From: Pseudomonadota bacterium
Lineage (GTDB): Bacteria > Pseudomonadota > Alphaproteobacteria > Rickettsiales > UBA3002
Length of the DNA: 64,000 nucleotides
Reading direction: 5' to 3'
NCBI GenBank assembly: GCA_040384265.1
Contig: JAZKJM010000005.1
Coordinates: 363,166 to 427,165 of the forward strand
Made by a program: the position numbers and the translations under genes. Positions 1-64,000 of this stretch are shown here, piece after piece. Positions within the stretch are counted from its first letter, which is position 1. The number at the start of each line of letters is the position of its first letter. The notes under the pieces are model-generated. The model saw only the letters and a list, made by a program, of their open reading frames with translations, was not told the origin of the DNA and did not search any database.

Positions 1-117
1 GGATTTCTTGGCGATGGGTTTTTTGACGGCGGTTTTTGCGGTCGGTTTTTTGCTGGTTTTTGCTGGTACTTTCGATTTTGCGGTCACTTTGGATTTCGCG
101 TTCGACTTGGTTGCCAT
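1..117 (-). CDS. Lys/Ala-rich protein, N-terminal 39 residues only (CarD-type regulator suspected)
   Basis: The reading frame is open from an ATG at 117 to the window edge. It gives 39 residues of almost only Lys, Ala, Ser, Thr, Val and Pro, with repeated AKS and KKP units. This is a basic, disordered tail, not a folded domain, so the family cannot be read from what is present. In alphaproteobacteria a CarD-family RNA polymerase-binding regulator often follows fdxA on the same strand, sometimes with such a basic N-terminal extension, and fdxA lies just upstream here. CarD is therefore the favoured guess from context. A histone H1-like or DksA-like protein is possible. The rest of the gene lies outside the window. 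Confidence 0.5.
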   Translation of the reverse strand, partial: MATKSNAKSKVTAKSKVPAKTSKKPTAKTAVKKPIAKKS

Positions 118-467
118 ATTCGGTACACCTAACATTGAGACAGTGGGCGCGGACGCCGCGTTGCCTTTATCGTTAAACAAAAGCCCCTGCCCGTTGCATG
201 GCGGGAGCCAGACCAGAGTACACTTGGATGCCGCAAGGATTCCTGTTCTGCCGAGGAATTCACTTGCGATTCATGTGTTATAGCACAAAATTCGGGCCAT
301 TAAAATGGTAAAAATTTAGTTAATTTGCATTTATTGCAGTTGCGAAATAAAATTCACATGCAGATCAATGACTTGGACGGATCGCCCGGTTTATGATGCC
401 ATCCATGAGTGGCATTTGGCGAGCGGGATCCCGTCGTTCGACGGGGTGACAGACGGAAAAGCGCGGG
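118..467. other. Intergenic region between fdxA and the Lys-rich gene
   Basis: These 350 bases hold no convincing gene. Positions about 285-355 are markedly AT-rich compared with the surroundings and probably contain the promoter of the leftward gene that starts at 117. Positions about 402-455 hold two small hairpins: ATGCCA...TGGCAT, and CCCGTC-GTTC-GACGGG followed by GGTGACA. The second resembles the repeat at 2649-2674. Confidence 0.5.
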
Positions 468-803
468 CTAGTCCCCTGCCCCGGGGTTGGGGCTGAAGAG
501 GGTTTCGTATTTGTTTTCGACGGTTTTGAAATCGTCCGCATCCGCCGGCGCTGGTTTCTTTTTGGTGATGACGGGCCATTGCATCGCGTAATCGCGGTTG
601 ATTTCGACCCAGTTGAGCAGCTCCGGCGTTTCGGGCTTGATGGCTTCGACCGGGCATTCGGGCTCGCAGACGCCGCAATCGATGCATTCATCCGGATTGA
701 TGGCGAGCATGTTCTCGCCCTCGTAGAAACAATCGACGGGGCAAACTTCCACGCAATCCGTGTATTTGCAACGGATGCAGCTATCGGTGACGACGAAGGT
801 CAT
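468..803 (-). CDS. fdxA: 7Fe ferredoxin (FdxA type)
   Basis: Small cytoplasmic electron carrier of 111 residues. The N-terminal half carries both iron-sulfur motifs: Cys9, 12, 17, 21 and 25, then Cys40, 43, 46 and 50. This spacing is the pattern of Azotobacter FdI-type ferredoxins with one [3Fe-4S] and one [4Fe-4S] cluster. The rest is the usual family tail. The ATG at 803 was chosen because it gives the conserved start MTFVVTDSC and has AAGGA about nine bases upstream. A longer frame up to 845 would run into ccmC. The gene follows ccmC on the same strand with 28 bases between them. Its redox partner is not evident here. Confidence 0.95.
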
Positions 804-831
804 GGGCAGTTCCTTTTGGTCATGACAAGCG

Positions 832-1572
832 TTAGTTGGGTTCAATCGCCGCGTTTTTACGCGCGATGCGCTGAATCTGCAAGCGGCGAAGTTTGACGGT
901 TTTCAGCGCCGTATCCGCACGCACCAGCACGAGGGCGACAAACAGGAAGCTGAAGGCCGCAATCATCAGCAACAGCGGGGTAAGCATGGAACCATCGATG
1001 CTGGGGCCGCCGCTGCGCAGGATGCTGGGGCCCTGATGTAGGCTGTTCCACCACTCCACGGAATATTTGATGATCGGCAGGTTGATGGCGCCGATGAGGG
1101 CGATCCACGCGGCGGCGATCTTGACGCGTTCGGTATGGTCGCCACTGGCGGCAACGGCAAGATAGCCCAGATAGAGCAGCTGGAGGACGAGCATGCTGGT
1201 CAGCCGCGCATCCCACACCCAGTAGGCGCCCCAGGTTGGCTTGCCCCACAGCATGCCGGTGATGAGGGTGATGAGGGTGAACACCGCGCCGATGGGGGCG
1301 GATTCGCGCGCCAGCACATCCGCCACCGGATGCCGCCAGATGAGGAAACTGGCCGACATGAGGGCCATGAAGCCATAAACCGCGCTGGCCATCCAGGCGG
1401 CGGGGACGTGGATATACATGATGCGCACCATCGCGCCTTGCTGGTAATCGGCGGGGGCGAGATACGCCAAGTAAAGCCCAAGCGTGCCGCATAGCAGCGT
1501 GAGCGCCACCGCGATGGGCTGCACGACCGCGCTGATGCGTTGGAATTGGGCAGGGCTGGCGAAACGGTGCAT
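832..1572 (-). CDS. ccmC: Cytochrome c maturation heme handling protein CcmC
   Basis: Inner-membrane protein of the system I cytochrome c maturation pathway, which delivers heme to the chaperone CcmE. The 246 residues form about six membrane helices. They contain the tryptophan-rich heme-binding WWD motif, here [17 protein letters not shown] near residue 110-127, and a conserved His in YIHVPAAW near residue 54. Length is normal for CcmC. The other ccm genes are not adjacent (fdxA follows instead), so this is an isolated ccmC or the end of a ccm cluster broken up in this lineage. Confidence 0.93.
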
Positions 1573-1621
1573 GGGATCCTAAACTTAAACACTCGGCTGG
1601 GTGTACGTTATCATTTATCAT

Positions 1622-1637
1622 TCCCGCTCACGCGGGA
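1622..1637. repeat. Short palindrome TCCCGC-tcac-GCGGGA
   Basis: A perfect 6-bp stem with a four-base loop lies just upstream of mazG. It looks like a trimmed copy of the dispersed palindromic repeats found elsewhere in the window, but it is too short to assign to one of them. Confidence 0.4.
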
Positions 1638-1679
1638 TTGGGTTAAGCCTTCTCTATACTTTTTGAGGGAAACTGCAAT

Positions 1680-2474
1680 ATGAGCCAGCATAAAATCGAC
1701 CAGCTCCTGACCATCATGGCCCGCTTGCGTGACCCGCAGGGCGGCTGCCCGTGGGATTTGGAGCAGGATTTCAGCACCATTGCGCCCTATACGATCGAGG
1801 AGGCCTATGAAGTGGCGGATGCGATTGCCCGCGGCAATATGGTGGAGGTGAAGGAGGAGCTGGGTGATTTACTGCTGCAGGTGGTGTTCCACGCGCAGAT
1901 GGCGGCGGAGGCTGGGCTGTTCACCTTCGACGATGTGGCGGGTAGCATTGCAGAGAAGATGATCCGCCGTCACCCACATGTGTTTTCGGATGCGGAAATC
2001 AAAACATCGGACGCGCAGGTTGCGCATTGGGAAGTGATCAAAGCGCAGGAGCGCCAGCAGAAGAAAAACGACCGCATCCTGGCCGATGTGCCCGCCGCCC
2101 TGCCCGCACTGATGCGGGCGCAGAAGCTGCAGGGGCGCGCGGCACGGGTGGGGTTTGACTGGCCGGATACACGCGGTGTGATCGCCAAAATCCGCGAGGA
2201 ACTGGCGGAGGTGGAAGAAGCCCTTGCCGCGGGCGATGCCGCACATACGCAGGAGGAGCTGGGCGATTTGCTGTTCGCGGTGACGAACCTTGCCCGCTTT
2301 GTGAAAGCCGATGCGGAGGAAGCGCTGCGGCAAGCCAACCGCAAATTCACCACGCGGTTTGAATCGATTGAAGACGCGCTGAAGGCGCGTGGGCAAGCGT
2401 GGGCCGATACCAGCCTCGATGAGATGGAAGCGCTGTGGAATGCGGCGAAGCTGGCGGAACGCGCGGAGCCGTAA
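1680..2474 (+). CDS. mazG: Nucleoside triphosphate pyrophosphohydrolase MazG
   Basis: Hydrolyses NTPs and dNTPs to monophosphates and pyrophosphate, cleaning up non-canonical nucleotides. The 264 residues match full-length MazG with two tandem MazG domains. The N-terminal one has GGCPWDLEQ followed by EEAYEVADAI and EELGDLLLQVVFHA. The C-terminal one has EELAEVEEAL and EELGDLLFAVTNLAR. The paired ExxE metal-binding motifs are intact in both. A GAGGGA ribosome site lies about nine bases before the ATG. The gene stands alone, divergent from ccmC and convergent with the TPR lipoprotein. Confidence 0.95.
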   Translation: MSQHKIDQLLTIMARLRDPQGGCPWDLEQDFSTIAPYTIEEAYEVADAIARGNMVEVKEELGDLLLQVVFHAQMAAEAGLFTFDDVAGSIAEKMIRRHPHVFSDAEIKTSDAQVAHWEVIKAQERQQKKNDRILADVPAALPALMRAQKLQGRAARVGFDWPDTRGVIAKIREELAEVEEALAAGDAAHTQEELGDLLFAVTNLARFVKADAEEALRQANRKFTTRFESIEDALKARGQAWADTSLDEMEALWNAAKLAERAEP

Positions 2475-2532
2475 GCTGCGGTTGGCGATACCTTCCTGCA
2501 TTGGACTCACTTAAAGAAATAACAGAACATCC

Positions 2533-2619
2533 GTCATCCCGGCCTTGTGCCGGGATCCGGTCACCCAACATATTCGGTGCCCGCCGTAGGGCCAGATCCC
2601 GGGATAAACCCGGGATGAC
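2533..2619. repeat. Dispersed palindromic repeat, family A, copy 1
   Basis: The element begins GTCATCCCGGCCTTGTGCC and ends with GGGATAAACCCGGGATGAC, so the two ends are inverted copies and each end is itself a hairpin. Three related copies lie at 33737-33852, 42824-42910 and 46964-47032, all between genes. No coding potential. Confidence 0.85.
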
Positions 2620-2648
2620 AATGAGGGGTGATTTACGGCACCGCGATC

Positions 2649-2674
2649 ATGAGTCACCCGTCATACGACGGGGT
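2649..2674. repeat. Small hairpin repeat (GTCACCCGTC...GACGGGGTGAC)
   Basis: An inverted repeat with one bulge. It shares CGACGGGGTGACA with the hairpin at about 428-455, so the two are probably copies of one short element. It sits directly behind the family A repeat and before the 3' end of the TPR lipoprotein gene. Confidence 0.6.
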
Positions 2675-2682
2675 GACATGGC

Positions 2683-3861
2683 CTAATCACCTTCGGAGGG
2701 TTTCACCACATCGCCCGCTTTGGCGTCATTGGGCTTGGCGGTGTCATTCGCTTCTTCAGCTTTTTTCTCGAGGGATTTGGGGGCGGGTTTGGATTCTTCC
2801 GCCACGGCTTTGCGGCCTTTGGATTTGCTGTGGTTGGGGGATGATTTCTTCGTCACCGGCGCGGGCGCAGGGGTTGGTGCGGGTGCTGGCGATGGTGCAG
2901 CCGCATCGATTTTGGGCAGTTTGGCGGCGTTGGAGGACGGTGCGATACCGTCCGTACGCTGGTCTTCGTTGCCGACGGCATCGAGGTTGGCCCAGGCGCG
3001 TTCATAGAAGGTCGGGCTCTGGGAAAGCGCCATGTTGAAGTAGGTTTTGGCGAGGTTGTCGTCCTTCGACAAATGGGCGTAGAGGCCGAGATTGTTGTCG
3101 AGCGCCGGGCCTTCATAATAGCGGCTGGCGATGTCGCGCGCGGTTTCGAGGTCACCCGACACGCCGTAAACCATGGCGAGGTTAAGGTCGATCTGCTTTT
3201 TCTGCGATGGCATTTTGCTGACACGGGCCGCCTGCTGCAGCGCCTCGATAGCGCGCGGGTAGTTGTGATCGACCGCCTGGCTTAAGCCCACATTGTTGAG
3301 AATGGCTGGGTTATCCGGGCTTTGGGCGAGCGCCTCGGTGTAATAGGCCATCGCTTCTGGCACCATGTTTTTGGTGACAAACAGGATGCCCAGCGCATTG
3401 AGCGAGCGCCAGCGCTTGGGATCTTGCTCGATCACTTCCGAGAAGGCGCGCCCGGCATCCGCCACTTTGCCGGTGGCCATGAGGGTGAGGCCACGGCCCT
3501 CCGCCATGTCGACATTGGTTGGGTTTTGCAGGTGCAGCTCTTCGAACATGGCAAGCGCGGTTTCGTAATCCCCGGCGCGGCGCAGGGAATCGGCCCAGCC
3601 GAGCTTGTAGCGCAACACCTGTTCGGGCGTGCCTTTATTGCCATCCACCAGCAATTGGTAGTTCTGGGCGGCGCGTTTGTAGTCGCCGCCTTGCGCGGCT
3701 TCCTTGGCCATTTGTTCCTGGGTGTCGTTGACGCCCTTTACCTCCGGCTGGCCGAATTTGGCGAAGGTGATATCCGGGTTGAGCCATTGCTCGCCCATTT
3801 GGCCGCAAGCGCTGAGTGACAGGGCGGTACCGAGGAGCAGAACGAGGGAATGTTTTTTCAT
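2683..3861 (-). CDS. TPR-repeat lipoprotein
   Basis: Predicted envelope lipoprotein of 392 residues. The start at 3861 gives a textbook lipoprotein signal, [19 protein letters not shown], with the lipobox LSAC. An in-frame ATG four codons upstream adds nothing. Residues about 55-310 hold several tetratricopeptide repeats (for example [42 protein letters not shown]), a scaffold for protein contacts. The C-terminal 80 residues are Ala/Pro/Lys-rich and probably disordered. TadD-type pilus assembly lipoproteins look like this, but no tad genes are near, so the role is unassigned. Confidence 0.85.
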
Positions 3862-3915
3862 GCCGCAGGTCATAGCATGGCACTACACGGGAATCAAATA
3901 GGGATCTTATCTGTA

Positions 3916-4036
3916 GCTCCCCCCTTGAGGGGGAGCGGGCATTGCCCTCGCAATGCCGTGGGGGGGGCTCCCTCCACGGGCGATCCCCCCACCAAATCCG
4001 CTGAAGCGGATTTGACTCCCCCTCAAGGGGGGGAGT
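3916..4036. repeat. Dispersed palindromic repeat, family B, copy 1
   Basis: About 120 bases of nested hairpins: CTCCCCCCTTGAGGGGGAG at the left, an AATCCGC...GCGGATT hairpin inside, and CTCCCCCTCAAGGGGGG at the right. The reverse complement of 44211-44330 matches it along nearly its whole length, so the two are copies in opposite orientation. It lies just upstream of pyrB. The pyrB frame stays open through it, but that reading is not protein-like. Confidence 0.85.
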
Positions 4037-4110
4037 TATTAGGGGGGGCTTGTCAGGAATCCAATTCCACCGCTTGCTTTTTCCGCCGCAGCCGCTATGG
4101 CTTGGGCCCG

Positions 4111-5055
4111 ATGACGCGCGCCCTCACAGCTCCAGCACTTTCATGGCCCCGCCACCTGATTCAGATCGAAGGCATGGCCCCTGCCGATATTCATGCGATT
4201 CTGGATGCATCCGAAAGCTATGTGGCACGCAACCGCGCGGTCGATAAAAAACATAAAATCCTCGGTGGGCGCACGCTCATCAACCTGTTCTTCGAGAACT
4301 CGACACGCACCCGCACCAGCTTCGAGCTGGCCGGTAAACGCCTCAGCATGGATGTGATTAACATCAGCGCCACCGCCAGCTCCATCAGCAAGGGCGAGAC
4401 ATTGCTCGACACTGCGATGACCCTCAACGCCATGCAGGCGGATGCGATTGTGGTGCGCTCGCCGCATGCGGGCGCGGTGCAGCTCATCGCGGAGAAGGTG
4501 GATGCGCATGTGATTAACGCGGGCGACGGCGCGCATGAACACCCGACCCAGGCGCTGCTCGATGCACTGACCATCCGCCGCAAAAAAGGCCGCATCGAGG
4601 GGCTGAAAGTGGCCATCTGCGGCGATATTGCCAATAGCCGCGTGGCGCGCTCCAACATCCATTTGCTCAAAACGCTGGGCGCGCAGGTGACGCTGGTGGC
4701 GCCACCGACGCTGATGCCGACCGGTGCTGCCGGGTTTGGCGTGAGCCACACCACCGACATGCGCGCCGGGTTGAAGGATGCGGATGTGGTGATGATGCTA
4801 CGCATCCAGCACGAGCGCATGGCGGGCCGCGGCATCGCCAGCGTGCGCGATTATTTCCACAGCTACGGCCTCAACCGCGACAAGCTGGCCCATGCGCAGG
4901 CCGATGCGTTGGTGATGCATCCCGGGCCGATGAACCGGGGCGTTGAAATTGATTCCGATGTCGCCGACGATATTTCCCGCAGCGCCATTCTCGACCAGGT
5001 GGAAATGGGCGTCGCCGTGCGGCAGGCGGTGTTGGAGTTGTTGTTAGCGCGTTAG
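4111..5055 (+). CDS. pyrB: Aspartate carbamoyltransferase catalytic subunit
   Basis: Condenses carbamoyl phosphate with aspartate, the committed step of pyrimidine synthesis. The 314 residues have the family motifs: carbamoyl-phosphate loop [11 protein letters not shown] near residue 60, [10 protein letters not shown] near 143, and [12 protein letters not shown] near the C-terminus. The frame is open back to 3850, but that part crosses a palindromic repeat, and the ATG at 4111 gives the expected N-terminus ([17 protein letters not shown]). No regulatory pyrI is seen. In related bacteria pyrC usually follows directly. Here an opposite-strand cassette of 1.3 kb intervenes, and the stop overlaps the convergent gene by four bases. 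Confidence 0.97.
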
Positions 5056-5330
5056 TGTGTGTTTAGGAACACACCAATATTCTCCAACTGTTTGCGCGGG
5101 TTCCAGCCAACAGGTGGTTGTCGGCCTTTTTTGCTCCACCACATCATACCAGCGGCAACCCATTGTTCACGCCATTGCGCGAAAGTAATGGGTATTTCTA
5201 GGGCAGCATCGTGATACCCAAACTGATAACCGCAACATGGACAAATCTCATCTGACGGCCATCCACCTTCTGGATAGGCGGGCTCATAGAGATGACTATA
5301 GCCGCATACTGGGCAAATATTCTGGGTCAT
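5052..5330 (-). CDS. Small CPxCG zinc-ribbon protein, putative immunity protein 1
   Basis: 92 residues with two CxxCG knuckles, CPVCGY at 6-11 and [14 protein letters not shown] near 31-44, presumably one zinc ribbon. The C-terminal half is WREQW...[15 protein letters not shown]. Small proteins with this architecture are widespread and often unannotated. Its neighbour at 5361-5642 is about four-fifths identical by eye, so they are tandem duplicates. Position directly downstream of a toxin-like gene on the same strand suggests an immunity role; this is inference from context. Base composition is poorer in GC than the pyr genes around it. Confidence 0.8.
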
Positions 5331-5360
5331 GGCAATTCGCTTATTCAGGAGTTGGTCGAA

Positions 5361-5642
5361 CTAATGCGCTTGCAAGAAAATTCCAATATTCTCTAGCTGT
5401 TTTCGAGGATTCCAGCCCACCGGCGGTTGCCGCCCGACACTTAGGGAATCCCAAATCATTCCATTCGCAATCCAACGTTCACGCCATTGCTCGAAGGTGA
5501 TGGGCACTTCCAAAGCAGCATCGTGGTAGCCGAATTGGTAACCACAGGATTCGCATATTTCATCAGAGGGCCAGCCGCCCTCAGGATAAGCCGGTTCTGA
5601 AAGATCAGGGTAGCCGCATACAGGGCAAATGTTTTGGGTCAT
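5361..5642 (-). CDS. Small CPxCG zinc-ribbon protein, putative immunity protein 2
   Basis: 93 residues and paralogous to the gene at 5052-5330. It has CPVCGYPDL at the N-terminus, then [18 protein letters not shown] and [15 protein letters not shown]. The second knuckle keeps two cysteines but reads CESC instead of CPCC. The ATG at 5642 was chosen because AAAGGA lies nine bases upstream and because it aligns with the start of the paralogue ([11 protein letters not shown]). The gene begins 48 bases after the toxin-like gene and 30 bases before its duplicate, so the three probably form one transcript. Immunity function is inferred from context. Confidence 0.8.
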   Translation of the reverse strand: MTQNICPVCGYPDLSEPAYPEGGWPSDEICESCGYQFGYHDAALEVPITFEQWRERWIANGMIWDSLSVGRQPPVGWNPRKQLENIGIFLQAH

Positions 5643-5690
5643 TTTGATATCCTTTAGATTAGTTTTTTTATGCAAAAAATGGATGAGGGT

Positions 5691-6320
5691 CTATACATCA
5701 AATCCGGGAATGATGATTCTTGTGCGCCCCGGTATTCCGCCAGGCCCTAACGAGCCTCCTCCTATACCACCGCCGCCTCCGCCCAATCCACCTCCTGTGC
5801 CGCCAGACGGTTTTGGTATATTTAGCACCCTTCCCGTAGGACCATACCGGCGTATTTGCCCTTCGAAATAATCGGCTTCTTTCGGTTTATAAAAAGTCCT
5901 CGTCGTGCCATCAGGATTGTACGATCCAAACGTGTTTGTTTTTGGGTCATACATGCGAATATTGCCGCTTTTATCGACGACCGTAGGTAATTTTTCTGCT
6001 TTTCCGCGCTTATAAAAATCATTGGCTTGCTTGGCGTATTCTTCCGAATTAGTCACACCAAAATCCTTGCCATGATTCTCGACATGTTTATCAAGTGTTT
6101 TAGTATCGGCCCACGTGCTGGTAGCCGATAGGCGGCTTTCAGCTCCGGTTTCTGCCCAGCGGCCACGATCATCGCGCGGTTGCTCGGGGCGGTAGCCTGC
6201 TTTCGCGCGCATCATCTTCTCAAAGCGGCAGGATTCCTTAATTAACACATCCAGCGCCCTGCTCCAACGCAGCGCCGCCGTGGGAATGGGGGGATTAAAC
6301 GGGAGGGTATCGTATCGCAT
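5691..6320 (-). CDS. Orphan polymorphic-toxin-like protein
   Basis: 209 residues without signal peptide or membrane segment. Residues about 45-60 contain YRPEQPRDDRGRWAETG, a linker known from toxins attached to phage-head-like or other secreted proteins. Residues about 75-160 contain HVENHGKDFG, EEYAKQANDFY, IRMYDPKTNTFGSYNPDG and RTFYKPKEA, the pattern of a toxin domain common at the C-terminus of RHS and CdiA-type proteins; a nuclease is likely but the exact family is not certain. The last 50 residues are Gly/Pro-rich, ending RIIIPGFDV. GAGGAA just precedes the ATG. Two putative immunity genes follow. Composition and position inside the pyr cluster suggest horizontal arrival. Confidence 0.7.
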   Translation of the reverse strand: MRYDTLPFNPPIPTAALRWSRALDVLIKESCRFEKMMRAKAGYRPEQPRDDRGRWAETGAESRLSATSTWADTKTLDKHVENHGKDFGVTNSEEYAKQANDFYKRGKAEKLPTVVDKSGNIRMYDPKTNTFGSYNPDGTTRTFYKPKEADYFEGQIRRYGPTGRVLNIPKPSGGTGGGLGGGGGGIGGGSLGPGGIPGRTRIIIPGFDV

Positions 6321-6459
6321 CACTTCCTCATACAGTTCAGGCGGCTTTTATACGCCCGCGGCCACCACACCGGGAAGCGGCGCCAAAATCCGATCATGGC
6401 CTTGTATGAGGGCACCGCTTGCGCTATAGGCGCTAGGCAGCGATAGGATAGGATGACGT

Positions 6460-7785
6460 ATGACCCAATTTTTCAAACCCACCCGCACCAACCATGGCAC
6501 GCGCGTTGCGTATACGAATGCGCGGTTGATTGACCCGGAATCGGGGCTCGACCAGGTGGGCGGGTTGCTGACCGAGGGCAACAAAATTGCCGATTTTGGG
6601 GCGGGACTGTTCAACAACGGCACGCCCGAAGGCGCGCAGGTGGTGGATTGCGGCGGCCATGTGCTGTGCCCGGGACTGCTGGATATTCAGGTGCATTTCC
6701 GCGAGCCGGGGCAGGAATTCAAGGAGACGATTGAAACCGGCTCCAAATCCGCTGCTGCGGGCGGGGTGACGACGGTGGCGACCATGCCCAACACCAAACC
6801 GGTGGTGGATGATATTACCGTGCTCGCCTTTTTGCAGAAGCGGGCGATGGAGACGGGCTATGTGAATATTCGCCCGTATGCGGCGATCACCAAGGGCCAA
6901 AAGGGCGACGAGCTGACCGAGATGGCGATGCTGGTCGAGGCCGGTGCCTGCGGCTTTACGGATGATGGGCTGCCGGTGATGAACGCGCAGATCATGCGCC
7001 AGGCGCTGACGATGGGCGCCAGCCTCGGCGTGCCGATTGCGCAGCATGCGGAGGACCATAACCTCAGCTGCGGCGGCTGCATGAACGAAGGCTGGGTGGC
7101 CACCAAGCTGGGCTTGCGCGGCATTCCCAATGTGTCGGAAGCCGTGATTGTGGCGCGCGATATTCTGCTCGCGGAGCTGACGGGCGGGCAATACCATGTG
7201 CTGCATATCAGCACGCGCGAGGCGGTGGATCTGGTGCGCATGGCCAAGAAAAAAGGCCTGCGGGTGACGGCGGAAGTGGCGCCGCACCATTTCACGCTGA
7301 CGGATGAGGCGGTGATCGATTACCGCACGTTTAGCAAAATGAACCCGCCGCTGCGCTCGGAAGAAGACCGCATCGCGCTGATCGAGGGCCTGCGTGATGG
7401 CACGATCGACGCCATCGCCACCGACCATGCGCCGCATGACACCGAATCCAAACGCGTGCCGATGGATGTGGCGAGCTTTGGCATTGTCGGACTGGAAACC
7501 ATGCTGGCGCTCTCGCTGCAGCTGGTGCACGACAAAACCATGAGCCTGCGCGACGTGCTGGCGGCGATGACCTACAAGGCTGCCGATATTATCCATGCGG
7601 ATGCAGGCCGCCTGCGCAAAGGCGCACCGGCGGATCTGGCGCTGATCGACCCGAACCTTGTCTGGAACATCATGAACGAGGACCTGAACAGCAAATCGAA
7701 GAACTCGCCGTTCGATGGGCGGCAGGTGAAAGGCCGCGCACTGCGCACGGTGGTCGGTGGCGAAACGGTGTATATCCATGGCTGA
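6460..7785 (+). CDS. pyrC: Dihydroorotase, class I
   Basis: Cyclises carbamoyl-aspartate to dihydroorotate, the step after PyrB. 441 residues of the amidohydrolase fold. Visible metal and substrate motifs are VHFREPGQEFKETIETG near residue 77, the metal-ligand QHAEDH, HISTREAV, and DAIATDHAPH near 325. The usual first ligand pair DxHxH reads DIQVH, so the first His is Gln. A DxQVHFREPG form is, to my knowledge, typical of one alphaproteobacterial branch, so the protein may still be active. pyrF follows with an eight-base overlap. Confidence 0.95.
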   Translation: MTQFFKPTRTNHGTRVAYTNARLIDPESGLDQVGGLLTEGNKIADFGAGLFNNGTPEGAQVVDCGGHVLCPGLLDIQVHFREPGQEFKETIETGSKSAAAGGVTTVATMPNTKPVVDDITVLAFLQKRAMETGYVNIRPYAAITKGQKGDELTEMAMLVEAGACGFTDDGLPVMNAQIMRQALTMGASLGVPIAQHAEDHNLSCGGCMNEGWVATKLGLRGIPNVSEAVIVARDILLAELTGGQYHVLHISTREAVDLVRMAKKKGLRVTAEVAPHHFTLTDEAVIDYRTFSKMNPPLRSEEDRIALIEGLRDGTIDAIATDHAPHDTESKRVPMDVASFGIVGLETMLALSLQLVHDKTMSLRDVLAAMTYKAADIIHADAGRLRKGAPADLALIDPNLVWNIMNEDLNSKSKNSPFDGRQVKGRALRTVVGGETVYIHG

Positions 7786-8491
7786 GCCACGCAACCCGAT
7801 TATCTGCGCCATCGATACCACGGATGTGGAGGACGCCACGCGGGTGACGCGCGAGGTCGCCCCGCATGTGGGCGCGGTGAAGCTGGGGCTGGAGTTTTTC
7901 ACGGCCAATGGCGCGGCGGGGGTGACGCAGATTAATCGCCTCGGCGTGCCGGTGTTTCTTGACCTGAAATTCCATGACATCCCCAATACGGTCGCCAAGG
8001 CCATCGCAGCGACGGCTGGGCTGAACATGTTTATGATGACGGTGCACACCACCGGTGGCCGGGCAATGTTGAAGGCGGCGATCGATGCCTCCGACCGCGT
8101 CGCGCAGGTGACGGGCAAGGAGCGCCCGCTGGTGATCGGGGTGACGCTGCTGACCAGCCTCGACCAGGACGATGTGGCGATTCTCGGCTTCCGCGAAAAT
8201 GTGCAGGATCAGGTGATCCGCCTTGCCGACCTTGCGCAAAGCGCAGGGCTGGATGGGGTGGTGTGCTCGCCGTTCGAGATTGCGCCGCTGCGCAAGGCCT
8301 GCGGTAACGAGCTGACACTGGTGGTACCCGGCATCCGCCCGGATGGGTCGAGCAGCGACGACCAGAAACGCATCCTGACGCCCAAAGATGCGCTCAAGCG
8401 CGGCGCGGATTACCTGGTGATCGGCCGCCCGATCACGCGCAGCGACGACTGCGCGGGCGCGGCCAAGGCGATTGCGGATTCGCTAGCCTAA
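7778..8491 (+). CDS. pyrF: Orotidine 5'-phosphate decarboxylase
   Basis: Makes UMP from OMP, the last step of pyrimidine synthesis. 237 residues of TIM-barrel type with the catalytic motif DLKFHDIPNTV at residue 61, CAIDTTDVEDA at the N-terminus, and the phosphate-binding PGIRPDG and GADYLVIGRPIT near the end. The start at 7778 lies in ATGGCTGA, overlapping the pyrC stop, which implies translational coupling. A start further upstream (7757) is possible but less usual. The 3' end overlaps the convergent gene at 8483 by nine bases. Confidence 0.97.
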   Translation: MAEPRNPIICAIDTTDVEDATRVTREVAPHVGAVKLGLEFFTANGAAGVTQINRLGVPVFLDLKFHDIPNTVAKAIAATAGLNMFMMTVHTTGGRAMLKAAIDASDRVAQVTGKERPLVIGVTLLTSLDQDDVAILGFRENVQDQVIRLADLAQSAGLDGVVCSPFEIAPLRKACGNELTLVVPGIRPDGSSSDDQKRILTPKDALKRGADYLVIGRPITRSDDCAGAAKAIADSLA

Positions 8492-9595
8492 CGTTTTTTC
8501 TGAAGGGGTTTCGCGGCGCGCGGTTTCGGCGGCGGCGAAGCGATCGACACGCCCGGCGGCGCGCTGCATGCGCTCGGCGGTGAGCGCGGTGACACGGCTG
8601 GCGACATGCTGCGCGATGTCGGGCGCGCTGAGGGTGACGCCCTGCTGGGTGGCCATGAAGCGGCTGACATCTTCCAGCACCGCCTGCTGCACTTTCGGCG
8701 ACTGCATGGCGATGACGCAGGCGGCAGCATCCTCCAGCCGCGCCATATCCTGGGAGGCGAAACCGTGGCGGGTGATCTGGTTGCGCGAGGAGGAAAACAG
8801 CATCGCGTTGGAGAATAAATACGCGGCCAGCTGCAGGCCCGAGGCATAATGCGGTTTGAAGCTGGTGCTGGCATAGGCCAGATCGCGCCCCTGAAAATCC
8901 TGCCACGCCTGCAAGGCGAGAAAGCCGTTATTGACCGTGTAAAGCGCGGCGGATGCGCGCAACGGGTGGTCTTTGACGGAGGCGATGGCGTGATCCAGCC
9001 AGCCGGCGTTGGGGTCCTGCGGCGCGGGATTGGGGTTTTCCTTCACCAGCAGGCCGGTGAGCGCCCCTGCCCCGACCAGCGCGCCGATCCAGAATTTGCT
9101 GGAGACATTGGCGAAGGCCGCTTTGGTGAGCGCCTTCGGCAGGAGGGTTTTGCCAAGCTCGCTGTGTTCCTTCAGCCCGCCATGCAGCAACATGGATGCG
9201 CCGAGGGCATACATGCCGTTGAGCAGCTCGGAGGGGTGCTCATACATGAACTGCTCGACATAGCTCCAGGCGGTTTTATCGGCCAGCAACGCGGATTGGG
9301 CGCGGGCTTCATCGGGAATGGTGACGCCGTTTTTCTTGAGGTGTGCTTCCAGTTTCGAGGCCTGGATCTGCAATTGTTTTTCAACATCCGGGTTGCCGAA
9401 ATGGGCGGCGGCGAGGCCACCGGCGAACCATGTCATTGCGCCGCCAACACTGCTGCCCCAGCCCTTGCCGCGCGCGATCCCGGCCGCGGCCATGGCGGCA
9501 TCGCCAGCCATATAGCCGACCCCGGCCGCTTTCAGGGTTTTATCCTGCCAGCGGTCCTCGTGCTGTTTCGCTTCTGTCGCCGTTTCGTCGCTCAC
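8483..9595 (-). CDS. Conserved hypothetical membrane-associated protein
   Basis: I do not recognise this 370-residue protein. It starts with a GTG. The N-terminal 30 residues are charged. Then come small-residue-rich segments that could cross the membrane (about 45-65, 135-155, 165-185), a stretch with many Ala, and an Arg/Ala-rich C-terminus. The repeated Gly/Ala-rich helices (YMAGDAAMAAAGIARG, WIGALVGAGALTGLLV) suggest a membrane or helical-bundle protein. It is monocistronic, convergent with pyrF and divergent from the symporter gene. No catalytic motif was found. Confidence 0.8.
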   Translation of the reverse strand: MSDETATEAKQHEDRWQDKTLKAAGVGYMAGDAAMAAAGIARGKGWGSSVGGAMTWFAGGLAAAHFGNPDVEKQLQIQASKLEAHLKKNGVTIPDEARAQSALLADKTAWSYVEQFMYEHPSELLNGMYALGASMLLHGGLKEHSELGKTLLPKALTKAAFANVSSKFWIGALVGAGALTGLLVKENPNPAPQDPNAGWLDHAIASVKDHPLRASAALYTVNNGFLALQAWQDFQGRDLAYASTSFKPHYASGLQLAAYLFSNAMLFSSSRNQITRHGFASQDMARLEDAAACVIAMQSPKVQQAVLEDVSRFMATQQGVTLSAPDIAQHVASRVTALTAERMQRAAGRVDRFAAAETARRETPSEKTLG

Positions 9596-9692
9596 CTGCG
9601 GACTCCTTCATTCTTCACGCTAACACAGGAATGTGACAAATGCATGACGATGGGCTAATAAGTTGGAAATCATTACCAATGGGGAGCGGGCT

Positions 9693-11084
9693 ATGGATGT
9701 GGGATCAATCGCGGAAATGGGTCTGAAACCGCTGGTATCGGCGCTTTCGTCGGTGCTTTTCTTCGATATTGGCGGGTTTCCGCTGATCCTGCTGTGGCTG
9801 ATGGTGGCCGCTCTTTTCTTCACGGTTTACCTGCGCGGGGTGAATTTTCGGCTGCTGCCGCACTCGCTGCGGCTGATTACCCATAAAAACACGGATGATG
9901 ACGGCAAAGGCGAAGTGAGCCAGCTGCAGGCCTTTCTCTCGGCCATTTCGGCGACGGTGGGGCTGGGCTCCATCGCGGGGGTATCGGTGGCGGTGGCGGT
10001 TGGTGGGCCGGGCGCGATTTTCTGGATCGTGGTGATGGGGCTGTTTTCGATGGCGACCAAATTCGCCGAAGTGACGCTCTCGCTGCAATACCGCAAGGTG
10101 GATGCGGATGGGAAAGTCTATGGCGGGCCGATCCAGTATTTACAGGATGGGCTGGCGGAAATTGGCATGCCGAAGCTTGGCAAAATTCTCGCGGTGGTGT
10201 TCGCGATTTTCTGCCTCGGCGGTGCGATTGGCGGCGGCAACATGTTCCAATCCAACCAGACGGTGAAGATTTTCGCGCATGAGATTCCGGCGCTCGCTGA
10301 GCATAGCTGGGTGATTTCGGCGGCATTTGCGCTACTGGTCGGGCTGGTGCTGTTTGGCTCGATCAAACGCATCGCCAAGGTGGCGGAAGCGGTAGCGCCG
10401 CTGAAGGGCATTGTTTACCTCGCCTGCACGCTGATTATCGTCGCGGTGAATATCGAGGCGCTACCTTCCGCGCTCGGGCTGATTTTCCATGAGGCATTCA
10501 ATGCCACGGCGGTGAAGGGTGGCATGCTGGGCATGCTCATCATCGCCTTCAAACGCGCGCTGTTCGCCAACGAGGCGGGGCTTGGTTCCGCCCCCATCGC
10601 CCACGCCGCGGCGCGGGTGCATGAGCCCGCGCGCGAGGGCGCAATTGCGCTGATCGAACCGCTATTTGCCGCATTCATCGCCCTGCTGACGGGGCTGATG
10701 GTGGTGGTGACGGGCGCCTATCAGGGCGCCTCCATCGAGGATGGCGTGCTGATCGCGGCGCAGGCCTTTGCGACGGTGGGGGGCTGGTTCACCATCATGC
10801 TCGCCATCAACGTGCTGCTGTTTGCCTATGGCACCACTATCGGCTGGAGTTATTACGGCGAGATTGCCTGGGTGCATCTGTTCGGCAAGCGCGGGGTGAA
10901 GGGCTATTATGTGCTCTACACGCTCGCCTGCTTCATCGGCGGGATTGCGACCTTTGGGGTGGTGATGGACCTGGCGGATCTTCTGATCCTCGGCTGTGCG
11001 TTGCCCAACATTGTGGCGCTGTATCTGCTGCGCGGAAAAATCCGGGCGGAGATGAAGCGCTATATGGCGGCGCACGGGCTGTAG
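9693..11084 (+). CDS. Alanine/glycine:cation symporter (AGCS family)
   Basis: Inner-membrane sodium- or proton-coupled amino acid importer of 463 residues with about ten or eleven membrane helices. Family signature pieces are visible: SAISATVGLGSIAGVSVAV near residue 85, GGGNMFQSNQ near 180, and FANEAGLGSAPIAHAAA near 290. The ATG at 9693 was chosen because GGGGAG lies nine bases upstream; a TTG at 9663 lacks this. Substrate specificity (Ala, Gly or D-Ala) cannot be told from sequence. The gene stands alone. Confidence 0.93.
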   Translation: MDVGSIAEMGLKPLVSALSSVLFFDIGGFPLILLWLMVAALFFTVYLRGVNFRLLPHSLRLITHKNTDDDGKGEVSQLQAFLSAISATVGLGSIAGVSVAVAVGGPGAIFWIVVMGLFSMATKFAEVTLSLQYRKVDADGKVYGGPIQYLQDGLAEIGMPKLGKILAVVFAIFCLGGAIGGGNMFQSNQTVKIFAHEIPALAEHSWVISAAFALLVGLVLFGSIKRIAKVAEAVAPLKGIVYLACTLIIVAVNIEALPSALGLIFHEAFNATAVKGGMLGMLIIAFKRALFANEAGLGSAPIAHAAARVHEPAREGAIALIEPLFAAFIALLTGLMVVVTGAYQGASIEDGVLIAAQAFATVGGWFTIMLAINVLLFAYGTTIGWSYYGEIAWVHLFGKRGVKGYYVLYTLACFIGGIATFGVVMDLADLLILGCALPNIVALYLLRGKIRAEMKRYMAAHGL

Positions 11085-11104
11085 GGAATTCGATCGATAC
11101 CGCC

Positions 11105-11204
11105 GTCATTGCGAGGAGCGTAGCGACGCGGCAATCCAGCCTTTAAGAAAATACTGGCGCCACAGACGCGGCGCGCTGGATTGCCGCGCTTCGCTCGCAA
11201 TGAC
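11105..11204. repeat. Dispersed palindromic repeat, family C
   Basis: A 100-base inverted repeat. The left arm is CGTCATTGCGAGGAGCGTAG...GGCAATCCAG and the right arm is CTGGATTGCCGCGC...CGCTCGCAATGACG. Elements with exactly these ends are widespread in intergenic DNA of proteobacteria. It lies between the symporter gene and tRNA-Lys and encodes nothing. Only one copy is in this window. Confidence 0.85.
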
Positions 11205-11255
11205 GGCGTAGCAATGCGATCATCATCAACACTGGAAAACGAGTCCCAAAAAGGA

Positions 11256-11283
11256 AAAGCCCCCGCATTGCTGCGAGGGCTTT
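11256..11283 (-). terminator. Intrinsic terminator of the tRNA-Lys transcript
   Basis: Stem AAAGCCC-CCGC / GCG-GGGCTTT. On the minus strand it is followed by TTTTCCTTTTT. It lies directly behind the tRNA 3' CCA, so it ends the leftward tRNA-Lys transcript. Confidence 0.8.
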
Positions 11284-11358
11284 GGTGAGCCGGGCGGGGG
11301 TCGAACCCGCGACAATTCGATTAAAAGTCGAATGCTCTACCAACTGAGCTACCGGCTC
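11283..11358 (-). tRNA. tRNA-Lys(UUU)
   Basis: 76 bases with encoded CCA. The acceptor stem GAGCCGG pairs with CCGGCTC. The anticodon loop is CTTTTAA with anticodon TTT. The T arm reads GCGGG-TTCGACC-CCCGC, and the D arm AGCTC..TTGG..GAGC is normal. It lies on the same strand as the tgt operon, 100 bases downstream of tgt, so it could be part of that transcript or have its own promoter. It is followed by an intrinsic terminator. Confidence 0.97.
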
Positions 11359-11457
11359 ATAGGGTAACGTTGGTAAAAACGAAGGGCGAACTTACGGATA
11401 ATCGCCTGATTGTCAAGCGCTCCCGTGCATTTTTCTGCTGTCATTTCAAATGACCGC

Positions 11458-12579
11458 TTATAACGCCGCGATATCGCCTTTTTCCCAGCCTGCGCGCAGG
11501 GTTGCCGCGTGGTCGGCAAGGATGTGGTTGGCGATGGCGGCGCGGATGCCTGCCATCAATTCCTGATAATAATGCAGGTTATGCTGCGTCAACAGCATCG
11601 GCCCGAGCATTTCATCGGCTTTGAACAGATGGTGCAGGTAGGCGCGGCTGTAGCGGTTGATGGGCGAATGGGTCGCGGGATCAAGCGGGCGCGGGTCATC
11701 CGCATGGCGGGCATTGCGCAGGTTGATCTCGCCCATGCTGGTGTAAGCGCGCGCGTTGCGGCCGCTGCGGGTGGGGATGACGCAATCGAACATATCCACC
11801 CCGCGCTCGACCGCGCCGAGCAGGTCGGACGGTTTGCCGACACCCATCAGGTAGCGCGGCTTATCGGCCGGGGTGACGGGCACGGTGAAATCGAGCACGC
11901 GGAACATTTCGGCCTGCCCCTCCCCGACCGCGAGGCCGCCAATGGCGTAGCCATCGAAACCGATTTCGGCGAGAGCGGCGGCGGAGCGGTGGCGCAGCGG
12001 TTCATAGACACTGCCTTGCACGATGCCGAACAGGCCGTAACCCTCGCGGGCGATGAATGCATTTTTGCTACGCTGCGCCCAGCGCATCGACATTTCCATG
12101 GAGCGCTCGGCTACATCCGCCGTCGCTGGGAAGGGCGTGCATTCATCGAGCACCATGGTGATGGTGCTGCCGAGCAGATGCTGGATCTCCATCGACCGCT
12201 CGGGCGAAAGCACGTGGCTGCTGCCATCGATATGCGATTGGAAGGTGACGGCGTTTTCCGTCATTTTGCGCAAATGCGACAGCGACATCACCTGAAACCC
12301 GCCCGAATCGGTGAGGATCGGCTTGTCCCAGTTCATGAATGTGTGCAACCCGCCGAGGCGCGCGATGCGCTCGGCCGTGGGGCGCAGCATGAGGTGGTAG
12401 GTGTTACCGAGCAGAATATCCGCGCCGGTTGCGGCGACCGCTTCCGGGTGCATCGCCTTCACGGTCGCCGCGGTGCCAACCGGCATAAACGCGGGCGTGC
12501 GGATGGTGCCGTGGGCGGTGGCAATGACGCCGGTGCGGGCGTTGCCATCGGTGGTGTGGATGGTGAATTGGATGCTCAT
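11458..12579 (-). CDS. tgt: Queuine tRNA-ribosyltransferase, lacking the zinc cysteines
   Basis: Exchanges guanine 34 for preQ1 in tRNAs with GUN anticodons, on the way to queuosine. 373 residues, usual length. Active-site motifs are intact: [28 protein letters not shown] and the nucleophile region [14 protein letters not shown]. The zinc site is not: bacterial enzymes have CxCxxC plus a His, while here the aligned positions are Thr303, Ser305 and Asn308 ([20 protein letters not shown]); His333 is kept. The frame is otherwise undamaged, so the enzyme may fold without zinc or be impaired. The start overlaps the queA stop by four bases. Confidence 0.94.
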
Positions 12580-13604
12580 GCCGCGCGTTCTAGCAGCGAT
12601 GTGTCGCCATAGGAATAGAATCTGTAATCGCTGGCGATGGCGTGCTGGTAGGCTGCCTGCATGGTGTCGAGGCCTGCAAAGGCGCTGACCAGCATGAAGA
12701 GGGTGGATTTGGGAAGGTGGAAGTTGGTCAGGAGCCGATCGACCAGCTTGAAACGGTAGCCGGGGGTGATGAAAATGCCGGTTTCGCCGGTGAAGGGGGC
12801 GAGCGTGCCATCCTCCGCAGCGACGGATTCGAGGATGCGCAGGCTGGTGGTGCCGACTGCAACCACTTTCCCCCCGGCGGCGCGGGCGGCATTGATGGTG
12901 GCACAGGCGGCACTATCGATTTCGATGGGCTCGCGGTGCATCACGTGCTCGTCCGTGTCCTCGACCTTCACGGGCTGGAAGGTGCCTGCACCGACATGCA
13001 GCGTGACCTCGGCGATGTGCACGCCACGAGCCGTGAGCGCTGCCATGAGCTGTGGGGTGAAATGCAGGCCCGCTGTCGGCGCGGCGACGGAGCCATCCTG
13101 CGCGGCGTAGATTGTCTGGTAATCCTGCTGATCGGCCACGCCATCCGCACGGGTGATGTAGGGCGGCAGCGGCATATGGCCATGAGCGCGGAGTTTTTCA
13201 AACAGCACCGCCGAGTCATAGGGGAAATGCAGGCGCACCTGGCCATCTTGCGTGCGGCCGCTGACGGTGGCGGTGAAACCGGGGGCAAAGGTGAGTTCCA
13301 TCCCCTCCTTCAGCTTGCGGGCCGGGCGGGCGAAGGCAAGCCATTCCGTGCTGGCGGCGATGGGCTGGTGCAGCAGCACCTCTACGGTTTTTTCGCCGAT
13401 GGTGGTGAACAGGCGCGCGGGAATAACGCGGCTGTTATTGACCACGAGCACATCGCCGGGGTTCACCAATTGCGGCAGGTCGCGGACAATGCGGTCGTGC
13501 AGGCCGTCGCTCACATGCAGCAGGCGTGCAGCATCACGCGGGTTGGCGGGCGTATGCGCAATGCATTCGGGCGGCAGGTCAAAATCGAACTGCGCGACCT
13601 TCAC
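12576..13604 (-). CDS. queA: S-adenosylmethionine:tRNA ribosyltransferase-isomerase
   Basis: Adds the epoxycyclopentane unit to preQ1-tRNA, the step after Tgt in queuosine synthesis. 342 residues with the family motifs [67 protein letters not shown] and [19 protein letters not shown]. The start is GTG at 13604. The gene directly abuts the PPIase stop and overlaps tgt by four bases, so queA and tgt are co-expressed. Confidence 0.97.
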
Positions 13605-14114
13605 TTATGCAGCAGCGGCGATGTCGGCGGCGACTTTCACGCTAATCATCTTATCCGGAGTCGCAGGCGGCTCGCCACGGGCGATTTTATCGACATGTGC
13701 CATGCCGTCGATCACCACGCCCCAGGCGGTGTATTGCCCATCGAGGAAACCGGCATTCTTGAAGCAGATGAAGAATTGCGAATCGGCGCTATCCACGTTC
13801 TGCGAACGCGCCATGGAGCACACGCCACGGTCATGCGGCGCTTTGTTGAACTCGGCCTTTAGCTTGGTGCCAGAGCCGCTCATGCCAGTGCCGGTGGGAT
13901 CGCCCGTTTGGGCCATGAAGCCTTCAATCACGCGGTGGAAAATGATGCCGTCATAGAAGCCCTCGCGCGCCAATTCCTTGATGCGCTTGACATGGCGGGG
14001 CGCCCAATCCGGACGCAGCTGAATGGTCACGGTGCCATCCTTAAGCTCCATGATGAGCTTGTTTTCCGGCGAGCTCAGATCCACCGGCTCGGCTTTTTTG
14101 TCTTTCTTGGCCAT
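13605..14114 (-). CDS. Cytoplasmic peptidyl-prolyl cis-trans isomerase (cyclophilin)
   Basis: Cyclophilin-type prolyl isomerase of 169 residues without signal peptide. Catalytic-site motifs are FHRVIEGFMAQTGDPTGTG, CSMAR and SADSQFFICF. The N-terminus MAKKDKKAEPVD is charged and consistent with a cytoplasmic location. GGGAGGG lies just before the ATG. It is a tandem paralogue of the exported cyclophilin upstream. The pair between coaD and queA is a typical alphaproteobacterial arrangement. Confidence 0.94.
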   Translation of the reverse strand: MAKKDKKAEPVDLSSPENKLIMELKDGTVTIQLRPDWAPRHVKRIKELAREGFYDGIIFHRVIEGFMAQTGDPTGTGMSGSGTKLKAEFNKAPHDRGVCSMARSQNVDSADSQFFICFKNAGFLDGQYTAWGVVIDGMAHVDKIARGEPPATPDKMISVKVAADIAAAA

Positions 14115-14125
14115 GATGCCCTCCC

Positions 14126-14692
14126 TTATTTCGCTGCTGGTGCTGGTACGGCTGCGGCCTTGGCAACATCGGCCGCAACTTTCATGCTGATGATTTTATC
14201 CGGATTTACCGGTGGCTCGCCACGGGTGATGTTGTTGACGTGTTGCATGCCATCAATCACCTGACCGAAGCCGGTATATTGGCCATCCAGCGCTGGTGCG
14301 GGCTTGAAGCAGATGAAGAACTGCGAGTTCGCACCGTTCACATCGTTCGTACGCGCCATCGACACGGTGCCGGTGATATGCTTGAGGTTGTTGAACTCAG
14401 CCTTCACATTCGGCAATTTGGAGCCCCCCATGCCGGTGCCGGTTGGGTCGCCGGTTTGGGCCATGAAACCATCGATCACGCGGTGGAAGACCACGCCATC
14501 ATAGAAGCCCTGACGGGTGAGTTCCTTGATGCGCGCCACATGATTGGGCGCCAGATCCGGGCGCAGCTGGATGACGACGGTGCCATCTTTCAGTTGCAGC
14601 AACAGGGTGTTTTCGGGGTCTTTGATTGCGGCCGCATGGGCGGCGGTGGCGAGCAAGAATACTCCTGCCATCATGGATAAGAAACGACGCAT
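14126..14692 (-). CDS. Periplasmic peptidyl-prolyl cis-trans isomerase (cyclophilin)
   Basis: 188-residue cyclophilin with a clear signal peptide (MRRFLSMMAGVFLLATAAHA, cleavage after AHA), so it acts on folding proteins in the periplasm. The motifs FHRVIDGFMAQTGDPTGTG, SMART and GANSQFFICF are intact. It ends with an Ala/Pro-rich tail. It lies eleven bases upstream of the cytoplasmic paralogue and 58 bases downstream of coaD. The two genes clearly arose by duplication, with one copy kept inside and one exported. Confidence 0.94.
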   Translation of the reverse strand: MRRFLSMMAGVFLLATAAHAAAIKDPENTLLLQLKDGTVVIQLRPDLAPNHVARIKELTRQGFYDGVVFHRVIDGFMAQTGDPTGTGMGGSKLPNVKAEFNNLKHITGTVSMARTNDVNGANSQFFICFKPAPALDGQYTGFGQVIDGMQHVNNITRGEPPVNPDKIISMKVAADVAKAAAVPAPAAK

Positions 14693-14750
14693 AAAAACTC
14701 CTTACGTTAGATGGCGCGGATGTAGCCGGGTTTGATGACGAGCGCAAGCA

Positions 14751-15251
14751 TTAGCCACGCGGCAGCATGAATTCCTGTTTCATGATTTCGGCGACCTGGG
14801 GGGAGACGAACTTGCTGACATCGCCGCCGAGGCGGCCGATTTGTTTGACGAAGCGCGAGGAGATGAAATGGGTGGCGTCGCTGGCGGTGAGGAAGACGGT
14901 CTCGATATGCGGCGCGATTTTGTTGTTCACGCTGGCCATTTGGAATTCATATTCAAAGTCAGAAACGGCGCGTAAGCCACGGATTAATAACGAAGCACCT
15001 TCATCACGCGCGAAGTTGACGAGCAGGCCGGAGAAGGGTTTGACGCGGATGCGCGCGGCGTCCTCACCGAGGGTTTTGATGTCGGCCTGCACCATCGCGG
15101 CGCGGCGTTTCACATCGAACAACGGCTCCTTCGCCGAATCGAGCGCGACGCCGATGACGAGCTGATCGACCACCCGCAAGGCGCGGCGGATGATGTCCAT
15201 ATGGCCGAAGGTGATCGGGTCGAACGTGCCGGGGTAGATGCCTGTGTGCAT
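14751..15251 (-). CDS. coaD: Phosphopantetheine adenylyltransferase
   Basis: Transfers AMP to 4'-phosphopantetheine, the penultimate step in coenzyme A synthesis. 166 residues of the nucleotidyltransferase fold with YPGTFDPITFGHMD at the N-terminus (T/HxGH motif), RGLRAVSDFEYEFQMA, and ISSRFVKQIGRLGGDV near the end. The ATG at 15251 has GGAG seven bases upstream and gives the standard N-terminus; the frame upstream is not conserved-looking. It follows gyrA by 57 bases. Confidence 0.97.
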   Translation of the reverse strand: MHTGIYPGTFDPITFGHMDIIRRALRVVDQLVIGVALDSAKEPLFDVKRRAAMVQADIKTLGEDAARIRVKPFSGLLVNFARDEGASLLIRGLRAVSDFEYEFQMASVNNKIAPHIETVFLTASDATHFISSRFVKQIGRLGGDVSKFVSPQVAEIMKQEFMLPRG

Positions 15252-15308
15252 GGATGGGCTCCGAGAAAGTTTCGCCATGACCGCGTTCACGGGCATGGCG
15301 GCTGAATA

Positions 15309-18041
15309 TTATTCGTTGGTGGTTGCTGCTTCCGGCGCGATGTCGGTGACGGCATCCCCCTCACCCGCCTCTTCCACCAGCAGCTCGCCTTTGATGCGAA
15401 CGGCGGAGATGACTTGCTCCTTGGCTTCGGTGCGGAAGGTGATGACGCCCTGGCTGGTGCGGCCGCAGATGCGGATGTCCTCCACGGGGGTGCGGATCAG
15501 CGTGCCTTTGTTGGTCATCAGCATGATCTGGTCGCCCGCTTCAACCGGGAAGCTGGCGACGATGGTGCCGGTTTTCTTGCCAAGCCCCATGCCGGTGACA
15601 CCCGAGCCGCCACGGCCCGTGACGCGGTATTCAAAGGCGCTGGTGCGCTTGCCGTAGCCAAGCTCGGTGACGGTGAGGATCATCTCCTCGGCCGCGCTCA
15701 TCTCGGTGATCTTGTCTTCGCTCAGCGTGATGTCGGACAGGTCGATCGCGTCACCTTCGGCCTCTTCCTGACCGCTGGCGCGGCGGCGGGCGGAGGCGAC
15801 TTTGCGGTATTGCTCGCGCTCCTCCGCTGTCGCACGGATGCCGTGCAGGATGGAGATGGAAACGACGGAATCTTTTTCGCCGAGCTTCATGCCGCGCACC
15901 CCATCGGAGGTGCGGGATTTGAAGACGCGCACGGCATCGACCGGGAAGCGCATCGCTTTGCCTTCGCGGCTGGCGAGCAGGACATGGTCTTCCTCGTTAC
16001 AGGTTTTGACGCCGACCAGCTTGTCGCCCTCATCGAGGCGGATGGCGATTTTGCCGTTGCTTTGCACCGATTTGAAATCCGACAGATCGTTGCGGCGGAC
16101 ATTGCCTTGCGCGGTGGCGAAGAAGATGTTGAGCTTGTCCCAATCCTCCTCGTTTTCCGGCAGCGGCATGAAGGTTTCGATGGTCTCACCGGCCTTCAGC
16201 GGGAAGATATTGACGAGCGCTTTGCCGCGCGCCTGCGGGGTGGAAAGCGGCAGGCGGTAGACTTTGAGTTTATAGACCTGGCCGGTCGAGCTGAAGAACA
16301 GCACCGGCGTGTGGGTGCTGGTGACGAACAGCTCGGTGGTCGCATCTTCGTCGCGCAGGTCGATGCCGCTGCGGCCTTTGCCACCGCGCTTTTGCGCGCG
16401 GTAAGTGGCGAGCGGCACGCGCTTGATGTAGCCACCGGCAGTGACCATCACGACCATTTCCTCACGCTGGATCAGCGTTTCGATATCGACTTCGAACTCG
16501 GAATCCTGAATCTCGGTACGGCGCGGCACGGCGAATTGGTTGCGCACTTCCACCAGCTCCTCACGCATCAGCGCGTAGAGTTTTTCGCGGCTGCCGAGGA
16601 TGGAAAGGAATTCTTTGATTTCGGTCGCCAGCTCGCCCAGCTCGCCGTCGATTTTCTCGCGCTCAAGGCCGGTAAGCCGTTGCAGGCGCAGCTCCAGAAT
16701 GGCGCGGGCCTGCGCTTCGGTGAACTGGATTTTATCGCCGTTGAGCACGTTGCCGGAATCCTCGACGAGGTTCAGCAGGGCGATCACATCCGCCGCCTGC
16801 CACTCGCGGCGCATCAGCTCTTCCTTAGCAATCACCGGATCCGCCGACCCGCGGATGACGGCGATCACTTCGTCGATGTTGGCGACGGCAATGGCAAGGC
16901 CGATCAATACGTGGGCACGGTCGCGCGCTTTGTTGAGCTTGAACTGGGTGCGGCGCGAAATCACTTCCTCGCGGAAGCTGATGAAGGCGGTCAGCACTTT
17001 TTTGAGGTCGAGCAGTTCCGGACGGCCACCGTTGAGCGCCAGCATGTTGACGCCAAAGCTGGTTTGCAGCGGGGTGTAGCTGTAGAGCTGGTTGAGCACG
17101 ACTTCCGCCATCGCGTCTTTTTTGATTTCGATGACGACGCGGACGCCGGATTTATCCGACTCGTCGCGCAGGTCGCTGATGCCTTCGATCTTTTTCTCTT
17201 TCACCAGCTCGGCGATGCGCTCGACGAGGCGGGCTTTATTCACCTGATACGGCATTTCATGGACGAGAATGGTCTCGCGGCCTTTTTTATCGACTTCAAT
17301 TTCCGTTTTGCCGCGCATGACGACCGAGCCGCGGCCCGTATGCATGGCGGAAGTGGCGCCGGTGCGGCCAAGGATGATGCCGCCGGTTGGGAAATCCGGC
17401 GCCGGGCAGACGACCATCAGGTCCTCGATGGTGGCGTTCGGGTTATCGATCAGCATGCAGGTGGCATCCACCACTTCGCCGAGGTTATGCGGCGGGATGT
17501 TGGTGGCCATACCGACCGCGATGCCGCTGCCGCCATTGACCAGCAGGTTCGGGAAGCGCGCCGGCAGCACGACGGGCTCTTGCTCCGCACCATCGTAGTT
17601 TTCCTGATAATCGACCGTGCCGAATTCGATATCGTTGAGCAGGGCGTGGGCGGCTTTGCTCAGGCGCGATTCGGTGTAACGCATGGCGGCGGCGTTATCG
17701 CCATCCATCGACCCGAAGTTGCCCTGACCATCCACCAGCATGAGCGACATGCTGAATGGCTGCGCCATGCGCACCAACGCGTCGTAGATCGCGCTGTCGC
17801 CGTGGGGGTGGAATTTACCCATCACGTCACCGACGATACGCGCCGATTTTTTGTAGGGCTTGTTATATTCGACGCCCAGTTCGAGCATGCCGAACAGGAT
17901 GCGGCGGTGCACGGGTTTCAAGCCGTCACGCACATCGGGAATGGCGCGGCTGACGATGACGCTCATCGCGTAATCGAGGTAGGATTTGCGCATTTCCTCT
18001 TCGATGGAAATGTTCAGAATTTCTGCGGTGTTCTCAGCCAT
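15309..18041 (-). CDS. gyrA: DNA gyrase subunit A
   Basis: Breakage-reunion subunit of gyrase, 910 residues. The catalytic tyrosine is in [10 protein letters not shown] near residue 118. The GyrA box reads QKRGGKGR, followed by the C-terminal beta-pinwheel. In the quinolone-resistance region, [17 protein letters not shown] keeps both the Ser and the Asp whose change gives resistance, so a susceptible form is expected. The start at 18041 (MAENTAEIL) has AAGGGC upstream; sixteen more codons in frame lie before it. It heads the operon gyrA-coaD-two cyclophilins-queA-tgt. Confidence 0.98.
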
Positions 18042-18145
18042 GATAGCGCCCTTTGGTGATATGCTGGGGCATTTGTAGCGGATGGGCACGCAGAAACAAA
18101 CCGCGAAGCGCAGTTATCCACAGGTTGCGGGGGATTTATCGGGGA

Positions 18146-18784
18146 TTAGGCGCGCGTGCGCGATGGGTCGGGGATGCTGATATCGGGCAGGCCAGGTTGT
18201 GGGCGGAATTGCTCCAGCAGCGCGATAGCGGTAAGGGTGTCGCCCATATCCCTGAACGGCATGCGGTCGGCGGTGACGCCATCCGGGCGCTCTTCGCGGG
18301 CGGGGGCGACGATGGCAGCGGCCGTGGCGGTGAAGATGTTGTAGCTGGCATCGGCCGCGGCGGCGCGGTTGTCATCCGGGCGCAGCAGGTTCAGTGGATC
18401 GGGTTTTTCCAGCTCCACCTTGCGGATCGCCTCGATGGCGGCGGCGATTTCCGGGTTTACGGGCTGGTGGGCATGCGGGTTGGCTCTGACCTGCTCGATC
18501 TGATCGAGCATTTCGCGCACAAGCACTCCCAGGCGCTCGGGGTTGTCGCCGTTAGCTGCGACCATGCTCGCAAAGGCGCTCTGCACGCCGGGATAGCCAC
18601 TATAGCTTTGGATCATGGCCTGCGCCGCGGCAATCTCGTCGCTCGACATGGCGGCCGCTGGTGTGGTGGCGGTTGCAGCAGGCGTTGCGGATGGCGCTTC
18701 CGCAACAACCGCTGTCGCCGCCACTTGCGAGGCGGTGACGGGGCCGGTGGGGGCTTGGCCCCAGTGGGAAGATTCATCACTCAT
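18146..18784 (-). CDS. Hypothetical protein
   Basis: 212 residues, not recognised. The first 45 residues are Ala/Thr/Val-rich and look disordered. The middle is helical with charged residues (SSDEIAAAQAMIQSYSG, ERLGVLVREMLDQIEQVRANPHA). There is no signal peptide or membrane helix. The start could also be the in-frame ATG at 18796; neither has a good ribosome site. It lies upstream of gyrA on the same strand but 105 bases away, so it is probably a separate unit. Confidence 0.7.
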   Translation of the reverse strand: MSDESSHWGQAPTGPVTASQVAATAVVAEAPSATPAATATTPAAAMSSDEIAAAQAMIQSYSGYPGVQSAFASMVAANGDNPERLGVLVREMLDQIEQVRANPHAHQPVNPEIAAAIEAIRKVELEKPDPLNLLRPDDNRAAAADASYNIFTATAAAIVAPAREERPDGVTADRMPFRDMGDTLTAIALLEQFRPQPGLPDISIPDPSRTRA

Positions 18785-18890
18785 GCTGCTAACCATATAT
18801 CATAACTTACGGGAGATTAATGAAGATTTTGTTAATGGGACAGTGGCAGTCGGAACGAATTTTCAATATATTGTTTTATATGCACATAAA

Positions 18891-19109
18891 TCAGCGCTGG
18901 CACTGGGGGGCCGAGGCCGCCTTGCAGTTCGGCAGGTCGGGCGGGACAACAGGTGCCTCGCTGGGCTTGCTCGCGGCAGGCGCGGGCTTTGCGGGCGCTG
19001 GCTGAGGCGCAGGCTTGAGATCATCCATCCCCGGGAAAAGCAGGTCTAGAAGCGCTTCGCTTAGTCGTTCAAGTGCCGGCGGCATATATCCATCCTCATC
19101 ATCGGTCAT
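18891..19109 (-). CDS. Small Pro/Ala-rich hypothetical protein
   Basis: 72 residues. The N-terminus is acidic (MTDDEDGYMPPALERL) with a short amphipathic helix (EALLDLLFPGMDDL), then a Pro/Ala/Lys-rich tail ending with two Cys. It resembles no family I know. The ATG at 19109 was preferred over a TTG at 19118. Codon use fits the neighbours, but the low-complexity tail could be an accident of GC-rich DNA, so reality is uncertain. Confidence 0.45.
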   Translation of the reverse strand: MTDDEDGYMPPALERLSEALLDLLFPGMDDLKPAPQPAPAKPAPAASKPSEAPVVPPDLPNCKAASAPQCQR

Positions 19110-19167
19110 TGTCAGCAATCAGTCTAACGCATATTGATGACAGTTTAATGACGGTCGCGAACGATTG

Positions 19168-20376
19168 TTATTTCGTCCCCTGATGGCGCAGGCGCAGGCG
19201 TAAGGCGTTGAGTTTTATGAACCCTTCGGCATCGCGCTGGTTGTAGACGGAATCGGCTTCGAAGGTGACGTGGGCCATGGAATAGAGCGAGGTTGGCGAC
19301 TTACGGCCGACCACGCTGACCGAGCCTTTGTAGAGCTTGAGGCGGACGACGCCGGAGACATTTTCCTGCGACTTATCGATCAGGCTTTGCAGCATTTCGC
19401 GTTCGGGGCTGAACCAATAGCCGAAATAGACCAGCTCGGCATAGCGCGGCATCAGCTCTTCTTTCAGGTGCATTGCGCCGCGATCGAGGGTGATGGACTC
19501 GATGCCGCGATGGGCGGTGTGCAGCAGCGTGCCGCCGGGGGTTTCGTAAACGCCGCGCGATTTCATGCCGACATAGCGGTTCTCGACCAGATCGAGGCGG
19601 CCGATGCCGTGCTTGCCGCCCAGCTCGTTGAGCTTGGTGAGCAGGTTGGCGGGCGAGAGTTTTTCGCCATTGACGGCAACCGCATCGCCTTTGGCGAATT
19701 CGATCTCGATATATTCCGCCACATCCGGCGCTTTTTCGGGATCGACCGTGAGGCGGAACATGCTGGTATCGGGCTCCTGCCACGGGTCTTCGAGCGCTTT
19801 GCCTTCATAAGAAACATGGAGCAGGTTGGCATCCATGCTGAAGGGCGCTTCGCCGCGCTTGTCCTTGGCGACGGGGATCTGGTGCTTCTCGGCATATTCG
19901 ATCATCTGCGTGCGCGAGTTCAGCTCCCATTCGCGCCATGGGGCGATGACGGTGATGTCGGGCTGCAGCGCGTAGTAGGACAGTTCGAAACGCACCTGGT
20001 CGTTGCCTTTGCCGGTGGCGCCGTGGCAGACCGCATCCGCCCCGGTTTCGCGGGCGATTTCGATCTGGCGCTTGGCGATCAGCGGGCGGGCGATGGAGGT
20101 GCCCAGCAGGTAGACGCCCTCATACAGCGCGTTGGCGCGGAACATTGGGAAGACGTAATCGCGGACGAATTCTTCGCGCAGGTCGTCGATGAAAATCTGC
20201 TTCACGCCCATCAGCTCGGCTTTGGCGCGTGCGGGCTCCAGCTCTTCGCCCTGCCCGATATCGGCGGTGAAGGTGACGACCTCGCAGTTATAGGTCTCCT
20301 TCAGCCATTTGAGGATGATGCTGGTATCCAGACCGCCGGAATAGGCGAGGACGACTTTTTTCGGGGCGTGGGCCAT
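19168..20376 (-). CDS. argG: Argininosuccinate synthase
   Basis: ATP-dependent joining of citrulline and aspartate in arginine synthesis. 402 residues, normal length. N-terminal ATP loop [15 protein letters not shown], then [15 protein letters not shown] and [10 protein letters not shown], and [16 protein letters not shown] later. The ATG at 20376 has AAGGA about nine bases upstream; the frame continues eight codons further without support. It stands alone. argE and argH for the same pathway are elsewhere in the window. Confidence 0.98.
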
Positions 20377-20527
20377 GGGCGTGATCCTTCGTAACGACAT
20401 TTATCGGGCGGTTTCTACGATACCTTCCGCGCGCTCGCAAGAAATAACCGTGGGGGTGGATTTTATTATTGTTGATCCCGTATTTTCAACTTAGGGCTGC
20501 ATTTGGTAGTCCTCATTCACGGTATTC

Positions 20528-21715
20528 ATGGTGGTTTGCATGCCCTCCCCCTCCCCAACCTGCCGCGCGCTGCTTTTTGGCTCCCTGATAGCGTTTGCGC
20601 TGCTGGTGGCGCTCTGCGCCAAACGTATCGATCACGCCTCGCACGGCAAAGCATCGACGGATTATTCGAATGTGCTCGTCAGCGATTTCGTGAATGATTG
20701 GACGGCGGCCCATCTGGTGCATGCGGACAAGGTCGCCGTGCTGTTCGATCGCGCAGCCTACCGGCAGTATATGGACGATATGTGGGGCAGGCCGGTGGAG
20801 CCGCATGACTGGTCCTATCCGCCGCATTTGCTGACGCTGATCGCGCCGCTGCATGCCCTGCCCTATTTCCCGGCATGGGCGCTGTGGAGTGCGCTTGGGC
20901 TGCTGGCCTATTACTGCGCGATGCGGCGGGCGCAACCAGCGCTGCCGCGCGGCTGGCAGGCGCTGATCCTGCTGGGCCCGGCCAGCATGGTGAACCTGAT
21001 GCATGGCCAGACTGGTTTTTTCAGCGCGGCGTTCCTGCTGGGCGGGCTCTACCTGCTGCCGAAAAAACCGTGGATGGCGGGCGTGCTGTTCGGGCTACTG
21101 ACGCTGAAGCCGCATCTGGGCCTGCTGCTGGTACCGTTGCTGCTGATGCTGTGGCAGTGGCGGGCGATCCTTGCCGCCTGCGCGACGGCGGGGACGCTGA
21201 TCGGGCTGAGCCTGCTGCAATGGGGCGTGGCGCCGTGGGTGGCCTATTTCACCACGACGCGGATGAACCATCTGGATTTTCTGGAGCATTATGAGGGATT
21301 TTATACCCTCGTCATGCCCGGCGCCATGGCGGCGCAGCGGATGCTTGGCGTGCCGATGGGCACAGCGTGGGTGGGCTATGGCGCGGTGGCGCTGGCCAGT
21401 GCGGCGGCCGCGTTATGGATTGTGCGGCGCGAGGGGCTGACGGCGCGCGCCATCCTTGGGCTGGCGCTGGCGACACTGCTGGTCACGCCGTATGGATTTA
21501 ATTACGACATGACGATCATCGCCCTGCCGTTGGGGGTGTATCTCTATGCGCAGGCGACGATGCGTAGCCCGTTTGCGGCGGCAAGCTGGTGGTTTTTGTG
21601 GATTGCCCCTGCGGCGATCTACCTGCTGAACCTCTTCAGCCTGCCGCTGGTGGCGGTGGCGCTCATAGGCACGCTTGGCATGCTGGTGTGGCAATGCCGC
21701 ACGGATGCAGCTTGA
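20528..21715 (+). CDS. Polytopic membrane glycosyltransferase, DUF2029/GT87-like
   Basis: 395 residues with about nine or ten membrane helices starting near residue 12. The first periplasmic loop carries acidic residues and the pattern DYSNVLVSDFVNDWTAAHLV...YPPHLLTLIAPLHALPY, typical of DUF2029 polyprenyl-phosphate-sugar-dependent mannosyltransferases of the GT-C fold. Substrate unknown; an envelope glycan is likely. A second in-frame ATG at 20540 could be the start. The gene is divergent from argG and 60 bases ahead of the pilin-like gene. Confidence 0.75.
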   Translation: MVVCMPSPSPTCRALLFGSLIAFALLVALCAKRIDHASHGKASTDYSNVLVSDFVNDWTAAHLVHADKVAVLFDRAAYRQYMDDMWGRPVEPHDWSYPPHLLTLIAPLHALPYFPAWALWSALGLLAYYCAMRRAQPALPRGWQALILLGPASMVNLMHGQTGFFSAAFLLGGLYLLPKKPWMAGVLFGLLTLKPHLGLLLVPLLLMLWQWRAILAACATAGTLIGLSLLQWGVAPWVAYFTTTRMNHLDFLEHYEGFYTLVMPGAMAAQRMLGVPMGTAWVGYGAVALASAAAALWIVRREGLTARAILGLALATLLVTPYGFNYDMTIIALPLGVYLYAQATMRSPFAAASWWFLWIAPAAIYLLNLFSLPLVAVALIGTLGMLVWQCRTDAA

Positions 21716-21775
21716 CGCTAGCCGGTGCGGTGTTTTCTGTTTGCTATGGCGCATCCCGGGCGATAGAATCGGCGG

Positions 21776-22576
21776 ATGGTTTGCAATCGTCATCATCGTG
21801 CATTTACACTCGTGGAGCTGGCGGTCGTGCTGGTCATTATCGGCCTTATCATTGGCGGGATAATGACAGGCAAAGGGCTCCTGCGCGCATCCGAAGTGCG
21901 CAGCGTTGCGGCAGATTACGCGAAACTGGCGGGCGCGGTCCAGAGCTTCAAGGATAAATTTTCGGCTATTCCGGGTGATTTTTCGGGCGCAACGCAGATA
22001 TGGGGACGTTATGTGGTGGCCGCCACCTGTGTGACCAATAGCGCTGCTGCCGTCACCACGCCGGGCACCTGCGACGGTGACGGGGATTCGCTGCTGGGAA
22101 CGCCTGCCGCGACCTCCGCTTCCGCCGAGCGTTTCCAGTTCTGGAAACATCTACAGCTCGCCGGGCTGATCGATGGCAACTACACGGGCCTTAGCGGCAC
22201 GGCAGGCAAATTCCATGCTATTCCAGGCACTAACACTCCGGTAGGTAAGCTTAGCAACTCGGGCTGGAATGTGATTACCAACCTCACCACTACCTACACG
22301 ACGGACGGGTTCACCACGGAGTATGGGAATACACTGCATTTTGGCGGCGCGCTGAGCCCCGGCGGCGCGGTTGATAAAATCCTCACCCCGGAAGAAGCAT
22401 GGGGCATCGATACCAAGATGGATGATGGCAGACCGGCCTATGGCATGGTGCTCGCTTTTTACCTGAGTTGCAGCACGCCCGATACGGGCACCTCGATCAT
22501 CGGCAACCTCGACCAGAGCTACAATCTTGGCGCCACCACCAAGGAATGCAGCCTCGTCTTCCGCAATGCATGGTAG
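21776..22576 (+). CDS. Type IV pilin-like protein (prepilin-type N-terminus)
   Basis: 266 residues. The N-terminus has a short basic leader and the class III signal: HRA|FTLVELAVVLVIIGLIIGGI, with Glu at +5 and a 20-residue hydrophobic helix. The residue before the cut is Ala rather than the usual Gly. The rest is a large Gly/Thr-rich extracytoplasmic domain with four Cys that could form disulfides. Such proteins are pilins, minor pilins or type II secretion pseudopilins. No assembly genes are nearby, so it is an orphan here. Confidence 0.85.
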   Translation: MVCNRHHRAFTLVELAVVLVIIGLIIGGIMTGKGLLRASEVRSVAADYAKLAGAVQSFKDKFSAIPGDFSGATQIWGRYVVAATCVTNSAAAVTTPGTCDGDGDSLLGTPAATSASAERFQFWKHLQLAGLIDGNYTGLSGTAGKFHAIPGTNTPVGKLSNSGWNVITNLTTTYTTDGFTTEYGNTLHFGGALSPGGAVDKILTPEEAWGIDTKMDDGRPAYGMVLAFYLSCSTPDTGTSIIGNLDQSYNLGATTKECSLVFRNAW

Positions 22577-22657
22577 GGCGTGGGCGGTGTAAAACCGCTT
22601 GCATCGCACGCTGGTTTTCAGCATAACGCAGCCCAGCAATCATCAGGGAATCAGGTT

Positions 22658-23185
22658 ATGGATATCAGCAAAATCGCCATCGGTAAAAATGCACCGGAAG
22701 AAGTGAATGTCATCATCGAAGTGCCGATGGGGACGGACCCGATCAAATACGAGCTGGATAAGGATTCCGGCGCGATTTTTGTGGATCGCTTCCTGCATAC
22801 GGCGATGAATTACCCGTGCAATTACGGCTTCGTGCCGCACACGCTGAGCGAAGATGGCGATCCCGTTGATGTGCTGGTTGTTGGCCACCACCCGCTGATG
22901 CCTGGCTGCGTGATTGCCGCGCGCCCGGTCGGTGTGCTGCTGATGGAAGATGACAAAGGCCCGGACGAGAAAATCCTCGCCGTGCCGACGCATAGCGTTC
23001 ACCCATTCTGGGATAACATCACGGAATATAGCGACCTGCCTGCCGTGCTGACCGCGCAGATCCAGCATTTCTTCGAGCATTACAAAGACCTCGAAAAAGG
23101 CAAATGGGCGAAAGTCACCGGCTGGGGCAACAAAGCCAAAGCGGTGGAGCTGATCCAGGCCGGCATCGCCCGCGCGAAAAAATAG
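22658..23185 (+). CDS. ppa: Inorganic pyrophosphatase, family I
   Basis: Hydrolyses pyrophosphate in the cytoplasm and so drives biosynthetic reactions. 175 residues with [45 protein letters not shown] (the metal-binding DGDPVD), and [14 protein letters not shown] near the end. AGGGAA lies about ten bases before the ATG at 22658, which was preferred over an upstream in-frame start at 22580. Single gene with its own unit. Confidence 0.98.
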
Positions 23186-23282
23186 CGGCACTCCCGCCAC
23201 GTTTTCTATTATCTCTGCCCGCACGGCCCACGCCGTCATTAAGCCGTTGCGGCCGCGTGCCGCATGGGTTAGCTCTGCTGCC

Positions 23283-25115
23283 ATGAAACGATATGCGGCG
23301 ATGGTGGCGGTACTACTGATGGCGGGGCACGCTTACGCCGAGCCGGTCGCCGCGACCTATGTGCAATGGGAGCGGTTGCGCAACCCGGATACGGTCGGCA
23401 TCTCCTTCGCGGAAGGCACGAGGTTTCTCGCCGAACATGCTGATTGGCCGGAAATAAAACTCATCCGCCTGCGCACCGAAGCGGCGGCGCTGCTGGAGCG
23501 CCCGGCACGGGCGGTGATGGCAGCATTCTGCGCCGAGAGCCCACCGATTTCCGGCCGCGGCATGGTTGCCTGTGCGCAAGCGCAGGCAGGGTCGGTGGCG
23601 ACCAATCAGGCCTGGGTGAAGCAAGGCTGGATCCAGGGCGATTTCTCGGAGAATGAGGAAGACCAAATCCGCGACGCGTATGGCGCGCTGCTCACCCATG
23701 CCGACCATGTCGCCCGCACCGACCGGCTGTTGTATGAAGGCAAAGTGACCCCCGCGAAGCGCATGCTGCCGCTAGTGAGCGAGCGGCGGGCGCTGTATGA
23801 AACGCGCATCGCATTTATCACTGGCGATAAGCGCGCCCCGGCGCAACTGGCGCGGCTTGCCGCCAGCCAGCAGCGCGATGGCGGGCTGCTGCTCGACCGC
23901 ATCCGCTGGCGGGCGGCGCATGATATGGATGATCAGCTGGCCGAGCTGTTTGCCCTCGCGCCCAAAACCGTGCCCTACCCTGACCTGTGGTGGCCGATGC
24001 GGGCAATGGCGGTACGCAATGCGATCAACCAGCAAAATTACAAACAGGCCTCGGCGCTGCTGGCCAATCACGGCGCGCTGAAAGGCGAATACCTTGCCGA
24101 TGCGCTGTGGATGAAGGGCTGGATCGGCCTGCAGCGCCACGGCGATGCGGGGGCCGCCTACCAGCATTTTTATGAACTTTACACGGCGGTTTACACGCCC
24201 GTCAGCAAGGCGCGGGCGGCCTATTGGGCAGCGCGCGCGGCGATTGCCAACGGCAATGACGATATTGCGCGCGACTGGATGGGCAAGGCAGCGCGCCACC
24301 CGACCGTGTTTTATGGCCAGCTCGCCCATGCGTGGCTGAAGAAGAAAGCGCCCCTGCCCTTACCGGCGATGCCGGGCTTCACCGCCGCTGAGAAAAGCGC
24401 GTTCGACCGGGATGATTTAGTGCAGATCGCCCGCCAGTTGGCCGCCCAAGGCGACAACAAAGGGCGTGATGCATTCCTGAACGCCCTCGCCCTGCGCGCG
24501 ACCACGGCGGCGCAGTTCGCGCTGGTGGCGGATCTGGCGACAGACCTCGGCGGCACCGCAGCCGGGGTGGAAGTCGCCAAACAGGCGCTGCGCAATGCGA
24601 TTGTGATGCTGCCAGTCGGTTGGCCGCGCATTGCAGTGCCTGCGAATGTCGGCATCGAACCCGCGCTGACGCTGGCGATCACCCGGCAGGAAAGCGAGTT
24701 CGACCCGCGCGCCCGCAGTAGTGCGGATGCACGCGGGCTGATGCAGCTGCTGCCCGCCACCGCCAAACATGTGGCGGATAAACATGACATTCCCTTCAGC
24801 CCCTCGATGATTGAGAACCCAAACGTGAACATGACGCTGGGCTCGACCTATCTGGGCCAGCTGATCCGCGGGTTTGATGGTTCGTATATCCTCGGCATCG
24901 CCAGCTATAATGCGGGCCCGGGCAGTGTGCGGCGCTGGATTGCGACAATGGGCCGCCCGCCCGCCAACCTGCATGGCGCGATTGATTGGGTGGAGTCCAT
25001 CCCCTATGGCGAAACGCGCAATTATGTGATGCGGGTGCTGGAGAATGTCACCATCTACCGCACCCTCGCCGACCCCAAAGCCGAGGTGGAGCTGGAGAGC
25101 GACCTGGTGCGTTAG
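23283..25115 (+). CDS. slt: Soluble lytic murein transglycosylase
   Basis: Periplasmic enzyme that cleaves peptidoglycan to 1,6-anhydro products. 610 residues: a signal peptide (MKRYAAMVAVLLMAGHAYA), a long alpha-helical superhelix of TPR-like repeats over about 400 residues, and a C-terminal lysozyme-like SLT domain. The catalytic Glu is in TRQESEFDPRARSSADARGL, followed by MQLLPATAKHVA and ASYNAGPGSVRRWI. The start at 23283 gives the signal peptide; codons before it are not part of it. The structured non-coding region follows. Confidence 0.93.
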   Translation: MKRYAAMVAVLLMAGHAYAEPVAATYVQWERLRNPDTVGISFAEGTRFLAEHADWPEIKLIRLRTEAAALLERPARAVMAAFCAESPPISGRGMVACAQAQAGSVATNQAWVKQGWIQGDFSENEEDQIRDAYGALLTHADHVARTDRLLYEGKVTPAKRMLPLVSERRALYETRIAFITGDKRAPAQLARLAASQQRDGGLLLDRIRWRAAHDMDDQLAELFALAPKTVPYPDLWWPMRAMAVRNAINQQNYKQASALLANHGALKGEYLADALWMKGWIGLQRHGDAGAAYQHFYELYTAVYTPVSKARAAYWAARAAIANGNDDIARDWMGKAARHPTVFYGQLAHAWLKKKAPLPLPAMPGFTAAEKSAFDRDDLVQIARQLAAQGDNKGRDAFLNALALRATTAAQFALVADLATDLGGTAAGVEVAKQALRNAIVMLPVGWPRIAVPANVGIEPALTLAITRQESEFDPRARSSADARGLMQLLPATAKHVADKHDIPFSPSMIENPNVNMTLGSTYLGQLIRGFDGSYILGIASYNAGPGSVRRWIATMGRPPANLHGAIDWVESIPYGETRNYVMRVLENVTIYRTLADPKAEVELESDLVR

Positions 25116-25156
25116 TGGCCTGCTCCAACGATCCCACGATGACAGGGCGAACGGGT

Positions 25157-25288
25157 GGCCGGGGAGCTTTAGGTCGGTTTTCAAGCCGCTACCGTGATCT
25201 TTAGACACCGCGCCGTATCCAGTGTGGTTTGCCAACCGTGGATACGAACGCGGGGATGTCCTGAACATGCATCACGGCCTCCCCGGCC
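25157..25288. ncRNA. Rod-like folding element, possible RNA
   Basis: The ends GGCCGGGGAG and CTCCCCGGCC pair perfectly. Inside them pair, in order, CCGTGAT with ATCACGG, CCGCG with CGCGG, and GTATCCA with TGGATAC, closed by GGTT...AACC. One strand also has a side hairpin CGGTT-TTCA-AGCCG. The result is a 132-base rod with bubbles, similar in outline to 6S RNA, but no known consensus was recognised. The strand is undetermined, and neither end has a T-run of its own. Confidence 0.45.
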
Positions 25289-25293
25289 ATAAC

Positions 25294-25321
25294 AAAAAAC
25301 CACCAGCATTGCTGCTGGTGG
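25294..25321 (-). terminator. Intrinsic terminator of the candidate small RNA
   Basis: Stem CCACCAGCA / TGCTGGTGG with a four-base loop. On the minus strand it is followed by TTTTTT. This orientation shows that the transcript runs leftward. Confidence 0.8.
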
Positions 25322-25536
25322 CCGGGTGTTCAAATCCGCTAATCGACACGGCACGATAGCCTTTAGCCTTGCGGCCTGGACATGCGCCACCGTCACCCGG
25401 CCATAAAGCCTGAGTAAACGGCATCTCGTGACACCTATCCTATGAATCGGGAAAGGCATCACCTGACGACTGATGCCAGCCGTCGATTAGCGGGATTTGA
25501 GGCCCGGCCTTGCACAGGAAACCCATGCAATGCAGG
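25294..25536 (-). ncRNA. Candidate structured small RNA of unknown family
   Basis: On the minus strand a TTGACG box (25564-25569), a 17-base gap and CATCCT (25541-25546) precede a transcript-like region. It is closed by a 28-base inverted repeat, arms 25482-25509 and 25320-25347 (GGCCGGG..TCAAATCC..GCTAATCGAC), with only small bulges. Inside are a GGCATCA/TGATGCC hairpin and a GGCC-GCAA-GGCT tetraloop hairpin. It ends with a strong hairpin and six T. I could not match it to tmRNA, RNase P, SRP, 6S or common riboswitches. It follows a small lipoprotein gene on the same strand. Confidence 0.6.
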
Positions 25537-25540
25537 ATTG

Positions 25541-25569
25541 AGGATGCGGCATTTCGTATGTCGCGTCAA
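25541..25569 (-). promoter_or_regulatory. Promoter-like box before the candidate small RNA
   Basis: TTGACG and CATCCT with 17 bases between them on the minus strand, about 32 bases ahead of the long closing stem. The -35 box is good and the -10 box is weak. Confidence 0.4.
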
Positions 25570-25601
25570 GTGGAAAGCGGCCCCACCGGCATGCCCGCGC
25601 G

Positions 25602-25835
25602 CTAGCCGCCACCGCAGGAGGGGGCGTCGTTGATCATCATGCAGCCTTGATAGACGGCGGGTGGGCTGTAGTAGCTATCGTTATCGACCGCTGTGGGCCG
25701 GGCAGCGGCAGCCGCCGGGACATGGGGCAGCTCGTAGAGGTCGAGCACGTTCTGCCGCTTCGCTGGCGCGGCGCAGGCGCTAAGCAGAACACAGAAACAC
25801 AGAAGCAGACACAGAGGATGCGAACGAACGGACAT
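25602..25835 (-). CDS. Small lipoprotein
   Basis: 77 residues. The N-terminus is a lipoprotein signal (MSVRSHPLCLLLCFCVLLSAC, lipobox LSAC). The mature part has VLDLYELPHVPAAAAARP and ends with two Cys and GGG. No family recognised. There is no clear ribosome site before the ATG, but signal and lipobox together argue for a real gene. It is divergent from the kinase-like gene and upstream of the candidate small RNA on the same strand. Confidence 0.65.
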   Translation of the reverse strand: MSVRSHPLCLLLCFCVLLSACAAPAKRQNVLDLYELPHVPAAAAARPTAVDNDSYYSPPAVYQGCMMINDAPSCGGG

Positions 25836-25982
25836 GGGGTGGCTATAACACAGCCTTTACCGCAATGCAGCAAAAACCCGCTTTTGGTGGGCGTTTCATG
25901 CCAGCACACCCATGGCTGTTAACTTTTTTGGAACAATTTTAACTAAATATTAATTTTATCGGGGTAGTTCTGGTAAGTACCG

Positions 25983-27158
25983 ATGAATGCTCATCTTATT
26001 AAGGTCAGAACCGCGGTACGAAGCCACCCTCTGCTGATGGTGGACGCCCTGCTGGTGGGCACGATGGTGTTCATGCCCAACCTGCTGATGGCGGTGCGGC
26101 TGAAGGAGCGGTTTAGCGCCACCATGACCGGCTGGGCCGAGCGGATTGGCGGGATGATCCACTCCCTCAGCGCGGCCGATGGGGTGTTATGGCTGGCGAT
26201 CAATTTCTGTATGCTAGTGGCACTGTTCGCGCTGCGGCGGCATGTGGTGGTGCCGCTGGGGCGCATTGCGCAGCATGTGCAGATGGTGCGGGCGGCATTC
26301 GAGCAGGAAATGGGGCGGCCGCTCGCACCGCTGAATGTGCGCATGCTGGCGCGCGATGTGGCGCGCTTTACCATGCTGGCGCAGGATTATTACCATCAAT
26401 ATCTGTCGGTATCGCATGAGCTGGAACAATCACGCCATGCCATCGACCAGATCGCGCTGCAGCAGCAGGCGATGCTTGCCACCACCAGCCGCGAGATCAC
26501 CGGGCAATACCAGTCCATTCTCGCGTATGCGAATTACCTGGAGGAACATATCGCGCGTAAGCAGCTGGACCCTTCGCTGCGCTATGATTTTGATGATGTG
26601 TGTGAGGCCAGCTTTAACCTGAAGCTGATTGCAGGCGCGTTGCCGACGCTGCGCGATGGGCCCCTGCCTGCGGCAAGCCCAGTCTCACTCGCTGACCTGA
26701 TGCAGCAGACTATGCTGGTGCTGGCCCCCACCCTCGACCGGCGCAGCATGCGGCTAACGACGGCAGAGGTGGATCGCTCGGTGGTGGCGCTGAGCGACCC
26801 GGAGCAACTCAGCCAGATTTTATGGATGCTGCTGCTCGGCACCATTCGCTACGCCGCGAGTGAGAGCACGCTGCGCTTGCGTAGTTTTTATAACAGCGAT
26901 GGCAGCAAGGCGATGATGAGCATCGTCATCAGCGAGCTGTCGCCCGGCAGCCTGAGCGATGCGGAGCGCGGCGCCTATCAACTGCGCCAACTGCAGCACC
27001 TGACGCCTCATATGTTTGCCGACACCATCCGCACCCATGCCAATTTGCAGCTGGCACAGCTGATGCTGGCGCGCATGGGGGCGGCCATCAGCATTGTGCC
27101 GCTAACGGTCTATGCCTGTGAAATATCGGTTGTTTTACCCGCTTATAGCCCGGCATGA
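25983..27158 (+). CDS. Degenerate sensor histidine kinase-like membrane protein
   Basis: 391 residues. Two membrane helices (about 17-37 and 68-85) are followed by a HAMP-like linker and a helical region that aligns with a histidine-kinase dimerisation domain. The phospho-acceptor box, normally SHELRTPL, reads SREITGQY, so the His is Arg. In the ATPase-like part, SDPEQLSQILWMLLLGTIRYAA resembles the N box but lacks its Asn, and the G1 glycine motif is absent (ELSPGSL). It is therefore probably catalytically dead and may act as a scaffold or binding partner, as ChpT/DivL-like proteins do. No response regulator is adjacent. Confidence 0.75.
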   Translation: MNAHLIKVRTAVRSHPLLMVDALLVGTMVFMPNLLMAVRLKERFSATMTGWAERIGGMIHSLSAADGVLWLAINFCMLVALFALRRHVVVPLGRIAQHVQMVRAAFEQEMGRPLAPLNVRMLARDVARFTMLAQDYYHQYLSVSHELEQSRHAIDQIALQQQAMLATTSREITGQYQSILAYANYLEEHIARKQLDPSLRYDFDDVCEASFNLKLIAGALPTLRDGPLPAASPVSLADLMQQTMLVLAPTLDRRSMRLTTAEVDRSVVALSDPEQLSQILWMLLLGTIRYAASESTLRLRSFYNSDGSKAMMSIVISELSPGSLSDAERGAYQLRQLQHLTPHMFADTIRTHANLQLAQLMLARMGAAISIVPLTVYACEISVVLPAYSPA

Positions 27159-27257
27159 CGTTCCGTTAAAAAGATATTTCGCAGGGGGGCTAATGGGGCT
27201 AACGTATCAGGTGGGAAGCATGCGCCGCCGCGTGTGCAGTCACTGAAGGAGAACATA

Positions 27258-27584
27258 ATGAAACGTTCGATGATTTCCGCCCTCGCCCTTACCGCCGCGT
27301 TGCTTGCGGGCAGCGCCGTTGCGCTGGAAAGCCCCAACAAACCGACCGGCCCGATCGACACCAAACCCGGCACCCATGGCGACCGCGAAGGCCGTGGACC
27401 GATGAAGCCCATCAGCCGCGATGAGTGGAACAAGCGCTTCGAGCAGATCGACGCCAACCATGACGGCGTTGCAAGCCCGGAAGAAATGAAAGCCCACCAC
27501 GAGAAAATGCGCGGAATGCGCGGGGGACGTAGCGGGCCGGATGGCGAGCGTGGCCCACGTGACGGCAAAGGGCCTGCCCTCTAG
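27258..27584 (+). CDS. Exported small EF-hand protein
   Basis: 108 residues with a signal peptide (MKRSMISALALTAALLAGSAVA). One calcium-binding EF-hand loop is visible, DANHDGVASPEEM near residue 66-78, flanked by helices. The rest is rich in Gly, Arg and Asp. AAGGAG lies well placed before the ATG at 27258. The ECF sigma gene follows after 26 bases on the same strand, so it may belong to the same unit. A role as a periplasmic metal or calcium binder is an inference. Confidence 0.8.
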   Translation: MKRSMISALALTAALLAGSAVALESPNKPTGPIDTKPGTHGDREGRGPMKPISRDEWNKRFEQIDANHDGVASPEEMKAHHEKMRGMRGGRSGPDGERGPRDGKGPAL

Positions 27585-27610
27585 GGCGTGCCGCAACGGT
27601 GACAAGCATC

Positions 27611-28180
27611 ATGCAGATGACGCCGGATGACGAGTTGATGCGCCGCATCGCCAGTGGGGATGCGCTGGCCTTCGACACGCTTGTCCGGCGTCACCTGCCC
27701 AAGGCCTTCGCAGTGGCGCGGCGCATTTTGCCCAGCCGCGAGGATGCCGAGGAAGCGGCGCAGGATGCGTTCAATAAAATCTGGGTGAAAGCGCCGCTGT
27801 GGCAACCCGAAAAGGCGCGCTTCACCACATGGCTCTACCGCGTGGTGGTGAACGCCGCGCTCGACATCGCGCGCAAACGCACGCCGCGCGGGGTGGCGCA
27901 GTCTGAGGAAATGCTCGCGGCAATCGCGGACGCCACCCCTGCCAGCGATGTGCAGATGGTGGCGCATGAAGAAGCAGTCGCAGTGCGTGAAGCGGTGGCA
28001 TCCCTCACCGCCCAGCAACGCGCGGCGATTACGTTATGTTATTTCGAGCACCACACCAACCCGCAGGCCGCGGCGGTGATGGGGCTTCATGTGAAAGCGC
28101 TGGAAGGGCTGCTCGTGCGCGCCCGCCGGGCCTTACGCGAACAACTGGAGAAACGGAAAGAGGCACGTCATGCAGCCTGA
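27611..28180 (+). CDS. RNA polymerase ECF-type sigma factor
   Basis: 189 residues with sigma region 2 (AFDTLVRRHLPKAFAVARRIL, EDAEEAAQDAFNKIW, TWLYRVVVNAALDIARKR) and region 4 (LTAQQRAAITLCYFEH, VKALEGLLVRARRALREQL). Regions 1 and 3 are missing, as in ECF sigmas. GTG at 27599 and ATG at 27617 are alternative starts. The next gene overlaps it by eleven bases and encodes a single-helix membrane protein, then a CnrX-like sensor. The order and sizes match CnrH/CnrY/CnrX metal-response modules. Confidence 0.9.
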   Translation: MQMTPDDELMRRIASGDALAFDTLVRRHLPKAFAVARRILPSREDAEEAAQDAFNKIWVKAPLWQPEKARFTTWLYRVVVNAALDIARKRTPRGVAQSEEMLAAIADATPASDVQMVAHEEAVAVREAVASLTAQQRAAITLCYFEHHTNPQAAAVMGLHVKALEGLLVRARRALREQLEKRKEARHAA

Positions 28181-28466
28181 TAACTACGATATTACCGCCC
28201 TGCAAACCCACTGGAACGCCGAGCAACCGCGCGGCGACCTAGCCGGGCGCATCACCGCCCACGCGCGCACCCTGCCACAGCAGCAGCCGTGGGGCAAATC
28301 ATTCGCCAGCGTGCTGAACGGGTTGTTTGGCGGTTATAACCGCATGGCGTTCCAAGGCGCGGCGCTGGCGGCGATGCTGGTGCTGGGCATGCTGAACACC
28401 AGCAGCGCAACCGCCAGCGATGATGCGGATATTCTCACCAGTACCAATTGGACGGAGTCGTTATGA
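28170..28466 (+). CDS. Single-helix membrane protein, probable anti-sigma factor (CnrY-like)
   Basis: 98 residues: a cytoplasmic part of about 55 residues, one membrane helix (about 60-77, MAFQGAALAAMLVLGML) and a short outer tail. Size and layout match CnrY-type anti-sigma factors, which hold the ECF sigma at the membrane. No sequence motif proves this; the call rests on the position between sigma and sensor genes. The start overlaps the sigma stop by eleven bases, and its stop overlaps the next start in ATGA, so all three are translationally coupled. Confidence 0.65.
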   Translation: MQPDNYDITALQTHWNAEQPRGDLAGRITAHARTLPQQQPWGKSFASVLNGLFGGYNRMAFQGAALAAMLVLGMLNTSSATASDDADILTSTNWTESL

Positions 28467-28906
28467 GCAAGAAAACATTGGGCGTGATCCTCTTCGTATC
28501 GCTCGCTTTTAACTTCTATTTTGCGGGTGGGGAGCTTATCCATCTGCTGACGCCACCACCGCGTGGCGAGATGATGCCGTTTGATCGCGTCAGCGCGATG
28601 GTGGAAAAACTGCCCGCGGCGGAAAAGGCCGAAGCCACACGCATTCTGGAAAGCTACCGCCCGACGTTCGACGTGCAGATCACGCGCATGAAAGAAGCCC
28701 GCGCCGACCTGCAAGCCACGCTGAAGGATGAACACTACACCCGCGAACAGGGCGAAAAGAAATTTGCCGCGGTGAAAAAGCAGATGGATAAGGTGCAGGT
28801 CATCATGACCAATATGCTGCTCGACATCAGCGAAAAACTGCCGCCCGAAGACCGGGTAAACCTCGTGCCCCAACGCGGCAAACATGGCGGCGGCCCACGG
28901 CCTTAG
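28463..28906 (+). CDS. Periplasmic heavy-metal sensor/Spy-CnrX family protein
   Basis: 147 residues with one N-terminal membrane anchor (KKTLGVILFVSLAFNFYFAGG) and a long helical periplasmic part (AEKAEATRILESYRPTFDVQITRMKEARADL and ending in KLPPEDRVNLVP), the antiparallel-helix form of the CnrX, ZraP and Spy families. The predicted job is to sense metal or envelope stress and release the sigma factor from its anti-sigma. GGAG lies before the ATG. It ends the small cluster. Confidence 0.8.
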   Translation: MSKKTLGVILFVSLAFNFYFAGGELIHLLTPPPRGEMMPFDRVSAMVEKLPAAEKAEATRILESYRPTFDVQITRMKEARADLQATLKDEHYTREQGEKKFAAVKKQMDKVQVIMTNMLLDISEKLPPEDRVNLVPQRGKHGGGPRP

Positions 28907-28915
28907 GGTACGGGT

Positions 28916-29530
28916 TTACGCCTTGCGGAGCAGGAACACGCCTTGCTCGCTGAAGAGGTTGGCGACGCGGCTGTGGCGGGCGAATTTGGCTTTGTGGCCG
29001 GACGCATCCACCCCCACGCGGTTTTCGATGGTGATGCCGAGGGATTCGGCGAGGATCATGAAATCGGCAATGGTGCAGAAATGGATGTTGGGCGTGTCGT
29101 ACCACTGGTAGCTGAGCGTTTTTGTCACCGGCATTTTACCGCGCACGGCGAGGTAAAGCCGGTTGCGCCAATGGCCGAAATTGGGCACCGAAACGATCGC
29201 CGCACGGCCGATGCGCACGAGGTCGAGCAGCACCGCGCGCGGGTCGCGCATCGCCTGCAAGGTCTGGCTGAGGATGACGTAATCATACGACCCGTCGGGG
29301 TAATGCGGCAGGTCGCTATCGACATCGCCCTGGATGACTGGGATGCCCGACGCAATGGCGCGGTTGACCTCGCCCTGATCGATCTCGATGCCGCGGCCAT
29401 CCACCTGTTTTTCGTCGCGCAGCCAGCGTAGCAGCTGGCCATCGCCGCAGCCCACATCCAGCACCCGCGCGCCGGGCTTGATGAGCGAGGCGATGACGGC
29501 AAGATCTGGGCGCAGGACGTTGGAACTCAT
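28916..29530 (-). CDS. metW: Methionine biosynthesis protein MetW (methyltransferase fold)
   Basis: 204 residues of class I methyltransferase fold with the SAM loop [15 protein letters not shown] and [10 protein letters not shown], and [14 protein letters not shown] downstream, which are typical of MetW. It works together with MetX in homoserine acetylation; the exact chemical role is not settled. The ATG at 29530 overlaps the metX stop in ATGA. The metX-metW pair divergent from the Tyr/His genes is a common alphaproteobacterial order. Confidence 0.95.
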
Positions 29531-30708
29531 AGCTGCCCCCATGCGCGCGCGGCGCCATCGAGGAAACCTTTGAGGGTGGCATGGAAGGCGGGCTCATCGA
29601 GCAGGAAGGCGTCGTGGCCGGTGTCGGTTTCCACTTCCGTGAAGCTGACGTTCGCCGCTGCGGCATTGAGCGCGCGGACGATAATGCGGCTTTCCGCCGT
29701 GGGAAACAGCCAATCGCTGGAAAAGGAAACGACGCAAAAGCGCACCGGCGTGTCGCGGAAAATTTGCGACAGGGGCTTGGCGTGATCGGCTTCGAGGTCG
29801 AAATAATCCATCGCGCGGGTGATGTAGAGGTAGGAGTTCGGGTCGAACCGCTCGGTGAAGGTTTGGCCCTGATGGCGCAGGTAGGACTCGACCTGGAAAT
29901 CGATGTCGAAGCCGAAGCCGATTTCCTTTTTATTCTGCAGGCGCCGGCCGAATTTTTCCTGCAACCCGGCTTGGCTGAGATAAGTCACGTGCGCGGTCAT
30001 CCGCGCGACGGCGAGGCCCTTGACCGGGAATGTTCCGGCATCGAGGTAGCGCCCTTCCGACCAGCCGACATCGGTCATGATCGCCTGACGGCCGATTTCG
30101 TGGAAGGCGATGTTTTGTGCCGAGTGGCGCGCAGCGGTGCAAATGGGAGCGCAGGCATAAAGCCGCGTGGGGTAGCGCGCCGCCCATTCGAGCGCGAGCA
30201 TGCCGCCCATCGACCCGCCGATGACGCAGAAGAGTTTGTCGATGCCCAGCGCATCGATCAGCAGCACCTGCGCGCGCACCATATCGGCGATGGTGATGAC
30301 GGGGAAATCGATGCCGTAAGGCTTTTGCGTTGCCGGGTTGATGGATTTTGGGCCCGAGGAGCCAAGGCAACCGCCAATCACATTGCTGACGATGAGGAAA
30401 TAACGGTCGGTATCATAGAGCTTGCCGGGGCCGACGAGGTCTTCCCACCAGCCGGGCTTGCCGGTGACGGGGTGCGGGCCGACGAGATACTGGTCGCCGG
30501 TCAGCCCGTGGCAAAGCAGGATGGCGTTGGATTTGGCGGCGTTGAGCGTGCCATAGGTCTGGTAGGCGACGGTGATGCCTGCCATTTCGGCGCCACAATC
30601 GAAGCGAAAGGGCGCATCCGGGCGAATATCCATGCAGCGGCCAACGCTGACGAGGCGCTGCTCGGGGCCGAATGTGAGCGGCAGGTGATACGGATCGCTG
30701 GTATGCAT
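29527..30708 (-). CDS. metX: Homoserine O-acetyltransferase
   Basis: Acetylates homoserine with acetyl-CoA, opening methionine synthesis. 393 residues of alpha/beta-hydrolase fold: substrate-side [11 protein letters not shown], nucleophile elbow [13 protein letters not shown] near residue 162, Asp in FSSDWLFP and His in TGHDAFLLD near the C-terminus. The start at 30708 fits the family length; an ATG at 30735 (nine codons longer) is possible, and neither has a strong ribosome site. A much longer frame exists upstream, but it runs into the divergent chorismate mutase gene. Confidence 0.95.
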
Positions 30709-30786
30709 GGATTGGTCATAGCGCCTCGCCCCCATGCCACGCAAGCGCTGCTTGCACGGGTTTGCCCTATCCGTTATCAGGGGTTC

Positions 30787-31470
30787 ATGGACACACCCCA
30801 ACAGCAGCTCGCGGCCTTCCGTGCGCGGATTGATGCGATTGACCGCGAGATGAGCGCCCTGCTCGTCACGCGGATTGGCATTATTCGTGAAGTGGCGGCG
30901 CTGAAGGCGGAAAACTGGCCGAGCGCTTGCCATATCCGCCCGGGCCGCGAGGGGCAGATGCATGCGATGCTGGCGCAACGCTTTGCGGGCAGCGGGTTTC
31001 CACCGCTGGCGGCGCTGGCGATCTGGCGGCAGTTGATTGGTGCGAGCACCCATCTGGAATCACCGCTGAATGTGGTGAGCCTTGCGGCGCATGGCGCGCA
31101 TCACGGGCTGGCGCGGGAATATTTCGGCGTGCAGATTGGCCACCAAACCGCTGCAACGTTGGCGGAGGCGCTGGCGAGCATTGCGAGCGGCACGAGCAAT
31201 ATCCTGCTGCTACCCGCCCCGACGGCGGACGACTGGTGGCAACAGGCGGAAGCGATTCGCGCGGCCGGGCTTTCGATTTTTGCGAGCCTGCCGGTGGTGG
31301 GGCCAACTGCCGCCGTGGCCCTGGCCGCGGTGACGCCGGAGGATTCCGGCGATGATGTAAGTTATGTGGTGGTGGGCGGTACGCTCACCACCATCGATGG
31401 CTTCGCGCCACAGCCGAATGATGGCATTTTTCTGGGCGCTCACCCGCGCCCCATCACGCTTGGAGAGTAA
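30787..31470 (+). CDS. Chorismate mutase with C-terminal domain of unknown type
   Basis: 227 residues. The first 90 form an AroQ-type chorismate mutase ([29 protein letters not shown]), which turns chorismate into prephenate for Phe and Tyr. The remaining 130 residues ([32 protein letters not shown]) resemble in layout the amino-acid or dehydratase part of P-proteins but lack the prephenate dehydratase motifs I would look for, so this part is unassigned. AGGGG precedes the ATG. hisC and tyrA follow at once, supporting a Tyr/Phe role. Confidence 0.85.
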
Positions 31471-31471
31471 C

Positions 31472-32563
31472 ATGACCAACCTACCCGTTCCCAAACCCGG
31501 TATCACCGATATTTCGCCCTATGTCGGCGGCAAATCGAAGGCGGATGGAGCGATGCGGGTGATTAAACTCTCATCGAACGAGAACCCGTGGGGGCCCTCG
31601 CCCAAGGCCGTCGCGGCCTATCAGGCGGAAGCGCCCAACATGCACCGCTACCCCGATGGCGGCCACACCGCACTGCGCGAGGCGATTGGTGCGGCGCAAG
31701 GGCTGCCAGCGGCGCAAATTATTTGCGGCGCCGGGTCGGATGAGCTGATCGGCATGCTGGTGCATGCCTATGCGGGCGCGGGCGACGAGGTGCTGTTCAC
31801 CGAGCACGGGTTTTTGATGTACCGCATTTATACGCTGGCCAATGGCGCGACGCCGGTTTCGGCACCTGAAAAAGCGCTGCATACGGATGTGGATGCGCTG
31901 CTGGCGGCAGTGACGCCGCACACGAAAATTGTGTTCCTCGCCAATCCGAATAACCCGACTGGCACGGTGGTGCCGTTCAGCGAAATCCGCCGCCTGCGCG
32001 CCGGGTTGCCGGAGCAGGTGATCCTCGGGCTGGATGCGGCGTATGCCGAATATATCGACGACGGCGCGTATGAAGACGGCGTGAGCCTGGTGCGCGAGCA
32101 TACCAACACGGTGGTGTTTCACACCTTCTCAAAAATTTATGGTTTGCCTGCGCTGCGGCTCGGCTGGGCGTTTGCACCGGCGGCGATGATCGATGTGATG
32201 AACCGCGTGCGCAGCCCGTTTAACGTCAACGCACCGGCACTGGCCGCAGGCATCGCAGCGATGCAGGATGGGGCCTACCTGACATCCATGCGCGAGAAAA
32301 ACGCGGTGGAGCGGGCGCGCGTTGCTGCCGCCCTCACCGCCCATGGCTATGGCGTGGTGCCGAGTGTGGCCAACTTCCTGCTGGTGAAACTCGGCGCGCA
32401 GGCGGGTGCAATGAATGCCCACCTTGCCGCGCAGGGGCTGATTGTGCGCGAGGTGGCGGGCTATGGCTTGCCGGAATATTTGCGTATTTCCATCGGCACG
32501 ACGGAAGAAAATACGCTGCTGCTGGCGGCGATTGATAGCTTCGTGAAAGCGCACGCGGCGTGA
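31472..32563 (+). CDS. hisC: Histidinol-phosphate/aromatic aminotransferase
   Basis: PLP enzyme of 363 residues, class I/II fold. Visible motifs: LSSNENPWGPSPKAVAAYQ, CGAGSDELIGMLV, LANPNNPTGTVV, and the lysine motif FSKIYGLPALRLGWAF. It acts in histidine synthesis and, by its place between chorismate mutase and tyrA, probably also transaminates aromatic keto acids. GGAG precedes the ATG, which comes one base after the previous stop. tyrA overlaps its end. Confidence 0.95.
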   Translation: MTNLPVPKPGITDISPYVGGKSKADGAMRVIKLSSNENPWGPSPKAVAAYQAEAPNMHRYPDGGHTALREAIGAAQGLPAAQIICGAGSDELIGMLVHAYAGAGDEVLFTEHGFLMYRIYTLANGATPVSAPEKALHTDVDALLAAVTPHTKIVFLANPNNPTGTVVPFSEIRRLRAGLPEQVILGLDAAYAEYIDDGAYEDGVSLVREHTNTVVFHTFSKIYGLPALRLGWAFAPAAMIDVMNRVRSPFNVNAPALAAGIAAMQDGAYLTSMREKNAVERARVAAALTAHGYGVVPSVANFLLVKLGAQAGAMNAHLAAQGLIVREVAGYGLPEYLRISIGTTEENTLLLAAIDSFVKAHAA

Positions 32564-33693
32564 GCGATTCATTGCGCATCGCGCTGCTGGGCGCGGGCCA
32601 GCTGGGTGGGTCGTTCGCCCTTGCGCTACGTGAAGGCGGCGCGGCCGTTACCATCACGGCCTATGACCCCCTGCCCGCCCATGCTGAGCAGCTGCGCGGG
32701 CGCAGTGCGGTTGATCGGGTGGCCGCCACCGCAGCCGATGCCGTGGCGGATGCCGAGATTGTGATTTTCGCCGCCCCCATGCGCAGCTACCGTGCGCTGG
32801 CAAGCAGCATTGCCCCGGCGCTGAAAGCGGGGGCGATTGTGACGGATCTGGGCTCGGTGAAAAACAGCATGGCGGCGCTTTCAACACTGCTTCCGGGCGT
32901 GCGGCTGGTGCCGGCGCACCCGATTGCCGGCAGCGAAAAATCCGGCCCGGAAGCGGCGCGCGGCGATTTGTTCCAGCGCAAACTCTGCATCCTGACGCCG
33001 GATGAAACCAGCGACCCGGATGCGTTTGCCATCATCGAGGGCCTGTGGCAGGCCGCCGGGGCGGATGTGATTGCGATGCCCTGGCAAGTGCATGACCAGA
33101 TTTATGCGTATGTGTCGCACCTGCCGCATTACATTGCGTTTATCGCCGCGTCGTATTTCCATACACGCGGGGTGACGTTGCAGGCGGAGGATACGGTGCT
33201 GCACCAGTTCCTGCGCATTTCACGCTCCAATCCGCGGATGTGGACGGATGTGGCGCTGGAAAACCGCGAGGCGCTGCTGCCCGCGCTCTCGACCTATATC
33301 GCCCTGCTCGCCCATTTTGCGACCGAACTGCGCGCGGGCGAAAAAACGGAGCATGACGATGCGCTGCATGTCGCCAAGCATTTGCTGCCGCGTGTGCTGG
33401 CGGCAAGCTTGATTTCGAGCGTGTCGCTGTACGAACAGCAATCGGGCAGCAATTTGCGGCCCTTTGGTGCGGGTGGCATGCGCGATATTGTCGCCCCGGC
33501 GGCGAACACGCCTGAGGCGGACACCGAAGCCATCTCGAACGCGGCGCACACGATGGCGGATGCGATTGACGGGATTTTACCGCTGTTTCGCACCCTTGAA
33601 ACCCTCATCGGCGCGGAGGATGAGCCGCAGCTTTTCGCCATGCTCAGCCGCATGAAGGACGACGCGGTGGCGCTGGCCGCGGTTAGGAATTAA
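32560..33693 (+). CDS. tyrA: Prephenate dehydrogenase
   Basis: Oxidises prephenate (or arogenate) with NAD(P) on the way to tyrosine. 377 residues: N-terminal Rossmann fold (ALLGAGQLGGSFALALRE), ending with TDLGSVK, then the substrate motif HPIAGSEKSGPEAAR, and a helical C-terminal domain. It is somewhat longer than the usual 300 residues; the extra length is at the C-terminus. Start is GTG within GTGA, overlapping hisC by four bases. Last gene of the operon. Confidence 0.93.
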   Translation: MSDSLRIALLGAGQLGGSFALALREGGAAVTITAYDPLPAHAEQLRGRSAVDRVAATAADAVADAEIVIFAAPMRSYRALASSIAPALKAGAIVTDLGSVKNSMAALSTLLPGVRLVPAHPIAGSEKSGPEAARGDLFQRKLCILTPDETSDPDAFAIIEGLWQAAGADVIAMPWQVHDQIYAYVSHLPHYIAFIAASYFHTRGVTLQAEDTVLHQFLRISRSNPRMWTDVALENREALLPALSTYIALLAHFATELRAGEKTEHDDALHVAKHLLPRVLAASLISSVSLYEQQSGSNLRPFGAGGMRDIVAPAANTPEADTEAISNAAHTMADAIDGILPLFRTLETLIGAEDEPQLFAMLSRMKDDAVALAAVRN

Positions 33694-33736
33694 GGCCATT
33701 TTTTATCGTCGCTTACACTTGTAAAATACATCGCTG

Positions 33737-33852
33737 TCATCCCGGCCCTGTGCCGGACCCGGAGCGTAGCGGAGAGAGGCGAAGCCAATCCGGCCGTTCA
33801 ACACACTCGGTGCCCGTGGCAAGGCCGGATCCCGGGATAAACCCGGGATGAC
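33737..33852. repeat. Dispersed palindromic repeat, family A, copy 2
   Basis: Begins GTCATCCCGGCCCTGTGCC and ends GGGATAAACCCGGGATGAC, like the copy at 2533. It differs in carrying an insert, CCGGAGCGTAGCGGAGAGAG, in the middle. It lies between tyrA and the convergent HAD gene. Confidence 0.85.
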
Positions 33853-33891
33853 GGCTGTTCTTTTGTTTTCGCATGCGAGTATCGATAGGAC

Positions 33892-34548
33892 TCACATGCT
33901 CATTTCAATCAACGCCTTTAACGCCACATGGTCGCGCACATGGGCGCGGAAGGGGAAGCCGTCATGGCTGGCGCCATCCGTCGTGAAGGGGCCGTAGAGG
34001 ATCGGCGTGCAGCCGGTGGCTTGCGCGACCGCGAGATCGACACCGGTATCGCCGATAAACCATACATCTGCTGCGGGCTCGATGCCGGTATCCTTGAGGG
34101 CGAGCAGCACAGGATCGGCATGGGGTTTATCGCGCGGGGCATCGCTCGCGCCGACGGCGACATCGAAATAATCCTCCCAGCCGAGCGCTTCGATTTCCTT
34201 GCGCAGCGTGGGGCCCTGCTTGTTGCTGACGATGCCGACATAGGTGGTGCGGCGCTTGATGGCAGCGAGCATGGCGAGCACATCCGGCAAGGGTTCGAGC
34301 TTCTCCAGATGCATAGAGCGGTAGCTGGTCTGGTAGAAATCCGCCGCTTCTTTCCAGCGGTCGCCGAATAAATCCGGGAAGGAATCGCGCATGGATTGTT
34401 TGACGACGCTGGTCACTTTTTCGTAGGTCCATTCCGGGTGGCCCATATGGCGCATGGTCATGTTGAGCGCGGCGTGGATGAGCGGCCAGGTGTTGACGAG
34501 GGTGTTATCCCAATCGAATAAAATGGCCGTGGGGCGAGGCAGGGTCAT
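33892..34548 (-). CDS. HAD-family phosphatase, phosphoglycolate phosphatase-like
   Basis: 218 residues of HAD fold with all four motifs: DWDNTLVNTW (two catalytic Asp), SNKQ, the Lys in DKPHADP, and GDTGVDL. A cap domain lies between motifs I and II. Substrate cannot be deduced. It overlaps rfbC by four bases and is the last gene of the exbB-to-rfbC operon, so a sugar-phosphate substrate is possible but unproven. Confidence 0.88.
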   Translation of the reverse strand: MTLPRPTAILFDWDNTLVNTWPLIHAALNMTMRHMGHPEWTYEKVTSVVKQSMRDSFPDLFGDRWKEAADFYQTSYRSMHLEKLEPLPDVLAMLAAIKRRTTYVGIVSNKQGPTLRKEIEALGWEDYFDVAVGASDAPRDKPHADPVLLALKDTGIEPAADVWFIGDTGVDLAVAQATGCTPILYGPFTTDGASHDGFPFRAHVRDHVALKALIEMSM

Positions 34549-35111
34549 GCGGGTTCTCCAAACCAGGTGGCAAGATCGTGGGCGGCGGCGCGCAAGGAGG
34601 GCAATGCCTCGTCACGCGCGGAAATGATAGGGTTTTTAATGGGCCAGGCAATCGCCAACTGCGCATCGTCGAAGCGGATGCCGCTTTCGCCCGCGGCGTG
34701 ATAGGTGGCGGTGACGTTATAGACCACATCCGCCGGGCGGTCGCCCAGCACGCAGAAACCATGGGCGAAACCGGGCGGAATCCAAAGAACTTCGGCGTTT
34801 TCCTCGCTCAGCTCGGCGGCGACATACTGGCCGAAACGCGGCGAGTGCGGGCGAATATCGACCGCGATATCGAGGATTGCGCCGCCGGTGACACCGACCA
34901 GCTTGCCCTGCGCCGGGGCATGCTGGAAATGCAGGCCGCGGATGACGCCGGGGGCGGAACGCGAATGGTTGGTCTGCACGAAGGTTTCGGTGATGCCAAG
35001 CGCGGCGAATTTACCGGCGTGGTAGCGCTCGCAGAAAAACCCGCGCTCATCGCGGAAGATGTCGAGGGCGATGCGTTTCACTTCCGGCAGGGCGGTGTCA
35101 TGGATGTGCAT
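34545..35111 (-). CDS. rfbC: dTDP-4-dehydrorhamnose 3,5-epimerase
   Basis: Third enzyme of dTDP-L-rhamnose synthesis. 188 residues of cupin fold. Motifs: DERGFFCERYHAGKF, FVQTNHSRSAPGVIRGLHFQ with the catalytic His, and LWIPPGFAHGFCVLGD. GGAGGA is well placed before the ATG at 35111, and the frame upstream of it is not protein-like. It overlaps the end of rfbD by fourteen bases and the HAD gene by four. Confidence 0.97.
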   Translation of the reverse strand: MHIHDTALPEVKRIALDIFRDERGFFCERYHAGKFAALGITETFVQTNHSRSAPGVIRGLHFQHAPAQGKLVGVTGGAILDIAVDIRPHSPRFGQYVAAELSEENAEVLWIPPGFAHGFCVLGDRPADVVYNVTATYHAAGESGIRFDDAQLAIAWPIKNPIISARDEALPSLRAAAHDLATWFGEPA

Positions 35112-35958
35112 GGAATTCCTCCAAAGCGAGGGTGAGCCCTTCGCGCCAATGGGGCATGGCGAGGGCGGCGGTGGTGGCAAGGCGGGCGTCTTTCGGCCGG
35201 GTGGCGGCGACGGGATATTCAGCGCTGGTGATGGCGCGGATGGTGGCGCTGCTATGCAGCCCCGCCGCAATGGCGCAGGTGAAACCATGCCAGCTGGTGT
35301 GGCCGCCCGCGGCAAGGTGATAGACGCCCGGCGGCAACGTGCCTGCGCATACATCCGGCACCGCCGCCGTCACCGCGCGGGCGATATGCAGCGCGTGCGA
35401 CGGCGCCCCAAGCTGGTCGGCGACGATGGAAAGTTCCGCGCGCTCGGCAAGCAACCGCGTGATGGTGGTGAAGAAATTTTTGCCGCGCCCATCGAACACC
35501 CATTGCAGGCGGAACACCGTGCCGCCCTGGGCAAGAACGGCCTGCTCACCGGCTAATTTGCTTTGCGCGTAGACGCTGAGCGGGTGGGTAGTGGCGTCCG
35601 GCTGGTAGGGTGCGCCGCTTGCGCCATCGAACACGTAATCGGTGGAGAAATGCAGCAGCGGCACGTGCTGCTCGGCCGCCGCGGCGGCGAGGATGCCGGG
35701 CATGGTGGCGTTGATGCGGTGGGCGCGCGCGGGCGCGGCTTCGGCGGCATCCACCGCCGTATCGGCAGCGGCATTGATGATGAGCACCGGTTCTACCGCA
35801 CGGATGATGATGCCGATTTCCTTCGCACCTGCCTGCTCGAAATCGCAGCGCGCACGGTCGATGCCGGTGACTTCGTAGCCCGCGTCACTCAAGGTTTCCA
35901 TCAGGCGGGAACCCACCTGCCCGTTCATGCCGAACAGCACCACCCGCGCGCCGCTCAT
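35098..35958 (-). CDS. rfbD: dTDP-4-dehydrorhamnose reductase
   Basis: Last enzyme of dTDP-L-rhamnose synthesis, NADPH-dependent. 286 residues of the SDR fold: LFGMNGQVGSRLME, INAAADTAVDAAE, HFSTDYVFDG, and the catalytic YAQSKLAGE. The ATG at 35958 overlaps the rfbB stop (ATGA). An in-frame start eleven codons upstream would lie inside rfbB and has no support. Confidence 0.96.
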   Translation of the reverse strand: MSGARVVLFGMNGQVGSRLMETLSDAGYEVTGIDRARCDFEQAGAKEIGIIIRAVEPVLIINAAADTAVDAAEAAPARAHRINATMPGILAAAAAEQHVPLLHFSTDYVFDGASGAPYQPDATTHPLSVYAQSKLAGEQAVLAQGGTVFRLQWVFDGRGKNFFTTITRLLAERAELSIVADQLGAPSHALHIARAVTAAVPDVCAGTLPPGVYHLAAGGHTSWHGFTCAIAAGLHSSATIRAITSAEYPVAATRPKDARLATTAALAMPHWREGLTLALEEFHAHP

Positions 35959-36962
35959 GCGCCGCGCCATTGCTGCATGATGCTGATCCACGCGCTGTTT
36001 TCGAGATACCAGTCGAGGGTGGTGGCGATGCCATCTGCAAAGCCGATGCTGGGCGAAAAGCCGATGGCGGCGGCGCTGGCGGTATCCAGCGCGTAGCGAT
36101 AATCATGGCCGAGGCGGTCGCTGACATGGGTGATGAGGGCATGGTAATCCGTGCCCGGTTTTTTGTGGGCGAGTTGGTCGCAGAGCGATTGCACGAGGGT
36201 GAGGTTGCGCCGCTCCTGCCCGCTGCCCAAATGATAGACCTGACCGGCGCGGCCACGCTCGAACGCATCGAACACGCCGCGCGCATGGTCGTTGACATGG
36301 ATCCATTCGCGGCGCTGCTGGCCGTTGCCATAGACCGGCAGCGGCTTGCCGGAAAGCGCGCTGGTAATCATGCGCGGGATCAGCTTTTCCGGGTGCTGGC
36401 GCGGGCCGTAATTGTTGCAGCAGCGGGTGATGATGGTGGTGAGCCCATAGGTCTGGTGCCAGGCGCGCACCAGCATATCGGCGGCGGCTTTGCTGGCGGC
36501 GTAGGGCGAATTGGGGGCAAGCGGCGTGTCGGTGGTGAAGGCGCCCTCATCGCTCAGCGCGCCGTAGACCTCGTCGGTCGAGACCTGGAGGAAGCGTTTG
36601 GTGGCATCACCCTTCCACGCCTCGCGCGCGGCGTCGAGCAGCACATGGGTGCCGAGGATGTTGGCGTGCATGAACGCGGCCGACCCGGCGATGGAATTAT
36701 CGACATGCGACTCGGCAGCGGCGTGGATGACGCCATCGATGCTGTATTTTTTGAACAGACCGGCGACGCGGGTCGCATCCGCCACATCGCCCATGATGAG
36801 GGCGTGATCGCCGCCGATGCCCTCGAGGTTCATGCGGTGGCCCGCATAGGTCAGCTTGTCGAGGATGATGATTTTATAGCCACGGGCGACGCCCTCAGCA
36901 ACCAGCGCCGAGCCGATGAACCCGGCACCGCCGGTGATGAGGATGGTTTTGATAGCGCTCAT
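35955..36962 (-). CDS. rfbB: dTDP-glucose 4,6-dehydratase
   Basis: Second enzyme of dTDP-L-rhamnose synthesis. 335 residues, NAD-binding SDR: ITGGAGFIGSALV, HAAAESHVDNSI, QVSTDEVYG, YAASKAAADMLV, and NNYGPRQHPEKLIP. Overlaps tonB upstream by four bases and rfbD downstream by four. The first enzyme, rfbA, is at 51827, in another operon. Confidence 0.97.
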   Translation of the reverse strand: MSAIKTILITGGAGFIGSALVAEGVARGYKIIILDKLTYAGHRMNLEGIGGDHALIMGDVADATRVAGLFKKYSIDGVIHAAAESHVDNSIAGSAAFMHANILGTHVLLDAAREAWKGDATKRFLQVSTDEVYGALSDEGAFTTDTPLAPNSPYAASKAAADMLVRAWHQTYGLTTIITRCCNNYGPRQHPEKLIPRMITSALSGKPLPVYGNGQQRREWIHVNDHARGVFDAFERGRAGQVYHLGSGQERRNLTLVQSLCDQLAHKKPGTDYHALITHVSDRLGHDYRYALDTASAAAIGFSPSIGFADGIATTLDWYLENSAWISIMQQWRGA

Positions 36963-37828
36963 TGCGGGGCCGTGAAGCTGATGGGGATGAGGAATTCAAC
37001 CAGGTTGCCTTCCGGGTAGGTGGGCGGCACGGCGGGCACCGGGTTGGCGCGGCGGATCATGTCAAGCGCGGCGGCATCGAGCGCGGCGGTGCCGGTGGAG
37101 ACTTCGATGGCATAATAGCGGACATTGCCTGCACGATCGATGCGCACACGCACCACGGCGCGGCCTTCGCGGCCACTGGCAGCAGCAGGATAATATTTAT
37201 GCCGGAGGATCCAGCTCGAAATTTCCTGCTCGTAGCGCGCGCGGACAGCCTGGGTGGTGGCCTCGCTGCCGGGGACGCCATCCGGCACGCCTGCCAGTGC
37301 GGCGACCATTTGTGGCGATGGCGCGCCGACTTCACGCACATATTGCTGCGGCGATGGGGCGACGGCGGGGGCAACCGGGTGCGGCACCGGATCGGTCACG
37401 GTGTAGACTTTGGCCTGCTTGGCGGGCCGTGGCGCGGGGGCGACCATGGGCTTGAGCGGCGCAGGAATCACCGGCGCAATCTCACGGCTGGGCTGCCACA
37501 TATCGGCGTTGGTAGCGGTCATCACCGGCGCGGCGATAACGCGCTCGGGCGCATTGCCATAGGCGGGCGGGCGATCCTGATCGCCAAGTTTGAAGGATAG
37601 CGCCCGCACGGGGATGTTGGTGACTTTTTCATCCGGGAATAATCCGGCAATGACAAAAATCACCAGATGCACCGCGAGGGCCGCGCCGAGCATTTTGAGG
37701 AAATCCTGCTCGCTGAGATAGACATTGGGGCCAAGCGCGCTGGCAGAAGGGGTGAGCGCTGCGCGCTTGCGGCCAAGCAACCCTTGCGTGAGGCCGGAAA
37801 CGCTTTGCCTGTTCAGCAGCCATTTCAT
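36959..37828 (-). CDS. tonB: TonB-family energy transducer
   Basis: 289 residues. One membrane helix near 48-65 (LGAALAVHLVIFVIAGL), a Pro/Ala/Val-rich periplasmic spacer (about 95-175), and a C-terminal TonB domain (ISSWILRHKYYPAAASGREGRAVVR, VSTGTAALDAAALDMIRRA). It transmits the ExbB/ExbD proton-motive energy to outer-membrane receptors. No TonB-dependent receptor is in the window. The unusually long cytoplasmic N-terminus, about 45 residues, is notable. It overlaps exbD and rfbB by four bases or so. Confidence 0.9.
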   Translation of the reverse strand: MKWLLNRQSVSGLTQGLLGRKRAALTPSASALGPNVYLSEQDFLKMLGAALAVHLVIFVIAGLFPDEKVTNIPVRALSFKLGDQDRPPAYGNAPERVIAAPVMTATNADMWQPSREIAPVIPAPLKPMVAPAPRPAKQAKVYTVTDPVPHPVAPAVAPSPQQYVREVGAPSPQMVAALAGVPDGVPGSEATTQAVRARYEQEISSWILRHKYYPAAASGREGRAVVRVRIDRAGNVRYYAIEVSTGTAALDAAALDMIRRANPVPAVPPTYPEGNLVEFLIPISFTAPQ

Positions 37829-38241
37829 TGGAGAATCGCCCCGGTGGTGGATTGGGTGACGAGCGAGAGATTTTTGCCGCCCGCAGCGCGAATCAGCTCC
37901 ATGAAATCCACCAGCTTGTTAGCCTCCAGCATCGCATCCGCTTTGATGGTGATGACGCGGGCGGAGTTGACTGCCAGCTGGCGCTTTAGCTCGGAAGCAG
38001 CTTGCTCGGGGTCGAACAGCTCGTCGTTGATGAGCATTTCACCGTATTTGCCGAGCATGACCACGATGGGCCCCTCATCCAGCCGCTGGCCGGAATCGGC
38101 GCTGGGCAGATCGACCGGAATGATGCTGAATTTCTCCATATGCCCGGCGACGATGAAAAACAGGATGATAGTGAACACAATATCGATCAGCGAAACCATG
38201 CTGATGGCGCGAAGCTTGCGGGTGGTGCGGGCAAATTCCAT
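37825..38241 (-). CDS. exbD: ExbD/TolR family protein (second copy)
   Basis: 138 residues with an N-terminal anchor (ISMVSLIDIVFTIILFFIVAG, with the conserved Asp in SLID) and a periplasmic domain. Part of the TonB-ExbB-ExbD proton channel. The start is ATG at 38241; GTG at 38244 is an alternative. Two ExbD-like genes in a row are usual in some TonB loci and Tol-like systems. The tight overlap implies coupled translation. Confidence 0.9.
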   Translation of the reverse strand: MEFARTTRKLRAISMVSLIDIVFTIILFFIVAGHMEKFSIIPVDLPSADSGQRLDEGPIVVMLGKYGEMLINDELFDPEQAASELKRQLAVNSARVITIKADAMLEANKLVDFMELIRAAGGKNLSLVTQSTTGAILQ

Positions 38242-38636
38242 CACATCACCTTATCGACCTGAACGTTGCGGCCGCCGGTGAGATAGACCGCGTCCATCAC
38301 ATTCACCAGCTGCTGGACGCTGACCCCGGCGGTGGTCAGCACGGCGATACGGGTTTCGGGATTGTTGCCAAGGCGTTGCGCTAAGGCGGCACTGAGCCCA
38401 TCCATCGAGGTGGCGGCATCATCCACCTGCAGGCTGCCATCCGGCGCGATCTGAATGCGCATGGCACGGCTGGGGGCAGAGGCTTTGGCATGGCCGGAGG
38501 GCAGCGACAGCTCCATCGATTCCGAGACGACGAAGGTGGTCGTCAGCATCACGAACACCATCAAGTGGAACACGATGTCGATGAGCGCCGTCAGGTTGAT
38601 TTCCTGCACCGCGCGGCGTCTGCGTTCAAAATCCAT
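38241..38636 (-). CDS. exbD: ExbD/TolR family protein (first copy)
   Basis: 131 residues. The N-terminus is RRRRAVQEINLTALIDIVFH with the conserved Asp of the membrane helix, followed by a periplasmic domain (MRIQIAPDGSLQVDD, NVMDAVYLTGGRNVQVDKV). Only modestly similar to the next gene. Nine bases separate it from exbB. Each ExbD probably plays a different part in the complex; which one binds TonB cannot be told. Confidence 0.9.
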   Translation of the reverse strand: MDFERRRRAVQEINLTALIDIVFHLMVFVMLTTTFVVSESMELSLPSGHAKASAPSRAMRIQIAPDGSLQVDDAATSMDGLSAALAQRLGNNPETRIAVLTTAGVSVQQLVNVMDAVYLTGGRNVQVDKVM

Positions 38637-38645
38637 GAGCGCGCC

Positions 38646-39422
38646 CTAAAATTTCGTATAGCTCGGGTTCAGCAAATGCAGCGTGCCGGAACTTTGCGGT
38701 GCACCGCGCGGGTTGTTGAGCATGGTGTTTTGCTCCTCGACCATTTTGCGCACGCGCTCTTCGCGCTCGATTGCTTCGCGTTTTTCCTGCTCTTTTTCGT
38801 TGCGAATGAACACATCCTCCAGCGCCAGCGTCTGGATGGTCACGTCGCGCATGGTGGCGCGGATGCGCTCGATCAGGCTGTCGATGAGGTAATAGGCCGC
38901 CATGGCGGGCACGGCGACGCACAGGCCACCCACCGTGGTGATGAGCGCTTGCCAGATGCCGCCTGCGAGCTGCGACGGATCGACCCGCGCGCCGGATTCG
39001 GAGAGTTTGGCGAAGGCTACCACCATCCCGATCACGGTGCCAAGCAGGCCAAGCAACGGGCCAATGGACGATGCCATTTCCAGCCCGCGCATGTGCGATT
39101 CGAGATAGCGCAATTCCGAGGAGCCGACGCGGGCGATTTCCGACTCGCGGCTTTTCATGCTGATCTCGCGGTTCATCACCCCCTCGACGCAGACGCGCAT
39201 GATGCGGGCCAGCGGGCCCTTCTCGCGGGCGAGTTGGTTGGATGCCTCGGTCAGCTCGCCGCGCTTGATGTGCAGCATGACGCGATCAACAAACTGGGTG
39301 TTGAAAACGCCGCCGCTGGCGAACTGGTAGGCTTTGAAAAAGATGATGCCAAGCACATAGATCGACAGCGAGACGATCACATACATGACCCAGCCGCCCT
39401 TGACGAAAATGATATCTAGCAT
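38646..39422 (-). CDS. exbB: MotA/TolQ/ExbB proton channel family protein
   Basis: 258 residues with three membrane helices: near 12-30, and a pair in LEMASSIGPLLGLLGTVIGM and LITTVGGLCVAVPAMAAYY. The central cytoplasmic part is helical, and the C-terminus is a Glu/Arg-rich coiled coil. Proton-conducting partner of the two ExbD proteins. It is the first gene of an eight-gene chain running down to the HAD gene at 33892. Its ATG overlaps a small opposite-strand frame. Confidence 0.92.
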   Translation of the reverse strand: MLDIIFVKGGWVMYVIVSLSIYVLGIIFFKAYQFASGGVFNTQFVDRVMLHIKRGELTEASNQLAREKGPLARIMRVCVEGVMNREISMKSRESEIARVGSSELRYLESHMRGLEMASSIGPLLGLLGTVIGMVVAFAKLSESGARVDPSQLAGGIWQALITTVGGLCVAVPAMAAYYLIDSLIERIRATMRDVTIQTLALEDVFIRNEKEQEKREAIEREERVRKMVEEQNTMLNNPRGAPQSSGTLHLLNPSYTKF

Positions 39423-39534
39423 GGTCGCATCCGCAGGTGGGGTGTTGCCGGAAAAGGGTGAGCCGGAAAGCTATTACGAACTTCGCGTCGAGTCGAGCGG
39501 CGAGTGGAAAAAATTCGGCATCAAAATAGGCTAA
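39421..39534 (+). other. Short open frame of 37 codons, status doubtful
   Basis: Frame MVASAGGVLPEKG...[20 protein letters not shown], starting on the exbB start codon of the other strand and ending inside the Trm112 gene. The C-terminal half looks protein-like (charged, with aromatic residues), unlike random GC-rich frames, so it could be a small gene or the end of a lost gene. It has no ribosome site outside exbB. Confidence 0.2.
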
Positions 39535-39707
39535 AGCGTGCGCGCTTCTTCCGGCAGCATGATGGGGATGCCGTCGCGGATGGGATAGGCGAGGCCAGCG
39601 GCGGGTGAGATCAGCTCCTGCGCCGCTTCGTCATAGGTCAGGCGCGCTTTGGTGACGGGGCAGACGAGGATTTCGAGGAGCGCAGGATCGAGGGTGCCAG
39701 TGTGCAT
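39531..39707 (-). CDS. Trm112/UPF0434 family protein
   Basis: 58 residues: [22 protein letters not shown] and [19 protein letters not shown]. This is the small bacterial Trm112-like family, which in other organisms partners methyltransferases; the bacterial role is not settled. AAGGAC precedes the ATG at 39707. Only one Cys of the usual zinc ligands is present, which is normal for this short bacterial form. Confidence 0.9.
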
Positions 39708-39830
39708 GGGATGTCCTTCTGGTGGTTGGAGCAGCTTTAGCAAACTTGGCGTGGGGGTGCTAGCGTTTTGCGGGTTGTCGCGGCGCTTAACCTTGTCGAA
39801 CTAGAAACCGAGTGGGGGATTTTCGACCAT

Positions 39831-39869
39831 CCATTTCCTACCGGCCATTTTATGGCCGGTAGGAAATGG
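39831..39869. repeat. Perfect 18-bp inverted repeat next to tRNA-Gly
   Basis: Arms CCATTTCCTACCGGCCAT and ATGGCCGGTAGGAAATGG around TTT. The right arm includes the CCA end of the tRNA-Gly gene. On the leftward transcript it would form a very stable hairpin directly behind the tRNA. There is no T-run after it, so it is not a classic terminator; it may help 3' processing. Confidence 0.8.
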
Positions 39870-39941
39870 AGCGGGCGAAGAGATTCGAACTCTCGACATT
39901 CACCTTGGCAAGGTGACACTCTACCACTGAGCTACGCCCGC
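39867..39941 (-). tRNA. tRNA-Gly(GCC)
   Basis: 75 bases with encoded CCA. The acceptor stem GCGGGCG pairs with CGCCCGC, the anticodon loop TTGCCAA has anticodon GCC, and the T arm is GAGAG-TTCGAAT-CTCTT. D arm AGCTC.AGTGGT.AGAG is normal. Isolated between the Trm112 gene and a small lipoprotein gene. Confidence 0.97.
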
Positions 39942-40012
39942 TCATTTCGTGGTCAGGGCCGATGACGTAGCCCAAGCGAATTGAAATTGCAAGCGGTCAA
40001 TCGCAAGTTTTT

Positions 40013-40207
40013 TTAGCGCATCGCAATCAGGCCGTTATTATTCACGCGGGCCATGGTTTGTTGCGCCGTCGCCTGATCCCACTGCAGGGCAGTCAGTTGC
40101 GGCGTAGCATGCGGATTCAGAAAAGCAGTGGTGGTTTGGTTGGCACAGGCACTGCAGGCAAGCAATGCAGCAAGAGCAAGAAGCCCACGTAGCGATCGCG
40201 TTGTCAT
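40013..40207 (-). CDS. Small lipoprotein
   Basis: 64 residues: a signal with lipobox (SLRGLLALAALLACSAC) and a short Gln/Thr/Asn-rich mature part (ANQTTTAFLNPHATPQL). GGGGTG lies before the ATG. Family unknown. The length and the lack of domains recall tiny outer-membrane lipoproteins. Confidence 0.7.
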   Translation of the reverse strand: MTTRSLRGLLALAALLACSACANQTTTAFLNPHATPQLTALQWDQATAQQTMARVNNNGLIAMR

Positions 40208-40373
40208 GATTTCACCCCATCCAGTTTTTTCAGCCGCTTGATGCTGCTGTTGAACGGGGTTATGCCGCGCGCCCGGCCCAATGAGGAGCGCTCATTTCGC
40301 AGATGCGATATGCGCTGGACGCATGGCTTGGTGAATCATCAAATACAATGGGTTGGGGCAATAAACTGCCGAA

Positions 40374-40784
40374 TTAGTCGAAGTTCATCCCGCCGCCGCC
40401 GCCATCCCCACGGCTGAGGTTGGCAGCGAATCCGCCACCGCCGGGCAGCCCGGGACTTAAATTGCCAATATTATCCATCGACGATTGGGTGAATGCGATG
40501 GGCGTCACCGGGTTTTCACGATTAATTTTTGCAAATGATTCAGCGACATCTTTTAGGCAAAACGCCTTAGCTATTTTATCGACAAGCGTTGGGCGTACTT
40601 GAGCCCTCGCCTGGAATTTATTATCGAATTTGATTAGGGCAGCCGGCTGCATGCTTGTGCCACCACACACGGTGATGGTCTCGCTGAACATGCCGAACAT
40701 ACGCCCAGGCCCCTCCTTCTGCGGCGTTGCCGCGCGAACGAGTGCTTGTATATCGGCTGGTGATGGGCCTTCAGCGACTGCCAT
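40374..40784 (-). CDS. Hypothetical protein with Gly-rich C-terminus
   Basis: 136 residues, no signal peptide. The N-terminus is PSPADIQALVRAATP, the middle has two Cys (VCGG and FCLKD), and the C-terminal third is Gly-rich (PGLPGGGGFAANLSRGDGGGGG). GAGGAG is well placed before the ATG, which supports a real gene. Not recognised. Confidence 0.65.
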   Translation of the reverse strand: MAVAEGPSPADIQALVRAATPQKEGPGRMFGMFSETITVCGGTSMQPAALIKFDNKFQARAQVRPTLVDKIAKAFCLKDVAESFAKINRENPVTPIAFTQSSMDNIGNLSPGLPGGGGFAANLSRGDGGGGGMNFD

Positions 40785-40910
40785 AAAATCTCCTCACCCT
40801 GACTATACCACCGGGAATGTTACAATTGTGTGACATTTGAACTAATTTTGAGGAAATTTGCTGGCACGCGCTGGGGCTTGCTTTGCCTAGTTTGGGCGGC
40901 CCATCTTTGC

Positions 40911-41303
40911 CTAGTTCGGGCGGCCCATCTGGTAGGGGCTGTCGAGCGAGAATGGGGGCACTTCGACCTCGAAATGCTCGCCGTCGCCGGTTACCATTTC
41001 ATACTCGCCGAGCATGAGGCCGGATGCGGTGGCAAGCGCGGTGCCGGAGGTGTAGCGGTAGGCCTCGCCGGGCTTGAGCACGGGCTGCTCGCCAATGACG
41101 CCCGGGCCGCGCACCTCCTGCGTGGTGCCGCGCGCATCGGTAATTTTCCAATGGCGATTGAGCAGCTGCACCGGCTCGCTGCCGTAATTTTCAAGCTGGA
41201 TGGTGTATGCCCACACATAATGGCTGTCGCCAGGCTCCGACTGCTCCGCAAGGAAATGCGGGCTGGCGGTGATTTTTATCGAGCGTGTGGTTTTGGTGAA
41301 CAT
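40911..41303 (-). CDS. apaG: ApaG family protein
   Basis: 130 residues of fibronectin-like beta fold, full-length ApaG: ITASPHFLAEQSEPGDSHYVW, YTIQLENYG, LLNRHWKITDARG, GPGVIGEQPVLKPGEAY. Its role (associated with diadenosine polyphosphate and cobalt/magnesium phenotypes in enterics) is not settled. Single gene here. Confidence 0.95.
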   Translation of the reverse strand: MFTKTTRSIKITASPHFLAEQSEPGDSHYVWAYTIQLENYGSEPVQLLNRHWKITDARGTTQEVRGPGVIGEQPVLKPGEAYRYTSGTALATASGLMLGEYEMVTGDGEHFEVEVPPFSLDSPYQMGRPN

Positions 41304-41603
41304 GCCGGGAATATAGGACGGTCGCGGGGCGGATGCAAGAGGCAGATACCAGTCCCCTCTCCCGTTTACGGGAGAGGGTTAGGGTGAGGGGCGCGCAAAG
41401 CGCAGGCAAAAACCCGGTGAGGGAACGCGAGCGGTAGCGAGTGCATACTACCATACGAAACAGACCGCTAACGCGCGTCGCCTAGCGGCGACACCCCCTC
41501 ACCCAGCTACGGCTAAGCGGCTCACGCCGCCAAGCCTGCGCAACCCTCTCCCGCAAGCGGGAGAGGGAAAGATGGAAGCGCAGATTCTTGACTGAACTCT
41601 AAC
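41304..41603. other. Intergenic region filled by a palindromic repeat
   Basis: The 300 bases between apaG and argE hold the family D repeat and nothing else I can see. Confidence 0.8.
41354..41567. repeat. Dispersed palindromic repeat, family D
   Basis: About 210 bases. The left end is CCCTCTCCCGTTTACGGGAG with GGTTAGGGTGAGGGG, and the right end is CCCCCTCACCC...CAACCCTCTCCCGCAAGCGGG. The two ends are inverted copies, each with its own hairpin. Elements with these ends are common in proteobacterial intergenic DNA. Confidence 0.85.
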
Positions 41604-42743
41604 CTACTCCCCCACCCGCACCATAAACTCGGCGCCGCGCTCCAGTTGTTCGCGGGTGATGAATTCGTTGGGCTGGTGCGCCTGGTCGATGGAGCCGGGG
41701 CCGCAGACGATGGTGGGCAGGCCGTAGCCCTGAAAGATGCCGCCTTCGGTGCCGAAGGCCACCGCATCGGCGCGATTGGCGCTGGCAAGGCGGCAGGCAT
41801 GGGCGAGATGGGGCGCATCGTCGCCGGATTTTTGTAAGCCCCGCACGTTGGTGAGCTGGTTGGTGACGATGGAGCATTGCGGATCGACCGCCTGCATCGC
41901 CGCTCGCAGGGTTTCCACCTGCGCGTGGAAGGGCGCGAGCAGCGCCGCCACATCTGTCCCCGGCAGCGGCCGCACTTCCCACGCGATGCGGCAATGGCGC
42001 GGGATGATGTTGCGCGCCGTGCCGCCCTCGATGACGCCGACATGCACACTGGCATAGGGCGTGACGGCGGCGAAATCCACATCCGTCGTCGCCCGCGCGC
42101 TGGTGGCGATGCGGTTGAGGGTGACAAGCAGCTCGCCCATCAGCATCACCGCGTTGACGCCTTGCTGCGGCATGCTGGAATGAGCCTCGCGGCCGGTGAT
42201 AATCGTTTCGAACGAAAGGATGCCTTTATGGGCGCCGATCAGCTGCATCATCGTCGGTTCGCCAATCACCACGAGGCTGGGATCGGCGCCGCGCTGCACC
42301 AGCGCTTCCGCCATGGGTGCGGCGCCGAGGCAGCCGATTTCTTCGTCATGCGAAAAGGCCAGCCAGACGGTTTTCCCGCTCGCCTGAAAGAGCGGTACAT
42401 GGGCAAGCGCGAGGGCGAGGAACGATTTCATATCCGACGTGCCGCGGCCATAGAAATGGCCGTCGCGCTCGGTGAGGGTGAAGGGGTCGGTCAGCCAGGG
42501 CTGGTCTTTCACCGGCACCACATCCGTATGGCCGGAAAGCACGATGCCGCCCCCCATATCCGGCCCGATACGGGCGAGCACGGAGGATTTGCTGGCGCTT
42601 TCGTTCACGCGCCAGTGCGGCACCTGATGGGCATCCAGATATTCCTCCACCCAGGCGATCAGCGCGAGGTTGGAGTCGCTGCTCACCGTTGGAAAAGCAA
42701 CGAGCGTGCGCAGGATGTCGAGCGTGTGGGACAGGTCGGCCAT
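41604..42743 (-). CDS. argE: Acetylornithine deacetylase
   Basis: M20-family zinc amidase, removing the acetyl group in arginine synthesis. 379 residues. Metal and catalytic motifs: LSGHTDVVPV (His and Asp), GRGTSDMKSFLA, FSHDEEIGCLGA (Glu-Glu pair), GEPT, and HQPNEFI near the end. The presence of argE indicates the linear acetyl-ornithine route. Related M20 enzymes such as DapE are the alternative, but length and motifs fit ArgE better. Confidence 0.9.
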   Translation of the reverse strand: MADLSHTLDILRTLVAFPTVSSDSNLALIAWVEEYLDAHQVPHWRVNESASKSSVLARIGPDMGGGIVLSGHTDVVPVKDQPWLTDPFTLTERDGHFYGRGTSDMKSFLALALAHVPLFQASGKTVWLAFSHDEEIGCLGAAPMAEALVQRGADPSLVVIGEPTMMQLIGAHKGILSFETIITGREAHSSMPQQGVNAVMLMGELLVTLNRIATSARATTDVDFAAVTPYASVHVGVIEGGTARNIIPRHCRIAWEVRPLPGTDVAALLAPFHAQVETLRAAMQAVDPQCSIVTNQLTNVRGLQKSGDDAPHLAHACRLASANRADAVAFGTEGGIFQGYGLPTIVCGPGSIDQAHQPNEFITREQLERGAEFMVRVGE

Positions 42744-42823
42744 GGAGAGAGCTTAATCCATTCAGCGCACCAACGAAAGCTGGAATAAGAAGGGCACATC
42801 TTTATGTGTGAACCTACCACTGT

Positions 42824-42910
42824 GTCATCCCGGGTTTATCCCGGGATCCGGCCTTACCGCAGTTACCGAGTATGCGAGAAGGCCGGATCCCGGCACAAGG
42901 CCGGGATGAC
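42824..42910. repeat. Dispersed palindromic repeat, family A, copy 3
   Basis: Opposite orientation to copies 1 and 2: it begins GTCATCCCGGGTTTATCCCG and ends GGCACAAGGCCGGGATGAC. It lies between argE and the ubiquinone hydroxylase gene, within 206 bases of non-coding DNA. Confidence 0.85.
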
Positions 42911-42949
42911 AATCGGGGGGATTCTGGTGCCATGGATAGGCCGTGAACC

Positions 42950-44179
42950 CTACGCCGCTTTGTCGTCGCGCATCATTTTTGGAAGATCGCCGATGAGGCC
43001 CATGGCGTGGCGCATGAAGTAATGTTTGAGCGGCGGCATGCGGTTGACAGCGACCATGCCTGCGCGGCGGATCAGCGACATGCCCGGCAGGTTGTTGCTG
43101 AACAGGCGGTTGAGCAGATCGGTGCTGGCGGTCATCGTCACCGAATCGAATTTGCGCCAGCGCTGGTAGCGCGCGAGCACACTGGGCGAACCCAGATCGA
43201 GCCCCAGCCGGTGCTGGGCGATGAGCAGCTCCGACAGCGCCGCCACGTCGCGGTAGCCAAGGTTGACACCCTGCCCGGCGATAGGGTGGATGCCGTGCGC
43301 CGCGTCACCCACAAGGGCGAAACGCTCGGCGATGAAGGAGTCGGCATGCATGAGCTTCAGCGGGTAGGAGAAACGCTTGCCGATGGCGCGGGCCTCGCCC
43401 CAATAGCCGCTCGCCGCATCGCCCAGGCGGCGTTGAATTTCAGCGTTGAACTCGTTGTCGCTGAGGGCGACATACTGCGCGGCGTCGGCTTCGGATTCCG
43501 TCCAGACGATGCCGGAGCGGTTGACGCCATCCGCCGTGGGCTTGAGCGGCAGCGCGGCGAAGGGGCCGGCGGGATAGAATTTTTCAAGCGCCAGCCCATG
43601 ATGCGGCTCATCGTGCTCGATGACGCAGACAATCGCTGTCTGGTCATAGGAAATCACTCGGTGGGCGAGGCCTGCCTGCGCGCGCAGTTTCGAGAAGCGG
43701 CCATCCGCCGCGATGAGCAGCGGCGCGGTGAGCAGGTCGCCGGATTCGAGCTGGGCGGTGATGCTGCTGGCAGCACGCGTGAAGCCAGTCACCTTGCCGT
43801 GGATGACGCGCACATGCGGTGCCGCTTCCAGCGCCATATAGAGCCCGCGGCGCAGGAGATTGTTCTCGACGATATAGCCGAACGGCTCGCCGACATCCTT
43901 ATCGGAATAATGCACGAAGCCGGGTTTATCCTGATCGCAGACGCGGATGTCGTGGATGGGTTGCGCATGCGGCGCGATGTGCTGCCACGCCCCCAGATGG
44001 GTGAGGATGCGCACCGAGCCCGACGAAATCGCCGAGGTGCGCCCATCGAACGCCGCATCGATCTGCGCGGCACGCGGCAACGGGTCGATGACGGTGCTGC
44101 GGATGCCGCCATGGCTGAGCGCAATCGCCAACGCATTGCCGACCAGCCCGCCCCCGGCGATGATGATTTCTGTGTCCAT
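42950..44179 (-). CDS. UbiH/UbiF-family FAD-dependent ring hydroxylase
   Basis: 409 residues. FAD-binding N-terminus (IIIAGGGLVGNALAIALS), the DG motif in IAADGRFSKLRA, and the GD motif GDAAHGIHPIAGQGVNLG are intact. The family hydroxylates the ubiquinone ring; alphaproteobacteria use various members (UbiH, UbiL, UbiM), so the carbon attacked is not certain. The 3' end lies after a family A repeat. No ubi gene is adjacent. Confidence 0.92.
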   Translation of the reverse strand: MDTEIIIAGGGLVGNALAIALSHGGIRSTVIDPLPRAAQIDAAFDGRTSAISSGSVRILTHLGAWQHIAPHAQPIHDIRVCDQDKPGFVHYSDKDVGEPFGYIVENNLLRRGLYMALEAAPHVRVIHGKVTGFTRAASSITAQLESGDLLTAPLLIAADGRFSKLRAQAGLAHRVISYDQTAIVCVIEHDEPHHGLALEKFYPAGPFAALPLKPTADGVNRSGIVWTESEADAAQYVALSDNEFNAEIQRRLGDAASGYWGEARAIGKRFSYPLKLMHADSFIAERFALVGDAAHGIHPIAGQGVNLGYRDVAALSELLIAQHRLGLDLGSPSVLARYQRWRKFDSVTMTASTDLLNRLFSNNLPGMSLIRRAGMVAVNRMPPLKHYFMRHAMGLIGDLPKMMRDDKAA

Positions 44180-44549
44180 GGTCTCCTCCAGCGGTGTTAT
44201 CCCCTCTTTAACTCCCCCCTTGAGGGGGAGTCAAATCCGCATCGCGGATTTGGTGGGGGGGGATTGTCCGCGTTGAGAGCCCCCCACGGCATTGCAAGGG
44301 CAATGCCCGCTCCCCCTCAAGGGGGGAGCTAAGGAAAGCCACCCTGCACCATCTTTAGGCGATGCGCTTAAAAAATGGGCAGGGTTTGGAGGCAGATGGT
44401 TATCTCTCGGCCGCTAAGCCACTGAATCATCGTGGTCGCAGTGCTGGCATGAATCGTGAAGTAGTTATGGGTGAAATAACCCGCGCATCGTTGCGCTGAT
44501 CATGATTGTTCCTGCAATATGACTGGGGGAGGCTTCGGCCTCCCTTTTT
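44180..44549. other. Intergenic region with a repeat and a possible small RNA
   Basis: 370 bases between two leftward genes. 44211-44330 is the family B repeat. The remaining part to 44551 has hairpins (GGGT...ACCC, GCGC...GCGC) and ends in a rightward terminator, although no rightward protein gene precedes it. It contains one 15-codon frame without a ribosome site. Confidence 0.6.
44211..44330. repeat. Dispersed palindromic repeat, family B, copy 2
   Basis: Inverted copy of the element at 3916-4036. It begins ACTCCCCCCTTGAGGGGGAG and ends CTCCCCCTCAAGGGGGGAG, with the CAAATCCGC...GCGGATTTG hairpin inside. Confidence 0.85.
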
Positions 44550-44551
44550 TT
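44345..44551 (+). ncRNA. Candidate small RNA ending at an orphan terminator
   Basis: A strong intrinsic terminator at 44527-44551 points rightward, but both neighbouring genes run leftward, so it must end some rightward RNA or be left over. The preceding 150 bases have short hairpins. No clear promoter was found, so the 5' end is arbitrary. Confidence 0.3.
44527..44551 (+). terminator. Orphan intrinsic terminator
   Basis: Stem GGGAGGC-TTCG-GCCTCCC followed by seven T on the plus strand. Its T-run touches the stop codon of the leftward glycosyltransferase gene. The minus-strand reading has no T-run after the stem. Confidence 0.8.
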
Positions 44552-45707
44552 ATGCCGGGTTGCGGGTGCCAAGGCCAATGATGGTGGCAAGGAACGAACC
44601 GAACAGCACCTGCACCCCAATCACCAGCGCGACGCAAGACGGCATCAGCATGCGCATGATCGCCGCATCGTTCAACGGCCCGAAATGGGTGGCCTGCCAG
44701 AACATCACGCTGCGCAAAATGCCCCAGCCGCCCAGCGCCACCATGGCAAGGCCGATGACGAGCAGGCGTTCGAGGTTAAAGATGCGGCCAAGCTTTTCCA
44801 TCAGTACATCCCGCGGCAGCAGGCCGTGGATGATGCTGGAATATTTCGACAGGAAGGCGAACAGGATAATCTCGAACCCGAGGATCATCGCAATGCCGCC
44901 GAGCATGAGCGTGTGCACGTCGAACGTCACCTCGCCGATGGTTTGCGCCTTGGGCAGCAGCCACAGCATGATGGCCGCGCCACCGATAAAAAATAGCGCG
45001 CCGGGATAAAGGAACAGCCAGCGCGGGCTGTACATCAGCAGGAAACGCAAATGCCGCCAGCCATCGCGCCAGGTGCGCAAATGCGGCGGGCGCGAACGGC
45101 CATCCTTATCGAGCGTGGTCGGCACTTCGGTGACGCGCAGTTTGTTGAGCGAGGCTTTCACCACCATTTCGGAAGCGAACTCCATGCCGGTGGTGCGCAG
45201 GCGCAGCGCCAGCATCGCATCACGCGAGAAGCCGCGCAGGCCGCAATGGAAATCCCGCGCCGGGCTTTTGAAGAAAAGGCGGCCGACAAAGGTGAGTACC
45301 GGATTGCCGAGATAGCGGTGCAAAAACGGCATGGCGCCGGGGCGGATGCCGCCAAGGAAGCGGTTGCCCATCACGAGATCATAACCCTCGCGCAGCTTGA
45401 GCAGGAAGGGCATGAGGTTTGAAAAATCGTAGCTATCATCCGAATCGCCCATGATGACGTAATGGCCGCGCGCATCGGCGATGCCGGCGGCGAGTGCGGC
45501 GCCATAGCCGCGGATGGGCACATCGACCACGCGCGCGCCGTGGCGGCGGGCGATCTCCTGCGAGCCATCGGTGCTGCCGTTATCGGCGATCACCACCTCG
45601 CCTTCCACGCCCGATTCGCTTAAGAAACGCTGGGCCTTGACGATGCAGCGCTCAAGCGTTTCCGCCTCGTTGAGGCACGGCATCAAAATGGTCAGTTCCA
45701 TCGACAT
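44550..45707 (-). CDS. Family 2 glycosyltransferase with C-terminal membrane helices
   Basis: 385 residues. GT-A domain of about 230 residues (TILMPCLNEAETLERCI, VIADNGSTDGSQEIA, IMGDSDDSYDF as the DxD-like site, RDFHCGLRGFSRDA) followed by about four membrane helices. This is the layout of DPM1/GtrB-type enzymes that move a sugar to polyprenyl phosphate. The exact sugar is unknown. Probably serves envelope or protein glycosylation together with the membrane glycosyltransferases of the window. Confidence 0.9.
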   Translation of the reverse strand: MSMELTILMPCLNEAETLERCIVKAQRFLSESGVEGEVVIADNGSTDGSQEIARRHGARVVDVPIRGYGAALAAGIADARGHYVIMGDSDDSYDFSNLMPFLLKLREGYDLVMGNRFLGGIRPGAMPFLHRYLGNPVLTFVGRLFFKSPARDFHCGLRGFSRDAMLALRLRTTGMEFASEMVVKASLNKLRVTEVPTTLDKDGRSRPPHLRTWRDGWRHLRFLLMYSPRWLFLYPGALFFIGGAAIMLWLLPKAQTIGEVTFDVHTLMLGGIAMILGFEIILFAFLSKYSSIIHGLLPRDVLMEKLGRIFNLERLLVIGLAMVALGGWGILRSVMFWQATHFGPLNDAAIMRMLMPSCVALVIGVQVLFGSFLATIIGLGTRNPA

Positions 45708-45767
45708 GGGAAATCCTTGAACGCAGGTGAATCGCTTTCTTATAGAACAGCTGGACGTGATGTCCAG

Positions 45768-46928
45768 CTACAGCCCCAGCAACCGCCCGAGATGGTGGTA
45801 GCCGATGCCGAAATAGCGCTGCTCAGCGGCGATGGCGGCGGCGATGGACGGTTGCGGCGCGCCGCTGCGGGTGGCGACGATCATCACGTTTTTGGGGGTG
45901 TGGGCATCGGAGATGAACTCGAACAGATTGGTTTTGTAGCCCGCATATTCCATCAGCTGGGCGCGCATGGCGTCGGTCACCATTTCGGCCTGGCGTTCGA
46001 GCAGCGTGCCAAAGCGGGTCATGAAATCCAGATCGTTGCGCACGGCCTGCTGCTCCATCTGGCGGCGGATTTGTTTGTGGCAGCACGGCGCGACGACGAT
46101 CAGCTCGGCGCGGGCCTGAATGGCGCTGAAAATCGCGTCATCCGTCGCGGTGTCGCAGGCATGCAGGGCAATGACGACATGCGCACCGCTGCAGTCATAG
46201 TCCGCGATGCTGCCTTCGACGAAGCGCAGCCCTTCGAAGCCCGCATCCGCCGCGATGCGGTTGCATAGCGCGACCATATCGGCGCGGAATTCGACACCGG
46301 TGACCTGCGCTTTGAGCCCCAAAGTGTTGGTCAGGTAATCATACAGCGCGAAGGTGAGATAGCCTTTGCCCGCGCCCATATCGACCACGCGCAGCACATC
46401 CTGCGCGGGCAGGTTTTTCAGCAGGCCGCTCAGCAGCTCGACATATTTATTGATCTGGCGGAATTTATCCTGCGCGTTTTTGAAAACATTGCCCTTCGCA
46501 TCCGTGATATTCAGCGCCTGCAGGTAGCCCTGCCCTTGCGCGCTGATGAGGCGCTTTTTCTCGCGGTCGTGGCTGAGGGAGGCCGCTTCTGTGCGGCTAG
46601 GCGCAGATTCGGTAAGCGTGAACGTGCCTGATTTTTTATCGAGGCGTGCATCGCGCGCAGTGGTGCAGAGATGGGCGGCTTCGAAGCCTTCCGCCAGCAT
46701 GCTTTGTAGCAGTTGTAGGCTTTCGGCGTGGGGGTAGTTCTTCACCTCGTCGCGCGTTTTATAGTGGTAGGTGAAGCTTAGCTTCTCCTGCCGTTTCACC
46801 AGAATGCGGCGGATGTCGATGGTTTTCAGCGCCGGTTGCGCGCCGCGATAACGGGTGAGCGAAAGCGCGACAAAACTGCCATCGGCAAGGCTATCGCCCA
46901 GTAGTGCAAGGAAATCAGTGCTACTCAT
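45768..46928 (-). CDS. SAM-dependent methyltransferase, METTL25/GSTCD-like
   Basis: 386 residues. The SAM-binding motif is VVDMGAGKGYLTFALYDYL, followed by VIALHACDTATDDA and APCCHKQIRRQM, the pattern of the Methyltransf_32 family. The N-terminal 150 residues are a conserved extra domain (SFTYHYKTRDEVKNYP). The target is not established; RNA is likely by analogy. Single gene between a glycosyltransferase and a family A repeat. Confidence 0.85.
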   Translation of the reverse strand: MSSTDFLALLGDSLADGSFVALSLTRYRGAQPALKTIDIRRILVKRQEKLSFTYHYKTRDEVKNYPHAESLQLLQSMLAEGFEAAHLCTTARDARLDKKSGTFTLTESAPSRTEAASLSHDREKKRLISAQGQGYLQALNITDAKGNVFKNAQDKFRQINKYVELLSGLLKNLPAQDVLRVVDMGAGKGYLTFALYDYLTNTLGLKAQVTGVEFRADMVALCNRIAADAGFEGLRFVEGSIADYDCSGAHVVIALHACDTATDDAIFSAIQARAELIVVAPCCHKQIRRQMEQQAVRNDLDFMTRFGTLLERQAEMVTDAMRAQLMEYAGYKTNLFEFISDAHTPKNVMIVATRSGAPQPSIAAAIAAEQRYFGIGYHHLGRLLGL

Positions 46929-46963
46929 ATGCCTTCTTCATCGCCCATTACATTCTCCCGCTT

Positions 46964-47032
46964 GTCACCCCGGGCCTGTCCCGGGGTCCCGCCGCGTGGC
47001 TGGGCTGGATGCCGGGACAAGCCCGGCATGAC
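46964..47032. repeat. Dispersed palindromic repeat, family A, copy 4 (diverged)
   Basis: Shorter and less conserved: GTCACCCCGGGCCTGTCCCG at the left and GGACAAGCCCGGCATGAC at the right. It lies between the methyltransferase gene and rsmC, near their start codons. Confidence 0.75.
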
Positions 47033-47114
47033 AAGTTTTAGAGTATTGAGCGATCACCCTTAGAGCCGCCGGGCGCGCCTTGCAAGCGCTGGAAGGCTTG
47101 ATTATAAGAGTGCC

Positions 47115-48017
47115 ATGAGCAATCCACCCATTCACGGCATCTATGGCGTTTGGCCGCCTGCGCTTCAGAGCGCCCCGGCAGGCGCGACGCAGCACTCGCC
47201 GTTGATTCCCGGTAGCGCGACGCTCAGTGATGCGGCGCTTGCCAGCATGACCATGCTTGCCCCACCGGGCACCGTGGAGCGGCGCTATGCGATGGCGCAG
47301 GCGCTTAGCGCCCTCACCCCCGGCGCGCCCCTCACTGTGTTTGGGCCGAAAGATAAAGGCGGCAATCGCATCGCGAAGGAGTTGCAGGCGATGGGCTGCG
47401 AGGTGGCGGATGTGGCGCGTCACCATTACCGCATCAGCACCACCACGCGGCCTGCCGTGCTTAGCATTGATGCCGCATTGCTCGCCGGTGCGCCACAGCA
47501 CGTGGCGGAAACGGGCTTGTGGGCGCATCCGGGCGTGTTCAGCTGGAACCGGCTGGATGCGGGCAGTGCGCTGCTGTTGGAACACCTGCCGCTACTCAGC
47601 GGCCGTGGTGCGGATTTGGGCGGCGGCATCGGCGTGCTCTCCCTCGCCGTGCTGGCCGCCGCCACGGTGAGCGAACTCACGCTGGTGGAGCTGGATGGCC
47701 GCGCGATTGCTGCCGCCAAGCGCAACATCAGCGACCCGCGCGTGCGGTTTCTGTGGGCGGATGCCTGCGCCGAACTGCCGCTTGCAGCGCTTGATTTCGT
47801 GGTGATGAACCCGCCGTTCCATGATGGCGGCATCGAGGATCGCAGCCTCGGCCAGCGCTTTGTCAGCCGCGCGGCGGCGCTGCTGCGGCCCGGCGGGCGC
47901 TGCTGGTTGACCGCCAACCGCCACCTGCCCTATGAAGCATTGCTGGCAAGCCAGTTCAGCACCACCACCCTGATCGCCGATGTGAACGGCTACAAAATAT
48001 ATGAGAGCATCCGATGA
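47115..48017 (+). CDS. rsmC: 16S rRNA m2G1207 methyltransferase RsmC-like
   Basis: 300 residues with the RsmC/RlmG layout: a degenerate N-terminal methyltransferase half and a C-terminal active half with ADLGGGIGVLSLAVLA, TLVELDGRAIAAAKRN, and the target motif NPPFHDGG. The family adds a methyl group to guanine 1207 of 16S rRNA; RlmG-type is an alternative. It overlaps rsuA by four bases, joining two rRNA modification genes. Confidence 0.85.
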   Translation: MSNPPIHGIYGVWPPALQSAPAGATQHSPLIPGSATLSDAALASMTMLAPPGTVERRYAMAQALSALTPGAPLTVFGPKDKGGNRIAKELQAMGCEVADVARHHYRISTTTRPAVLSIDAALLAGAPQHVAETGLWAHPGVFSWNRLDAGSALLLEHLPLLSGRGADLGGGIGVLSLAVLAAATVSELTLVELDGRAIAAAKRNISDPRVRFLWADACAELPLAALDFVVMNPPFHDGGIEDRSLGQRFVSRAAALLRPGGRCWLTANRHLPYEALLASQFSTTTLIADVNGYKIYESIR

Positions 48018-48754
48018 GCACCACCCGCATCGACCGACTGCTGGCCACCATGGGCTACGGCTCGCGCCGCGAGATTCAGCTGCTGGCGGATGCCGGACGC
48101 ATTACGCTGGATGGTGTGGAGATCGATGACGCCGATGCCCGCATCACGCTGAGTGCGGATTTATCGACGCGCATGCTGATCGATGGTGCGCCGCTCGACC
48201 CGCTGCCGGGCATGGTGGTCCTGCTGCATAAACCGCTCGGCGCGACCTGCTCGCACAAGGAAGCGGGCACGCTGATTTACGACCTGCTGCCCGCGCGCTG
48301 GCGGCGGCGCGACCCTGCGCTGTCGAGCGTTGGGCGGCTGGATAAGGAAACCTCCGGCCTGCTGCTCATCACGGATGACGGCGCGCTGTTGCACCGGATT
48401 ATTTCGCCCAAGCACCATGTCGCCAAGCGCTACCGCGTGACGCTCGACCGCCCGCTCAACGGCACGGAGGAAGCCGCGTTGCTCAGCGGCACGCTGATGC
48501 TGGAGCGCGAGGAAAAACCGCTGCTGCCGGTGGCGATGGAAACGCACACGCCAACCAACGTGACCGTGACGCTGCATGAAGGCCGCTACCATCAGGTGCG
48601 GCGCATGTTTGCGGCGCTGGGCAACCATGTGGTGGCGCTGCACCGCGAAACGGTCGGTGGGCTGCACCTGCCGGATGACCTCGCGCCCGGCGCCTACCGC
48701 CTGCTGGATGCCGCCGCGATTGCGCAGATATTCACCCCCAACAAAACCGCGTGA
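48014..48754 (+). CDS. 16S rRNA pseudouridine synthase, RsuA family
   Basis: 246 residues. N-terminal S4-like RNA-binding domain (RIDRLLATMGYGSRREIQLL) and the catalytic domain with GRLDKETSGLLLITDDG (catalytic Asp) and EGRYHQVRRMFAALGNHV. The family contains RsuA, RluB, RluE and RluF; the short length favours RsuA (uridine 516 of 16S rRNA). It overlaps rsmC by four bases and the longest frame of the next gene by four. Confidence 0.9.
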   Translation: MSTTRIDRLLATMGYGSRREIQLLADAGRITLDGVEIDDADARITLSADLSTRMLIDGAPLDPLPGMVVLLHKPLGATCSHKEAGTLIYDLLPARWRRRDPALSSVGRLDKETSGLLLITDDGALLHRIISPKHHVAKRYRVTLDRPLNGTEEAALLSGTLMLEREEKPLLPVAMETHTPTNVTVTLHEGRYHQVRRMFAALGNHVVALHRETVGGLHLPDDLAPGAYRLLDAAAIAQIFTPNKTA

Positions 48755-48786
48755 CCCAACGCCTTCGCGGCTCTAGGATGGCTCCT

Positions 48787-49914
48787 ATGGAACACGACCA
48801 CGACATCGAAACCGTTGACCTGCTGCGCCCGCTCTTGCCGGAGGCGGCGGCGATTATGCCCTATCTGGAGCGGATCGACGCGGCACGCTGGTATAGTAAT
48901 TTTGGGCCGCTGGAGCAGGAATTGCGCGGCCGCCTCGCCGAACATTTCGGGCTGACGGCAGAATCGGCAATCACCGCATCGAGCGCGACGGCGGGCCTCA
49001 TCAGCGTGCTGCGGGCGCTGAATGTGCCCAAGGACACGCTGTGCCTGGTGCCCTCGTGGACATTTGTGGCGACGCCCGCCTCCGCCATCGCGGCGGAGCT
49101 GACACCGTATTTTATTGATGTGGATGACAGCACCTGGGCGCTGGAGCCCGAAGCGGTGAAAAAACACCTGCAGACGATCGATGGCATTATCGGCGCGGTG
49201 CTGGTGGTGGCGCCGTTCGGCAAGGTGGTGGATGTGGCGGCGTGGGATAAATTCACCGCGGAAACCTCGATTCCGGTGGTGATCGATGCGGCATCCGGGT
49301 TCGATGGCTTCCGCAGCGCGAAATTCGGCAAAACACCGGTGGTGTTCAGCCTGCACGCGACCAAGATCATCGGCGCGGGTGAAGGTGCGTTGATTATCTC
49401 GAAGGACACCGCACTGCTGCGCCATGTGCATGAGCAAACCAATTTCGGCTATTACACGCGCCGCATTTCGACCGCCGGCATCAACTCAAAAATGAGCGAA
49501 TACACCGCCGCGGTTGCCCTCGCCGCGCTCGATGCCTGGCCGCGCCGCCGCAACGAGTGGCTCGCCACGCGCAATTACTGCATTGAGGTGCTGGGCCCGG
49601 TCGCGGAAAAACACGGGCTGGTGCTTTGGTTCTCGCGCGACAGTGTGAGCTCGACCTGCAACATCCGCTTGCCGGATACGACCGCGGACCGGGTGATTTC
49701 GCAATTGCAGGTGCGCGGCATCAAGGCCCGCCAATGGTGGGATAAGGGCTGCCATGTGCAACCGGCTTACGCGAAATACCCGCGCGCGGAGCTGCCGGTG
49801 ACCAATAACCTTGGCGCATCCGTTGTCTCGCTGCCGTTTTATGTCGATATTCCCAAGCACCATCTTGCCTATGTCGCGCGGACGCTGGCCGACATTCTCG
49901 CCCGCGCCGCGTAA
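48787..49914 (+). CDS. DegT/DnrJ/EryC1/StrS-family PLP aminotransferase
   Basis: 375 residues. The PLP lysine is K193 in SLHATKIIGAGEGAL, and the fold motifs WYSNFGPLEQELRGRLAEHFG and SSATAGL fit sugar aminotransferases of this family. It likely makes an amino-sugar nucleotide. AGGA lies about nine bases before the ATG at 48787; GTG at 48751 and ATG at 48778 are alternatives. The OGT-like gene follows after five bases, suggesting a joint role in glycosylation. Confidence 0.88.
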   Translation: MEHDHDIETVDLLRPLLPEAAAIMPYLERIDAARWYSNFGPLEQELRGRLAEHFGLTAESAITASSATAGLISVLRALNVPKDTLCLVPSWTFVATPASAIAAELTPYFIDVDDSTWALEPEAVKKHLQTIDGIIGAVLVVAPFGKVVDVAAWDKFTAETSIPVVIDAASGFDGFRSAKFGKTPVVFSLHATKIIGAGEGALIISKDTALLRHVHEQTNFGYYTRRISTAGINSKMSEYTAAVALAALDAWPRRRNEWLATRNYCIEVLGPVAEKHGLVLWFSRDSVSSTCNIRLPDTTADRVISQLQVRGIKARQWWDKGCHVQPAYAKYPRAELPVTNNLGASVVSLPFYVDIPKHHLAYVARTLADILARAA

Positions 49915-49919
49915 GCGCG

Positions 49920-51830
49920 ATGCAGCAGGCCGCCCCCTCCACCCGCAAGCTGATGAAACTGGCCGAAAGCGCCGCCGCCAAAGGGCGCGGGCCGGAAGCG
50001 GTGCAGCTCTACCAGCAAGTGCTGGCGCTGAACCCGGCGCAGGCGGATGCGCTGTATGGCATCGGCTTCATCCGCCACAGCATTGGCGATTATGCGGTGG
50101 CGGCGGAGTTTTACCAGCGCGCGATTCAGGCCGACCCGCAGCATGTGGCCAGCTATAGCAAGCTGTGCAAAGTGCTGGAAGCCGCCAATCGCGGGACGGA
50201 AGCGATTGAGCTGGCCTACCGCGCGACGCAGCAGGTGCCGGGCGACCCGAAAACGCATGCGGAGCTAGTGGCGATGCTGCTGCGCTTCAACCAATCGCAC
50301 CGGGTGCCGGAATATCTGGAAGGCATTCTGCCGCAGTTTCCTAATGATCTGGAACTGGCGCAGTTTTATTGCCTGAGCCTTAAAATCAACCACCGGCGCG
50401 CGGAAGCACACGTTGCCTACGCGGCGCTGCTCAAGCGCCAGCGCGTGCCCGCGGCGTTTCGCATTTTATTTGAAACCTACATGCCGCGCCTGCCGATCAG
50501 CAACGCGGAAATCGACGCGGTGCGCGCCGAATTCGCCGAGGCGCTGGAGCGGTTCATTGCTGAAAAACCACGGGTGGATCTGGGTGCCGGGTCCATGCAT
50601 CCGCTGTTCCAGCTTGGGTTTCACAACCGGGATAATAAAGCCATCGCCCAGCGTTACACGGCCATGCGGCGGTTGATTTCGCCGGAACTAAACTTCACTG
50701 CGCCGCATGTGAAGCAGCCACCACGGGCGGATGGGTCGCCCATCCGCATCGGGTTTTTGTCGCGCCATATGCATGCGCATTCGGTGGGTAATTGCTATCG
50801 CGGTGTGATGCTGCACCTTGCCGCGCAGCCGGAATTTTCGGTGACGCTGTTCACCCCTTCTGCGGTGATGGATGCGCAGATGGAGCGCATCGCCAAGGCC
50901 GGAGTGCCGATTGTGTCGCTCTCCAAAAACCTCGTCGCTGCGCAAAAAGAGGTGGCGGCACATGGGCTCGATATTTTGATTTATCCCGATATAGGGATGG
51001 ATGCGACGACCCATTACCTCGCGATGGCGCGGCTGGCGCGCTACCAGTGCTGCATGCACGGCCACCCGGATACGACCGGCATCGACACGATCGATTATTA
51101 TATTTCCACCCGCAGCTATGAAGCGGCGGGCGCGCAGGCGCTCTACACCGAGACGCTGCTGTGCCTTAACAGCATTGACACCATGTTCGAGCGCCCGGCG
51201 GTGCCGCAGCAGGCCTATAGCCGCGAGGAGCTGGGCTTGCCGGTGGATAAGAAACTCTATGTCTGCCCGATGGCGATCCAGAAATTCCACCCGGATTTCG
51301 ATGGCATTTGCGAAGGCATCCTCGCGCGTGACCCGCAGGCAGTGATCGTCCTGTTCAGCGATTTTCAGCAGCAAATGGCCAGTGTGCGCCTCACCGAGCG
51401 CATCCTCGCGCGGTGCGATGCGGCACGGGTGATTTTCCTCGCCTGGCAACCGTTCGACCGCCTGGTCAGCATCCTGAAAACGGCGGATGCGGTGCTTGAT
51501 ACGCTGTATTTTGGCGCGGGCACCACGTCGCAAATCGCCTTTTCGTTCGGTGTGCCCATTGTCACCCTGCCCGGCACCCACACGCGCGGGCGCATTGTGC
51601 AGGCCTATTACCGGCTGATGGGCATCACCGATGCGCCGGTGGCAGAGAATGTTGATGGATACATCACCACCGCGATGCGGCTGGCGCATGATGCGGAGTA
51701 TCGCGCGGAACTTTCCAAGCAGCTGCTCGCGCGCAACCATGTGCTGTTCGACGACCGTGCCTGCGCGCCGCTGTATGTGCAGCTGATGCATGACATCATG
51801 GCGCAGGATTTGGCGCGTTACGCGCCTTAG
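49920..51830 (+). CDS. TPR protein with SPINDLY/O-GlcNAc transferase-like domain
   Basis: 636 residues. Residues 5-200 are TPR-like helices (AVQLYQQVLALNPAQADALYG, AAEFYQRAIQADPQHV). Residues about 275-630 form a GT41-like glycosyltransferase: RIGFLSRHMHAHSVGN, DILIYPDIGMDATTHYLAMAR, RYQCCMHGHPDTTGI, and LDTLYFGAGTTSQIAFSFGVPIVTLPG. Such bacterial enzymes modify proteins or glycans; the acceptor here is unknown. It follows the aminotransferase by five bases and overlaps the convergent rfbA by four. Confidence 0.88.
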   Translation: MQQAAPSTRKLMKLAESAAAKGRGPEAVQLYQQVLALNPAQADALYGIGFIRHSIGDYAVAAEFYQRAIQADPQHVASYSKLCKVLEAANRGTEAIELAYRATQQVPGDPKTHAELVAMLLRFNQSHRVPEYLEGILPQFPNDLELAQFYCLSLKINHRRAEAHVAYAALLKRQRVPAAFRILFETYMPRLPISNAEIDAVRAEFAEALERFIAEKPRVDLGAGSMHPLFQLGFHNRDNKAIAQRYTAMRRLISPELNFTAPHVKQPPRADGSPIRIGFLSRHMHAHSVGNCYRGVMLHLAAQPEFSVTLFTPSAVMDAQMERIAKAGVPIVSLSKNLVAAQKEVAAHGLDILIYPDIGMDATTHYLAMARLARYQCCMHGHPDTTGIDTIDYYISTRSYEAAGAQALYTETLLCLNSIDTMFERPAVPQQAYSREELGLPVDKKLYVCPMAIQKFHPDFDGICEGILARDPQAVIVLFSDFQQQMASVRLTERILARCDAARVIFLAWQPFDRLVSILKTADAVLDTLYFGAGTTSQIAFSFGVPIVTLPGTHTRGRIVQAYYRLMGITDAPVAENVDGYITTAMRLAHDAEYRAELSKQLLARNHVLFDDRACAPLYVQLMHDIMAQDLARYAP

Positions 51831-52705
51831 CGAAACGCGGCGCGGGCTTCCTCGCCGACGGATTGCAGGTAGCTGCGGTATTCGCAGTTGGGCATGGCGT
51901 TCACCAGCGTGCTGAACTGCTCGAAGCTGAGGAATCCACGGATGAGCGCCGCTTCTTCCGGGCAGCCGATTTTGAGGCCCTGACGCTGCTCGACCACGGC
52001 AATATAGGCCGAAGCCTCCTGCAAGGCGCTGGATGTGCCGGCATCCAGCCAAGCAAAACCGCGGCTGAGGCGCTCCACCTGCAGCGTGCCGCGGGCGAGA
52101 TAGGCACGGTTGACATCCGTAATCTCCAGCTCGCCGCGCGCCGAGGGTTTGAGCGATTTGGCGATGGCGATCACGTCGTTATCGTAGATATATATCCCGG
52201 GGACGGCGTAGTTGCTGCGCGGCGCGGCGGGTTTTTCCTCGATGGAGCGGGCGCGCCCATCCGGCCCGAATTCCACCACGCCATAGCGCTGCGGGTCTTT
52301 GACGTGGTAGGCAAAAATCGTCGCGCCGGTGATGAAATCGCGCATCGCGCGCGGGAATGCATCGCCGCCGAAGAAGATGTTATCGCCCAGCATCAGCGTC
52401 ACCGCATCGCGGCCGATGAAGCTCTCGGCGACAAGGAACGCCTGCGCGATGCCGCCGGGCGTTGGCTGTTCGCGGTACTCAAATGACAAGCCCCACTGGC
52501 TGCCATCGCCCAGCAATTGCTGGTAGCGCGGCAGGTCCACCGGTGTGGAGATAATGCAAAACTCGCGGATGCCCGAGGCGATGAGCACGGTCAGCGGGTA
52601 ATAAATCATCGGTTTGTCATACACCGCCTGCAGCTGTTTGCTGGCAACGAGTGTCAGCGGATAGAGGCGCGAACCGGCACCCCCGGCGAGGATAATGGCT
52701 TTCAT
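51827..52705 (-). CDS. rfbA: Glucose-1-phosphate thymidylyltransferase
   Basis: First enzyme of dTDP-L-rhamnose synthesis. 292 residues: ILAGGAGSRLYPLTLVASKQ, QAVYDKPMIYYPL, MLGDNIFFGG, and WLDAGTSSALQEAS. It is separate from rfbB/C/D (34.5-37 kb). Its start overlaps the sensor kinase stop by four bases, so it is translated with a two-component system, which suggests that rhamnose supply is tied to a signal. Confidence 0.97.
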   Translation of the reverse strand: MKAIILAGGAGSRLYPLTLVASKQLQAVYDKPMIYYPLTVLIASGIREFCIISTPVDLPRYQQLLGDGSQWGLSFEYREQPTPGGIAQAFLVAESFIGRDAVTLMLGDNIFFGGDAFPRAMRDFITGATIFAYHVKDPQRYGVVEFGPDGRARSIEEKPAAPRSNYAVPGIYIYDNDVIAIAKSLKPSARGELEITDVNRAYLARGTLQVERLSRGFAWLDAGTSSALQEASAYIAVVEQRQGLKIGCPEEAALIRGFLSFEQFSTLVNAMPNCEYRSYLQSVGEEARAAFR

Positions 52706-54105
52706 GATGGCTCCTGTTGCGTGGCCACAACGCGTGGCAGAATGATTTCGACCTGCAGCCCCTGCCCGCTTGGCGGCGTAGCCAGAATGATGCTGCCCGA
52801 CAGCCGCGCCGCGATTTCGGCAACGATGGCAAGGCCGAGGCCCGTGCCATGCGCCTGCGGTGTGCCGACGCGGTAAAACCGCTCGAACACCAGCGCCCGC
52901 TCGGCCTCGGGAATGCCGGGGCCGGTATCGGTGACAATGCAGCTGATGTGCCGCTCATCGTTGCTCAGGGCGATGTTGACGCTGCCGTGCGCCAGAGTGT
53001 ATTTCACCGCGTTTTCGATCACGTTGCCGATCATCAGCCGCAGCAGCGTTTCATCCGCCATTACGATCAGATCGTTGGGGCCGTCGAGCGAAATGGCGAT
53101 GTCCTTCTGCGCGGCGATGGGGGCGAGCTCCTCGATCATGCTGATGATACTGTGTTTGAGCATGATGGGAACGCGCGCGATGGTCTGGTGGCTGACGCGG
53201 GTGGAGGTGAGCAGCTGGCCCACAAGGCGCGAAGCGCGCTCGATGGAGGCGCGCAAATCGCCCAGCAGCGAGGCGTGATCGGCCGCATCGCGTGCATGGT
53301 CGAGCAATTGCAGCTGCAGCTTCAGCGTCGCCAACGGCGTGCGCAAATGGTGGGCCGCATGCTCGGCGAAGCGGCGCTCGGAGGTGAAGGAATGCTCCAG
53401 CTTCTGCAGCAGCTGGTTGATGGATTGGCCCAGCGGCGTGAGATCGCGCGGCACGCTGCTGAGGTTGAGCTGCGACAAATCATCCGGCGAGCGCGAGCGG
53501 ATCTGGGCGATCAGCGCCCGCACCGTGCCAAGCCCGGCGCCGATGCCGACCCAGATCAGCAGGCCGACAATGGGCACCAGCAGCATCAGCGGCGTGGAAA
53601 GGTCGAACAGGATGTTTTTCACCAGGCTGCGGCGCAGGATAATGCGCTCGCCGGCTTCGATGGAAATTTGCGTATCCGGAATGGGCAGCGAGTAAATGCG
53701 CCATTTCTCGTCGTTATAGGTCACATCGGAGAAACCGGCTTCCTGCTTGGGTAAATCGGCACGCACGCCGCCGTTGCTAATCATCAGCAGCCGATTGCCG
53801 CGCCAGACGCGAAACATCCGGTCATCCGCATATTCGCTGGCGAACTGGTTGAGGGCACGCTGGTTGCTCAGCGTTAAATCGATCTTGCGGATGCGGCGGA
53901 AGGCGCTCTCGGCGGATACGCGCGTTTCATCCTCCACCACCAGCCAGATGAGGTTGGCGCTGGTGATGAGCTGGGCGTCATACACATGGTTGATCTGGTT
54001 GGTGGCGCTCCTGAACGCCATCGCCGCGATGATGAGGATGGTGACAAGGATGGTCGGCGCGATGCGCAGGAAAAGCGAGCGTGTGAGGGTGGTGGTGCGC
54101 GCCAT
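52702..54105 (-). CDS. Sensor histidine kinase, QseC/OmpR-partner type
   Basis: 467 residues. Two membrane helices (about 14-33 and 170-190) enclose a periplasmic sensor of about 130 residues. A HAMP-like linker follows. The phosphorylation box is HAAHHLRTPLATLK, the N box IGNVIENAVKYT, and G boxes DTGPGIPEAE and GTGLGLAIVAE are all intact. The ATG at 54105 directly follows the regulator's stop; the ATG four codons upstream (54117) is equally possible. Signal unknown. The kinase is followed by rfbA. Confidence 0.92.
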   Translation of the reverse strand: MARTTTLTRSLFLRIAPTILVTILIIAAMAFRSATNQINHVYDAQLITSANLIWLVVEDETRVSAESAFRRIRKIDLTLSNQRALNQFASEYADDRMFRVWRGNRLLMISNGGVRADLPKQEAGFSDVTYNDEKWRIYSLPIPDTQISIEAGERIILRRSLVKNILFDLSTPLMLLVPIVGLLIWVGIGAGLGTVRALIAQIRSRSPDDLSQLNLSSVPRDLTPLGQSINQLLQKLEHSFTSERRFAEHAAHHLRTPLATLKLQLQLLDHARDAADHASLLGDLRASIERASRLVGQLLTSTRVSHQTIARVPIMLKHSIISMIEELAPIAAQKDIAISLDGPNDLIVMADETLLRLMIGNVIENAVKYTLAHGSVNIALSNDERHISCIVTDTGPGIPEAERALVFERFYRVGTPQAHGTGLGLAIVAEIAARLSGSIILATPPSGQGLQVEIILPRVVATQQEPS

Positions 54106-54106
54106 C

Positions 54107-54778
54107 TCAGCCTGCATTCACGCGGTAGCCGACGCCGCGCACGGTCTGGATGAAGGGCGCGCCCAGTTTTTTGCGCAGGTTGTAGATGGTGACTTCCACC
54201 GTGTTGCTTTCGGCGGCGTCCTCGGCGCTATAGAGCACGTATTCGATGTCGGATTTGGTGACGAATTTGCCGGCGCGCTCCATCAGCAATTTCAGCGTGC
54301 GGAATTCCTTGGCGGTCATGGTGACGAGCTGCTCGTCGCGGCGGACGATGGAGGCGGCGGGCTCCAGCACCACTTCGCCGCAGCGCAGGGTGGTTTCGGC
54401 GCGACCCGCACTGCGGCGGACAAGCGCGCGCAAGCGCGCGAGCAGCTCCTCAAGATCGAACGGTTTGACGAGGTAATCGTCGCCACCGCCATCGAGCCCT
54501 TCGACTTTCTGCTGCGGCAGGTCGCGCGCGGTGAGCAGCAGCACCGGCACCATGTTTTTGGCGGTGCGCAGCTCTTTCAGCACTTCGAGGCCGGAGCGTT
54601 TGGGCAGGTTGATATCCAGCACCACTGCGGCGAACGGCGAGTCGCGCAGCGCGAACAGGGCGGATTCGCCGTCGCGCACCCAATCGACGCCGTAGGCATG
54701 GCGTTCCAGCGCTTTTTTCAGCGATTCGCCGAGCATGTCATCGTCTTCAACCAGTAATAAGCGCATGGGGTCTTTCAT
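54107..54778 (-). CDS. OmpR-family response regulator
   Basis: 223 residues. Receiver domain with the acidic pocket LLVEDDD, phospho-acceptor Asp55 in VVLDINLPKRSG, the Thr in LLTARD, and Lys in YLVKPF; then a winged-helix DNA-binding domain (TAKEFRTLKLLMERAGKFVTK, TVEVTIYNLRKKLG, IQTVRGVGYRVN). QseB/PmrA-like. It is coupled to the kinase and rfbA genes. A terminator of the next gene lies just upstream. Confidence 0.95.
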   Translation of the reverse strand: MKDPMRLLLVEDDDMLGESLKKALERHAYGVDWVRDGESALFALRDSPFAAVVLDINLPKRSGLEVLKELRTAKNMVPVLLLTARDLPQQKVEGLDGGGDDYLVKPFDLEELLARLRALVRRSAGRAETTLRCGEVVLEPAASIVRRDEQLVTMTAKEFRTLKLLMERAGKFVTKSDIEYVLYSAEDAAESNTVEVTIYNLRKKLGAPFIQTVRGVGYRVNAG

Positions 54779-54795
54779 AGGCGATATGGAGGAAT

Positions 54796-54826
54796 AAAAA
54801 AAGCCCGCTCTTGACGAGCGGGCTTT
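54796..54826 (-). terminator. Intrinsic terminator of the small secreted protein gene
   Basis: Stem AAAAGCCCGCTC / GAGCGGGCTTTT; on the minus strand a run of seven T follows. It separates the gene at 54877 from the two-component operon. Confidence 0.85.
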
Positions 54827-54876
54827 TCCAAATCAACGCGGAGACATATCCCCCTGTATCTTTGCGCGAATGCGAA

Positions 54877-55125
54877 TTACTTCGCTTCCGCCGGAGCGGC
54901 TTCTTTTTTCGCTTTGTGCTCAGCTTTGTGCGCGGCTTTGTGTGCTTTGTGACCTTTGTGGGGCGCTTTAGCAGCAGCCGGAGCAGCAACAACATGCGAT
55001 GGGGCGGTTGCAGCTGGCTCAGCAGCAGCCGGGGTGTTGCCTGGGGTTTCGGATGCGAACGCAGCAACCGAGACGAGCAGCGATGCTGCGCTAACAGCGA
55101 GAACGAGGGAGTTACGAAGTGCCAT
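54877..55125 (-). CDS. Small secreted Ala/Lys/His-rich protein
   Basis: 82 residues: a signal peptide (MALRNSLVLAVSAASLLVSVAAFA) and a mature part of about 58 residues, first Ala/Pro/Thr-rich, then a basic repeat with regular His and Lys (HKGHKAHKAAHKAEHKAKKE). The form recalls acid-shock protein Asr, whose basic repeats buffer or protect the envelope, but similarity is only compositional. AAGGAG precedes the ATG and a strong terminator follows, so it is a well-formed single gene, probably highly expressed. Confidence 0.8.
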   Translation of the reverse strand: MALRNSLVLAVSAASLLVSVAAFASETPGNTPAAAEPAATAPSHVVAAPAAAKAPHKGHKAHKAAHKAEHKAKKEAAPAEAK

Positions 55126-55447
55126 GGGTTTTCTCCTTTAGAGGTTAAGTTACTTGGCACGGGCAGCTATAACGCGCCCATATGACGCCAAACTGATGGG
55201 TAAAAAATAATATTTATCTACAGATGCGGCATTTTTTAGCGCACACAGATTGCTGATCACGAAGCATGAGAGCGGGTTTCACACGCTGTGAAGAAAAGGT
55301 ATGGCACCCCGCATTCAGCTTGCCCTCAGGCTGGCCTCAGCTTGGCATCAGGCTCGCGAAAATAAAATGCTGGCCCGCGCAAATAAAATGAAAAACGCCC
55401 GCGATGATGACCATCGCGGGCGCTTAATTTTTTAACGCTGGATGGAA
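55126..55447. other. Intergenic region
   Basis: About 320 bases with no gene. The right part holds the terminator of the SPOR-like gene. The left part (55160-55260) is AT-rich and probably holds the promoter of the small secreted protein gene. A short direct duplication (CGC(G/A)AA(A)ATAAAATG, near 55357-55390) is visible. Confidence 0.6.
55391..55422 (-). terminator. Intrinsic terminator of the SPOR-like gene
   Basis: Stem CGCCCGCGAT / ATCGCGGGCG; on the minus strand TTTTTCATTTT follows. The plus-strand side also has a T-rich tail, so it may work in both directions. Confidence 0.8.
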
Positions 55448-56977
55448 CTAGCGATGATACCGCGAGCCAGGCAACAAACCACGCTGCGGCGAGGACGCGA
55501 TGCCCATATCCGTCACGCTACCGCAACGCAGGCGTTGATCCAGCGGTGTTTTATCTTCCTTAGCATAGAGCGTGCCGCACAGGCTGTTGATGAAGCCCAT
55601 ACGCGCGACCGGCCCGATGCGCAGCCATGACTGGTAAACGCCGCGCAGCTGCTGCTGGTACGACGAGGTCACGCGCACGCGCACGACCGGGAAATCCGGA
55701 TGGTTCTGGCGGTAGTTACCCCAATATTCAAGCGCGGCCTGCGAGCTTGCGAACGGCCCGATCTGCGCCCACAGGGTTTTCTCGCCAAGCGTGGCGCTTG
55801 GGCTAAGCGATACAGGCGGCTGAAGCAGGATAGGGCTTGGCAGCGGCGCAGGCGCGGTGTTCTGCGTCAGTGGCACGCGCTTGGCCTCTTCCACGTTCAC
55901 GATGCCATTGCCCGGTGCAGCTGCATAGGTGATCGGGGTCAACGGTGCCGAGGTAATCATGCCGGTGGAAACCGGGGTTTTGGTTGCTTCAACACCCGCA
56001 GCGAGGTTGGCGCGATCTTGCGCTTTCAGAGGTGCTGGTGGTGGTGGCAGGCGCATCGCCTCAGGCTGGGCGGCAACCGGCGCCATATCGAACGATGGGC
56101 GGGCAACCGGTGCCACTGGCTCATTGCGAGCAACCACGGTTGGTGTCGCCGCAGCGACCACGACAGGTGCCGTTACTGCTGCTGCGACAGGCGCTGCAAC
56201 AGCCGTGCTCGAAACTGATTCAACCGGAGCCGCAAGCGGGCTGACCGCATTGATGACTGGAGCCGCAACCGGTGCCGGAACCGGCTTCGGCTCGGAGCTG
56301 CTAAATGGATTCATGCGCGACCAGAAGCCGGGCTTCGTGGAACTGGCGCTGGCGGCAGTGGTTGTGGTGGTCGTCGTGACGGCAGCATCGGTTGCTTCCT
56401 GCGCGGCGACAGCATTGTCGAGCGCGGATTGCATTTTAGGCGATGGGGTCACAGCGACGACCGGCGCAGCAGCGGGTGCCGCCTGAGGCGCGCTGACGCT
56501 GTTGAGCATGGCTTCACTGCTGGCATCGCGCACCGGCAATTGCGGGGCGCTGGCGGTGGCGTCTTTCTTCTCATCGCTCTGCAGCGCTTGTGGGCTTGGC
56601 AGTGCTGCAGCTGCGGCAACAGGAGCAGCCAATGGGGCCGTTCCGGGTGCGACCATCGCGGTCTGGACGATATAGCACTCATCCCCGGTGGTGGCGAGTT
56701 TGGCACAGATGGACTGCGCATCCGCACGGCTGGCGACAGGGCCTGCCTGGGTGCGATAAACCGTCAAATTATCCGGCGGAAGTTTGATTTCGCGCACGCT
56801 GGCGGGCAAGCTGCCAAGCGTCGCACCGTATTTCGATGAAATGTCGCTCAGGCGCTTATCCGCTTCCTCGCGAGTCTCGAACGACCCGAACTGAAGCATG
56901 GTCATCGACGCGGCGAGAACCGGTGTCGTGGTGAGTGAAGAGAGCGCAATAACGAGTGCTAAACGGGTATGTTTCAC
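55448..56977 (-). CDS. Exported protein with SPOR-like domains at both ends
   Basis: 509 residues. Signal peptide (KHTRLALVIALSSLTTTPVLAA), then an SPOR-like domain (TMLQFGSFETREEADKRLSD, VYRTQAGPVASRADAQSICA), a central 250-residue Ala/Pro/Val-rich low-complexity part, and a second SPOR-like domain (LWAQIGPFASSQAALEYWGNY) with a short Cys-containing tail. SPOR domains bind denuded septal peptidoglycan, so a cell-division role is likely. The GTG at 56977 has GAGGA upstream and gives the signal peptide; a TTG four codons before it is less likely. Divergent from lysK. Confidence 0.85.
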   Translation of the reverse strand: MKHTRLALVIALSSLTTTPVLAASMTMLQFGSFETREEADKRLSDISSKYGATLGSLPASVREIKLPPDNLTVYRTQAGPVASRADAQSICAKLATTGDECYIVQTAMVAPGTAPLAAPVAAAAALPSPQALQSDEKKDATASAPQLPVRDASSEAMLNSVSAPQAAPAAAPVVAVTPSPKMQSALDNAVAAQEATDAAVTTTTTTTAASASSTKPGFWSRMNPFSSSEPKPVPAPVAAPVINAVSPLAAPVESVSSTAVAAPVAAAVTAPVVVAAATPTVVARNEPVAPVARPSFDMAPVAAQPEAMRLPPPPAPLKAQDRANLAAGVEATKTPVSTGMITSAPLTPITYAAAPGNGIVNVEEAKRVPLTQNTAPAPLPSPILLQPPVSLSPSATLGEKTLWAQIGPFASSQAALEYWGNYRQNHPDFPVVRVRVTSSYQQQLRGVYQSWLRIGPVARMGFINSLCGTLYAKEDKTPLDQRLRCGSVTDMGIASSPQRGLLPGSRYHR

Positions 56978-57165
56978 AAAAATCCTCAAGCTAAACAGCC
57001 ATATGTGGTACTTTTACAGCTATCACGTCTAAGGGAAGCACTTGCACCATGCAAGCGGTTTTTGCCCCTGCACCGCTTCGGATGGCGTTATTTGCTTTGC
57101 ATGGTGGGCAAGCTTGGCTAAAGCCATGGAATTCAAGCAACCAAATTGCAACAGATAAGGTCCTC

Positions 57166-58740
57166 ATGAACCCGCACGCCCTCACCGCCAAAGCCTGGCC
57201 ATTTGCTGAAGCCCACGCGCTACTCACCCGGTTGCAGGGGCTCAAGACCGCAAAAACCACGGTGCTGTTCGAGACCGGCTACGGCCCATCGGGCCTGCCG
57301 CATATCGGTACGTTTGGCGAAGTGGCGCGCACCAGCATGGTGCGCCACGCCTTCCAGCAAATATCGGATTTACCCACCAAACTCATATGCTTCAGCGATG
57401 ACATGGATGGGTTACGCAAAGTGCCCGACAACCTGCCGCAGCAGGAAATGATCGCCGCCAATATCGGTAAACCGCTGACCTCCATCCCCGATCCGTTTGG
57501 GACGCATGAGAGCTTCGGCCACCATATGAATGCGCGGTTGCGCGCCTTCCTCGACCGTTTCGGGTTCGATTACGTCTTCCAGTCCTCGACCGAGACCTAT
57601 AAGTCCGGCGGGTTCGATGCGGCGCTGCTATCGGTGCTCGCCAATTACGATAAGGTGATGGCGGTGATGCTGCCGACGCTGGGCGAAGAGCGCGCGGAAA
57701 CCTATTCGCCGTTCCTGCCGGTGTCGCCGGTTTCCGGCAAGGTGCTGCTCGCCAAAGTGGTGGCGCGCGATGTCGCCAAGGGCACCATTACCTATCTCGA
57801 AGAAGACGGCTCGCCGCTCGAAGTGCCGGTGACCGGCGGCCACTGCAAGCTGCAATGGAAGCCGGATATGGGCATGCGCTGGGCAGCGCTGGGTGTGGAT
57901 TACGAGATGTATGGCAAGGACCACCTCGCCAGCGCACCGCTGTATGACAGCATTTGCAGCATCGCAGGCGGCACCCCGCCCCAGCAGATGATGTTCGAGC
58001 TGTTCCTCGACCAGAACGGGCAGAAAATCTCGAAATCCAAGGGCAACGGTATTACCATCGATGAATGGCTGACCTATGCGCCGGAGGAATCGCTGGCGCT
58101 GTATATGTTTATCAACCCGCGCCGCGCTAAGAAGCTCCATTTCGACGTGATTCCCCAGCAGGTGGATGATTACCTGGCGTATCTGGAAAAATACCATGCG
58201 GGCGATGACGCGGCGAAGCTCGAAAACCCGGTCTGGCACATCCATGCCGGCAACCCGCCCAAGCCCGAGAGCAATGTACGGTTCAGCCTGCTCATGAACC
58301 TGGTGTCGGCCTGCAACGCCGAGGACAAATCCGTGCTTTGGAGCTTCCTCAAGCGCGAGCTGCCGGATGCGACGCCGGAAAATGCACCGATGCTGGATAA
58401 GCTCTGCGGCTACGCGGTGCGCTATTACCATGATTTCGTGAAGCCCACCAAGCGTTTCCGTGCGCCAAGCGCGCTTGAACGCGCGGCGTTGAACGACTTG
58501 CGCGCCTATCTCAGCACGCTGAAAGACGGCACACCGGCGGATGACATTATGACCCAGATCTATGATTTCGGGTTGAAACATTACAGCAAGGAAACCATGC
58601 GCGAATGGTTCAAGGCGATGTATGAAACCTTGCTTGGCAGCCAGCAAGGCCCGCGTATGGGCAGCTTCATCGCCCTGTTTGGCGCACCCGGCACGATCGG
58701 ACTGATCGATGCGGCGCTGGCGCAGGAAGCGGTCGTGTAA
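57166..58740 (+). CDS. lysK: Lysyl-tRNA synthetase, class I
   Basis: Charges tRNA-Lys. 524 residues of the class I form known from archaea and alphaproteobacteria, unrelated to the common class II LysS. Signature motifs: GYGPSGLPHIGTFGEVART (HIGH-like) near residue 45 and KISKSKGNG (KMSKS-like) near residue 285. AAGG lies before the ATG at 57166; the frame is open 39 codons further, but that part has no protein character. The next gene starts on the A of its stop. Confidence 0.97.
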   Translation: MNPHALTAKAWPFAEAHALLTRLQGLKTAKTTVLFETGYGPSGLPHIGTFGEVARTSMVRHAFQQISDLPTKLICFSDDMDGLRKVPDNLPQQEMIAANIGKPLTSIPDPFGTHESFGHHMNARLRAFLDRFGFDYVFQSSTETYKSGGFDAALLSVLANYDKVMAVMLPTLGEERAETYSPFLPVSPVSGKVLLAKVVARDVAKGTITYLEEDGSPLEVPVTGGHCKLQWKPDMGMRWAALGVDYEMYGKDHLASAPLYDSICSIAGGTPPQQMMFELFLDQNGQKISKSKGNGITIDEWLTYAPEESLALYMFINPRRAKKLHFDVIPQQVDDYLAYLEKYHAGDDAAKLENPVWHIHAGNPPKPESNVRFSLLMNLVSACNAEDKSVLWSFLKRELPDATPENAPMLDKLCGYAVRYYHDFVKPTKRFRAPSALERAALNDLRAYLSTLKDGTPADDIMTQIYDFGLKHYSKETMREWFKAMYETLLGSQQGPRMGSFIALFGAPGTIGLIDAALAQEAVV

Positions 58741-59573
58741 TGTCGCACAATCTCGAAGAAATTGTCGGTAATTACGATGCCCTCATTGTTGATCTCTGGG
58801 GTGTGATTCATGATGGCTCGGCGCTTTATCCGGGGGTGGGGGATACGCTGTCGCTGCTGCATGCGCTGAATAAGCCGGTGCTGTTTCTCAGCAACGCGCC
58901 GCGGGTGGCCGCGAAGGCGCGCAAAAACCTGGATGCGCTGAAAATCCCGCCCTCGCGCTATGTCGATATCGTGACCTCCGGCCAGGTGGCGCACGACATG
59001 CTGGCGCGCGAGAAAACCGCACGGTTTTATTATTACCTCGGCCCCGGCAAAGACGAAGATATCCTCAGCGACGTGAAGCACTGCGTGAAAGTGCCCGAGC
59101 CGCGCAGCGCCGATTTCATCCTCTGCACCGGTTATGAATTCGACGGCCAGCCGCACGAGGAAATCGTTCCCCTGCTGATGCAATTGCTGCCGCTGCCGAT
59201 GTTCTGCGTCAACCCGGATATGGAAGTGGTGAAGCAGGACGGCACGCAGTTCCTGTGCGCCGGGGCGGTGGCTGCGGAATATACCAAGCTGGGCGGCAAG
59301 GTCGCCTATATCGGCAAGCCGTTCGCGGAAGTGTATGCCGCCTGCCGGGCGGTGCTTGGCGAAGGCCGCATTTTGTGTGTGGGCGACAACCCGGCGACCG
59401 ACATCAAAGGCGCGAACGATGCGGGGATGGATTGCCTGCTCATCACCGGCGGCGTGCTCAGCGCGCGTTACGGCGCCAGCATCAGCGAGGCGGATGCCCG
59501 CAATATCTGCAGCATCGCCGGGGTAAACCCGACCTATGTGCTCAGCGGATTTGGGATGGAGCCATCGGCGTGA
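58740..59573 (+). CDS. HAD hydrolase, NagD-like (TIGR01459 type)
   Basis: 277 residues. HAD motifs: DLWGVIHDG (motif I), LSNAPR (motif II), IGKPFAEVY (Lys), and [18 protein letters not shown] (motif IV). The family is conserved in alphaproteobacteria as a HAD-IIA protein, of unknown substrate. Translation is coupled to lysK (TAATG). It is followed by argH after 49 bases. Confidence 0.9.
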
Positions 59574-59622
59574 GCCCAGAGAGTCAGCTTGCGGCAGCAA
59601 CAAAATCCGCTATAACCTCCGC

Positions 59623-61020
59623 ATGAGCGACATGAAACCAGCGGCAAACCAGATGTGGGGCGGGCATTATGCCCTTGGCCCGGCGGAAGCGTTTGCGGAA
59701 ATCAACCCCTCGATTGCCATCGACCAGCGGCTGTATGCCGAGGATATCGCGGGCTCCCTCGCCCATTGCCGGATGCTGGAAGCAGTCGGCATCCTCACCG
59801 CGGCGGAAAGCGCGGATATTCAGCGCGGCCTTGTGCAGGTGAAAGCGGAAATCGAGTCCGGCGCCCTCGCCTTCACGGCAGCGCTGGAGGATATTCACAT
59901 GAATATCGAGTCGCGCTTGAAAGACATTATCGGCGTGAGCGCAGGAAAACTGCACACCGCCCGCTCGCGCAACGACCAGGTGGCAACCGACCTGCGGCTT
60001 TATGCGCGCACCACCGCCACCCGCCTCGACAGCGCACTGCAACAGCTACAGGCGGCGCTGCTCGTTCAGGCGGAGCGCCATGTGGAGAGCGTGATGCCGG
60101 GCTTCACCCATCTGCAGCCCGCCCAGCCGATCACGTTCGCCCATCACCTGCTGGCGTATGGCGAGATGTTCGACCGCGACCGCGCGCGGCTGGGCGATGC
60201 CAGCGCCCGCCTCAATGAATGCCCGCTGGGCGCGGCAGCGCTTGCCGGCACGACCTACCCGATTGACCGCCACATGACGAGCGCGGCGCTGGGCTTCACC
60301 CACCCGATGCGCAATTCGCTCGATGCGGTGGCCAGCCGGGATTATGTGCTCGAAATGCTGTCCGCCTTTGCCATCGCCGCCACCCACCTGTCGCGGTTGG
60401 CGGAGGAGCTGGTGTTCTGGACCTCGCCACTCGTCGGTTTCGTTAAGCTGAGTGAGGCCTTCACCAGCGGTTCCTCGATCATGCCGCAAAAGCGTAACCC
60501 GGATGCGGCCGAGCTGGTGCGCGGCAAAACCGGCGGCATTTTTGGCGCGCTGATGGCGCTGCTGACCACCATCAAATCCCTGCCGCTGGCCTATAATAAG
60601 GACATGCAGGAAGACAAACGCCCATTCTTTTTCGCGGCCGATGAGCTGCTGCTGTGCCTGAAAGCGATGACCGGCATGATCGCCGACCTGACCGCGCAGA
60701 CGGATGTGATGCGCGCCGCCTGCAGCCGGGGCTACCTGAACGCAACGGATCTGGCCGATTGGCTGGTGCAGCATGCCGGCGTGCCGTTCCGCGACGCGCA
60801 CCACCTCACCGGCCAGCTGGTCAAGCAGGCCGAGCAGAAACAATGCGGCATCGAGCAGTTGTCGCTGGCAGAAATGCAGGCGGTTCATCCGGGCATTACG
60901 GACGCTATTTTTGCCGCCATCGCGATTGATGCCTGCGTCGCCCGCCGCACCAGTTTTGGCGGCACCGCACCCAGCCGCGTGCGCGAAGCGATTGTGGTCG
61001 CGAAGGCTGCATGGTTATGA
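59623..61020 (+). CDS. argH: Argininosuccinate lyase
   Basis: Last step of arginine synthesis. 465 residues of the fumarase/aspartase superfamily: signature [20 protein letters not shown] near residue 284, [12 protein letters not shown] and [16 protein letters not shown] near 105, and [15 protein letters not shown]. The ATG at 59623 fits family length; the frame is open to 59536 inside the HAD gene but without support, and no clear ribosome site is visible. The small lipoprotein and lysA follow with overlaps. Confidence 0.97.
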
Positions 61021-61217
61021 TGCGCCTGTTTGCCATCACCGCGGCGGCGTTGCTGCTCAGTGCCTGTGGCGTGCAGCGGCCGCTGATGAAGCCTAAGGAT
61101 ATTCCGGCCTATGAAGCCCAGCAGCGCGAAAAACGCGAGCGGCTGGAGCAGGAACAGCGCGACGATGAGGCGCAGGCCGCCGCCCGCGCCGCCGCACAGG
61201 CCGGGGGGGCGCAGTAA
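61017..61217 (+). CDS. Small lipoprotein, LptM-like
   Basis: 66 residues: signal with lipobox ([17 protein letters not shown]), then [13 protein letters not shown] and a charged helical tail rich in Gln, Arg, Glu and Ala. A tiny lipoprotein between argH and lysA is a regular feature of many proteobacteria, now known in enterics as LptM, a helper of LptD maturation. The call rests mostly on position and size. It overlaps the argH stop and shares its last base with the lysA start. Confidence 0.8.
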
Positions 61218-62485
61218 TGGACCATTTCAATTATCGCGGTGACGCGCTGTTTGCCGAAGATGTGGCGCTCAGCGCGATTGCCGAAACGGTCGGCACGCCG
61301 TTTTACTGCTACTCGCGCGCGACGCTGATGCGCCATGCGCAGGTGTTCAGCGAATCATTGGCGGCGGTGAAGCCGCTGGTCTGTTTCGCGGTCAAATCCA
61401 ACAGTAATATTGCCGTGCTGACGACGCTTGCCGAGTGCGGCCTCGGGGCGGATGTGGTGTCCGAAGGCGAGCTGCGACGGGCATTGGCGGCGGGCATTCC
61501 GGCCTCAAAAATTGTATTCTCCGGCGTCGGTAAAACGCGCGCCGAGATGGCCTTCGCGTTGCAGGCGAAGATTCTGCAGTTTAACGTTGAATCCGATAGA
61601 GAATTGCACACGCTGAATGCGGTGGCGCAAAGCCTCAATCTGCGCGCGCCCATCGCGCTGCGGGTGAATCCGGATGTGGATGCGCAGACGCACGCCAAAA
61701 TATCAACTGGCAAAAAAGACAATAAGTTCGGCATCGATATTGATGTGGCACCGGAGCTTTATGCGCTGGCGCATAGCATGGCGCATATCGAGGTGCGTGG
61801 CGTTTCGGTGCATATCGGTTCGCAGCTTACCTCGCTTGCCCCCTTCCGCGCCGCCTATGCACGGGTGCGCACGCTGGTCGAGCAATTGCGCCGCGACGGC
61901 ATCGATATCCGCAGCATCGATCTGGGCGGTGGGCTCGGCGTGCCCTATGCCTCGGGCGATGCGCCGCCGCCGCCGGAAGCCTATGGCGCGCTGGTCAGCG
62001 AAATGTTTGGCGATTTCGGCGCGGAGTTCATCTTCGAGCCGGGCCGTCTCATCTGCGGCAATGCGGGCGTGCTGGTGACGCAAGTGCTCTATGTAAAACA
62101 CGCCGCCAAAACCTATGTGGTGGTGGATGCCGGCATGAACGACCTGATGCGCCCGGCGCTGTATGACGCGGTGCACGCCATCGCGCCGCTGCAGAAAACG
62201 GATGCGGCGAAAGCGGTGCTTTCGGTTGTCGGCCCAGTTTGCGAATCGACGGATGTGTTCGTTAAAGATGTGATGATGCCACTGCCCGCCGAGGGCGAGC
62301 TGCTGGCCTTCCGCACCGCCGGGGCCTATGGCGCGAGCCTCAGCAATAGCTATAATTCACGCCTGTTGGTGCCGGAAGTGATGGTGCATGGCGAGCAATT
62401 CGCCGTCATCCGCCCGCGCCCGACGTATGAAGATATGCTGGCGGCGGAAACCGTGCCGGACTGGGGCTTCCTAACGCGCGGCTAG
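61217..62485 (+). CDS. lysA: Diaminopimelate decarboxylase
   Basis: Turns meso-diaminopimelate into lysine. 422 residues of alanine-racemase-like fold. The PLP lysine is K60 in CFAVKSNSN. Further motifs: HIGSQLTSLAPF, DLGGGLGVPYASG, EPGRLICGNAG, and GPVCESTDVF. The start is coupled to the lipoprotein stop (TAATG). The end overlaps the convergent hpt gene by four bases. Confidence 0.97.
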   Translation: MDHFNYRGDALFAEDVALSAIAETVGTPFYCYSRATLMRHAQVFSESLAAVKPLVCFAVKSNSNIAVLTTLAECGLGADVVSEGELRRALAAGIPASKIVFSGVGKTRAEMAFALQAKILQFNVESDRELHTLNAVAQSLNLRAPIALRVNPDVDAQTHAKISTGKKDNKFGIDIDVAPELYALAHSMAHIEVRGVSVHIGSQLTSLAPFRAAYARVRTLVEQLRRDGIDIRSIDLGGGLGVPYASGDAPPPPEAYGALVSEMFGDFGAEFIFEPGRLICGNAGVLVTQVLYVKHAAKTYVVVDAGMNDLMRPALYDAVHAIAPLQKTDAAKAVLSVVGPVCESTDVFVKDVMMPLPAEGELLAFRTAGAYGASLSNSYNSRLLVPEVMVHGEQFAVIRPRPTYEDMLAAETVPDWGFLTRG

Positions 62486-63018
62486 TGCACGTCCAGATAG
62501 CCGATAAACGGCAGTTCGCGGTAGTGGTTGGCGTAATCGAGACCGTAGCCGACGACGAATTTATCGGGGATGCTGAAGCCTACGAAATCGGATTTTACAT
62601 CGACCACCAGCTTACCCGGTTTTTCGAGTAATACTGCGGTTTTTATCTCGGCGGCGCCACGCTCTTTCAGTAGTTCCTGCGCGAAGCTGAGGGTGCGGCC
62701 AGTTTCCAAAATATCATCGACGATGAGCACGGTGCGATCCTTCACCTCATCGGTAATATCGCGTCCGATCAACACATTGCCACTGCTTTCGGTCGCTTTG
62801 CCGTAGCTGCTGAGGGTCATGAAATCAATCTGCGGATGGACGCCGATGGCGTAGAGCTCGCGCACCAGATCCGCTGTAAACATGAACGAGCCGCGCAGCA
62901 GCGAGACAATCAGGAAATCACCGCTGATCTTCGCGGCAATTTCGCCTGCCATGGCTTCCACCCGCTCCTTGATTTCGGCAGCGGTGAAGAGGATCGGTAT
63001 CGTTCGTTTTTCGGCCAT
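62482..63018 (-). CDS. hpt: Hypoxanthine phosphoribosyltransferase
   Basis: Purine salvage enzyme, making IMP or GMP from the base and PRPP. 178 residues with the PRPP motif VLIVDDILETGRTL and SLLRGSFMFTADL, MTLSSYGKAT, and the C-terminal VGYGLDYANHYRELPFIG. Monocistronic, convergent with lysA. The downstream neighbour in the opposite sense is a structured non-coding stretch of 150 bases. Confidence 0.96.
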   Translation of the reverse strand: MAEKRTIPILFTAAEIKERVEAMAGEIAAKISGDFLIVSLLRGSFMFTADLVRELYAIGVHPQIDFMTLSSYGKATESSGNVLIGRDITDEVKDRTVLIVDDILETGRTLSFAQELLKERGAAEIKTAVLLEKPGKLVVDVKSDFVGFSIPDKFVVGYGLDYANHYRELPFIGYLDVH

Positions 63019-63071
63019 GACAATCCTTAGGCGCTGGTGGGAAAGGGGTTTATAGGAGGCAATTTATAGGA

Positions 63072-63129
63072 GTTCGTGCACGCAAGGAAGGAGTGTAGCG
63101 GCGCTACATGACTGACTGAGTACACGAAC
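63072..63129. repeat. Nested inverted repeat upstream of hpt
   Basis: The outer arms GTTCGTG (63072-63078) and CACGAAC (63123-63129) enclose the perfect inner stem TGTAGCG-g-CGCTACA. The loop between contains a short direct repeat ACTGACTGA. It may be a regulatory element or another dispersed repeat; only one copy is in the window. Confidence 0.55.
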
Positions 63130-63169
63130 GACGCCGAAATTGACCATAGAAATCCATTTCCCGCCAGCG

Positions 63170-63829
63170 TCATCGCATCATCAGTTCGAGCGGGTGGCCC
63201 AGATCAAGCACAATGCTTGTCACCGAGCCGGCAAAGCTGGTTTCCACATTGGTGATGCGGAAGGGATAAATATCACCGGCCTTAAGCGGCGCTTTCACGG
63301 GGTATTCCCGGCTCCAGACGTCTTTGCCTTGTTTGTTTTTCAGCAGCACGCGCACTGTCGGCACCGTGCGGGTGACGCTGGCATGGTTGCGTACGCTGCC
63401 GGAGATGATGAACTTCACCTTGCTGCCCTCGCCCTGCTCGCGCTCCATCGTCACATCGGAGAACACGAGGCCCTCGGTGGTTTCGACGCCGAACATGCGG
63501 TAGACACTGCCCAGCGGCGATTCCACCCAGTGCGGAAAATAGGTGCAAAAGGCGAGCACCAGCCACACCAGCACAATCACGGGTGCCGCGATTTTGAACG
63601 GGCGCGGGCTGATGTCGCGCTTTTTAAGGGCGGGCACATTGGCGCCCTTGGCGAGCGGCTTGATTTCAACATCCGTTGGCACAGGCGCTTGCTCGGCCGC
63701 GAGCGGATCCGGGTGGGCGACGAACCATTGGTTGGTGCATTTGCCACAACGCACCATGCGCCCGGCGGGCGGAATCATCGCATCCGCCACCAGGAATCGG
63801 GCATGGCATTGAGGGCAATCGAGAATCAT
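63170..63829 (-). CDS. MJ0042-type zinc-ribbon membrane protein (DUF3426-like)
   Basis: 219 residues. N-terminal zinc ribbon: CPQCHARFLV near residue 5 and RCGKCTNQWFV near 27. Then a Pro/Lys-rich linker, one membrane helix (about 78-98, AAPVIVLVWLVLAFCTYF) and a C-terminal beta-rich periplasmic domain (VKFIISGSVRNHA, VRVLLKNKQGKDVW). This is a common alphaproteobacterial protein of unknown role. The ATG at 63829 is directly before CPQC; further frame upstream has no support. Confidence 0.9.
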   Translation of the reverse strand: MILDCPQCHARFLVADAMIPPAGRMVRCGKCTNQWFVAHPDPLAAEQAPVPTDVEIKPLAKGANVPALKKRDISPRPFKIAAPVIVLVWLVLAFCTYFPHWVESPLGSVYRMFGVETTEGLVFSDVTMEREQGEGSKVKFIISGSVRNHASVTRTVPTVRVLLKNKQGKDVWSREYPVKAPLKAGDIYPFRITNVETSFAGSVTSIVLDLGHPLELMMR

Positions 63830-63874
63830 AGGTTTGGACAATAAACTATTTGGTGGAAACGTTCCAGCCGATAT

Positions 63875-63910
63875 ATAGGTGTTTGGCTCATTTATGAGAT
63901 AAACACCTAT
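63875..63910. repeat. Hairpin, edge cluster 1
   Basis: ATAGGTGTTT pairs with AAACACCTAT, and inside CTCAT pairs with ATGAG around TT. It is directly followed by a second hairpin. It lies about 45 bases upstream of the zinc-ribbon gene's start codon. Confidence 0.7.
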
Positions 63911-63939
63911 CAAACCCGTCGCCGAGAGCGGCGGGTTTG
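63911..63939. repeat. Hairpin, edge cluster 2
   Basis: CAAACCCGTCGC pairs with GCGGCGGGTTTG, with one G-T pair. Terminator-like, but with no T-run beyond GGGTTTG. It touches hairpin 1 and lies 21 bases before hairpin 3. Confidence 0.65.
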
Positions 63940-63960
63940 CGCCGCGCACGCGAGCGAGAC

Positions 63961-63987
63961 AAAAAAATAATGTCCCATTATTTTTTT
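63961..63987. repeat. AT-rich perfect palindrome, edge cluster 3
   Basis: AAAAAAATAATG and CATTATTTTTTT flank TCC: a perfect 12-bp stem. Its base composition is unlike the surrounding GC-rich DNA. On either strand it ends in seven T, so it could terminate a transcript from either side. Confidence 0.7.
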
Positions 63988-64000
63988 ACCCCTATAGATG

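Follow-up and report, generated by a model that had tools for sequence, protein, structure and literature searches.

Phages and other mobile elements use small RNAs of the C4 and CI kind to silence an adjacent gene. Another small RNA, sRNA-Xcc1 (Rfam RF02221), has reportedly been studied as a virulence-linked regulator that acts in trans. It measures 88 nt by RACE and is seen on Northern blots (PMC2996969), and in Xanthomonas integrons it lies upstream of symE (PMC12444791). The C4 RNA of phages P1 and P7 has three stems, is cut by RNase P at a GG and carries a' and b' loops that act on the ribosome-binding site (PMC5320573); for this, PMC11143913 cites Hartmann 1995. The CI RNA of satellite P4 pairs with seqA upstream and with seqC downstream (PMC4825925). 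An acceptor-like stem followed by RCCA, which pairs to RNase P RNA, is the signature of an RNase P substrate (PMC12710915).

We analysed a window of 64,000 nucleotides from a bacterium of the Rickettsiales (contig JAZKJM010000005.1) and consider it likely that an RNA on its minus strand is the precursor of a C4/CI-type antisense RNA related to sRNA-Xcc1, which would be processed into a repressor. In the RNA, at 25509-25294, a long and imperfect inverted repeat is accompanied by inner hairpins and by a 3' hairpin followed by a U-run (Table 1). Folding of the minus strand from 25540 to 25294 gives -124.6 kcal/mol against -86.4 ± 4.9 kcal/mol for shuffled sequences (z -7.8; 0 of 200 shuffles as good). 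The original prediction had described an undescribed structured small RNA closed by a near-perfect 28-nt stem. Both arms are present (25320-25347 and 25482-25509), but the repeat is imperfect, with 79% ungapped complementarity and more when bulges are allowed. The inner hairpins, including one with a GCAA loop (25376-25365), and the terminator-like 3' hairpin with a T-run at 25321-25294 were found as described. The promoter-like boxes TTGACG and CATCCT are also there and are kept in a second genomic copy (TTGACT-17-CATCCT), but they are too weak to be called by a consensus promoter scan.

A search of the region 25294-25569 against Rfam returned no family at its gathering score. This agrees with the earlier failure to fit the RNA to tmRNA, RNase P, SRP, 6S or riboswitches, all of which we reject as identities because none has an Rfam match. 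The only lead was sRNA-Xcc1, which matches the 3' half below its cut-off of 53 bits (25.1 bits, E 0.066). The RNA is real, conserved, structured and outside strict Rfam, but it is not wholly undescribed, as its 3' half shares the architecture of sRNA-Xcc1. The c4 families gave no match at E up to 10 in the window region, nor did they match the element at any of 20 related loci. At L213:2890-2958, about 1.3 kb from an sRNA-Xcc1 locus, c4-2 scored 34.8 bits, below its cut-off of 41.

Table 1 Parts of the window RNA and of its immediate neighbour
Feature	Positions	Strand	Basis
Promoter-like boxes TTGACG (25569-25564), 17-nt spacer, CATCCT (25546-25541)	25541..25569	-	sequence; second genomic copy
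5' hairpin P0, TTGCATGGG/CCTGTGCAA	25510..25530	-	fold; hairpin at the same place in relatives L011, L013, L014
Long stem P1, 5' arm ('seqA'), copy of the antisense target	25482..25509	-	inverted repeat; P1 covaries (n=10 sequences)
Variable middle: hairpin, GGCAUC loop able to pair with a downstream GAUGCC (possible pseudoknot), UUUAU before the predicted cleavage site	25403..25481	-	
Predicted mature RNA, 87 nt, GG to ACCA	25316..25402	-	RNase P start at 25402 inferred; equals start of sRNA-Xcc1 model
Acceptor-like stem, 5' strand GGCCGGGUG	25394..25402	-	fold and covariation
Core arm P4 (internal loop GCAUGUCCA/AAAG, conserved) and tetraloop hairpin P5	25353..25393	-	
Hairpin Pb presenting the b box (loop 25347-25340)	25336..25351	-	stem length against shuffles
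a box AUUUGAA, single-stranded in the predicted mature form	25329..25335	-	fold of the 87-nt form
Acceptor-like stem, 3' strand CACCCGGCC; in the precursor pairs with the P1 5' arm	25320..25328	-	fold and covariation
ACCA, the RCCA motif read by RNase P RNA	25316..25319	-	
3' hairpin CCACCAGC/GCUGGUGG and U6, terminator-like in the window copy	25294..25321	-	
Second related RNA ('RNA2'): after UUAU, 135 nt that include the same acceptor-like stem, the core loop GCAUGUUCA/UAAAG and an ACC end	25154..25292	-	fold

Eight more copies were found by BLAST in related genomes, and a structure and covariance model were built from ten sequences. In the precursor alignment 84.9% of base-pair cells hold standard pairs, compared with at most 46.1% when the partners are slid. 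Thirty-two pairs are changed on both sides, with G-U as well as Watson-Crick pairs kept, and none of 500 shuffles has as many; this count leans towards the model, since the structure was derived from the same ten sequences, a weakness that the later tests do not share. The compensatory changes proposed as a check on the long stem were found in this alignment. The core arm P4 is 100% paired with six of its eight pairs changed on both sides, the GGCAUC loop pairing of the middle region is formed in 86.7% of cells with five of six pairs changed on both sides, and the internal loop GYAUGUCCA/AAAG is strongly conserved. The 3' hairpin is 93.8% paired in relatives, many of which have no U-run, as would suit a leader.

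With the covariance model, copies were detected in 84 of the 263 genomes searched in the order and in 56 of 385 in the class, many of them holding several. Carriers named by an exact core pattern include Micavibrio, Sphingomonas, Rhodopseudomonas, Devosia and Caulobacter. Copies were also observed on contigs of MAGs labelled Nitrospiria and Verrucomicrobiaceae (L181, L183), which may reflect transfer or mis-binning. Tandem copies lie 0.3-1.5 kb apart in L119, L049, L116 and L224, with the downstream genes duplicated in L119 and L116.

The closing stem of the original prediction is real and covaries, but it is best read as a precursor stem that competes with a tRNA-acceptor-like stem. This second stem, of 9 bp, cannot form at the same time as the long stem's outer part. 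Although it played no role in model building, it is 91.4% paired over 63 aligned copies, with double changes in eight of nine pairs and no shuffle as good. RCCA follows it in 86 of 113 copies, its first position is the start of a GG in 77 of the 113, and the preceding nucleotides are most often UAU. The RNA so delimited has a median predicted length of 87 nt. Within it, the Pb stem averages 5.4 bp over 113 copies, against 4.1 bp in shuffles (standard deviation of the mean 0.1). The sequence features that mark C4-like RNAs as RNase P substrates, namely the acceptor-like stem, the GG start and RCCA, are all present, and on these grounds RNase P should release an RNA of about 87 nt. The mapped 5' end of sRNA-Xcc1 would correspond to the acceptor G, because the Rfam model starts there. 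The energy model favours the precursor fold over the alternative by about 24 kcal/mol, so that processing would need co-transcriptional timing or help.

When the order was searched with RF02221, 34 of 105 genomes had matches, and in 10 these exceeded the cut-off. Among the matches listed, 37 fall within full-length matches of the same orientation and begin about 73 nt from their start; as these were chosen for overlap, the figure is a count and not a rate. L194, a full-length relative from a genome of the same family, scores 58.0 bits, above the gathering cut-off of 53, while the second copy scores 39.7 and the window copy, with its 25.1 bits, stays below the score for membership. In structure, start and length the window copy does correspond to sRNA-Xcc1: the match spans model positions 1-87 from the predicted cleavage site, and the predicted mature RNA is 87 nt long. 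RF02221 loci in other proteobacteria have the same 5' half, some 100 nt upstream, and a gene follows after about 25 nt; by eye, the encoded proteins include SymE-like, BRO-like and Rha-like ones. At these loci the antisense strand, seqB, fits its own 5' half much better than those of other loci (n=42, residual -9.75 kcal/mol, sd 0.60). The nested matches, the shared 5' half and this specific fit together indicate that RF02221 describes the inner part of a larger RNA. The family to which the window RNA belongs is proteobacterial, large and little described, and the database entry sRNA-Xcc1 covers one fragment of it. A literature search largely of open-access papers found none linking sRNA-Xcc1 to RNase P processing.

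The RNA is not an isolated one: its many relatives are mostly leaders of a downstream gene and not free-standing. Among 113 distinct copies with a called neighbour, 73 have a same-strand start codon within 80 nt downstream and 11 an opposite-strand gene. The downstream proteins are mutually unrelated (n=75, 33 Pfam families, the commonest being HTH, in five), which rules out one protein family as a constant partner. Tyrosine (phage) integrases lie upstream in 7 of 81 neighbourhoods, and restriction-modification and TIR genes are frequent neighbours. From these downstream starts, unrelated proteins and neighbours we conclude that the element usually serves as a leader to accessory genes located in mobile or defence regions. 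Near the RNA in L034, L141, L044, L046, L056 and L109 we observed SIR2-like, TIR, type I methyltransferase and AAA genes, mostly divergent, which suggests placement in defence islands. At many of the loci L204-L233 the middle region carries a hairpin and U-run before the cleavage site, for example CCGCACCCGUCAGACCAUGCGG-UAUUUUU; judged from its sequence, this is a possible internal terminator, which the long stem could control.

The complementarity of seqB to the Shine-Dalgarno (SD) region was assessed for the gene downstream of each copy and for those of all other copies, with row and column effects removed. Across 62 loci the residual for a copy's own SD region was -2.19 kcal/mol (permutation sd 0.35, p 2e-5), and across 26 RF02221 loci it was -5.0 kcal/mol (sd 0.57, p 2e-5). 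The controls were not significant (coding sequence p 0.08, seqA p 0.09, core p 0.71). Another 23 loci with nearby starts, collected later by the exact core pattern, gave a weak result (residual -0.64, sd 0.48, p 0.09), their start codons being assigned by a simple rule, some loci being near-duplicates, and complementarity common to the whole class going uncounted by this test. GGAGTT, the complement of a conserved AACUCC, occurs in the SD windows of 22 of 112 downstream genes and at 8 of 900 background starts; where GGAG is present the figures are 22 of 56 and 8 of 98. Boxes matching the ribosome-binding region, as in C4, are therefore found in the family, weakly in the later 23-locus set, and not for the window copy.

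An element that precedes genes in this way could also be a cis-acting leader or attenuator, riboswitch-like, whose long and acceptor-like stems are two conformations of one transcript and which releases no small RNA. Two mutually exclusive, covarying stems that share a 3' strand are what such a switch would show, and so are the gene that directly follows the 3' hairpin in most copies and the strong conservation of the internal loop. The downstream genes have no common theme, unlike those of a metabolite switch, and with proteins so unrelated a metabolite riboswitch is improbable. RCCA, the UAU-GG junction and the 88-nt RACE product (PMC2996969) fit processing and not switching alone, and we regard a leader of this kind as unlikely.

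For a C4/CI-type precursor we propose the following mechanism. Transcription would start just upstream of the precursor, and in the nascent RNA seqA, the 5' arm, would pair with seqB, the antisense strand, in the long stem. In the alternative fold the 9-bp tRNA-acceptor-like stem ending in ACCA would form, and RNase P could then cut after UUUAU at 25403/25402 to yield the RNA of about 87 nt. The released RNA would expose seqB as a hairpin loop (the b box) together with a single-stranded a box. In most relatives seqB is complementary to the SD region of a gene starting about 15-35 nt downstream, and the mature RNA would block translation of this gene both in cis and in trans. It could also keep related incoming elements silent.

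The window copy departs from this arrangement, as it has no adjacent downstream gene and is followed instead by RNA2, a related RNA with a long P5 arm and without a 5' half of its own, directly downstream of the first. Its second copy, 63 kb away in the same genome and 82% identical, is part of a 429-bp duplication of 85.5% identity (window ~25576-25154 and L106:6862-7288). RNA2 is 99% identical between the two genomic copies and the first RNA differs by about 18%; the differences are concentrated in paired arms, both arms of the inner long stem having changed together, as if specificity had been exchanged. A third, partial copy at the end of another contig (L107:20-195, G000 contig C2 end) has a tyrosine integrase gene 155 nt away; the contig ends without its 3' acceptor strand, so that the copy is truncated or misassembled. 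Judged by eye, genes beside the second copy (L106 ~7220-8700) encode products like a small lipoprotein and the membrane protein VirB6/TrbL, and the copy possibly lies within a conjugative region.

A search of the window copy's own genome with its a'-b' target pattern returned only the copy itself. A BLAST match to the antisense part was rejected as a target in trans because it falls in the T arm of an apparent tRNA gene (L004). DNA similarity searches against phage and plasmid records gave no match, and a phage or plasmid origin was rejected on this basis; a 17-nt stem pattern matched only unrelated sequence in viral contigs, which we judged to be chance. The window copy is probably an orphan whose neighbouring target gene has seemingly been lost; such orphans may be relics or may act on incoming elements. 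A more speculative and rather improbable idea is that orphan copies in tandem with a second RNA store immunity as antisense RNA, silencing leader-linked genes of mobile elements that enter with matching boxes, and that paired replacement of both stem arms changes their specificity.

With its own promoter-like boxes and terminator and no gene behind it, the window copy could also be taken for a free-standing regulatory RNA acting on many host targets, the role originally proposed for sRNA-Xcc1. This is quite improbable, given that relatives precede the very gene whose SD region they specifically match and that the box-pattern search of the genome produced no candidate target. Least probable is a folded single-stranded DNA site at which mobile islands recombine or integrate, for which the upstream integrases, the one beside the third copy and the restriction and TIR neighbours could speak, as against the preserved G-U pairs, the retained promoter boxes and SD complementarity, the detection of sRNA-Xcc1 on Northern blots (PMC2996969) and the lack of support for an integron-like attachment site from cassette boundaries at the element.

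If the window RNA is a C4/CI-type precursor, the orphan Rfam family sRNA-Xcc1 gains a testable mechanism, and self-silencing leaders of this type would be far more widespread than the c4 models reveal. Genomes of Alphaproteobacteria and of other Proteobacteria would carry them in many copies, placed before accessory genes with nothing in common and close to integrases and defence genes. As each copy predicts its own target, networks of mobile-gene silencing could be readable from sequence.

Compared with known systems, the window RNA shares with sRNA-Xcc1 the acceptor-like stem, the arm with internal loop and tetraloop hairpin, the antisense strand, the start and the length, and the RF02221 loci share the 5' half and the complementarity to the downstream gene. 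The internal loops differ (GCAUGUCCA/AAAG in the window, GAAUACAAUACC/GGGAAUA in sRNA-Xcc1), the Rfam model lacks the 5' half, and sRNA-Xcc1 has been described as a trans-acting small RNA, not as an RNase P product. With C4 (RF01695, c4-2 and c4-a1b1; clan CL00128) it has in common a three-stem RNA beginning at a GG, predicted to be cut from a larger transcript, and two boxes for sites at or near the ribosome-binding site. It differs from C4 in giving no covariance match, in its core, in the long 5' half complementary to the antisense strand and in family targets beyond antirepressors. Like P4 CI it would be an antisense RNA from an untranslated leader with complementary sequences on both sides, whereas P4 CI has a different sequence and acts by transcription termination, the downstream target here being on the SD region. 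The Group 1 small RNAs of Acinetobacter baumannii are likewise C4-like, present in many copies per genome and processed from longer transcripts (PMC5320573), but they match the Rfam C4 motif and the present family does not. The window RNA is best explained as a variant of the C4/CI kind that lies outside the Rfam c4 families.
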